Shown here: positions 1-36,920 of the stretch, piece by piece
How positions within the stretch are numbered: the first letter of the stretch is position 1
Layout: each line of letters begins with the position of its first letter
Assembly: GCA_003218915.1 (NCBI GenBank)
Contig: QHPC01000239.1
Span: forward strand, 1 to 36,920
Origin: Verrucomicrobiota bacterium
GTDB taxonomy: Bacteria > Verrucomicrobiota > Verrucomicrobiia > Chthoniobacterales > UBA10450
Direction of reading: 5' to 3'
Length of the DNA stretch: 36,920 nt
Program-made: the position numbers and the translations under genes
Notes under the pieces: model-generated
Databases searched by the model: none
What the model was told of the DNA's origin: nothing
What the model saw: only the letters and a program-made list of their open reading frames with translations

Positions 1-525
1 CGCCATTTTTTTGAGGTAGGTTTTACGGCGTTTTCGCGGGTCTCCATCTTTGCTCCCGCGCGGTCGCCCACCTTTGCCTTTGCGCCACGGCAACAAAAGC
101 TCGCGGAACGCTCTCTTGAATGTTTCGTCATCCTTCGGCAATTTCGCCGTCGGTGGCAGTTTATCCGGCCTTTTCCGTGTGAACAGTTCCTCGAATTCCC
201 TTTTCACTTCATCGAGCGTCGGCCCTTCCATCAGTTTCGAAACATCGAGACCGCGTTTGCAGCGCGCATGGCGGTGGCTCGCGGCGGAATACGACTCGAT
301 GATTCTCCGGCGACAAGCCGTTGGTTGAAACTTCGACGATCCGTCCCACGCATCGGCAACCAGCCGTAGGAACCGTGCCCGGCTGCGGGAATCGCCAGCG
401 GGCATAATGAAGCCAATACACGTCGGATGAAGCGCCGCCATGTAAGCCAGCCAACGCTCGGAGTTGCCTTCGAGTGCAACCATGTCGTCGGCAGAAATCC
501 TCCACTTCTTTGGTTTCGGCTTCAT
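1..525 (-). CDS. Unrecognised protein of an integrated element (3' end outside window)
   Basis: Reading the minus strand from ATG at 525 gives an open frame of 175 codons that runs off the window edge, so the gene is truncated here. The start overlaps the stop of the upstream gene as ATGA (522-525), a sign of translational coupling. The product begins MKPKPKKWRISADDMVALEG and is strongly basic towards the visible end, with a KGKGGRPRGSKDG segment followed by RKRRK. Such a lysine/arginine-rich tail suits nucleic-acid binding, but I recognise no domain. It is the third gene of a set that starts with a tyrosine integrase, so it probably belongs to the integrated element rather than to the core chromosome. 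The frame is certain; function is unknown. Confidence 0.6.
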   Translation of the reverse strand, partial: MKPKPKKWRISADDMVALEGNSERWLAYMAALHPTCIGFIMPAGDSRSRARFLRLVADAWDGSSKFQPTACRRRIIESYSAASHRHARCKRGLDVSKLMEGPTLDEVKREFEELFTRKRPDKLPPTAKLPKDDETFKRAFRELLLPWRKGKGGRPRGSKDGDPRKRRKTYLKKMA

Positions 526-1142
526 GTGCTCACCTCGGCGTGCAACGCCTGCACGTGCTCCGGTTGCATCCACAGCCACCCGAGGAACCGAATCCCGATC
601 ACGTCGTCTCCGTCATACAGGAATTGGAACACTCGCACCGCGATGTCTTTCGGCCCGGCTGCTGGTCGTTGCGACGGTTTGAACTGGAAGAACTGCGACG
701 CGTACGCCTCTTCCTCCGGTGCCAATTCAACCGCGTCTTCGTCCATGTCGGCGTTCGGCACAAAAGCCCAGTCGCCCGGTTCCACTGTTTCCGTGGCCTG
801 TTCAAGTTGCGCCGCCGCCAACGCCAAGTCCGCTCGGTCAACTCCGGCGTCCGCCGTGGCCGCGGCCAACACCGCAAGAGCGAAGATGAGGCTCGTGGCC
901 TTCATCGCCCGCAAGTAAGGGTGAAAATAACGCCGCCAAAGATTGCGCACGAATCGCTCCGGTTCTTTTTCCGGGTCGATATATTTTCCGCTCCAATCCA
1001 GTTCAATCGGAATGCTCGCAATTGCTCGCATCAAGTCCGAGTCGTTGCTGGCTGTGATCTTTTCGCCGTCGAAGATTATTTCGCCAGCCTTCACGTCTTC
1101 GGCGTCGCGGTTCAAAATGTAAATGTCCACCTTCAGTTTCAT
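522..1142 (-). CDS. Unrecognised 206-residue protein downstream of the integrase
   Basis: The ATG at 1142 overlaps the integrase stop as ATGA, and the gene's own stop overlaps the next start in the same way, so the three genes look like one coupled operon. The product opens with a compact, probably beta-rich module of about 80 residues (MKLKVDIYILNRDAEDVKAG, then FDGEKIT and PERFVRNLWRRYFHPYLRA). A hydrophobic stretch, MKATSLIFALAVLAAATADA, follows at about residues 80-99 and resembles a signal peptide, although it sits mid-protein. The rest is acidic (DMDEDAVELAPEEEAYA) and ends with a moderately hydrophobic tail. An internal start at that methionine would give a shorter secreted protein. 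I know no family that lets me assign a function. Confidence 0.6.
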   Translation of the reverse strand: MKLKVDIYILNRDAEDVKAGEIIFDGEKITASNDSDLMRAIASIPIELDWSGKYIDPEKEPERFVRNLWRRYFHPYLRAMKATSLIFALAVLAAATADAGVDRADLALAAAQLEQATETVEPGDWAFVPNADMDEDAVELAPEEEAYASQFFQFKPSQRPAAGPKDIAVRVFQFLYDGDDVIGIRFLGWLWMQPEHVQALHAEVST

Positions 1143-2178
1143 TTCGCAGTTATGCGCGGCAGCACCGCCACGGCATCGCGCAACGCCCCAAGATCATGGT
1201 GCGAATACCGCTGATGAATCGCCCTCGTCGTGTGGCCGGTAAGGAGCATCCGAACTTCTTCGGCGACGCCACAGTTCGCCAGAATCGACGTAAACGAATG
1301 ACGCAAGCTGTGAAACGAAAGCGCGTTCACGCTCTGTCCGGCCCCCGATTTGGCTCGGATCACGCGCTGCTCGATGTGCGCCCGGCCCATGATCTTGCCG
1401 AAATGCTTGGACAGGGCGCTCGCGTCGCGCTGCGCCAGTGATGGGAACACAAATGCCTCGTCGCTTTTCGGTGTCGGCAGGGAAAGCAGATAATCTTCCA
1501 GCGCCGGGTGAATGACTGTGAGGACAAAATTAAACCTGTCCAGTCGCCCGTGGCGGCCTTCACAAGTGCGCTGACCTGTTCGGGTGTGAAAACGTGCTTG
1601 CGGTGCGCTTTGTCCTTCAACTTCTCAATCGGGGCGCATGGATTGACGGAGATGTGGCCTTGCTTCCATGCGGAGTTGAACGCAGCCGATAAGATTTTGA
1701 TGTCCACATCGAGGGTTGCCGGGGCCAGTCCGAGCGAATGCCGATAATCGCGGAAGTCTGCGATGTCTTTGCTGGTGATCGCAGCGACGTTGAGTTTGGC
1801 GCGATGCCCAAGCAACTCGATGAATTCTCGCATCGTCTGCTCGTGTCGCCGGGCCGTCTTATCCGCACGCGTCTTGCGCTTGCCCTTCACGAAATGATCG
1901 AGCCATTCCGCGACGCTGAACACGCGCAGACCTTCGCCGTTCACGCTCTCCAACACTTCGCTCAGTAGCTCCCGCGTCCGCGCTTCGGTCAGCACTCCGC
2001 GCCGCGCTTCGTCCGCTGCACGCTGCAACTGCATGCACATCTGCATGGCCTTGCTCTTAGCGGTCAGCCCCGTCGATTTCTTGACTCTTCGACCGGTCGC
2101 ATCCGTGAAACACGCATACCAAAAAGGCGACCGCCGCTTTCCGTTTCGCTCCGCTTTGTCTCTGACCACACATGCCAT
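1139..2178 (-). pseudogene. Tyrosine recombinase/integrase, broken by an internal frame-breaking deletion
   Basis: The N-terminal frame (start ATG 2178, MACVVRDKAERNGKRRSPFW) contains an arm-type DNA-binding region and a SAM-like core-binding domain (FSVAEWLDHFVKGKRKTRAD; TLDVDIKILSAAFNSAWKQG; INPCAPIEKL-like VNPCAPIEKL), and is intact up to DWTGLIL. The expected next block, the start of the catalytic domain with the first catalytic arginine (TGAR/LRW box), is missing. Sequence resumes in another frame at about 1516 with VIHPALEDYLLSLPTPKSDE and continues to HSLRHSF and GHTTRAIHQRYSH, which carry the HxLRH box, the second histidine and the nucleophile tyrosine. I estimate about 40 codons lost at 1516-1525. 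As read, the enzyme cannot be made whole and lacks an essential arginine. An ATG at 2202 would add eight residues; 2178 fits better. It marks the integrase end of an element extending off the left edge. Confidence 0.85.
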
Positions 2179-2222
2179 AACTCCGAACGATAGTCGTAAC
2201 AAAACATGAAGTCAATGACGTT

Positions 2223-2285
2223 TCCGAAAGTTCTTTCACGAGGGAGAGATGGCTTTTGCCTCGTGATGGCGCGATCCGAAAGTTC
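2223..2285 (+). promoter_or_regulatory. Two direct repeats upstream of recA
   Basis: The 11-mer TCCGAAAGTTC occurs at 2223-2233 and again at 2275-2285, 52 bp apart, ending 75 bp before the recA start. The second copy lies in CGAAAGTTCG, which has dyad character (CGAA/TTCG). Position and repetition would suit a binding site for a DNA-damage regulator, but it does not match the known LexA boxes I can recall, so this is only a candidate. It could also be junction sequence of the neighbouring integrated element. Confidence 0.25.
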
Positions 2286-2360
2286 GCGGCCTTTTGATTT
2301 GTCTCCGAATCTTTTCTGCTTGGCGAATCGGCGAGCGCATCGTAGTTACAGTCTCTTGAT

Positions 2361-3398
2361 ATGGCGGCGAAAACCGAGCAAAAAACCAGCGAAGATAAGG
2401 TCACTGCGGCGCGGAATAAGAATCTTGATCTGGCGATTCAACAGATCGCAAAAGACTACGGTGAAGGGGCGATCATGCGCCTGGGTGACGAGAAAATTGT
2501 CGATATCGACGTCATTCCCACCGGCAATATCTTAATTGATCGTGCGCTCGGCGTCGGCGGATTCCCAAGAGGCCGAGTCGTCGAGGTGTTCGGCCCTGAG
2601 TCTTCCGGGAAAACGACTCTGACTTTGACGGTGATTGCGCAAGCGCAAAGGCGTGGTGGACTCGCGGCGTTTATTGACGTCGAACATGCGCTTGATCCTG
2701 CTTATGCAAAGCGGCTCGGCGTCGACCTGGATGATCTCCTGGTTTCTCAACCGAGTTCTGGCGAGGAAGCGCTGCGAATTTGTGAGACGCTGATACGCTC
2801 CAACGCGCTGGATGTGATTGTGGTGGATTCCGTGGCAGCGCTCGTTACCAGAGCCGAGCTCGAGGGCGAGATTGGCGACGCGACAGTTGGCGCACAAGCC
2901 CGCTTGATGAGCGCAGCACTGCGCAAACTCACCTCGCTCATTTCAAAAGCGCGAACCTGCTGCGTTTTCACCAACCAAATTCGCGAAAAGATTGGGGTCA
3001 TGTTCGGAAACCCGGAAACCACGCCTGGCGGCAAGGCGCTGAAATTCTATGCCAGCGTGCGCGTCGATATTCGGCGCATCGGCGCGATCAAACAGACCGA
3101 TGGCGTTGTTACAGGAAATCGGACTCGCATCAAAATTGTTAAGAACAAGGTTGCGCCGCCCTTCACGGAAGCGGAGTTCGATATCATGTACAACGAGGGA
3201 ATTTCATCGACTGGCGCGCTGCTCGATCTGGCATTGGAAAAACAAGTCATCGAAAAACGCGGATCCTGGATGAACTACAAAGGTACCCAATTGGCCCAGG
3301 GTCGAGACGCCGCTAAGGAAGTTTTGAAGAACGACAAGCAGCTCTACGAAGAAATTGAGTCGGCGGTCAAAGCCAGGCTCAACGAAGAAAAAGACTAG
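2361..3398 (+). CDS. recA: Recombinase RecA
   Basis: This is a full-length RecA of 345 residues. It forms the ATP-dependent filament on single-stranded DNA that drives homologous strand exchange and stimulates LexA-type self-cleavage. Visible landmarks are the N-terminal helix (about 1-35), Walker A GPESSGKT at 78-85, the catalytic glutamate region FIDVEHALD at 105-112, Walker B LDVIVVDS at 150-157, the L2 loop with [20 protein letters not shown] at 205-224, and the C-terminal domain with an acidic end. The ATG at 2361 gives [14 protein letters not shown] see no clear Shine-Dalgarno sequence upstream. No recX follows, although recA-recX-alaS is a common order elsewhere; alaS follows directly after 148 bp. 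Identity is not in doubt. Confidence 0.98.
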
Positions 3399-3546
3399 TT
3401 GGCACGGTTCCCTTGTTGCTGACGCGTGCCGGCATCTCATGCCAGTTAAGATGCGCTGGAAGTTGTCTGCATTTGCCCGTTTCTTGAGTCGCGGTTTCAG
3501 GTTTCCTGAAATTCGTGTTTATTCGTGCTGATTGGTAGTTAGAAGG

Positions 3547-6492
3547 ATGACCTCGGCACAAATCAGGCAATCATTTCTCGATTTCTTTCGCGAGAAGAAG
3601 CACACCATCGTGCCGTCGTCGTCACTGTTGCCGGACGCGCCGAATCTTCTTTTTACCAATGCGGGGATGAACCAGTTCGTGCCGATATTTCTTGGACAGC
3701 AGAAACCTTTATGGAAACCGGCGCGGGTGGCAGATACGCAAAAGTGCATTCGCGCCGGCGGTAAGCATAACGATCTCGAAGATGTCGGACTCGACACTTA
3801 TCACCACACGTTTTTCGAAATGCTGGGCAATTGGAGCTTTGGCGATTATTTCAAAAAGGAAGCGATCGAATGGGCTTGGGAATTACTGGTCGACCGCTGG
3901 AAATTTCCCGCCCAACGGCTTTATGCGACAGTTTACAAGCCCGGCCCGGGCGAGCCGAGTGAGTTTGACCGCGAAGCGTACGATCACTGGACGCATCTGT
4001 TTCGCGAAGCCGATCTCGATCCAAAGGTTCATGTTCTTAGTAGTGGCAAGGCCGACAATTTTTGGATGATGGGCGACACGGGCCCATGCGGCCCGTGCTC
4101 CGAAGTCCATGTCGATCTTACGCTGGACGGCGACACGCGCGGCGCGCTCGTGAACAAAAATGATCCGCGTTGTATCGAAATCTGGAACCTCGTTTTCATC
4201 CAGTTCAACGCGCAACCTGTAGCCGGGGGCGGTGATCCCGGCCGCATCGAGTATGTCCCCCTCGCTGCGCGTCACGTTGATACTGGAATGGGCTTCGAGC
4301 GCGTCACCGCCATTATTCAAGGCACAAAAAACCTCACGGATTTCTCAGGTACGATTTCGAGCTACGAGACGGACATTTTCCGCCCGATCTTCGACGAGCT
4401 GGAAAAACTGAGCGGAAAAAAATACGCGAGCACGCTGCCACTTGTAGGGCAAGCGCATCGCTTGCCGGGCGGGGGGGCGGCCAGCCGGAGCGGCCGCCCT
4501 ACAAGCGATCTCGATCAGGAGAAGATTGATATCGCCTTCCGCGTTATTGCCGATCACATCCGCGCGCTTTCGTTTGCAATCGCGGACGGAATCATTCCGT
4601 CGAATGAGGGACGCGGTTACGTTTTGCGTCGTATCCTTCGTCGTGCTGTTCGCTACGGCCGTATGCTCGATTTTCACGAGCCATTCTTCTTCAAACTTGT
4701 CGATGTCGTCGCAAAAACGATGGGCGACGTCTTTCCTGAACTCCGTACCAGACAAGAAACAATTAAGGATGTAATCCGGCGCGAAGAAGAAGCCTTTAAC
4801 AAAACGCTCGACCGCGGGATCGACGAGTTTGCGAACGCGATGGTCAATGCGATCAAAGATTACTCAACCACTGCTGGCTTGGGAGAGAAGATGGTGCTGA
4901 ACCTGCATCCTTTTCGCGTCCGACTGGAGAGTGGCCGAGTTGTGAAGACTGAGTCGACGAACGTCCATTCACTCGAAGGACCTTTGCCCTCGGTAGATAT
5001 AAACGTGGAGACCATTTCCGCCCTCGAATTGCAGGAGAAACTGGGTGGTAAACCAAAGTTACGGGATCAAGACGTCTTTGATTTATACGACACGTACGGT
5101 TTTCCGCTAGATCTAACGGAGCTGATGGCGCGCGAACGTGGATTCACTGTCGACATTCGCGGATTTGAACGATTGATGGAAGAACAGCGTGAGCGCGCCC
5201 GCAAGGGGCAGAAAAAAGAAAAGATCAGTGTTGAAGCAGGGGAACTCAAAGCCGAGCCAACGAAATTTCTTGGCTACGATTTTCTGGAGACCGAATCACT
5301 TGTCGAAACAGTTTTGCCTGGAACAAAACCGGAAGAACTTAACGTCGTCCTCGATCGAACGCCTTTTTACGCGGAGATGGGCGGACAAGTGGGAGATCGC
5401 GGGCTACTCCATGTGCCTGGGCATGACCGCACGGAAGTCGGCCAGTTGCGCGTTATTGATACGCAGAAGCGCGGCGACGTTTTTGTTCATCGGGCTGCAC
5501 TTGTGGAAGGCCGCGCGCCGGAACCGGGCGAAGCAGTGCGCGTTTCAGTAGACGTTGATCGCCGCCGCGCGATTCAAGGGCACCATACCGTGACGCATCT
5601 GCTTCACTGGGCATTGCACGAGGTGGTCTCGCGTGACGCGTCGCAAAAGGGAAGTTACGTCGGACCTGACAAACTGACGTTTGATTTTTCGGGCGCGCCA
5701 TTGACGAAACAACAAGTCCGAGATGTCGAAAAATTGGTGAACGAAAAGGTCACCGAGAATGCACCGGTCTCATGGACTGAAATTCCGTACGCGGACGCGA
5801 GGAAGCGAACCGACATCATCCAATTCTTCGGAGAGAAATACGGCGACGTCGTCCGGGTTTTGCAGATTGGCGGAGCGCCCCGTGCGCTGAACGGTTACTC
5901 GATGGAACTTTGTGGTGGGACGCACGTGAGATCGACGGGCGATATTGGGCCATTTCGAATCGTGAAGGAAGAGGCGATTGCAGCTGGCATTCGGCGGATT
6001 GAAGCCGTTGCAGGCGACGCTGCACGCAACTGGGCGAATCAGGAAGCAGCGCGTCAACAGGAGAAATTTGAAGCTTTGGCGCGCAAGAAATCTGATATCG
6101 CGCCACTGCCTGCTTTTAAGAACGACGCGGCTACTTCTGAAGTGCTGCAACAAATCGATGCGCGGACTTCGCATCTTGAAAAAGTCGAAATCGAAGTTCG
6201 CGAATGGGAAAAGCAAAGTGCTAAGACGGCCGAAGCGGAATTGAGAAGCCGGGCCGCTCAAATAGCGAGTCAACTGGTGGCATCGCATGCAGGAGAAAAT
6301 TTTTGCGTCGCCGAAGTGCAAGACGGGGACGGGAAACTGCTGCAGGCCGTTGCTGATACATTGAAGTCGAAATTCAACGGTCCGATTGTAGACGGCAAAG
6401 GCGGCGGGCGGCCTGAAAATGCTCAGGGCGCCGGCAAGGATTCGAGCAAGATCGCGGAGGCGCTGGCAAAAGCGCGAGAGCTTTTGAGTTAA
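3547..6492 (+). CDS. alaS: Alanine--tRNA ligase with in-frame repeat insertion
   Basis: This class II synthetase charges tRNA-Ala and proofreads mischarged Ser/Gly. I place the start at ATG 3547 (MTSAQIRQSFLDFFREKKH), where family members begin; the open frame extends five codons further up to a TTG. At 981 residues it is longer than the usual 870-900. The catalytic core comes first, the editing domain has HxxxH at 680-684 (HTVTH) and the CGGTH zinc motif at 789-793, and the C-Ala domain ends the protein. Two stretches explain the extra length. Residues 299-320 (LVGQAHRLP...SGRPTS) are exactly the translation of a 65-bp palindromic repeat. Residues about 439-507 form another insertion before FDLYDTYGFP that has no repeat character. 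Catalytic and editing motifs remain, so the enzyme is probably active. Confidence 0.97.
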   Translation: MTSAQIRQSFLDFFREKKHTIVPSSSLLPDAPNLLFTNAGMNQFVPIFLGQQKPLWKPARVADTQKCIRAGGKHNDLEDVGLDTYHHTFFEMLGNWSFGDYFKKEAIEWAWELLVDRWKFPAQRLYATVYKPGPGEPSEFDREAYDHWTHLFREADLDPKVHVLSSGKADNFWMMGDTGPCGPCSEVHVDLTLDGDTRGALVNKNDPRCIEIWNLVFIQFNAQPVAGGGDPGRIEYVPLAARHVDTGMGFERVTAIIQGTKNLTDFSGTISSYETDIFRPIFDELEKLSGKKYASTLPLVGQAHRLPGGGAASRSGRPTSDLDQEKIDIAFRVIADHIRALSFAIADGIIPSNEGRGYVLRRILRRAVRYGRMLDFHEPFFFKLVDVVAKTMGDVFPELRTRQETIKDVIRREEEAFNKTLDRGIDEFANAMVNAIKDYSTTAGLGEKMVLNLHPFRVRLESGRVVKTESTNVHSLEGPLPSVDINVETISALELQEKLGGKPKLRDQDVFDLYDTYGFPLDLTELMARERGFTVDIRGFERLMEEQRERARKGQKKEKISVEAGELKAEPTKFLGYDFLETESLVETVLPGTKPEELNVVLDRTPFYAEMGGQVGDRGLLHVPGHDRTEVGQLRVIDTQKRGDVFVHRAALVEGRAPEPGEAVRVSVDVDRRRAIQGHHTVTHLLHWALHEVVSRDASQKGSYVGPDKLTFDFSGAPLTKQQVRDVEKLVNEKVTENAPVSWTEIPYADARKRTDIIQFFGEKYGDVVRVLQIGGAPRALNGYSMELCGGTHVRSTGDIGPFRIVKEEAIAAGIRRIEAVAGDAARNWANQEAARQQEKFEALARKKSDIAPLPAFKNDAATSEVLQQIDARTSHLEKVEIEVREWEKQSAKTAEAELRSRAAQIASQLVASHAGENFCVAEVQDGDGKLLQAVADTLKSKFNGPIVDGKGGGRPENAQGAGKDSSKIAEALAKARELLS
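4441..4505. repeat. Cloverleaf-like palindromic element (family B) inside alaS
   Basis: Perfect 10-bp terminal inverted repeats, CTTGTAGGGC (4441-4450) and GCCCTACAAG (4496-4505), enclose two internal hairpins: GCAAGCG/CGCTTGC (4450-4466) and a GC-rich GGCGGCC/GGCCGCC pair (within 4475-4499). The fold is a three-way junction. The same architecture recurs between genes at 24327-24384 and elsewhere in the window. Here it is read through in frame as about 22 residues of alanyl-tRNA synthetase. Confidence 0.85.
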
Positions 6493-6542
6493 ACAATAAA
6501 CGAACGGCTAGAACTCGTCGGCCCACCTCGTGCATGACGTTC

Positions 6543-6635
6543 TGTCATGTCGAGTGAAGCGAAACATCTCTGGTTCGTTTCCGTTGCGGCCAGCCAAAAA
6601 TTGATCCGAGATTCTTCGCTTCGCTCAGAATGACA
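6543..6635. repeat. Dispersed inverted repeat (family A) downstream of alaS
   Basis: The element starts TGTCATGTCGAGTGAAGCGA and ends with the complementary arm TTCGCTTCGCTCAGAATGACA, with a loop of about 40 bp. Related copies lie at 13064-13138, 13582-13656 and in tsaD, and a half copy at 19134-19161. It occupies the gap between the convergent alaS and TolB-like genes, where the transcribed hairpin could act as a bidirectional terminator, though there is no U-run. Confidence 0.8.
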
Positions 6636-6649
6636 TTGCGACACGACTT

Positions 6650-7546
6650 CTAAGGTGCACTCGCACTTGGCGTTCGCGCGTGTTTCACGAGCAGCTTCAT
6701 GGACTTTCCATCCAACGACATTCGGTAAATCGACGGCTCGTTTTCGTTCTCCTTTTGCATGATGCAAAGAAATTCGTCGTTGCCCAGCCAAAACGGGTCC
6801 CAAACGAAATCATTCTTGCCCGTAACACGAACTGCTTTTTCGCTCGCGACATCGAATTTTTCTATCGCCGGCTGCGGACCGTCCCAATTTTTGCGCTCGT
6901 GCTCGGCGCCGCAATCGACATCCATTAGCAACACCTTGCCGTCGGGCGAAATGCTCAGTCGATCACCGCCGTTCATACTCGCGTCAGTCAGAATCTTCGA
7001 TAGCTCCCATTTCTTCAGAATGTTTCCGTCCAAATCGATCTGGTAAATGTTGTCGAGATCGTGACAGAAAATTGATTTGCCGTCGCGAGCCCATTCCGGC
7101 GCGCCGAACGCTTCACTTTTCAGCCCGGCATTTTTTACCAAACGGAAACCGGACCCGTCGGCGTTCACCAGACCGAGATGCCATTCCTTCTCCGCCATGA
7201 TAGAGAAGGCGAGTTTTGATCCATCCGGCGACCAAACAGGGCCAAAGCAGTTGTCGCTCGGGATATCCTTTAGAATCGTGACTTTGCCGCTGGCGACATC
7301 GGCAACCGCGATGTGGCGTTCTGGGCCAGGACGCGTTTTCGAATCTTCACTGGTGTTAAACGCGACACGGGTGCCGTCCGGTGAAATTTCGGGCGAGGCG
7401 CCGGCGGCGATTTTCTTCTGGTGCGTGCCATCAGCGTCGGCAACGAAGATGTCGTCGCGGCGTTCATACGCAATTTTGCGCGGCGCCGCATGGCTGAGCG
7501 CGGAAAATGCAACGCAAAGGAAGATAACGATTGTGAGCGGTCTCAC
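6650..7546 (-). CDS. Secreted TolB-like beta-propeller protein (paralogue 2)
   Basis: This is a 298-residue protein with an N-terminal signal peptide (MRPLTIVIFLCVAFSALSHA), so it is exported to the periplasm or beyond. It contains repeated PD40/WD40-like blades: PEISPDGTRVAF, PVWSPDGSKLAF, PEWARDGKSIF and LSISPDGKVLL. Such propellers, as in TolB, bind proteins or envelope components; no enzymatic residues are evident. It is closely related along its whole length to the gene immediately upstream (gap 9 bp), including the ends SIYRMSLDGK and SASAP, so the pair is a tandem duplication. It is the last gene of a three-gene operon. The binding partner cannot be told from sequence. Confidence 0.8.
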   Translation of the reverse strand: MRPLTIVIFLCVAFSALSHAAPRKIAYERRDDIFVADADGTHQKKIAAGASPEISPDGTRVAFNTSEDSKTRPGPERHIAVADVASGKVTILKDIPSDNCFGPVWSPDGSKLAFSIMAEKEWHLGLVNADGSGFRLVKNAGLKSEAFGAPEWARDGKSIFCHDLDNIYQIDLDGNILKKWELSKILTDASMNGGDRLSISPDGKVLLMDVDCGAEHERKNWDGPQPAIEKFDVASEKAVRVTGKNDFVWDPFWLGNDEFLCIMQKENENEPSIYRMSLDGKSMKLLVKHARTPSASAP

Positions 7547-7555
7547 AGTTGCAGG

Positions 7556-8449
7556 CTAAGGCGCGCTGACAGACGGGAAGCGCGCATTCTTGATCAGGCG
7601 CTTCAAATTTTTTCCGTCAGCAGACATTCGATAAATCGAATCATCCTTTTCGCCAGGCTCCCGGCTGAGAAAGAGAACATTGTCATTGTCGATCCAAACG
7701 CCGTCCCAGCCGAAAAGTTTTTTTGGTGTTAGCCTGGTGGCCTTTTGAGATTGGAGTTCAAACGCCCAGAGCGCCGGCAACGGCCCGTCCCAATCTTTGC
7801 GGCCGGATTCTTCGCCCATGTCGATGCTCAAAAGCAATCGCTTGCCGTCCGGTGAGACGTCAATCCGGCCGTCGCCGCTCATATCGCCTTTCGGCACGAT
7901 GTTACTGATCCTCCATTGCGCGCGAACCGCTCCGTCAAGTCCGATTTGGTAGATGTTCGTCATGTCCTGGCAAAAAACACTTTGGCCGTCGTGTGCCCAG
8001 ACCGGCGAGTAGCAGCTCACTTCATTTTGAACACCGGGTTTCATTACATGAAAATTCGTGCCGTCCGAATTAATAGCGACGAGATCCCAGACTTCGTGCG
8101 GACGCGTAGTGAAAAGGATTTGTTTACCGTCAGCCGTCCAGGTCGGGTAATACGAATTCTCGCTGGGGACATCCTTAAACACGGTCACATTGCCAGTCGC
8201 AACGTCTGCCACCGCCATGTGCCGCGTGTAAGTTGTTTCGCTCGTTTTTTCGACAGTGTTAAACGCGACGCGACTTCCATCAGGCGAGATCGCTGGGAAA
8301 ATTCCATCCGCGATCTTTTTCTCGTTCGTTCCGTCAAGATTGGCGATGTAAACAGCATTATTGCGTTCGAAAGCGATGTGTCGATCAGCAGAAAATGAAG
8401 TGGCAGAAAGGCTGACTAAAGCGAAAGCGAAGGAGATTAGTTTTCTCAT
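7556..8449 (-). CDS. Secreted TolB-like beta-propeller protein (paralogue 1)
   Basis: The start is ATG 8449 (MRKLISFAFALVSLSATSFS, a signal peptide); it overlaps the stop of the upstream DUF3667 gene as ATGA. A much longer upstream extension of the frame is possible on paper but runs antiparallel through that gene's own reading frame and is rejected. The product has 297 residues with PD40 blades PAISPDGSRVAF, PTWTADGKQILF, PVWAHDGQSVF and IDVSPDGKRLLL. It is a tandem paralogue of the next gene (6650-7546), sharing the DIDMG/DVDCG-type loop, the WDGP motif and the C-terminus. It is likely a periplasmic propeller; its role is unknown, but coupling to DUF3667 suggests they act in one envelope process. 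Confidence 0.8.
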   Translation of the reverse strand: MRKLISFAFALVSLSATSFSADRHIAFERNNAVYIANLDGTNEKKIADGIFPAISPDGSRVAFNTVEKTSETTYTRHMAVADVATGNVTVFKDVPSENSYYPTWTADGKQILFTTRPHEVWDLVAINSDGTNFHVMKPGVQNEVSCYSPVWAHDGQSVFCQDMTNIYQIGLDGAVRAQWRISNIVPKGDMSGDGRIDVSPDGKRLLLSIDMGEESGRKDWDGPLPALWAFELQSQKATRLTPKKLFGWDGVWIDNDNVLFLSREPGEKDDSIYRMSADGKNLKRLIKNARFPSVSAP

Positions 8450-9747
8450 GGTAAGGCGACTGTGATGAAAAACGTCACGGCGAGCGCAGATACCAGGACG
8501 ATCAGATATGCAAATCCGCCAAAAAAGAATTTGAAAATGCTGATGAACCAGCCCTGGCGATAAACGCGACGGATTGACAAGAAAATCTGGACTACGAACG
8601 CGATCCAAAGGAGCGCGATGATCCAGCCCGCTATCGGACCTGGGATCACGCGGTTGAGTCCGATTGTCGCGAGCACGATGAGCATGCCTCCGGTATAAGC
8701 GAATGTGTGGATGTGAAGCGCATAAACCAGGTGGTCGATGTAGAAAATGTGGCGACGGATGTAGAGGATTTTCAAAACAAAAGCAAAGAGCGGGATACAG
8801 CAAAGCATCATGTAAGGCAGATTGCTAAAGAGCGTCGCGATAAACAGCCCCATCTTTGTTCCATGCTCACCCATCTTTTCCTTTGCTCGCGTTTCGATCC
8901 ATTTTTCGAAAGGCGTTGATGCGTTCTTATCTGAAGCAGACTCGAGACTTGGCTTATTGTTCTCTCTCGGCTTTGGCGTCGTTTGCCCCGGCCGCTGAGG
9001 TTCCTCAGCCGGCGTTGGAGAAGCACCCTTCAATGCGTCCTGAATTCTGGCGCGTACTTCCGGCGACAAATCCTTCACCGCGTCTTCTATTTTGGTGCGC
9101 GCGTTCGGCACAGGATCGCCGTGCTGCAAACGTTCTTGGATTTCGCGGCGCGCCTCAGCCGGTAGGTCTTCGCGCTTCAATTCTTCTTCAAGCCGTGCGC
9201 GCTTGTTAGGCGGAACTTCGACGCCGCCGAGCGCAGCTTCGATTTTCGCCCGGACTTCCGGGGCGAGATTTTCTCGCTGCAATTCATCCCGAATCTCGGC
9301 GCGATTTTCCGGAGAAAGATTTATCGGATCGAAGTGGGCCGACTTGATCGCGTAGTTGACTGCAAAGAAAAAGAGAATGCTTGCGAGAAGATAAAGTCGC
9401 AGCGGATGCACATAGCGCACGCGATGCCCGGCGAGAAACTGGTTCGTCAATATCCACGGGCGAGCCAGGAGGAGAACGATGGTTGCGAAAAACTTCGAGT
9501 CCCAATTCAGGAATTCGTTGAGTAAATCGGCAATGACATGCCGGAAAGAGCGCCGATAATCGATTGCAGGCTGGCCGCATTTGGCACACCAATGTCCCTC
9601 CAATTGCGCTCCACAATTCTCACAATGCGTAATCACCGGGCGCTGCGTTTTTCGCCGGCCAAAAAGTCCCCTCCGAGTCGATGACGCCTGTTCGATTGCG
9701 GAGATCGCCGTATCGCCCAGGACAAATTTTTCCAGGTCATCGGGCAT
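8446..9747 (-). CDS. DUF3667 family zinc-ribbon membrane protein with helical repeats
   Basis: This 433-residue protein begins with a short tail, then a zinc ribbon (C42, C45, C54, C57 in CENCGAQLEGHWCAKCGQ) and the conserved region RYVHPLRLYLLAS leading into the first membrane helix (about 115-134), all hallmarks of DUF3667. Further hydrophobic helices lie near 301-330, 340-365, 371-392 and 403-432. Between the first and second helices, residues about 144-242 hold six imperfect repeats of about 17 residues of the form LSPEVRARIQDALKG, charged and helical, followed by a Pro/Gln-rich linker. This insert is unusual for the family as I know it. The gene heads an operon with two TolB-like propellers. 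Biochemical function is unknown. Confidence 0.8.
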   Translation of the reverse strand: MPDDLEKFVLGDTAISAIEQASSTRRGLFGRRKTQRPVITHCENCGAQLEGHWCAKCGQPAIDYRRSFRHVIADLLNEFLNWDSKFFATIVLLLARPWILTNQFLAGHRVRYVHPLRLYLLASILFFFAVNYAIKSAHFDPINLSPENRAEIRDELQRENLAPEVRAKIEAALGGVEVPPNKRARLEEELKREDLPAEARREIQERLQHGDPVPNARTKIEDAVKDLSPEVRARIQDALKGASPTPAEEPQRPGQTTPKPRENNKPSLESASDKNASTPFEKWIETRAKEKMGEHGTKMGLFIATLFSNLPYMMLCCIPLFAFVLKILYIRRHIFYIDHLVYALHIHTFAYTGGMLIVLATIGLNRVIPGPIAGWIIALLWIAFVVQIFLSIRRVYRQGWFISIFKFFFGGFAYLIVLVSALAVTFFITVALP

Positions 9748-9784
9748 ACCAGCGCCAGATTACAAAAACCTTTGTGCGGAGTCT

Positions 9785-9803
9785 ACGCCTTGATTCAAGG
9801 CGT
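9785..9803. promoter_or_regulatory. Perfect 19-bp dyad between divergent genes
   Basis: ACGCCTTGATTCAAGGCGT is a perfect inverted repeat (9-bp arms, one central base). It sits 38 bp upstream of the DUF3667 operon start and 87 bp upstream of the divergent permease start. Size and position suit an operator for a homodimeric repressor, or a hairpin in either 5' leader. No T-run follows, so a terminator is unlikely. Confidence 0.4.
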
Positions 9804-9889
9804 CAATGAGCAAGGGCCCACAAAATGTGCATTAGCAGCGGTGTGGTTTGTCTCATCGCAAAGTTTGCATTGACCAGGCAAAGCAATTG

Positions 9890-11445
9890 ATGACACGATT
9901 TCGCTCAGTGGCGCTTCAACTTTTCAAGACTAAAAGTCCGGACCATTTGCTGGCTGAAGCGGCCGCGCCCGATCGCCAGTTGAAGCGCGCGCTCGGTGCG
10001 TTCGACCTGACCTGCGTTGGCATCGGGGCCGTCATCGGTGCCGGAATTTTCGCGCTGGCGGGAACGGCCGCAGCCGGTGAACAACTGGAGGCGTCCTTAT
10101 GGAAAACGCCGGTGCTGAATTTCATCATATCGCATCTTACACACGCCGAGCTGGTATATGGACGGCCGGGCGCGGGTCCGGCGGTCATGGCTTCTTTCGT
10201 GGTGGCAGCGATCGCGTGCGGTTTCGCTGCACTTTGTTACGCCGAGCTCGCCTCGATGATTCCTGTGTCAGGCTCGGCCTACACGTACTCGTATGCAACG
10301 CTCGGCGAGATCATCGCGTGGGTCATCGGTTGGGACCTAATTCTTGAATACGCGGTCGGGAACATGGCCGTGGCAGTCGGCTGGTCCGGTTATTTCGTGC
10401 AATTGTGTGGGAGCCTGTTCCATCTGAAATTTCCGCTTTGGTTGGTGAGTGATTACCGAACCGCTAGCAGCCTGTTGTCCACAGGAGGCGAAGCGCTCAA
10501 TAACTATTCGTCCACCACTTTGCCGGTTATTTTAGGTCACGCTGTCGCCTTAAACCTGCCTGCAGTTCTGATTGTTGCGGCAGTGACCATCCTTTTAATC
10601 TACGGGATTCGAGAGAGCGCGCGCACCAATACCGCCATTGTCGTTACCAAGGTGGCGGTCGTTGTCTTCGTGATCGCGTTTGGCGCGTTCATGGTGCAGC
10701 CCACTAATTGGCACCCGTTTCTACCCAACGGCGTAGGCGGCATGATGAGCGGTGCTGCTATCGTTTTTTTCGCGTTCATCGGATTCGACGCCGTCTCGAC
10801 ACACTGCTTTACGTGCTGATGGCGGCCGTCATCACGGGAATGAGAACATATACGACGTATTTCGGTGATTCTGCCGCGGTCGCGACCGCATTCGCTGGCC
10901 GGCCTTGGGCGCAAGCACTCATCAGCGCCGGCGCGCTTGCTGGTCTTACGTCGGTAATATTGGTTTTCCAGCTCGGGCAGCCGCGCATTTTCATGGCCAT
11001 GGCGCGCGACGGTTTGCTGCCACAATATTTTGCGCGGGTTCACCCCCGATTCCGCACGCCGTACATCACGACGATTTGGACCGGCGTTGCCGTTGGCGGT
11101 GTCGCAATGCTCACTGACATCGGTTCCCTGGCCGATCTCACGAACATTGGAACGTTGTTCGCCTTCATTCTCGTTTGCCTGGGTGTGATTATTTTACGTC
11201 GCAAAGACGCCAGCCGTCGCCGGCCATTTCGAGTTCCGATGGTTCCGTTGTTCCCGCTCCTCGGCGTCTTTTTTTGCTTCGTGTTGATGCTAAGTCTGCC
11301 GCTGGAGACGTGGGGGCGCTTTGTTGTGTGGCTTGCCATCGGGTTGTGCATTTATTTTCTCTACAGCTTGCGCCACAGCAAACTCCGTCGCGGATTGGAC
11401 GCTGGCATAACCGAAGACGAACCGCCGCCGCTGATCAAGACGTAG
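9890..11445 (+). pseudogene. APC-family (cationic amino acid transporter-like) permease, broken by a frame-breaking deletion
   Basis: The first part (ATG 9890, MTRFRSVALQLFKTKSPDHL) shows the APC signature GIGAVIGAGIFALAG, then CYAELASMIPVSGSAYTYSY and several membrane helices up to FFAFIGFDAVST. It then hits a stop at 10817. The second part continues in another frame from LLYVLMAAVITGM through GQPRIFMAMARDGLLPQYFA to the end at 11445. In CAT-type permeases the two blocks are separated by a conserved stretch of about 24 residues (AAEE...NPQRDLP...), so about 70 bp appear to be missing at 10799-10804. A TTG at 9848 would add 14 residues. As read, no functional transporter is made; if the gap is an assembly error the gene is intact and takes up amino acids across the inner membrane. 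Confidence 0.85.
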
Positions 11446-11446
11446 C

Positions 11447-11489
11447 CGTGCTGTAGCGTGCGCTGTCCTCAGCGCACTTACAGAGCACG
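11447..11489. repeat. Structured repeat downstream of the permease
   Basis: The outer arms CGTGCT (11447-11452) and AGCACG (11484-11489) enclose the strong hairpin GTGCGCTG/CAGCGCAC, with CTGTA and TACAG at its foot. It resembles the TGTAGC-type family B elements but has only one inner hairpin. It fills most of the gap between the convergent permease and DUF5069 genes and may end transcription there. Confidence 0.5.
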
Positions 11490-11530
11490 ATGGCTGCGTA
11501 ACCTTCCTTCTGGCTGCTACGGATAGCGAC

Positions 11531-11986
11531 CTATGCAGCTTGCTGTGCGTGGGAAACTCTATCGTCCACTTCCAGCCACTCGAACGTTGTCGTTTTCGCC
11601 GGGTCGAGTCCGAGTTTCTTGACCTCTTCGCTGAAGAACTCCTGCTTTTCCGGATGATTGTAGAGGCTGCTTGCCTCGACCTCGTCAGCCCAGCGTTCGA
11701 TTTCCTCCGGCGTTTTCTCTTCGCCCGCCTCGTTGAGCCATTCGACTATTTCCTGATCGCTTGCGCCCTGTTCGATTTGCGCCTTGAAATCTTCGCCTTT
11801 CACACCTTTGAAACCGAAGAGCATGTTATCGAGCGGACAATCGAAGTGATATTCGCCAATATTTCCCGCCGCCAAGGCGCGGCATTTATCGATCGTGCGG
11901 CCAAGAATCGCATAATCGCCAACGCGAATGCGCGGACTGCGCGGCGCCTCTTTCGTTAGATCTTTCCCAGTAACTTTCCTTTTCAT
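11531..11986 (-). CDS. DUF5069 family protein
   Basis: I start the gene at ATG 11986 (MKRKVTGKDLTKEAPRSPR), because conservation begins at KDLTKEAPRSPR; an upstream extension to 12199 would overlap the divergent hydrolase and is rejected. The 151-residue product matches DUF5069, a small soluble family common in Verrucomicrobiota and Planctomycetota. Recognisable blocks are YAILGRTIDKCRA, GEYHFDCPLDNMLFGFKGV, then EIVEWLN and KKLGLDPAKTTTFEWLEVDD. No signal peptide or membrane segment is visible. Biochemical role is unknown. The gene stands alone, convergent with the permease and divergent from the GH26-like gene with only 74 bp between starts. Confidence 0.85.
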   Translation of the reverse strand: MKRKVTGKDLTKEAPRSPRIRVGDYAILGRTIDKCRALAAGNIGEYHFDCPLDNMLFGFKGVKGEDFKAQIEQGASDQEIVEWLNEAGEEKTPEEIERWADEVEASSLYNHPEKQEFFSEEVKKLGLDPAKTTTFEWLEVDDRVSHAQQAA

Positions 11987-12060
11987 CCTAGGTGTTTCGG
12001 ATAAAGCAGGGGATCCGGTTGCCAGTTTGGCAGGCCAAGCGCGCGCCTTACAGTTGTGCG

Positions 12061-13055
12061 GTGAAAGCAATTCACCTGCTGCTCGTGACTTGTGCCGCGA
12101 CGTTGAACGCACAAGACGTTCGTGTTGCGGCTCCGCCTGCGGGAAACCTTTATCACGGCCTTTATTGGGGCGGCGTTGGAACTGACGAGCACGACCCAAC
12201 TGAGCATGATGTTACTCCGAATGATGTCGCGCGGTATGAACAGGCCGTTGGCAAACAAACCGCGTGGATCTATTTCGCGAACAACTGGTTTGAGTCCCGG
12301 AAATTTCCGGCCGCGATGTGCAACTGGATCCGTGATCTTCAAAAAATTCCGTACATCCGACTGATGCTTCGGTCCGATGTTGATCAGAGACATGGGCGCG
12401 CGACGCCAAGGGGTTTGGCTCACCGATTTTGATCGAGTGGGGGACGGAGCCCAACGGAGAATGGTTCAGCTGGAACGGCAAGTGGAACGGCGGCGCCGGA
12501 GAAGGCCCAGCACGGTACGTCGCAGCATACAGGCATATTGTCGACCTGATGCGTGCCGAGGAGGCGGATAATTTGCAATGGGTTTGGCACGTCAACTGGC
12601 TCGATGAGCCGGAGAAAGATTGGAATCGTTTCGAGAATTATTTTCCAGGTGGAGACTATTGCGACTGGGTCGCTCTCAGTGCCTATGGACCGACCACGCC
12701 AACGACGCACGATGGGACGGAGAGTTTGGCGTTTAAAATGCGCGAGGCCTATCCGCGCCTCGTGAAAATCGCACCTGGCAAGCCGATCATTATTGCCGAG
12801 TTCGGTTGCGATCTGCACAACCGGCACGTTGACGCAGCAGAATGGGCGAAAGTGGCGCTCGAAGATCTGCTCGCAAATCGATGGCCCGGCGTAATCGGTT
12901 TCTGCTGGTGGAACGAAGGGTGGCAAAACGACGATAATAAAAAGCACGACACCGATATGATCATTCTGCACGATGCCGATCTCGCGCGGGTGTTTCGCGA
13001 TGAGCTTGCAAAACACGCAGACAAAATTCAGGAAACTGCTGTCATTTCTCAGTAA
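12061..13055 (+). pseudogene. GH26-like secreted glycoside hydrolase, broken by a frame-breaking deletion
   Basis: Starting at GTG 12061 gives a good signal peptide (VKAIHLLLVTCAATLNA, initiating as Met), better placed than the ATG at 11992, which lies five bases from the divergent DUF5069 start. The first frame runs to IPYIRLMLRSDVDQ and then ends out of frame. A second frame resumes with WARDAKGFGSPILIEWGTEP and runs to 13055. The second part carries the clan GH-A features: acid/base glutamate in GTEPNGEW and nucleophile glutamate in IIAEFG, plus the strand-8 GFCWWNEGW. This is a mannanase-like (GH26) TIM barrel; the substrate is not determinable. About 15-25 codons seem to be missing at 12387-12393. 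As read it is non-functional. Confidence 0.75.
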
Positions 13056-13063
13056 GACTTTGC

Positions 13064-13138
13064 TGTCATTCCGAGCGAAGCCGAGGAATCTCTGGTTATT
13101 CAATAATTAGAGATGTCTCGACTTCGCTCGACATGACA
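13064..13138. repeat. Dispersed inverted repeat (family A)
   Basis: The left arm begins TGTCATTCCGAGCGAAGCCG and the right arm ends TCGACTTCGCTCGACATGACA; about 29-bp arms enclose a short AT-rich loop (TTATTCAATAAT). It follows the GH26-like gene by 8 bp and precedes the OsmC-like gene. A second copy lies on the other side of that gene. Confidence 0.85.
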
Positions 13139-13166
13139 AAAGAGAGGACGCAGCACATAGTTTAAC

Positions 13167-13577
13167 ATGGTCAAAGTTTCCGTCACTTACACCGGGGAAT
13201 TGCATTGCGACGCTGAGCATGGTCCCTCGCAGTCAAAGATTTCCACTGACGCGCCGACCGATAATAAGGGCAAAGGTGAAGCGTTTTCGCCGACTGATCT
13301 CGTCGCTACGGCTCTGGCTACGTGCATGAGCACGACCATGGGAATCAAAGCGCTGGAACTCGGTGTCGACCTGCGCGGAATGACCGTATCAGTGCAAAAG
13401 GAAATGTCCAACGACGCGCCGCGCCGCATCGTTGCGCTTCCGTCGGAAGTTCACATTCCACTTCCACCCAATTCGCCGCACCGCGAAGTGCTGGAGCAGA
13501 CGGCCCTCAATTGCCCGGTGCACAAAAGTCTGCCCCAGGAAATCGATCGGCCGACGAAATTTTTCTGGGAAGGTTAG
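13167..13577 (+). CDS. OsmC/Ohr family protein
   Basis: This 136-residue protein belongs to the OsmC/Ohr superfamily of thiol-dependent hydroperoxide reductases. The two conserved redox cysteines are C53 (ALATCMST) and C116 (LNCPVHKSL), and the family blocks FSPTDLVATAL and KGKGEAFSP are present. The length is typical, so it is intact. It is expected to reduce organic hydroperoxides in the cytoplasm with a thiol partner; this branch (YhfA/OsmC-like) is less well characterised than Ohr. The gene is flanked on both sides by family A inverted repeats and appears to be transcribed alone. Confidence 0.85.
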   Translation: MVKVSVTYTGELHCDAEHGPSQSKISTDAPTDNKGKGEAFSPTDLVATALATCMSTTMGIKALELGVDLRGMTVSVQKEMSNDAPRRIVALPSEVHIPLPPNSPHREVLEQTALNCPVHKSLPQEIDRPTKFFWEG

Positions 13578-13581
13578 TGTC

Positions 13582-13656
13582 TGTCATGTCGAGCGAAGTC
13601 GAGACATCTCTAATTGTTAAATACTCAGAGATTCCTCGACTCCGCTCGGAATGACA
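13582..13656. repeat. Dispersed inverted repeat (family A)
   Basis: The left arm begins TGTCATGTCGAGCGAAGTCG and the right arm ends TCGACTCCGCTCGGAATGACA, with a loop containing TTGTTAAAT. It lies between the stop of the OsmC-like gene and the convergent epimerase, starting 4 bp after the former and ending 5 bp before the latter, so it fills the whole intergenic space. Confidence 0.85.
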
Positions 13657-13661
13657 GAAGG

Positions 13662-14501
13662 CTACGTTCCTGCCGGATACAGCCACTGCATGTAATCCCC
13701 TACACCGTCTTCCAGGGGAAACCGCGGCTCGTACCCAAGTGCGCTGCGTGCGTTCATAAGATCGGCCTGTGTGAAGTTTTGGTAATGCGCGTGCGGATTG
13801 TCGATGTAATCAGGCTGAAAATTTGTCCCCAGGCATTTGTTTAGGACGTCGACCAGCTCGTTGAACGACCGCGCCTGGCCCGAGCCGAGATTGTAAATTC
13901 CGCTTCCTCGCGCATCGAGCGCGCGAATGCTGCCTTCGACAATGTCCTTCACGTAAACAAAATCGCGTTTCTGCTCGCCGTGCTTGAAAATTCGCGGCCG
14001 CTGACCGGCCTTCATCTGTCGCGACAGGTGATACACCATACTGGCAGGCACACCCTTGTGTGCTTCGCGCGGTCCATAAACATTAAAATAACGTAGCCCA
14101 ACGATGACCCAATCGGCTGACTCTGCCGCAGCACGCCTGGCAATATTGTCCATGATTACCTTGGAGAAGGCGTAAACGTTTGCCGGCGCGGCGCCAGTTG
14201 ATTCCACACTGGCCTCTGTCGCCGGACCGTACGTTGCCGCCGAGGAAGCATAGACGATTCGCGTTTTGGTCGGCCGTGCAAAATTTAGGATTCGTCCGAA
14301 CTGCTCGCGCCAGTCGAGCCTCGCCAGATTCTGTGCAACGAAATCGCCACGGCAACCGGCGAGATTCTGAAAATTACCAGAGCGGAAATCGTCAATTACC
14401 GTAATACCCGCGTCCGGGAATCTCTCCTGCAACGCCAGGGTGAGATTCGAGCCGATGAAACCGGCGCCGCCAGTGATGATGAAATTGGAAGAAGAGTGCA
14501 A
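13662..14501 (-). CDS. NAD-dependent sugar-nucleotide epimerase, HldD-like, with internal in-frame loss
   Basis: This is an extended short-chain dehydrogenase of the ADP-L-glycero-D-manno-heptose 6-epimerase type, which makes a heptose precursor for lipopolysaccharide core. Visible are the cofactor loop GGAGFIG (11-17), the SSAATYG block (86-92), Y110xxxK114 as catalytic pair, and the substrate region RYFNVYGPRE. An in-frame stop lies two codons upstream, so the start is probably the TTG at 14501. At 279 residues it is about 35 short of the family. The gap falls between WREQFG (64-69) and ILNFARPTKTRIV (71-83), where the Rossmann strand with the HxA(S/A)-type motif should be. As read, it would lack part of the cofactor fold. 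HldD versus another UDP-sugar epimerase is not fully certain. Confidence 0.75.
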   Translation of the reverse strand: MHSSSNFIITGGAGFIGSNLTLALQERFPDAGITVIDDFRSGNFQNLAGCRGDFVAQNLARLDWREQFGRILNFARPTKTRIVYASSAATYGPATEASVESTGAAPANVYAFSKVIMDNIARRAAAESADWVIVGLRYFNVYGPREAHKGVPASMVYHLSRQMKAGQRPRIFKHGEQKRDFVYVKDIVEGSIRALDARGSGIYNLGSGQARSFNELVDVLNKCLGTNFQPDYIDNPHAHYQNFTQADLMNARSALGYEPRFPLEDGVGDYMQWLYPAGT

Positions 14502-14578
14502 TTTTTAGGAACTTGAATTGGCGAGAGATAGATAAATCTTGAGCTAGGAAGCGCAAGCAGCGAGTTAAAGTTTGCAAA

Positions 14579-15301
14579 ATGCGATTTGAAACGCGCTACA
14601 CCTACGATTTCATCAGACTATTCCTTTCCTCCGAATGCCGGCGCATCCTCGAGATCGGCTGCGGAGCAGGCGAACTGGCAGCGCGTTTGTCAAAGGACGG
14701 ATTCACAGTCGTGGCGATTGATTCAGACCCTGATTCCATCGCTGCTGCGCGGGAACTAGGCGTGGATGCACGAGTGGCGACATGGCCAGATTTTGCGGAT
14801 GATCTGTTCGATGCGGTCCTCTTCACTCGATCGCTGCATCACATTCATCCGCTCGATCGATCGGTTAGACACGCTGCGGATAGCCTGACCGACAGCGGAC
14901 GTATCATCGTCGAAGATTTCGCCTACGATTCCGCCGATGAAAAAACGTTACGATGGTTCAGGAGCGCCATCGGACTTATTCGGGCAGCCGGCCTACTCGT
15001 CGAGGGCGACGAGTTTGTGGGCAAGACGCTGTCAAAAGCGCAAACGTTGGAGGCGTGGCAACAAAACCACGATCATGATTTACACACAGGCGCTGAGATT
15101 GAGGCGGAACTTGAGAAACCATTCAGCCGTATCATCAGCGAGAATGCGGCGTACTATTTTCGGTACATGGCCAACGCAATGATTGCTACAGAGAGGCGCA
15201 ACGCGATCGTTCAAGCTGTTGCCGAGCAGGAGGAAACACTCGCAGCCGATGGATCAATTGTTGCACTCGGTCGCAGGTTTGTGGCCGCACGGGTAAGATA
15301 A
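14579..15301 (+). CDS. Class I SAM-dependent methyltransferase
   Basis: This 240-residue protein has SAM-binding motif I as ILEIGCGAGELA (residues about 23-34), an acidic residue after the second strand (VVAIDSDPDS), and the motif IV-like FDAVLFTRSLHHIHPLD, as in Methyltransf_11 proteins. The C-terminal half is helical and has no substrate signature I can read. No signal peptide is present, so it is cytoplasmic. It is divergent from the epimerase (77 bp between starts), and co-location hints at surface-sugar or lipid modification, but this is weak. The substrate is unknown. Confidence 0.8.
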   Translation: MRFETRYTYDFIRLFLSSECRRILEIGCGAGELAARLSKDGFTVVAIDSDPDSIAAARELGVDARVATWPDFADDLFDAVLFTRSLHHIHPLDRSVRHAADSLTDSGRIIVEDFAYDSADEKTLRWFRSAIGLIRAAGLLVEGDEFVGKTLSKAQTLEAWQQNHDHDLHTGAEIEAELEKPFSRIISENAAYYFRYMANAMIATERRNAIVQAVAEQEETLAADGSIVALGRRFVAARVR

Positions 15302-15344
15302 ATCTGAAATAAATCTTGCAGCGGCAACTGCAAGCCGCTACTTC

Positions 15345-15595
15345 TCGATCCAGTTCTTTGCGAGTTTGAAAAAGTGGGTCGGCGCAAGAAATCCCGTGAG
15401 AACCGGGAGCAGTTGCGCTGCTGTAACTGGATACAACTTCCCATTGGGCCAATCGTTGTAGTGGCAGGCGTGCCGCCTGCGACTCTTTGGTTGTGCAGCC
15501 GACACGGTTGCCGCCACAGAAGAACGGTGAAGGCGGGGAGAAGGTGATTCCGACGGAGATCGGAACATAGGCCAGGAGCCAGAATATTTGTCCGG
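15345..15595 (+). ncRNA. Probable cobalamin riboswitch
   Basis: Alignment by eye to the E. coli btuB leader shows shared conserved blocks in order. GAGTTTGAAAAAGTGGGT (15362 on) matches GAGTTAATAGGGAAT. CCGTGAGAACCGGGAGC followed by GTTGCGCTGCTGTAAC (15394-15427) matches GTGCGAATCTGGAGC...GCGCAGCGGTAA. GCGGGGAGAAGG (about 15532) matches the GGTGGGAAG block. GAGCCAGAATATTTGTCCGG (15576-15595) matches AAGCCCGAAGACCTGCCGG. It lies on the same strand as, and upstream of, a BtuB-like receptor, the classic target. The boundaries are approximate and the P1/P2 pairing is not confirmed. A palindromic element (15457-15518) sits in the variable middle part. The distance to the receptor start is about 390 bp. 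Confidence 0.6.
15457..15518. repeat. Cloverleaf-like element (family B) within the riboswitch region
   Basis: The outer arms TGTAGTGGC (15457-15465) and GCCGCCACA (15510-15518) pair with one mismatch and one wobble. Two inner hairpins are GCAGGC/GCCTGC (15464-15480) and GCAGCCG/CGGTTGC (15495-15511, one wobble). The three-way-junction layout equals that of the alaS and tsaD-leader copies. The right arm also coincides with the riboswitch GCCACnG block, so part of it may be shared riboswitch sequence. Confidence 0.6.
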
Positions 15596-15610
15596 TCCAC
15601 CTCATTCGGC

Positions 15611-15661
15611 TGTAGCCGCGATCTGTGATCGCGGCGGCCGGGATCAACGATCCGGGCTACA
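15611..15661. repeat. Cloverleaf-like palindromic element (family B)
   Basis: The outer arms TGTAGCC (15611-15617) and GGCTACA (15655-15661) are perfectly complementary. The inner hairpins are CCGCGATC/GATCGCGG (15616-15634) and GGATC/GATCC (15641-15653). It lies between the riboswitch and the receptor gene. Confidence 0.75.
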
Positions 15662-15984
15662 ACGCAGACCGAAAAAACTTCTTCGCAAAAAGAAGAATGA
15701 GAGCTGGGCAATCCGGCCTGTTGTAGCGGTGGTCTGCGACTGCTGAAACGATCTCGGCCTAACAAGTCCAACTCTCGGAGTTGAGTTGGAGGTAACTTGT
15801 TATGCAAAATTGTCCAGTTTGGTTCGTTCCGGGTAGCGCACGCGTTCCGTGTGCAGGCGCCAGTCCGGCTCGGACTTTCGGCGTCGCGCCGAAACAGTCT
15901 TGTCCCAACGCGAGAATCTCGCGCCGTGCCGTCGCACAAGAAAAGTTCGCGAGCGCGGGACGCGGCCGCCAGCACCCGAGACGG
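15662..15984 (+). other. Hairpin-rich leader of the TonB-dependent receptor
   Basis: No gene is supported here. A reading frame from 15802 joins the receptor, but it has no coding character and spans palindromes. The stretch contains TAACAAGT...ACTTGTTA (15762-15804) enclosing CCAACTC/GAGTTGG, then GCACGCG/CGTGTGC (about 15837-15853), GTCCG/CGGAC, TTTCGGCG/CGCCGAAA (about 15877-15896) and CGCGAGA/TCTCGCG (about 15919-15934). The series of hairpins is unlike ordinary leader sequence and fits degenerate repeat copies; it might also contain the riboswitch's expression platform. Confidence 0.45.
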
Positions 15985-17871
15985 ATGCGCTACCCAATCC
16001 GATTTGCTGCGCTTCTCGCCTTTGCGCCGCTTGTTTGCTTTGGCCAGCAGGCGTCGCCGACTCCTACTCCTTCACCGAGCGAAACGGAAGCTGAGCCGAT
16101 TGTCGTTACAGCAACCCGTTTCGACATTCCGCTCGATCTGTCGCCGGCCAGCGCGAGCGTGATTACCTCGGAAGACTTCGAGCAAAAACAAATCGAGCGC
16201 GTTAGCGATGCCCTTCGCGAAGTACCGGGGCTCTCGGTTGTTCAAACCGGAACAGCCGGCCAGTTGACGTCAGTTTTCACTCGCGGATTGCGCAGCGAGC
16301 ACACACAGGTCTTGCTCGATGGCATCCCGATCAATCAGGGTTTGCAAGGGGCTTTTAATTTCGCCGATCTGACGATCGACGATATCGACCGGATCGAGGT
16401 CGTGCGAGGCCCGCAGAGCACCTTGTACGGACCGCGAGCGCTCGCTGGCGTTATTCAAATTTTTACCAAACAAGGCACAGGAACTCCCGGGGCGATGGTC
16501 GCCGCCGAAGGTGGATCGTACGACACTTTCCGCGAATGGGGCCAGAGCGACGGCAAGATTGGCGACTTCGATTATTCAGTCGGTGCCAGCCGCTTCGACA
16601 CCGACAACGCGCGTCCAAACAATAATTACCGCAACACTGCTGCAATTACCGATGTGGGCTGGTCGCCTGACGAACAACTGCGGATCGGCAGCTTGTTCAC
16701 TTACTCGGTAAGCGACACTGGAAATCCAAACACCATCTTCGATCCGCGTCCCATTGATCACTTTCTCACGGAGCGTTGGTTAATCGGCCCCCACATCGAT
16801 TGGAAGCCGACCGAGTGGTGGCAACACAAATTGATTGTCAGTTACGATCACGAGCGACAAATAAACGATCCAAATGAGGACGGGTTCGTGGGGCCGACAC
16901 GCGCGCTCTTTGAACGGACACAAGTTGATTATCAAAATGATTTGCGTCCTGCCTCGTGGCTCACGCTCACGTCCGGCTTTTTCTACAGCCGCGTCAACGC
17001 AGGCCAAGAGCGTCCGTTTGTTCTGCAAATCTTTGGACCGCAACCAACGTTCGTGAGCGATCACACTGAAGAGATCGCGGGATTCTTGCAGGCGACGGTG
17101 ACGCCGATCGAGAACTTGATCTTCGTCGCTGGCGGGCGTTTTGATCATTTCAATCAATTCGGCGGTGTCTGGACTTATCGGGTCGCCGGCAGTTACAAGA
17201 TCGACAGGACAAACACGATCTTACACTCCAGTGTGGCAACCGGATTCAGTCCGCCAAGCAGTCAGGATAAGATTTTCGGAAATAATTTCGGATTAAGGCC
17301 GGAGCACGATTTTGGCTGGGACATCGGAGTCAGACAGGAACTCTGGGAGAGCCGGGTTGCCGCCGGCCTGACTTATTTTCACAATGACCTGTCGAACGCG
17401 ATCGGATCGAACGGACTTTTTCAGACGCTCAACCTCGGCGCAGCCGAGACTCAGGGCTTGGAAGCCGAATTACGCGCGCAACCGATCACCAACCTTTTGT
17501 TCACGGCGAGCTACACTTATCTGGAGGCAGAAAAGACTTCCTCGAAAGACATTTCACAACTACAAGGTGCGCGTTTGCCCCGACGGCCGCGCAACGAACT
17601 TTACGTTTCAGCTTCGTATCTTTGGTGGAAAAAACTGCGAACTGTGGTCGAGGCCAAGTTCGTAAACGCACGCGAGGAACTTAACTTCGGCGGCCCAAAC
17701 TTCGACATCGAGGATTACAGTTTCGTGAACATTGCAGCGGAGTATGAAGTGAATCCGCACCTGTCGATCTTCGGCCGGATTGATAATATGGCGAACGAAC
17801 ATTACTCGGAAGTGTTCGGCTTTCCCGCCCTTGGCCGCGCGGCGTATGGGGGGGTGAAAGTGCGATTTTAG
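15985..17871 (+). CDS. TonB-dependent outer-membrane receptor, BtuB-like
   Basis: I start at ATG 15985, which gives a signal peptide (MRYPIRFAALLAFAPLVCFG) followed by a Pro/Ser/Thr linker; the frame extends to 15802 without support. The mature protein has IVVTATR (39-45), then the plug domain with DALREVPGLSV, TRGLRSEHTQVLLDGIPIN and RIEVVRGPQSTLYGP (136-150), and a 22-strand barrel ending in the aromatic VRF typical of outer-membrane proteins. Length (628) suits the BtuB branch. A probable cobalamin riboswitch upstream supports vitamin B12 or another corrinoid as substrate, taken up with TonB-ExbBD energy. No partner transporter (btuFCD) or tonB gene is in the window. Confidence 0.85.
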   Translation: MRYPIRFAALLAFAPLVCFGQQASPTPTPSPSETEAEPIVVTATRFDIPLDLSPASASVITSEDFEQKQIERVSDALREVPGLSVVQTGTAGQLTSVFTRGLRSEHTQVLLDGIPINQGLQGAFNFADLTIDDIDRIEVVRGPQSTLYGPRALAGVIQIFTKQGTGTPGAMVAAEGGSYDTFREWGQSDGKIGDFDYSVGASRFDTDNARPNNNYRNTAAITDVGWSPDEQLRIGSLFTYSVSDTGNPNTIFDPRPIDHFLTERWLIGPHIDWKPTEWWQHKLIVSYDHERQINDPNEDGFVGPTRALFERTQVDYQNDLRPASWLTLTSGFFYSRVNAGQERPFVLQIFGPQPTFVSDHTEEIAGFLQATVTPIENLIFVAGGRFDHFNQFGGVWTYRVAGSYKIDRTNTILHSSVATGFSPPSSQDKIFGNNFGLRPEHDFGWDIGVRQELWESRVAAGLTYFHNDLSNAIGSNGLFQTLNLGAAETQGLEAELRAQPITNLLFTASYTYLEAEKTSSKDISQLQGARLPRRPRNELYVSASYLWWKKLRTVVEAKFVNAREELNFGGPNFDIEDYSFVNIAAEYEVNPHLSIFGRIDNMANEHYSEVFGFPALGRAAYGGVKVRF

Positions 17872-17905
17872 ACCGGCGCAAGCCTCTCGCTTGCGAGTTT
17901 TACTT

Positions 17906-18952
17906 TCATCTCAACACATAACGGCCCGTCTTCTTTGTTCCAATCCGGCGCACCAAACCGGCTTTGATCAATGGTCGCAATAGATCGAGCGCGCCTTGTT
18001 TCGATATGCCTATTCCATCCCAGATTTCACGCGGTGTCAGCGCCTTGCGTTCACGCAAAAGATGCAGCAGTTGCTCCTGTTTCGGACGAAGGACCAGCTT
18101 GGCCTTGCCTGAGCGTGCCGTCAGTTTTTGAAGCCGGCTCCAGACTCGCTCCAGCGTCAGGCGCAATCCGGCCGCGCTGTACTCGATCCAGTTCGTCAGG
18201 TCGCCGTTTTGCTGCTGTACCCTTTCCAAAGCGGAGTAATAGCGTGGACGATCTTCCCAATAAAATTCGTCGATCGAAAAAATGTGGTGATTGTCGAAAC
18301 CCCGCCGATAAAGCTCCCATAGACTGAGCATGCGCCCGGCCCTTCCGTTGCCGTCGGCAAACGGGTGAATGGTTTCAAACCGGTGGTGCACGATGGCCGA
18401 GCTGAGGATCGGGGAAAATTTTGGCGCGTCTTTGTTCCACCACTCAAGCAGGTCTGACATCATCAGGCGCACTCGGTCCGGGGGCGGCGCCACATAACTG
18501 CCTACGCGCACGCGAATCGTTCGGTACTGCCCGGCCATTCCCTGATCCATCACTTCACCGGCCATGATGCGGTGCAACTTCAATACCTCCGCGTGCGTAA
18601 TAACGTTACGTTGAGCGTTCTTTTCCACGAAGCGCAATCCAGCGAAATAATTTGCCACCTCCCGGCGGGCACGCCGCGCTGTCGCCGGAATCTCCCGACC
18701 TTCTTCGATTGCGCGCACCTGCTCCAACGTCAGGGGATTGCCCTCAATTGCCGTTGAAGAATGCGCGTTGCGGATGCGGGTGTCTTTCTGCAACGCTGGA
18801 ATCCACGCCACCTGTATTGCCGCGGCCAGGATGCGTTCGCGCAACGCGGCGATCTGCTCGACCTCCGTGAGTAGTACTGGTGTTATCTCGTAAACTGGCT
18901 TGTAAGCCACCCGATTAGTCAAGCATAAGTCAAGTTGCTTTGGGCCGGCCAT
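17906..18952 (-). CDS. Fic family protein with N-terminal inhibitory motif and C-terminal winged helix
   Basis: I start at ATG 18952 (MAGPKQLDLCLTNRVAYKPV); a TTG five codons upstream is also open. The 348-residue product has the inhibitory motif S/TxxxEG in SSTAIEGN (65-72), ahead of the catalytic Fic loop HPFADGNGRAGR (196-207), which keeps the catalytic His and the phosphate-binding residues. Fic enzymes transfer AMP from ATP to target hydroxyls. The C-terminal part (LTPREIWDGIGISKQGALDL) looks like a winged helix-turn-helix, as in Fic/DUF4172-type regulators, so autoregulation is plausible. Direct repeats at 18918-18936 and 18962-18980 flank the start. The target is unknown and no antitoxin gene is adjacent; the inhibitory motif lies within the protein itself. 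Confidence 0.88.
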   Translation of the reverse strand: MAGPKQLDLCLTNRVAYKPVYEITPVLLTEVEQIAALRERILAAAIQVAWIPALQKDTRIRNAHSSTAIEGNPLTLEQVRAIEEGREIPATARRARREVANYFAGLRFVEKNAQRNVITHAEVLKLHRIMAGEVMDQGMAGQYRTIRVRVGSYVAPPPDRVRLMMSDLLEWWNKDAPKFSPILSSAIVHHRFETIHPFADGNGRAGRMLSLWELYRRGFDNHHIFSIDEFYWEDRPRYYSALERVQQQNGDLTNWIEYSAAGLRLTLERVWSRLQKLTARSGKAKLVLRPKQEQLLHLLRERKALTPREIWDGIGISKQGALDLLRPLIKAGLVRRIGTKKTGRYVLR

Positions 18953-18980
18953 CCAGGAATGTGTCAAGTATAAGTCAAGT
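18918..18980 (-). promoter_or_regulatory. Paired direct repeats flanking the fic start (candidate operator)
   Basis: GTCAAGCATAAGTCAAGTT (18918-18936) and GTCAAGTATAAGTCAAGTT (18962-18980) differ at one base and lie 44 bp apart, one inside the first codons and one just upstream of the fic start. Each copy itself holds GTCAAG-N5-GTCAAG, so the whole is four half-sites in the same orientation. On the gene's strand they read CTTGAC-N5-CTTGAC; the TTGAC could also be mistaken for a -35 box. The layout suits cooperative binding by a winged-helix protein, perhaps Fic's own C-terminal domain. Confidence 0.5.
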
Positions 18981-19133
18981 TTTTAGTCCTCTATCCCGGC
19001 ACCATGAGATATTTAGCCATTACTGGGAAATCATCCGTGGGGTATGTCGGTCTCGTCTAACGGCACGATTTGCCCTTGCCCGCGCCGTAAATGGCGGCGT
19101 GCAGTTACAGTTCCAGTCGCTCTTGTCATTCCG

Positions 19134-19161
19134 AGCGAAGTCGAGGAATCTCTTGATTGTT
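19134..19161 (+). repeat. Half copy of family A repeat in the rmuC leader
   Basis: TGTCATTCCGAGCGAAGTCG followed by AGGAATCT is the left arm of the family A element; the right arm is absent. It is followed within a few bases by AGGAGG (19166-19171) and GAGGAAA just ahead of the rmuC ATG, so the arm lies at the 5' end of the ribosome-binding region. Confidence 0.7.
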
Positions 19162-19187
19162 AAAAGGAGGGAATTTCATCGAGGAAA

Positions 19188-20327
19188 ATGAACGTTCTTT
19201 ATCTAGTCATCGGCGTGCTTGGAGCGGGCCTGCTTGTCGCAATTATCTTGCTGCTGACACGGCGCGCCGGATCTGGCGATGTGGCGCTTGCCGGAAAACT
19301 TGAGTTACTCGAACGCGCGCAAGAGCGAAGCGAGCGGATGCTTCGCGAAGAGATGGCACGTAGCCGCGAAGAAGGTGCGAATGCCGCGAAAACGCAACGC
19401 GAAGAACTGACGAAGTCCCTCGAAGGGGTGCGATCAATTGTCGATCTACGCTTGACGCAATTGCAGGAGGACAACTCCAAGCAAATCGACAAAATGCGGG
19501 CCACTGTTGATGAAAAATTGCAGGGCACACTGGAAAAACGCCTCGGCGAATCGTTCAAATTAGTGAGCGATCGCCCGAACGTGAAAACGCGCGGCGGCTG
19601 GAGTGAATGGCAGCTCGGCGTCTTGTTGGAAGAAATGCTGACGCCCGGGCAGTTTGCTAAAAACATGAAGACTCGCGATGACACTGATGAGCGTGTTGAG
19701 TTTGCAATCAAGTTGCCCGGTGACGAGAACGGCGCGCCGGTCTGGTTACCAGTTGACGCGAAATTTCCGATGGAACATTACGAGCGCTTGACGGTAGCGC
19801 AGGAAAGTGGCGATTCCACAGCGGTGGAAGCGGCGATGAAAATCCTGGAGACGCAGTTGAAGCGCTGCGCGAAAGATATTTGCGAGAAATACATTAATCC
19901 GCCAAAAACGACCGACTTTGCTCTCTTGTTTTTGCCAAGCGAAGGACTCTACGCGGAAGCGATTCGCCGTGTGGGTCTGGTTCAAAACGTGCAGCGCGAT
20001 TGCCGGGTGACCTTCGTTGGACCGACTACGCTGGCCGCATTGCTCAACAGTCTGCAAATGGGTTTTCGCACGCTTACGATTCAAAAACGCTCAAGCGAGG
20101 TCTGGAATCTGCTGGCGGCAGTGAAAACTGAGTTCGGAAAATTCGGTGACGCATTATCGGCGGTGAAAGAGAAAATCGATCAAGCCTCACGCAAGATGGA
20201 GGATGTCGATGTTCGATCTCGCGTTATCACGAAAAAACTACGCGACGTGGAAGAGTTGCCATCGAATCCGCAACCAATGCTGAGGAACCTGTTGCCAGGA
20301 GAGAACGACGACGGCCTCGCCGATTAA
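19188..20327 (+). CDS. rmuC: RmuC family DNA recombination protein with internal in-frame loss
   Basis: RmuC proteins are membrane-anchored predicted nucleases that limit rearrangements at inverted repeats. The product has an N-terminal membrane helix (about 4-23), a long coiled coil (about 35-115), the phrase ESFKLVSDR, and the nuclease-like domain NVKTRGGWSEWQLGVLLEEM, ERVEFAIKLPG, VWLPVDAKFP, FALLFLPSEGLYAEA and TLAALLNSLQMGF. In relatives, about 27 residues (RLEQVHKGLGEMQ...VGDLKRVL-like) lie between SDR and NVKTRG; here they are reduced to one proline at residue 130. The frame is kept. Length is 379 rather than above 400. Start ATG 19188 has GAGG five bases upstream. It may still fold, since the lost block belongs to the end of the coiled coil. 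Confidence 0.88.
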   Translation: MNVLYLVIGVLGAGLLVAIILLLTRRAGSGDVALAGKLELLERAQERSERMLREEMARSREEGANAAKTQREELTKSLEGVRSIVDLRLTQLQEDNSKQIDKMRATVDEKLQGTLEKRLGESFKLVSDRPNVKTRGGWSEWQLGVLLEEMLTPGQFAKNMKTRDDTDERVEFAIKLPGDENGAPVWLPVDAKFPMEHYERLTVAQESGDSTAVEAAMKILETQLKRCAKDICEKYINPPKTTDFALLFLPSEGLYAEAIRRVGLVQNVQRDCRVTFVGPTTLAALLNSLQMGFRTLTIQKRSSEVWNLLAAVKTEFGKFGDALSAVKEKIDQASRKMEDVDVRSRVITKKLRDVEELPSNPQPMLRNLLPGENDDGLAD

Positions 20328-20347
20328 GCGATGTCGCATCGTCACAC

Positions 20348-21040
20348 ATGAAGACGGCATTGGTTACGGGCGCGAATAAAGGGATTGGCTACGAGGTCGC
20401 GCGTCAGCTCACGGGAAAGGGATTTAAGGTCTTCGTCGGTGCCCGGAACCGGGACGCCGGTCGCAAGGCGGCGACTGAGATTGCGGGGAAAGACGGGAAG
20501 GCAATCTTTCTGGAGATCGACGTCGCGAATAATGCAAGTGTCACCGCCGCTGCGCGCGAGTTTGCCAAAGCTGCCGATCATCTGGATGTGCTCGTGAATA
20601 ATGCTGGGATCATTGTTGACGGCGACAATGCAATTCTGGAGATCAGCGACGAACTATTGCGCAAGACGCTTGAGACAAATACGCTCGGCGCGCTGCGCGT
20701 GACACACGCATTCGCGCCCTTGCTCAGGAAAAGCAAAGCGCCGCGCGTAATCAATGTCTCCAGTGGCGGCGGTCAGTTGACCGGCGGCGCTGATGGTTGG
20801 TCGCCGGCCTACTGCATTTCGAAAACTGCGCTCAACGGTGTGACCTCGCAGCTGGCCACCGCGTTGCCGAAGTTTGCGGTGAATTCCGTTTGCCCCGGCT
20901 GGGTACGCACGGATATGGGTGGTCAAGGCGCTGCCCGCTCCGTGGAGGAAGGTGCGGACACGATTGTGTGGCTCGCTGCTGATGCGCCGCAAAAGCTGAC
21001 GGGAAAATTTTTGCGCGATCGGAAGGAAATACCCTGGTAG
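20348..21040 (+). CDS. Short-chain dehydrogenase/reductase
   Basis: This is a classical SDR of 230 residues with the nucleotide-binding loop TGANKGIG (7-14), NNAG (84-87), catalytic Ser in NVSSGGGQ (138-139) and Y155xxxK159 (YCISK). The arginines at ARNR (32-35) after the second strand suggest NADP(H) preference. It resembles plant and bacterial carbonyl-reductase-like SDRs (short, single domain), so reduction of a ketone or aldehyde is likely; the substrate is not readable. It follows rmuC by 20 bp and is probably cotranscribed with it. Length and motifs are intact. Confidence 0.88.
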   Translation: MKTALVTGANKGIGYEVARQLTGKGFKVFVGARNRDAGRKAATEIAGKDGKAIFLEIDVANNASVTAAAREFAKAADHLDVLVNNAGIIVDGDNAILEISDELLRKTLETNTLGALRVTHAFAPLLRKSKAPRVINVSSGGGQLTGGADGWSPAYCISKTALNGVTSQLATALPKFAVNSVCPGWVRTDMGGQGAARSVEEGADTIVWLAADAPQKLTGKFLRDRKEIPW

Positions 21041-21044
21041 AGAG

Positions 21045-21139
21045 TTAAAAGACTCAAGTGGTTAAAAAGTCACAAGGGAAGCCTACTGCTCAGCGCACCT
21101 AAACTTTGTAACTTTGCAACCCTTCAACCTTTTAACTTT
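21045..21139. repeat. Imperfect inverted repeat between convergent genes
   Basis: Arms of about 34 bp beginning GTTAAAAGACTCAAG and ending CAACCTTTTAAC, with similar internal steps (GTTAAAAAGTCACAAG against CTTTGTAACTTTGCAAC). It fills the gap between the SDR and the convergent DUF885 gene. A related GTTAAAGGG/TTGAAACG repeat lies at 30251-30345. A terminator role for both genes is possible. Confidence 0.55.
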
Positions 21140-21142
21140 TAC

Positions 21143-22921
21143 TTAGAGCACCTGATCCCATTTGCTCTGGTCTTTGAGCATGATTTCGCGAAGGAAACGA
21201 ATGGGCGGCATGCCGTGATTGAGCAGCTCGTTGTGGAATTTCTGCAGTGAGAAATCGTCGCCCTGCTGTGCTTTGTAATCGTCGCGTAATTTCAAAATCT
21301 GCAGTTTGCCCAGGGTATAATTGAGATAACCGGGATCGAAGGTGCCGCGAATTGCTTCCTGGCGTGCCGGCTTTTCCTCGTAATAACAGTTTTCCCGAAA
21401 GAATTTTGTTGCCTCGTCGAGCGACATCTTCTGCGTGTGCATCTTGATCGACACACATAATCTGCATAGACGAAGCAACGCTTCGTCGGCCTGCGCCATG
21501 CGATATTTGGCCGCGCGTTTCACCTCGTCTTCGCTGGGGGTCGAGTTGGTGGAACTGCCGTAGCCTTCGTCGAGCATCATTTTTTCGCAGTAATGCGCCC
21601 ATCCTTCGACGAACGCGTAGCTGCCGAAGATTTTTTCCACCTTGCTCGCCGGCGATGCGTTCAGGTGCAGGAACTGCACATAATGACCAGGGTAAGCTTC
21701 GTGAATTGAGACGACGTCGGAAGTGTAATAATTAAAGGCGGTGAGCCATTCCTCTTTTTGTTTCTCCGGCCAGTCGTTCTCTGTAGGCGTGACGTAGTAA
21801 TAGGCCTCATTGGCGCGTTTCTCGAACGGACCCGGCGTATCCATCGACGCGAAAGAGGTGGCGCGCAGGTATTGCGGGGTCTCTTTGACCTTCGTCCGGA
21901 CCTCAGATGGGATGCCCACCAAGCGACGGCTCAAGACGTATTTGCGAATTTTGTCCAGATCTTTGGCCACATCCGGGATGAGATTTTGCGGCGTGGGATG
22001 TTCGCTTTGAATTTGCTTAAAAACGTCGATTGGAGACTTGTTCGGATCGATTTTTTTTGCCGCTTCGGCGAACGCTGTTTGTTCCGCTTTCAATTGCTCC
22101 ACGCCGATCTCAAGGACTTTTTGCGGAGGAAGATCGACGAACTCCGTCTGGGCCAGGAAGCGCCTGAATTTTTCTTCGCCCAACGCGAAATCCATGGAGG
22201 CTTTCGGAAGTTTCTCTCGCTGCAGCCACGCGGCATAATCGTTGAGCGCATTTGCGGCTTTGCGGTTGGCCTCATGAAAGGCGACGCGAAGCTGTTCGTC
22301 TTTGAGGCTGCCGATAGCGGCAACGAGATCTTTTTTCAGGAAATCTGCGGAACCTTTCGCGATCTGAATGGCGAGCTCAACGTACGGTTTTGGAAGGACG
22401 TCATTGAGGTTTGTCCTCGCGGCGATGAGGATATTTGGGATTTGCGATTCGATCGCAGCCAAGCTGCGAACGCGATCCTCGAGCGGCGCGAAATTCCTCT
22501 TGATATAGACATTCATGTCCGCTGCACGGGCATAAACCATGGGATTTCGCTCGAAGACTGACATGTCCTGCATTTCAAAGAGGTCTTTCTTCACGGCAGC
22601 CTGGAGGATTCGCAGATCGATGGATTGGCGGGGACTCAGCTTGCCCGAGTCGAACTTGCTCAGCCGATCATCGAAGCGCCGTAACCGGGAAAGCTCGGCG
22701 TCGAGCGCGAGGCGACTGTAATCGGTGATTTTGCCGTCGTACTCGTGAAGACCGAGAGCGGTCCCCTCGAGGGGGTGAGCGCTCAAATAACCTTTAATGA
22801 ATTCCTCGGCAACGGCCTCATACTCGCCGTCTTCGGCTTCCGCAGCGAAACCTCGAAAAAGACAGAGCGCGGAGAGGAAAAGGACGAAGGAGAAAGTTTT
22901 AACGCTAAAGACCGTTTTCAT
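21143..22921 (-). CDS. DUF885 family putative zinc peptidase, secreted
   Basis: This 592-residue protein has a signal peptide (VKTFSFVLFLSALCLFRGFA-like region after MKTVFS) and the family's HExxxGH zinc motif as HEAYPGH (407-413), with a downstream glutamate in FVEGWAHYCE. The DUF885 family is widespread and thought to be metallopeptidases of a thermolysin-like or M32-like fold. Typical blocks are present, e.g. YYVTPTENDW and QATAFSTGPG-like QEAIRGTFDPGYLNYTLG near the C-terminus. The length is normal. It is convergent with the SDR and divergent from the S41 protease (93 bp between starts). A second DUF885 gene occurs at 31665-33317. Substrate unknown. Confidence 0.85.
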   Translation of the reverse strand: MKTVFSVKTFSFVLFLSALCLFRGFAAEAEDGEYEAVAEEFIKGYLSAHPLEGTALGLHEYDGKITDYSRLALDAELSRLRRFDDRLSKFDSGKLSPRQSIDLRILQAAVKKDLFEMQDMSVFERNPMVYARAADMNVYIKRNFAPLEDRVRSLAAIESQIPNILIAARTNLNDVLPKPYVELAIQIAKGSADFLKKDLVAAIGSLKDEQLRVAFHEANRKAANALNDYAAWLQREKLPKASMDFALGEEKFRRFLAQTEFVDLPPQKVLEIGVEQLKAEQTAFAEAAKKIDPNKSPIDVFKQIQSEHPTPQNLIPDVAKDLDKIRKYVLSRRLVGIPSEVRTKVKETPQYLRATSFASMDTPGPFEKRANEAYYYVTPTENDWPEKQKEEWLTAFNYYTSDVVSIHEAYPGHYVQFLHLNASPASKVEKIFGSYAFVEGWAHYCEKMMLDEGYGSSTNSTPSEDEVKRAAKYRMAQADEALLRLCRLCVSIKMHTQKMSLDEATKFFRENCYYEEKPARQEAIRGTFDPGYLNYTLGKLQILKLRDDYKAQQGDDFSLQKFHNELLNHGMPPIRFLREIMLKDQSKWDQVL

Positions 22922-23014
22922 TGGCGCGCAAGTTAAGACAACAGTTTGCGTTGGGTGTTGCCAAAAATTTCCCGTGAGCGATGGTGAGCCTGTTTTTCAA
23001 GTTGGGGTCCAAGT

Positions 23015-24310
23015 ATGAGACGCTTCATGATTCTGCCGACGTTGGCTTGTCTCTTGCTGGGTGTTTTTTCTGCCTTCGCACAGGAGGCGCCACCGGCAAA
23101 GAGTGAAGAGGATAACGGCTATGCGCAAATTTCAATTTTCGCAAAAGCGCTCGAATTGATTCGTCAGGATTACGTGGATGAGAACAAGACCAGCTATCAC
23201 GATCTCATCAACGCGGCAATGAAGGGGATGCTTTCCTCGCTGGACCCGCATAGCCAGTTCATGGATCCCGATGATTTCCGGGATATGCAGGACGACACGC
23301 GCAGTCGTTTTAACGGTCTTGGGATCGAAGTTTCGATGAAAAACGGCCTGCCTACCGTGATTACAGCGATGGAGGACACGCCTGCGGCCAAGGCTGGGAT
23401 CCTCTCTGGTGACCAGATCTTGCGGATCAACGGCATCTCAACGGAAAGAATGGATCTCCAGGACGCCATCAATGTTTTGCGCGGACCTTCTGGGGCAAAA
23501 ATAACGCTGACGCTGCTGCGGCCCTCGACCAAGGAAATTAAGGAATACACGCTGCAACGCGCAGAGATCAAAATCCAGAGCGTCAAAGGAGTGCGATTGC
23601 TTGACCCGGATCTGACCGGCCCATTCAAGATCGGTTATGTCCGCTTGGTGCAGTTCAACGAGCCTACCGCCGACGAACTGTCGAAAGCGCTCGATGAACT
23701 GCAGAAGCAGGGGATGCAGTCGCTCATTCTCGATTTGCGGAACAATCCGGGTGGGCTGTTAAATAGCGCGGTTGATGTCTGCGCGCAGTTCCTGCCGCCC
23801 AACACAAAAGTCGTCTCAACGCAGGGCCGCGTCGCTTCGCAACAGCATGATTATTCAACTTCCGGCGCGAAAAAGGAACGCGCGAACTTTCCAATGGTGG
23901 TGTTGATCAACGAAGGCAGCGCAAGCGGAGCAGAAATCGTTGCCGGGGCGCTGAAGGATTTGCATCGAGCGGTGCTTGTCGGCGAAACAACTTTTGGAAA
24001 AGGTTCTGTGCAGAATGTCATGCAGTTGCCGGACGGCTCCGCAGTGCGGTTTACGACCGCGAAATACTACACGCCGAGCAAACAGGTCATCCAGGGTAAT
24101 GGCGTGACGCCGAATATTCGTGTTGCGGTGACCCCTGAGCAGGAGCGTTCCTTTTTTGCTCTGCGCAATGCGGGAAATATGAAACCCGAGGACGAGAAAA
24201 GCATTATCAAGGCCAGAGACCCGCAGATGTTACGAGCGATTGATGCGCTCAAGGGCGTTATGATTTACGCGCAAGAAAACGCGCCGAAAGCCCAAGCGGT
24301 AAAGAAATAA
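23015..24310 (+). CDS. S41 family carboxy-terminal processing protease (CtpA-like)
   Basis: This 431-residue protein carries a signal peptide (MRRFMILPTLACLLLGVFSA, cut near FAQ). After an N-terminal helical region come a PDZ domain (about 98-170, GLGIEVSMKNGLPTV) and the S41 core: LILDLRNNPGGLLNSAVD, the catalytic serine in NEGSASGAE (299-307) and the lysine/glutamine dyad in TFGKGSVQ (K329, Q333). It cleaves proteins near their C-termini in the periplasm. The start ATG 23015 has no strong Shine-Dalgarno sequence. The gene is followed by a palindromic element and tsaD on the same strand. Length and motifs are intact. Confidence 0.92.
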   Translation: MRRFMILPTLACLLLGVFSAFAQEAPPAKSEEDNGYAQISIFAKALELIRQDYVDENKTSYHDLINAAMKGMLSSLDPHSQFMDPDDFRDMQDDTRSRFNGLGIEVSMKNGLPTVITAMEDTPAAKAGILSGDQILRINGISTERMDLQDAINVLRGPSGAKITLTLLRPSTKEIKEYTLQRAEIKIQSVKGVRLLDPDLTGPFKIGYVRLVQFNEPTADELSKALDELQKQGMQSLILDLRNNPGGLLNSAVDVCAQFLPPNTKVVSTQGRVASQQHDYSTSGAKKERANFPMVVLINEGSASGAEIVAGALKDLHRAVLVGETTFGKGSVQNVMQLPDGSAVRFTTAKYYTPSKQVIQGNGVTPNIRVAVTPEQERSFFALRNAGNMKPEDEKSIIKARDPQMLRAIDALKGVMIYAQENAPKAQAVKK

Positions 24311-24326
24311 AGCGCTGTCGTGTTGG

Positions 24327-24384
24327 ATTGTAGGGCAACCGCGTCGGTTGCCCCGTTTGGCAGGCGAAGCGCCTGCCCTACAAT
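24327..24384. repeat. Cloverleaf-like palindromic element (family B) in the tsaD leader
   Basis: The outer arms ATTGTAGGGC (24327-24336) and GCCCTACAAT (24375-24384) are perfect 10-bp inverted repeats. The inner hairpins are GGGCAACC/GGTTGCCC and GGCAGGCG/CGCCTGCC. It ends six bases before the tsaD GTG start, so the site where a Shine-Dalgarno sequence would lie is inside the closing stem. Confidence 0.85.
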
Positions 24385-24390
24385 TATCTT

Positions 24391-25485
24391 GTGACAGTAT
24401 TGGCATTAGAAACCTCGTGTGACGAAACCGGCGTTGCGATCTTACGTGGACGTAACGGCGACTCACGGTCGGAGTTGCTTGCCAGTGACGTGGCATCGCA
24501 AATCGCCGCGCATGAAAAGTATGGCGGGATCGTGCCGGAGATCGCGTCCCGGAACCACCTTATCTGCGCCCCGCGGCTGCTCGATCGCGCTGCGAGTTCC
24601 GCAAACATTGGCTTGTCAGAAGTCGACGCATTTGCCGCGACCAGCGGACCGGGTCTGGCGAGTTCACTCATGATCGGCGCGTCGATTGCCAAAGGATTGG
24701 CGATCGGTTTTGCCAAACCTTACCTCGCCATCAATCATCTCGAGGGACATTTGCTCTCGCCTTTCTTTGGAGACGTAGAGAACGGAAACCAAATCCGCCA
24801 GAATGTTTCCCTTATCGTTAGCGGCGGACACACGATGTTGATCTTCGTGCGTGACCTCGGCGATTATCAATTAATCGGCCGAACCGTCGATGATGCCGCC
24901 GGCGAAGCATTAGATAAAGTCGCCAAGATGCTGGGATTGCGATATCCCGGCGGACCGGAGATTGAAAAGCACGCGTGCGGCGGCGATCCAACTCGTTTTG
25001 ACTTGCCGCGCAGCATGCTCGACTCGGAGAACTTCAGTTTTAGCGGGTTGAAAACAGCCGTGCGCTATTTGCTGCCGAAGATTGTCATTTCGAGCGAGGT
25101 GAAGCGAAGTCGAGAAACCGCGATGAAGAACTCTGTGGGTAACGCCACGGGATCCCTCGACTCCGCTCGGGACGACGTGATTAGCGACCTCTGTGCTTCC
25201 TTCCAAGAGGCGGTTATTGATGTACTCGTGCGAAAGACAATTGCGGCAGCGCAGAAATACCGCGTCAGTCTTGTGACAGTAAGCGGTGGTGTTAGTTGCA
25301 ATCAGGAATTGCGAAAACAATTGGGGGAAGCATGTGTGCGCGAAGGATTTGAATTCAAAAATGCAGAGCCGTGGTTGTGCACGGACAATGCGGCGATGAT
25401 TGCATTTGCCGCGTTGTTACGATCACGGACGAGATTTGAATCCAAAGTGACCGAAGAGGTCGATCCAAACCTCGCGCTGGTGTAA
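24391..25485 (+). CDS. tsaD: tRNA N6-threonylcarbamoyltransferase TsaD with in-frame repeat insertion
   Basis: TsaD transfers threonylcarbamoyl from TC-AMP to A37 of tRNAs that read ANN codons, together with TsaB/TsaE. Start GTG 24391 gives MTVLALETSCDETGVA, the family's standard opening. Metal-binding histidines are H116 and H120 (NHLEGH); SGPGLASSLMIG and the late TDNAAMIAFAA are further family blocks. The length is 364, about 25-30 above normal. The excess, residues about 231-263 (SSEVKRSRETAM...GSLDSARDD), is the translation of a family A inverted repeat between YLLPKI and ISDLCASFQE. Flanking domains are intact, so activity is plausible if the loop is tolerated. It is probably cotranscribed with the S41 protease gene. 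Confidence 0.95.
   Translation: MTVLALETSCDETGVAILRGRNGDSRSELLASDVASQIAAHEKYGGIVPEIASRNHLICAPRLLDRAASSANIGLSEVDAFAATSGPGLASSLMIGASIAKGLAIGFAKPYLAINHLEGHLLSPFFGDVENGNQIRQNVSLIVSGGHTMLIFVRDLGDYQLIGRTVDDAAGEALDKVAKMLGLRYPGGPEIEKHACGGDPTRFDLPRSMLDSENFSFSGLKTAVRYLLPKIVISSEVKRSRETAMKNSVGNATGSLDSARDDVISDLCASFQEAVIDVLVRKTIAAAQKYRVSLVTVSGGVSCNQELRKQLGEACVREGFEFKNAEPWLCTDNAAMIAFAALLRSRTRFESKVTEEVDPNLALV
25083..25178. repeat. Family A inverted repeat inside tsaD
   Basis: The left arm TGTCATTTCGAGCGAGGTGA (with GCGAAGTCGAGA following) and the right arm CCCTCGACTCCGCTCGGGAC match the intergenic copies at 13064 and 13582, with a few substitutions at the right end (GGGACGACG in place of GGAATGACA). It is about 96 bp long and in frame, encoding about 32 residues of TsaD. 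Confidence 0.85.
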
Positions 25486-25505
25486 TTCTCCACGCGGCTG
25501 GTTTT

Positions 25506-25637
25506 GGGGAGCAGGCTGCTCGCCTGCAGGTCTCGGTAACTTGTCGAGGCCGGGAATGGCGTCACTTCATCTTGCGTGTGCAAAAGATGTTGTCGGCAGG
25601 GGTGCCGACAACTACAGGCTGGCAGCCTGTGCTCCCA
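25506..25637. repeat. Compound palindromic element between tsaD and the polyprenyl synthase
   Basis: The outer arms GGGAGCAGGCTG (25507-25518) and CAGCCTGTGCTCCC (25623-25636) pair imperfectly. One inner hairpin is CAGGC-GCTC-GCCTG near 25512-25528; another is GTTGTCGGCA-GGGG-TGCCGACAAC, perfect 10-bp arms at about 25589-25612. It fills the gap between convergent genes. A short frame over part of it is not credible as a gene. Confidence 0.65.
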
Positions 25638-25642
25638 GATTC

Positions 25643-26464
25643 TTAATACTCGCGTTCGAGAAGGTAGTTTGCGAGCGCGTGAAGCGCTTCAGCGTCGCTC
25701 CCGCGGAATACAGACAGAGCATCGTGCGCCTGACGCGTGAGCCGCCTCGCTTCAGCTCGTGATTTCTCCAGACCAATCACCGCAGGATAAGTCGCTTTTT
25801 TTGCCGCGACATCTTTGCCGGCGCTTTTCCCTAATATTTCCGAAGTTTGGGTTACATCGAGGATATCGTCGATGACTTGGAAAGCGAGACCAAGTCGCTC
25901 CCCGAACTGTGTGATAGCGGAAAGTTTCCTGGTGTCTGCGTTGGCGCTCATCGCGCCCAGCCGGACCGAGCTTTTCAACATGGCTGCCGTTTTGTTCTCA
26001 TGGATAAATCGCAGCTGATCGCGTTTGACTCTCTTGCCTTCCGCTTCGAGATCGGCCACTTGACCAGCGATCAGTCTTCGGCTCCCGGCTGCGACCGCAA
26101 CCTCACGCAACAAAACTGAGATATCGTAACGCGGCGCGGGCTTGGCAGTTGACACAATTTGGCACGTGGGGCGGCCGCGCCGGAAATCGTCATTATCCAT
26201 GCTGGGAAGATCGTCGTGCACCAATGAATAGGTGTGGATACATTCGACGGCGCAGGCGAGGGGAAGCGCGTTATCGATGTTGCCGCGACAAGCTTGAGTC
26301 GCAGCGAGACAAAGAATTGGTCGCAATCGTTTGCCTCCGGCAAAAAGACTGTAGCGCATCGCCTTATGGAGCGTAGCAGGTTTGGTACTCGCTTTGGGCA
26401 AATAGCGATCCAGTGCACGGTCGATCTCTTTCTGGCGGGTCCGTAGGTATTTCTTGAGATTCAC
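25643..26464 (-). CDS. Polyprenyl (farnesyl/geranylgeranyl-type) diphosphate synthase with internal in-frame loss
   Basis: This enzyme condenses isopentenyl diphosphate with allylic diphosphates to make isoprenoid chains. The start is GTG 26464. Present are SLFAGGKRLRPIL, the first aspartate-rich motif DDLPSMDNDD with RRGRPTC (95-101), GQVADLEAE, and the second motif DDILD, with an IspA-like layout. Relatives have about 22-25 residues between RPTC(H) and the helix that ends ...IVS; the normal GDALLTxAFE block is missing here, leaving TCQIVSTAKPAPRYD. The frame is kept. Length is 273 against about 295-300. Loss of that helix in the core of the all-alpha fold would probably inactivate it, so either the enzyme is dead or the sequence is misassembled. 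Confidence 0.85.
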   Translation of the reverse strand: MNLKKYLRTRQKEIDRALDRYLPKASTKPATLHKAMRYSLFAGGKRLRPILCLAATQACRGNIDNALPLACAVECIHTYSLVHDDLPSMDNDDFRRGRPTCQIVSTAKPAPRYDISVLLREVAVAAGSRRLIAGQVADLEAEGKRVKRDQLRFIHENKTAAMLKSSVRLGAMSANADTRKLSAITQFGERLGLAFQVIDDILDVTQTSEILGKSAGKDVAAKKATYPAVIGLEKSRAEARRLTRQAHDALSVFRGSDAEALHALANYLLEREY

Positions 26465-26536
26465 AGGATGGAAGCAGATGTTGGATACTCGATTCTGGAT
26501 ACTGGATAATCCAAGTCTGCGCGCAGTGTCTAGCGC

Positions 26537-27508
26537 TCAAATATTCTCCGCAGTTTCGGTCGTGGCGACCGGTTTCACGCGCATGGCCAAGAACGCACCC
26601 AGGAGCAGAATGGCGGCGCTCCAAAGCTGAGCTTGAGTCAGTCGTTCACCATAAATCCAAGCCGAGAGGCCCAGAGCGAGTGCCGGGCAAAGGAGTTGAA
26701 GTGTTTGCGCGAGCGCCACGCCGATTTCGCGAATGGCGATGTAGTACAAGACGTGCGCCAGCGTAATGCAGGTCACAGCCGAGACGATCAAAACCAAGTT
26801 TACCTGCGCTCCGGCATGAAGTGGTGCGGTAATTTTCCCAAACGCGAATGTAAGCGGAAGTAACAGGATCGACGTAATCAAGCTGACCAGCCCAAAGCTG
26901 CGTGTCGGGCCAAGCTGCATGGAAGGGCGCTTAATCAGGACACCATAGAGCGCCCAACAAAATGTGGCCGTGAAAGCGATGAATAATCCGGGCAGTTTCA
27001 TGTGTTCTGTTTCTCGACCTGGTTGAAACCAGATTACGCCAAAGGCTCCAATTAAGCCGAGGAGCGTGCCCACCTGGAACTGCCATTGGCGAATCACCCG
27101 CCGTTCCTCAGGAAAAAATGCGAGGGCGAGTAAAGCAGTGAAGATTACCGAGGCCCGGGCGAAAATCGTGTAAACGCCCGGGCCCATATAGAACAGGGCA
27201 ACGACCTGCGTGACTTGATGAACTACGTTGGGGAGACATGGGACCAGACACATCGTTACAGCCCGCCAGTCGAGCGGGGGCGCACCGCGACCAGCTCGGT
27301 AAATCAGGAGCGGTGCAATGGCGAGACAGGCGACAAGATAACGATAAAAATTTTGTGCCCACGGATCGTAATAGCGATTCAAATAATACATGAACAGTGA
27401 TGGCGTGGACCAAATAAGGACCGTGGCAAAGACTGCGGCGTAGCCTTCCGACAGGCTGGTGCGATGGCGTCGATGAACAAATCCCGCCGTCGAATTTGTT
27501 TGGTTCAT
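26537..27508 (-). CDS. EamA/DMT-superfamily permease
   Basis: This 323-residue integral membrane protein has two EamA repeats giving about ten hydrophobic helices. The first repeat runs from AVFATVLIWSTPSLFMYYLN to about residue 165; the second starts at LFIAFTATFCWALYGVLIK and ends with IYGERLTQAQLWSAAILLLGAF, the typical tail of the fold. Such proteins export or import metabolites such as amino acids or nucleotide sugars; the substrate cannot be told. The start ATG 27508 is clear. It lies 72 bp upstream of the polyprenyl synthase start, with a GGATACT-rich spacer between them (26475-26515), so cotranscription is possible. It is divergent from the TPR gene. Confidence 0.85.
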   Translation of the reverse strand: MNQTNSTAGFVHRRHRTSLSEGYAAVFATVLIWSTPSLFMYYLNRYYDPWAQNFYRYLVACLAIAPLLIYRAGRGAPPLDWRAVTMCLVPCLPNVVHQVTQVVALFYMGPGVYTIFARASVIFTALLALAFFPEERRVIRQWQFQVGTLLGLIGAFGVIWFQPGRETEHMKLPGLFIAFTATFCWALYGVLIKRPSMQLGPTRSFGLVSLITSILLLPLTFAFGKITAPLHAGAQVNLVLIVSAVTCITLAHVLYYIAIREIGVALAQTLQLLCPALALGLSAWIYGERLTQAQLWSAAILLLGAFLAMRVKPVATTETAENI

Positions 27509-27570
27509 TTAGGCTTTCGGCACGTTAATTTGCTCGCGTACAACCATAAATCGCTCAAAAGTTAGCTGAA

Positions 27571-28515
27571 ATGAGAATGCACATCTTGAACAAGCAAACA
27601 ATTACCATTGCCACTGCGTCACTTCTCTGTTTTGCAGCGAGTCACGTCGGGTTGGGGAAACCGGCGAAACCGGCAGGGGGTGGCGCAAACCATATGCAGC
27701 GTGGGATCGAGCTGGCTCAACAAAAGAATTTCGACGGCGCCGTTGCCGAGTTCACCAAAGCGATTGAAGCGAATCCGAAAGATCCGCGTGGCTACACTAA
27801 TCGTGGTACTGCGTATCGTGCCGGCAACCCTCCCCGTCTCGCCGAGGCTTTTGCTGATTTCTCAAAGGCAATCGAAGTCGCTCCAAAGGATGAAGTCGCC
27901 TATCGCGAGCGCGGGATGACTGCGGTAATGCAAAATCAATTCGATGCAGCATTGCCAGATTTTGATAAAGCAATCGAACTCAAGCCCGACGACGCGTACG
28001 CCTACAAGTTCCGCGGTTTTGCCGAGATCGGTCTCAACCAATGGGACAAGGCGGTCGTGGACTTCACCACGGCAATTCAGAAGCAACCGGATGATCCGCA
28101 AAATTATGACCGGCGCGCCTGGGCGAACCGAAACCTGAAAAACTACGATGCGGCCTTGGCAGACTACACAGTGTTGGTCGAAAAAAACCCGAACGATGCC
28201 GAGCACTTGGTGAAGCGAGGCGCGACTTACACTTCCTTGCAGCAGTATGAGAAGGCCATCGCCGATTACCAGGCGGCGTTAAAGCTAAACCCAAACGACT
28301 ATGACACTGTGCAGCGTTTGCAATACGTGCAGGGAATGTTGGCAGCGAAAAACGCACCGCCTCCTCCCTCGGCTACTCCCACTCCAACGCCCGGGCCGGG
28401 TTTGATCACGCCGTTGAATGTGGGCATTGCCATCGTGGCGCTCATCATCATTGCCATCATCGTGCGTCTGGTCACACGAGGAAAACCCGAAGAGACAAAC
28501 AGCAGAATCCGTTGA
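27571..28515 (+). CDS. Tetratricopeptide-repeat protein with C-terminal membrane anchor
   Basis: This 314-residue protein starts with a hydrophobic signal-like segment (ITIATASLLCFAASHVGLG), followed by about six TPR units of 34 residues, e.g. GIELAQQKNFDGAVAEFTKA, then repeats ending in AIEANPKDP, AIEVAPKDE, AIELKPDDA, AIQKQPDDP and ALKLNPNDY. A proline/threonine linker (PPPPSATPTPTPGPG) leads to a transmembrane helix (LNVGIAIVALIIIAIIVRLV) and a short basic tail. The TPR array would therefore lie in the periplasm, held in the inner membrane, acting as a protein-interaction scaffold. The partner is unknown. It is transcribed in the same direction as the tRNA-Thr/tuf unit but 240 bp away. Confidence 0.85.
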   Translation: MRMHILNKQTITIATASLLCFAASHVGLGKPAKPAGGGANHMQRGIELAQQKNFDGAVAEFTKAIEANPKDPRGYTNRGTAYRAGNPPRLAEAFADFSKAIEVAPKDEVAYRERGMTAVMQNQFDAALPDFDKAIELKPDDAYAYKFRGFAEIGLNQWDKAVVDFTTAIQKQPDDPQNYDRRAWANRNLKNYDAALADYTVLVEKNPNDAEHLVKRGATYTSLQQYEKAIADYQAALKLNPNDYDTVQRLQYVQGMLAAKNAPPPPSATPTPTPGPGLITPLNVGIAIVALIIIAIIVRLVTRGKPEETNSRIR

Positions 28516-28584
28516 GTCTAGGGACATCGCCGCGCGACCTTTCGCTGGGGCCACCGCGGCGCGCCGTCATACCGAGAAATTTCT

Positions 28585-28612
28585 TTGACACGACGGTGCG
28601 CGCTGTTAGTTT
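28585..28612 (+). promoter_or_regulatory. Candidate sigma70-like promoter for the tRNA-Thr/tuf unit
   Basis: TTGACA (28585-28590) is a perfect -35 hexamer; TAGTTT (28607-28612) follows after 16 bp as a weak -10. It lies 147 bp before the tRNA-Thr. No other feature explains the 240 bp between the TPR gene and the tRNA. The -10 is poor, so this is tentative. Confidence 0.3.
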
Positions 28613-28758
28613 GCGGACGCTTTTTGCTGGAACGAGGCGGTCCCATGGTCGTTCAAATTGCAAATTTGACGCGGCTTTGGGACTTTTGAATCTCTGGCAG
28701 AAGGCAAAACCGGTTTGCCGCTCGGGTTGCCGCAGAGGCGCTGGGCTGGCGACGAGCA

Positions 28759-28834
<76 letters not shown>

Positions 28835-28901
28835 GATAAGCTCAAGACCGGCAGCGGATGATTAGAAAAAATAGAGAGTTTAGTTAAACAGGAGAATTGA
28901 A

Positions 28902-30086
<1,185 letters not shown>

Positions 30087-30168
30087 CACTCTTTCTCTGA
30101 TTCTGTCCACTTGTGGGATGTGGAAGGAAGAGGAGATTAAGAGGGAGCGGAAGAGGAAGAGTAAACTT

Positions 30169-30241
30169 ACGCCAGTAGCTCAATTGGTAGAGTAGCGGTC
30201 TCCAAAACCGTCGGTTGGGGGTTCGAGTCCCTCCTGGCGTG
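30169..30241 (+). tRNA. tRNA-Trp (anticodon CCA)
   Basis: The acceptor stem ACGCCAG/CTGGCGT, D stem GCTC/GAGT (one wobble), anticodon stem GCGGT/ACCGT with loop CTCCAAA (anticodon CCA), T arm GGGGG-TTCGAGT-CCCTC and discriminator G fit tRNA-Trp. The 3' CCA is not encoded (TGG follows). It lies between tuf and secE, the usual place. Confidence 0.95.
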
Positions 30242-30250
30242 TGGCTAACG

Positions 30251-30345
30251 CCGCGTTAAAGGGGTGAAGCGTTGAAACGTGAATCGGAAGAAAAGAAATT
30301 GCATTGTAATCGGCCGCTTTAACCCTTCAACATTTCAACGAAACA
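30251..30345. repeat. Imperfect inverted repeat between tRNA-Trp and secE
   Basis: The arms GTTAAAGGGGTGAAGCGTTG (30255 on) and CGCTTTAACCCTTCAACATT (30315 on, continuing TCAACG) are complementary at about 18 of 25 positions. The motif set (GTTAAAGG, TTGAAACG) is shared with the repeat at 21045-21139. It separates the tRNA from secE and ends 16 bp before the secE start. Confidence 0.45.
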
Positions 30346-30360
30346 CGATTTAGATTTGAG

Positions 30361-30579
30361 ATGATTACCAAAATCAAAAACTTCTTCAGCGAAGTTAAGG
30401 TCGAGCTTCAGAAATGTTCGTGGCCGTGGGACCCGAAAGAAAAAGGTTTCCGCCGTTACAAGGAACTGAGTGACTCGACGGTGGTCGTCGCTATCGCGAT
30501 GTTATTGCTAGGCGGATACGTTGCGCTTTTCGATCTGGTTCTGGTGAATGTTGTCCATTTTTTTACCCGGTTGCACTGA
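30361..30579 (+). CDS. secE: Preprotein translocase subunit SecE
   Basis: This short, 72-residue SecE has the conserved amphipathic helix before the single membrane span: FFSEVKVELQKCSWPWDPKE, then RRYKELSDSTVVVAIAMLLL (span about 42-64). It clamps the SecY channel in the inner membrane. The tRNA-Trp-secE-nusG-rplK order supports the call. The spacing to nusG is three bases, so the two are cotranscribed. Confidence 0.93.
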   Translation: MITKIKNFFSEVKVELQKCSWPWDPKEKGFRRYKELSDSTVVVAIAMLLLGGYVALFDLVLVNVVHFFTRLH

Positions 30580-30582
30580 TTT

Positions 30583-31152
30583 ATGGCACAGACACTCGCA
30601 GGCAAAGATCAATGGTACGTCGTGCATGTACTTTCCGGTCAGGAAAACAAGGTGCGCGAGAACATCCTGAAACGTGTCAAAACGGAGGAGATGGGCGATC
30701 TGATTTATGATGTGCTCGTTCCGACTGAGCGCGTCTCGGAAATCAAGAAAGGGAAGAAGAGCGAGACGACCCGGAAGTTTTTCCCCGGCTATCTGATCGT
30801 TAACATGCACCTGCTCGACGAAAACAATCAGTTGGTCGGGCGCACATGGTATTTCATCCGCGATACCCCTGGCGTGATCGGGTTTGCCGGCACCAAGGAC
30901 AAACCGATCCCGATGCGGCAATCAGAGGTGGACAGCATGCTGGCGCAAATGAAAGAGCGCGAAGAAAAGGTGAAACCGAAGGTCAGCTTCGAAGTGGGCG
31001 AATCGGTAAAAGTCGCCGACGGCCCGTTCCAAAACCAGACCGGAATCGTAGAAGAAATCGATCCGGAACGCGGCAAACTGCGCGTCTCAGTTACCATTTT
31101 CGGCCGCGCTACTCCAGTGGAACTCGAATATTGGCAGGTAGAACGCGGTTAA
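30583..31152 (+). CDS. nusG: Transcription termination/antitermination factor NusG
   Basis: This 189-residue NusG has an N-terminal NGN domain (about 10-120, WYVVHVLSGQENKVRENI; KFFPGYLIVNM; FIRDTPGVIGFAG) and a C-terminal KOW domain (about 135-185, VGESVKVADGPFQNQTGIVE). It binds the RNA polymerase clamp and links it to Rho or ribosomal S10. It directly follows secE and precedes rplK by 40 bp. No Shine-Dalgarno sequence is apparent. Length and domains are normal. Confidence 0.97.
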   Translation: MAQTLAGKDQWYVVHVLSGQENKVRENILKRVKTEEMGDLIYDVLVPTERVSEIKKGKKSETTRKFFPGYLIVNMHLLDENNQLVGRTWYFIRDTPGVIGFAGTKDKPIPMRQSEVDSMLAQMKEREEKVKPKVSFEVGESVKVADGPFQNQTGIVEEIDPERGKLRVSVTIFGRATPVELEYWQVERG

Positions 31153-31192
31153 GATCTATCAACAATCGACTCTCAACTAATAACTCTCCGAC

Positions 31193-31618
31193 ATGGCAAA
31201 AGAAAAAGTAGCTGAGATTAAACTTCAAATTCCTGCAGGACAGGCAAACCCGGCGCCGCCGGTTGGAACAGCGCTTGGTCCACGCGGCGTCAACATTATG
31301 GCGTTTTGCAAGGAATTTAACGCAGCGACCCAGAAGCAAGCTGGCGACATTCTTCCGGTCGTGATCACGGTTTTCAAAGACAAGTCCTTTACATTCATCA
31401 CAAAAAGTCCGCCCGCGGCGATTCTGTTAAAGAAGGCGGCCAACATCGCCGCCGGTTCTAAAGAGCCTAACAAGACCAAGGTTGGAAAAGTCACGCGCAA
31501 ACAGGTGATGGACATTGTGAACACCAAGCGCAAAGACCTGAATGCGCGCAATGACGAAGCCGCTTTCCGCGTCATCGCTGGCACGGCCCGCCAGATGGGC
31601 CTGGAAATCGTCGATTAG
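31193..31618 (+). CDS. rplK: 50S ribosomal protein L11
   Basis: L11 binds the GTPase-associated region of 23S rRNA with L10/L12 and is needed for RelA activation. The 141-residue product is full length: N-terminal domain [20 protein letters not shown], the hinge, and the RNA-binding C-terminal domain [18 protein letters not shown]...[10 protein letters not shown]. In nearly all bacteria rplA (L1), rplJ, rplL and rpoB follow. Here the coding strand ends after rplK and a minus-strand DUF885 gene begins 46 bp on, so the operon is interrupted or rearranged at this point. Confidence 0.97.
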
Positions 31619-31648
31619 GATCGGAGTCAGGGAGCTTGCTGACTTGGA

Positions 31649-31663
31649 CTGGCAGGCTGCCAG
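31649..31663. terminator. Hairpin between rplK and the convergent DUF885 gene
   Basis: CTGGCA-GGC-TGCCAG is a perfect 6-bp hairpin, 30 bp after the rplK stop and ending two bases from the DUF885 stop. It lacks a T-run on either strand, so intrinsic termination is not certain; GGCAGGCTGCCAGCC resembles the family B inner hairpins. Confidence 0.35.
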
Positions 31664-31664
31664 C

Positions 31665-33317
31665 CTATCTTCCGTCCAGATATTCCCACTGCTGCAACGC
31701 AATTGGGACGTTGCCGTTTTTCCAAACGAAATCGTGGAATGCGCGGAGGTTGAACTTGTCGCCTTGTTGCATTCGCGCCTCAGCCAGAAATTTCATTATC
31801 TGTAGTTTGCCGATCTGATAGGTGATGGCTTGGCCGGGACCGGTAGAGAATGCAGTTGCTTCCTGACGGGCGGTATCTGAGTCCATGGGCACTTTTTCCT
31901 GAAGATATTTCGCGGCCTGATCAAGGGTGAATTCGCCCAGCGCAAGTTTGACGTCCACTTCCACGCGCAGCGCGCGGAGCCGCATGAAATTGTAAATGAT
32001 CTCGCGCGTGTGCGGACTGTCATCGAATAGCCCGGCCTGTAACATCATCTCTTCTGCGTAAAAGCCGATTCCTTCATTCGCTCCCGAGTCATAGTAATGC
32101 CGCCGGATCGGGTCCTCATGCTTCCACGAAAGGCAAAGCTGGAAGTAATGACCCGGAATTCCTTCATGAACAGTTATTGGTCGCGGGTCCTCCGCCGTCG
32201 CCTGCCAGAAGTAACCGAGCTTTCCTGAAGGCTCGGTTAGGTAACGGATGCAATTCTCTTTCAACCGCGATGGCGAAGTGAAATCGTCCATTTCACCGAA
32301 TCCCTGCAGCGCACGCAAATATTCCGGCATCGCTCGAAGTGTGTAGTGCTGAACCCAATCAGGAACCGTAAGAATGCCGCGATCCTCAAGAAACTTCCGG
32401 ATCTGCGATTCTTTCTCCGCTGCTTCTTTGATCCAATTGACGATGTTGTCCGCAGTCTTCAGTGCGGGCACATCCTTGTCGCGGTTTTTCTCGAACGTTT
32501 CGAACGCGACGGCACGGTTCCATTCCTGCCTGCCCATCGTCAAAAGGTCTTCCGGCGAATACGGCATTAGTGCGACGTTCTTGAGAAAGAACACGTACGC
32601 GTCACGCCCAGGGGCGGTTTCGTTCGGCAGCGACGGCAACATTTCCCGAAGCTTCTCGCGAAAACGTTCCAGCGCGTCCGCTGCGCGGTCAGTTGCGCCG
32701 TTCAGTTCCTCTTCTTTGAGAGTTGTGGATTTTACCAATGCTGCGGCCATTTGATGCAGGTGCGGTCGAATATTTTCCAACGCTTGAATTGCGACGGTCG
32801 CGAATGGCGCCGGAGGCTTGTCCAGATTCTCAGCGCCCTGCTGCAAGATCGACGGGATGTTTTCGATTCGGGTGAGAATTTCCCGGCTATGGGCTGCGTC
32901 GTACGGTCCCGGCACAGTGAGCGCTTCAACAACTGCCGTGAGCGTTTGAGCGATGTAGAAATTGGGGTCGCGTTTCCAGCCTGGATTGATGTCCAATTCC
33001 CAGCGCACCCGCGCCAAAGCGGAACCGATCAGATGGTAGTCCACCTGCTGCCGAACCGCCCATTGTGCCGGGTCGAGCTTCTTCCAGCGCGCCTCAAATT
33101 CGGCCAGGTCCTTTTGTTGTTTGTCTATGCTGGCGCGCGACCAGTCGCGAGTCCCGCCGGGCCGCTCGATACGATTCACGTCGTCCCCGGTAAATGGCGC
33201 GTACTTCGCGCGCCACGCCCAGAAATCGTTCGCCAATTTTCCCAGTGATTCGGTTGCAGCCGAAGCATTGACTAACAGTACGCTAACAAGCAGAATCCCC
33301 GCCCAACGTTTCTTCAT
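31665..33317 (-). CDS. DUF885 family putative zinc peptidase, secreted (second copy)
   Basis: This 550-residue protein has a signal peptide (MKKRWAGILLVSVLLVNASA). The zinc motif is HEGIPGH (384-390) with the family's downstream EGIGFYAEEM block carrying a further glutamate. Other DUF885 landmarks are VPDWVQHYTLRAMPEYLRAL and RQEATAFSTGPGQAITYQIGKLQIM near the C-terminus. It is more divergent from the first DUF885 protein (21143-22921) than a recent duplicate would be, so the two probably differ in substrate. It precedes no gene of the ribosomal operon but occupies the place normally held by rplA. It may be cotranscribed with the two upstream minus-strand genes, as only six bases separate it from the next one. 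Confidence 0.85.
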   Translation of the reverse strand: MKKRWAGILLVSVLLVNASAATESLGKLANDFWAWRAKYAPFTGDDVNRIERPGGTRDWSRASIDKQQKDLAEFEARWKKLDPAQWAVRQQVDYHLIGSALARVRWELDINPGWKRDPNFYIAQTLTAVVEALTVPGPYDAAHSREILTRIENIPSILQQGAENLDKPPAPFATVAIQALENIRPHLHQMAAALVKSTTLKEEELNGATDRAADALERFREKLREMLPSLPNETAPGRDAYVFFLKNVALMPYSPEDLLTMGRQEWNRAVAFETFEKNRDKDVPALKTADNIVNWIKEAAEKESQIRKFLEDRGILTVPDWVQHYTLRAMPEYLRALQGFGEMDDFTSPSRLKENCIRYLTEPSGKLGYFWQATAEDPRPITVHEGIPGHYFQLCLSWKHEDPIRRHYYDSGANEGIGFYAEEMMLQAGLFDDSPHTREIIYNFMRLRALRVEVDVKLALGEFTLDQAAKYLQEKVPMDSDTARQEATAFSTGPGQAITYQIGKLQIMKFLAEARMQQGDKFNLRAFHDFVWKNGNVPIALQQWEYLDGR

Positions 33318-33323
33318 CGTGAG

Positions 33324-34373
33324 TTAGTCGGTTGTGCGCCGCAGCGTGATAACACTGGGGTTTTTGCCGGGCCGATACATCGACGCGCCGTAACAGAGCG
33401 CCGCGGATTTTTCGCGCGCGTAGCGAATCTCGCTCAGCTTTTCGTCCCAGTGTTCCATATAGGAACAATTCGCTGTTTTCTTGCTGCCTGGGATGGGCAC
33501 GTAGCGATTCTCTGTAAATGTGAGAAACGCTGCTTCGCCAGGCAGCGGAATCGGAGCAGCCCAATTCGGCGATAACCTGACCAGGCGCGGGCCGGCGAGA
33601 TCGAGCGCGAAAACCGTGTCGCCGTCGGTGCTGTTTAAATGCAAATCGAAAAATGCAACGTGCAGCGTCCCTTCGAAGAGAAAATGCTGATCCTTATCCT
33701 GGTTCTCGTGAAGCAATCCGAACACGCCATAAAATCCGGGTAACTTTCCAAATTCCGTTTCCTGTGCTGTTTTCAGATCGCGGAGCAGGTAATGTTTTCC
33801 ATGACCTGGCCCGTCGATCTGATCATCTTCATCGTTTGGATCTTCGCGTAAGATCAATTCGACAGAACCATCAGGTGATTTGTAAGTGGGTATCGCCGTC
33901 GCGCTGGGAGATGCCGATTCCTCAGGTGATACTGACCGGTTGGGAGATGCGGGTTCTTCGGGCTCGACGTTTGTGAAATACGGCGAGCTTTTAGCTGAGG
34001 AGTACCAATCAGGGGCAGCCTCCAGTTTTTTCAATGCTTTGCCAAGTGGATCAACGCTCCAAAATTCGCGAGCGTTATTGGTTTCTTCGCGCGTGAAGAC
34101 AATCACGTTTCCATCAGGCGCAAAAATCGGAGCGGAATCCTGTCCAGAGTCATCATTCGTTAATTGCCGCAGCAGTTTTCCATCTTCGCCATACAAATAG
34201 AGGTGGGAGTGGCTCGTTCCCCCCGCTTGCAGATAACGGATTGCGATCACGATTTCCGAAGCGTCTCCGCCGGCTTCCCAAGCAGCAAAGACGCGCCCGT
34301 GAGGAGCAAAATTCCAAGAGTGCAGCGGATCATCGCAGCGGAAGTTGAATCGTGCTGGGATGGGTTGCGTCAT
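33324..34373 (-). CDS. TolB/WD40-like propeller protein
   Basis: I choose ATG 34373 (MTQPIPARFNFRCDDPLHSW), which overlaps the 3' end of the upstream hydrolase gene by 44 bp; the frame extends to 34427 but without better support. The 349-residue product has two clear PD40-type blades, HSWNFAPHGRVFAAWE and SAPIFAPDGNVIVFTREE, and YKSPDGSVELIL. A Ser/Pro/Glu-rich low-complexity linker (about 155-180) separates the halves. No signal peptide is visible, unlike the other propellers in the window, so it may be cytoplasmic or the true start may lie elsewhere. The role is unknown; the genomic link is to peptidase-like and CocE/NonD hydrolases. Confidence 0.65.
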   Translation of the reverse strand: MTQPIPARFNFRCDDPLHSWNFAPHGRVFAAWEAGGDASEIVIAIRYLQAGGTSHSHLYLYGEDGKLLRQLTNDDSGQDSAPIFAPDGNVIVFTREETNNAREFWSVDPLGKALKKLEAAPDWYSSAKSSPYFTNVEPEEPASPNRSVSPEESASPSATAIPTYKSPDGSVELILREDPNDEDDQIDGPGHGKHYLLRDLKTAQETEFGKLPGFYGVFGLLHENQDKDQHFLFEGTLHVAFFDLHLNSTDGDTVFALDLAGPRLVRLSPNWAAPIPLPGEAAFLTFTENRYVPIPGSKKTANCSYMEHWDEKLSEIRYAREKSAALCYGASMYRPGKNPSVITLRRTTD

Positions 34374-36183
34374 GATACACCTGCACGTGGCAACTGCGCG
34401 CGTCCTTTGCCGTTTCTTCGGCGACAACTCCGCCCGAGCAATAATTCTTTTGCCACTGCGTCGAATTTGGGGACGACACGACCAGGCGAAGCCGGCTGCC
34501 TTTCATCAGGCGGCGAGCGACGAAGAGACCGGGATTGAAATCGCAGCGCACTAATTCGCCTGGCTTCACTAGTTTGGCTTCGCGCAGTGAATCGCGGTAG
34601 CGCAAACGGCGAGTATCGCTCCAGAGCAGGATGCTGGTGCCATCCGGCTGGATTTCATACAGGTTGGCGGAGAGATCGACATCAGGTGTGTCGATCGATA
34701 CCCACAACGTTACCGCCGGACAGCCGATGAACGGTGTTTCGTTGAGAAGCGCGTCCGTGTGGTACACCAAACCATCATTGCCAATACTCAAAGGATACGT
34801 TTGATCGATACCTGCCGTTTTCTCTTTCGGATCGATCCCATCAACTGTTTCGCCACGCGTGGTATCCAGCGGATCGTAGGTGAAAGTGTCCGAACCGTCA
34901 TTGGGCCGCTTTTCGACAAGCGAGCCGGAACGAAACAATCCATTCGCGTCGCCGTTTTTCGAATCGAGGTAAAAGATTTTCGGGTTCGCGACCAGTGTTT
35001 CGAAATTATCGGCGTACTTCCACTCGCCATTGGCGCCGCTGTTGCCGGCTGCGAGCAAATAGTAAGCAACCTGGTTCTTGAGAAATTCCGGCCGCGGGCC
35101 GCTTTTCATTGTCCAGTCATACCATTGCCGATGCAGATCATTCAGATCGATAACGGCTCCGGGTCCGAACTTTACGCCGGCGACTTCATCCGTAGGTGTA
35201 CGCGTGCCCGCGTGATCCCACGGGCCGATGACCAGAAAATGTTTCGCGCGGACTTCTGGAGAGCTGTTTGCCAGATGATCTCGGTAATAGCTAAGTGCGC
35301 CAAGCTCATCCCCATCGTATTGCGCCGTGATTGTCAGGACGGGGACAGTGATTTTTTGGAACTGCTCGCGCGTTGGTACCATCGCGTCGTAGTACGCATC
35401 GAGTGTGGGATGTTTGAGGATGCGTTGAAAATTGACGGACGGATTTCCGACAAACGAGTCCAACGATTTGAAGGGGATATGTTTCTTGTAGGCATCGAGG
35501 AACTTCGTTCGCCAAAATTTTTGATCACCGAAAAGGTTTTGCTGTCCGGTCCGGCCACTGGTGAAAGTGTACCATTGCATGTCGTACGATATGCCGACAT
35601 TCTGGGAAAACGGATAATCGAGACCCGGATGAGCGGCCGCTGCGGGAACAATCGTCGCCAAGTGTGGCGGGAATTCTTTCGCCGTTGCCCATTGATCAAA
35701 CCCCGCGTACGAACCGCCCCACATCGCAACTTTTCCGTCGCAAAATGGTTGTTTAGCGAACCACTCGACCAAGTCGTGCCCGTCCCGAGGATCATTTGCA
35801 AACGGCTCGAATTCGCCGCCGGAATTTCCGCGACCGCGAACGTCGACGAGCGCGAATGCGTAGCCATGCGATGCGAAGTAAGCGCCGCGCGCGTGATAGC
35901 TATCAGAGATGTAAGGCGTCAGGGTGAAGATGACCGGCGTCTTCGGTGACGAGCCATCGGGAGTTTTCGGCAAATATAACGTTGCGTTCAGCTCCACCTT
36001 GTCACGCATGGGAATCTTTACGCCCCAGCGGAGATCGTAATCGGTCGGTGCCGGCGAGGCGGATGGCGTGGCAGTTAGGGTTTGTGCAATGACGTTTGTG
36101 GCGAAGGCCGTGCAATGCGCGGCAGCTAAGATCGACAACCCCGAAATAATCGGGGACCGCGAAAAATCTCGGAGTTTCATCAT
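34330..36183 (-). CDS. CocE/NonD family hydrolase (X-Pro dipeptidyl-peptidase-like), secreted
   Basis: The start is at one of two adjacent ATGs (36183 or 36180), giving a signal peptide (MMKLRDFSRSPIISGLSILA, then AAAHCTAFATNVIAQ); the frame reaches 36216 without support. The protein has about 617 residues. The alpha/beta hydrolase core shows the DVRGRGNSGGEF oxyanion region, the nucleophile serine in WGGSYAGFDQW (S158), the acid in TAQYDGDELG and the histidine in GPWDHAGT. The C-terminal half is the jelly-roll domain of X-Pro dipeptidyl-peptidases and cocaine esterase (VTLWVSIDTPDVDLSANLYE; RCDFNPGLFVARRLMKGSRL). It is likely a secreted peptidase or ester hydrolase acting outside the cytoplasm. 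It overlaps the next gene by 44 bp, suggesting coupling. Confidence 0.9.
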   Translation of the reverse strand: MMKLRDFSRSPIISGLSILAAAHCTAFATNVIAQTLTATPSASPAPTDYDLRWGVKIPMRDKVELNATLYLPKTPDGSSPKTPVIFTLTPYISDSYHARGAYFASHGYAFALVDVRGRGNSGGEFEPFANDPRDGHDLVEWFAKQPFCDGKVAMWGGSYAGFDQWATAKEFPPHLATIVPAAAAHPGLDYPFSQNVGISYDMQWYTFTSGRTGQQNLFGDQKFWRTKFLDAYKKHIPFKSLDSFVGNPSVNFQRILKHPTLDAYYDAMVPTREQFQKITVPVLTITAQYDGDELGALSYYRDHLANSSPEVRAKHFLVIGPWDHAGTRTPTDEVAGVKFGPGAVIDLNDLHRQWYDWTMKSGPRPEFLKNQVAYYLLAAGNSGANGEWKYADNFETLVANPKIFYLDSKNGDANGLFRSGSLVEKRPNDGSDTFTYDPLDTTRGETVDGIDPKEKTAGIDQTYPLSIGNDGLVYHTDALLNETPFIGCPAVTLWVSIDTPDVDLSANLYEIQPDGTSILLWSDTRRLRYRDSLREAKLVKPGELVRCDFNPGLFVARRLMKGSRLRLVVSSPNSTQWQKNYCSGGVVAEETAKDARSCHVQVYHDATHPSTIQLPLR

Positions 36184-36361
36184 GCGCGATTCAAGCGAAG
36201 AAAGTGCAGGACACAAGAAACTTGATTTAAGGACTGAGTTTCTCGTTTGACTGATGGCTCGTCAAAAGCGATGCGAGGACGGTTTGAGACAGACATGTGG
36301 TTCTATGAACTCGGCCTTGGTCCCTGATTTGCAGGACAGCGAGTTTGCGAGACGATAGGCA

Positions 36362-36920
36362 ATGGCGCGCGAGCTTTCGAAGGACACGAAAGATCTTAGA
36401 GGTACGACTCAGCAGAGCGTGCCGACGTCCGAGTCGAAATCAAAGTCTGCCCAGCCGGCGAATTCTCGAATCACTTCTTTGACTGCGGTACAGTTACTCT
36501 GCGCCGGGACCGTGTTTCTTGTCGCGCTCCTTCTTTATAGCCGGACGCTCGCGCCGACGGTCACTCCGACTGACAGCGGCGAGCTAATCGTAGTTGCCCG
36601 GGGCCTGGGGATCGCGCATCCACCGGGCGTTCCGTTATGGATTATTCTCGCTCATCTCGCGTCGCTAGTGCCCTTTGGAAACGTCGCGCAGCGGATCAAT
36701 CTTTCGTCCGCGCTTTTCGCGGCGCTTGCTTGCGCAATGCTCACGTTAGTCGTGGCGGAGCTGATCATTACAGCGTCATATCTAGCTGCGGCGAAGCGAC
36801 GAAAGAGAGGCACCAAGAAGCCCGAGGAATTGGGTGTTACGCATCTTATGGTGGCTGCGCCCGCGCTGGGCGCGGGATTGCTCATGGCGTTTTCCCGCAC
36901 GCTTTGGTCGTATGCGACGA
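36362..36920 (+). CDS. DUF2723 family membrane protein (3' end outside window)
   Basis: ATG 36362 opens a frame that runs off the right edge after 186 codons. After a polar tail of about 40 residues comes a membrane helix (TAVQLLCAGTVFLVALLLYS), then the DUF2723 signature TLAPTVTPTDSGELIVVARG and LGIAHPPGVPLWIILAHLAS, and NVAQRINLSSALFAALACAM. DUF2723 proteins are multi-span membrane proteins with a GT-C glycosyltransferase-like layout (the acidic residue in TDSGEL sits in the first loop, as in that fold). The donor and acceptor are unknown. A more basic loop (AAAKRRKRGTKKP) follows the third helix. The gene is divergent from the CocE/NonD gene (178 bp between starts); I see no other feature in that gap. 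Confidence 0.85.
   Translation, partial: MARELSKDTKDLRGTTQQSVPTSESKSKSAQPANSRITSLTAVQLLCAGTVFLVALLLYSRTLAPTVTPTDSGELIVVARGLGIAHPPGVPLWIILAHLASLVPFGNVAQRINLSSALFAALACAMLTLVVAELIITASYLAAAKRRKRGTKKPEELGVTHLMVAAPALGAGLLMAFSRTLWSYAT

Follow-up and report, generated by a model that had tools for sequence, protein, structure and literature searches.

A split hsp20-recA terminator beside a decayed tyrosine integrase gene in a Verrucomicrobiota draft genome

Prophages and phage satellites of the tyrosine-integrase type carry the integrase at the edge of the element by the attachment core, pack their genes tightly and leave the host gene at the site preserved. The lambda-type core site consists of two inverted 6-bp arms around a 7-bp spacer, and 7 bp is the size of the lambda-type overlap. 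Within the genus of the bacterium studied here, related integrases lie at the edges of elements beside hairpin-forming targets. These are tRNA genes (beside tRNA-Gln at L007; near tRNA-Gly at L011; tRNA-Thr at L014) or what look like tRNA fragments (L009, L010, L013, L016, L017 and L022). The closest intact integrases, about 70% identical to the one described below, come from two genomes of this genus (L007 and L008). At the integrase locus of L008 in genome G006, a wider sequence (L058) holds a remnant of the C-terminal part of a terminase large subunit just downstream of the integrase (5464-5841). A more distant relative (30% identity) on a viral contig is followed by further genes, which we take to encode an HTH protein and RecT. 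No description of a terminator-targeted tyrosine integrase surfaced in a partial, word-matched literature search, a result that does not by itself prove novelty.

The window, i.e., the whole stretch of 36,920 nt that was analyzed, is the complete contig C212 of a draft assembly (2.9 Mb, 383 contigs, 85% complete). Its left end (Table 1) resembles the systems above in having an integrase at an element edge, by an attachment core and next to a preserved host gene, with tightly packed genes. It differs from tyrosine-integrase prophages and satellites in an integrase without the catalytic Arg and Lys regions and in a target that is a terminator instead of a tRNA gene; it differs from the tRNA-associated elements of the genus in the same hsp20-recA terminator target and in the lack of TACCTATGARAA on the integrase side. 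Judged by the terminase remnant in a related element, the most likely class is that of prophages or phage satellites in decay; the kind would then be known and the attachment site unusual, and of the two a phage origin is presumed. The same genome holds a second tyrosine integrase at the end of contig C117 (L063:3-752), followed by an HTH-like gene and a 939-aa protein that is presumably DUF927-like. A search of window positions 1-3600 against Rfam gave no match.

Table 1. Features at the left end of the window and its junction with the recA region.
Feature	Position	Strand	Remarks
Gene 3	1..525, open at contig end	-	at least 175 aa, very basic, orphan; start lies within the stop of gene 2
Gene 2, second part	522..905	-	signal-peptide-like segment from in-frame Met80 (905-903) and a domain with the end ...VRVFQ...FLGWLWM...ALH
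Gene 2, first part	897..1142	-	small module of about 82 aa with the end ...PERFVRNLWRRYFHPYLRAMKA
Tyrosine integrase pseudogene	1139..2178	-	ATG at 2178; frameshifting internal deletion
Integrase deletion site	1524..1542	-	about 118 nt missing, out of frame
Putative attachment-site arm, integrase side	2223..2275	+	direct and inverted repeats; function presumed
Attachment core CCGAAAGTTCGCG	2276..2288	+	common to C190:11391-11403; inside hairpin arms CGCGAW...TTCGCG
3' half of split hsp20 intrinsic terminator	2282..2296	+	GTTCGCGGCC-TTTT, contiguous with recA upstream region
recA	2361..3398	+	conserved chromosomal neighbour, marks host side

Alignment of the regions upstream of recA showed that in the genus this gene usually follows a pair of hsp20 genes, with a GC-rich hairpin and its T-run in between. 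The hairpin is found in most members with a readable region, in many of them directly after hsp20, and it is within this terminator hairpin that the homology of the window to its relatives begins. When the intact locus of genome G029 (L032:1-1520, hsp20-hsp20-terminator-recA) was used to search the genome of the window, it was returned in two parts from different contigs, positions 1-1429 from C190 and positions 1410-1520 from the window, with the overlap at the core. The hsp20 pair on C190, the only one found in this genome, likewise runs up to CCGAAAGTTCGCG; these 13 bp are identical on the two contigs, and beyond them the sequences diverge immediately. Since the hsp20 side on C190 and the recA side in the window share these 13 bp, we infer that an insertion split the hairpin, i.e., that integration took place into it. 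When the flanks are joined (GGCCGCGAACCGAAAGTTCGCGGCC-TTTT), they form a perfect terminator with a folding energy of -27.3 kcal/mol and with inverted 6-bp arms CGCGAA and TTCGCG around the 7-bp spacer CCGAAAG, and the putative element site (GGCGCGATCCGAAAGTTCGCGCGC) likewise folds as a hairpin; the exact crossover point would lie within the terminator hairpin. Next to the core there are two copies of the 11-mer TCCGAAAGTTC at a distance of 52 bp (2223-2233 and 2275-2285), and the inverted repeat CACGAGG/CCTCGTG (2237-2243/2259-2265) lies between the two copies. Empty sites in relatives and the core at both junctions, which are on two contigs, form the pattern of site-specific integration. The sequence-only reading had recognized here the edge of an integrated element, a view upheld by the empty sites, the split terminator and the second junction; the C190 copy of the core is also a candidate for the other attachment site, for which that reading had suggested a search.

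The idea that the window junction holds a remnant of tRNA-Gln was rejected, as only about 9 bp resemble the end of the tRNA. Direct-repeat searches for the attachment sites of the elements in G006 and G025 gave nothing clear. In two close relatives, G006 (L029) and G016 (L031), the hsp20 pair upstream of recA has been lost and a membrane-protein gene now adjoins a partial hairpin, which marks the locus as prone to rearrangement.

Of the three genes, the integrase is the sole one that is named by Pfam and PHROGs, and its two halves lie in different frames. The core-binding domain (PF13102, 8.6e-11) and the C-terminal catalytic domain (PF00589, 2.9e-8) that characterize tyrosine recombinases are both present, on either side of the frameshift, and the catalytic Arg-I and Lys of the family are missing. 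Compared with L008 at the DNA level, 16 + 102 = 118 nt are absent out of frame at about 1542/1524, a deletion known from one assembly. It takes out the stretches around GQRL and KTG, which contain the catalytic Arg and Lys and are kept in L007 and L008; HxxR (HSLRH), the second His (GHT) and the nucleophile Tyr (YSHH) are still present in the downstream fragment. Read from these residues, the gene is a pseudogene of the family that encodes no active enzyme, and its product could not catalyse recombination. The deletion bears out the earlier description of the integrase as damaged, and the accompanying suggestion that the element may be fixed is strengthened to likely immobility, with an element that would no longer excise.

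Gene 2 is open over 206 codons, and its halves match two separate proteins. For residues 1-82, the same genome has a similar but decayed copy on another contig (C201:630-770), with a stop at YLRAMKARET*. The rest, residues 80-206, can be aligned from its signal peptide on with the secreted proteins P0001 and P0002 of genomes G048 and G165, with which gene 2 from Met80 shares the signal-peptide region, VEL..., RPA..P, VRVF, GW and ALH. The latter are stand-alone genes, whereas the copy in the window is shorter than they are and continues in frame from a different upstream module; no integrase ORF was found in the roughly 3.2 kb examined at the G048 and G165 loci. Because of this composite match, gene 2 gives the appearance of two unrelated genes fused in frame and not of one two-module protein. 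The mid-protein signal-like segment that had been pointed out before is present, and it is thus best read as the N-terminus of the second protein at Met80. For the first part, a collinear identity of 31% over 85 aa was seen with a module in the IMG/VR contigs L085 and L087 that lies at the N-terminus of a head-morphogenesis protein, encoded beside a portal gene, and has the same end, PE.F...L...Y..PYLRA. As the match was found by searching that very motif and is not significant outside it (p = 0.07), homology with the portal-side phage module is only suggested. Viral contig L076 was rejected as a relative, being a short chance match on a contig with unrelated genes, and the phylum matches L078-L080 were weak and not convincing.

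Neither gene 2 nor gene 3 gave a significant family match in Pfam, PHROGs, NCBIfam or PADLOC, or a match in a tblastn search of phages. Relatives of gene 3 were found neither in 35 genomes of the genus, 213 of the order and 388 of the phylum nor in scans of viral, phage and GTDB contigs, and its comparison with the gene after the integrase in L007 was negative. Structure models of both proteins without alignments were too poor for a structure search (pLDDT 42 for gene 3 with AlphaFold).

These observations bear on whether integrase, gene 2 and gene 3 could be a functional, translationally coupled operon under selection, with accessory factors or a secreted effector among its products. The ORF coordinates confirm two ATGA overlaps on the minus strand (1142-1139 between integrase and gene 2, 525-522 between gene 2 and gene 3), as well as the earlier remark that gene 3 runs off the window, the edge of which is the contig end. 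Codon usage, scored by training on the other genes of the window, is good for gene 2 (+0.30 bits/codon), lower for the integrase halves intN (+0.15) and intC (+0.11) and weak for gene 3 (+0.06), and it rejects the long antisense ORFs of the plus strand (-0.10 to -0.22). The overlaps and the open, well-scoring gene 2 would fit such an operon, which is nevertheless very improbable with an integrase that lacks its catalytic Arg and Lys and a gene 2 that matches two separate proteins. An ATGA overlap is in itself unremarkable, because a co-directional pair in the window (7556../8446..) has one as well. As to the idea that integrases are rarely coupled so tightly, an unrelated ORF lies 2-3 nt downstream of the integrase in L007 and L008, so that tight packing after this integrase is normal and the partner is not conserved. 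The genomes searched did not contain the order integrase-gene 2-gene 3, and in none of them was gene 2 or gene 3 seen together with an integrase. With different partners in the nearest relatives, an orphan gene 3 and a C-terminal half of gene 2 that occurs elsewhere without an integrase, the notable coupled module envisaged by the sequence-only reading is not supported, and its three-gene set was not recovered in other genomes.

A single decaying phage-derived element inserted in the hsp20-recA terminator is the probable explanation of the locus, and the junctions in the window and on C190 would then belong to one element. The sequence of C190 runs on for about 980 nt past the core, with about 240 nt of unknown sequence that include TACCTATGARAA (L062:909-920), followed by the C-terminal half of a gene that we take to be PRC-barrel-like from its sequence (L062:1147-1478; G000:C190:11646-11977). 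The gene is longer and intact in G016, G022, G025 and G024, and a search of the present draft for the missing N-terminal half found nothing. In several other, tRNA-associated elements of the genus (L010, L013, L014, L016, L022 and L024), TACCTATGARAA adjoins the integrase on the side of the attachment region, possibly as a shared arm or excisionase site, which makes it less simple to take C190 for the opposite end of this element. The motif on the wrong side and the broken chromosomal gene so close to the core would instead suit two related elements, perhaps in tandem, or one element and a rearrangement with the PRC-barrel locus, so that the ends on C190 and in the window would be different insertions at the same terminator. 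We regard this as unlikely, as both junctions share the 13-bp core at the same terminator position, just as a single insertion predicts, and one element with decayed content is simpler. The middle of the element is also absent from the fragmented draft, and both junctions lie near contig ends. Together with the short, symmetric hairpin, this could hint at an assembly or binning artefact, in which the assembler broke the sequence at a repeated hairpin and joined it wrongly, without any insertion. An artefact is, however, very improbable, given that the window runs unbroken from the integrase, a mobile-element gene with relatives of about 70% identity in the genus, to recA, that C190 extends well past the core and that empty sites exist in many relatives.

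According to the single-element explanation, recombination by a tyrosine integrase would have brought a phage-derived element into the chromosome, at the intrinsic terminator that separates the hsp20 pair from recA and the hairpin of which may have supplied the inverted arms and spacer that such an integrase needs. Recombination with an element site of the same spacer and similar arms (CGCGAT/TTCGCG) would have split the terminator in such a way that the hsp20 side retained a hairpin and lost the T-run, and the recA side retained the 3' arm and the T-run. Decay would have followed, with the loss of about 118 nt of the integrase, including the catalytic Arg and Lys, with the fusion of two genes, one for a small and one for a secreted protein, into gene 2, and with the joining of the hsp20-side end to the C-terminal half of the PRC-barrel gene.

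The locus cautions that apparent coupling by ATGA, like a signal peptide within a protein, can stem from decay and gene fusion in an old element and does not require a functional operon. It is mostly ordinary apart from its landing site, the hsp20-recA terminator hairpin, which is the part of most interest. It provides a concrete pair of empty and filled sites for terminator-targeted insertion next to recA, with a proposed 7-bp overlap that is amenable to testing. It is a speculative and quite unlikely idea that an integrase lineage of this genus moved from tRNA stem-loops to terminator hairpins, with an element site that mimics the terminator stem. If it were true, terminator targeting would keep a hairpin at both junctions, and an insertion between the end of an operon and an essential gene would cost the host little.
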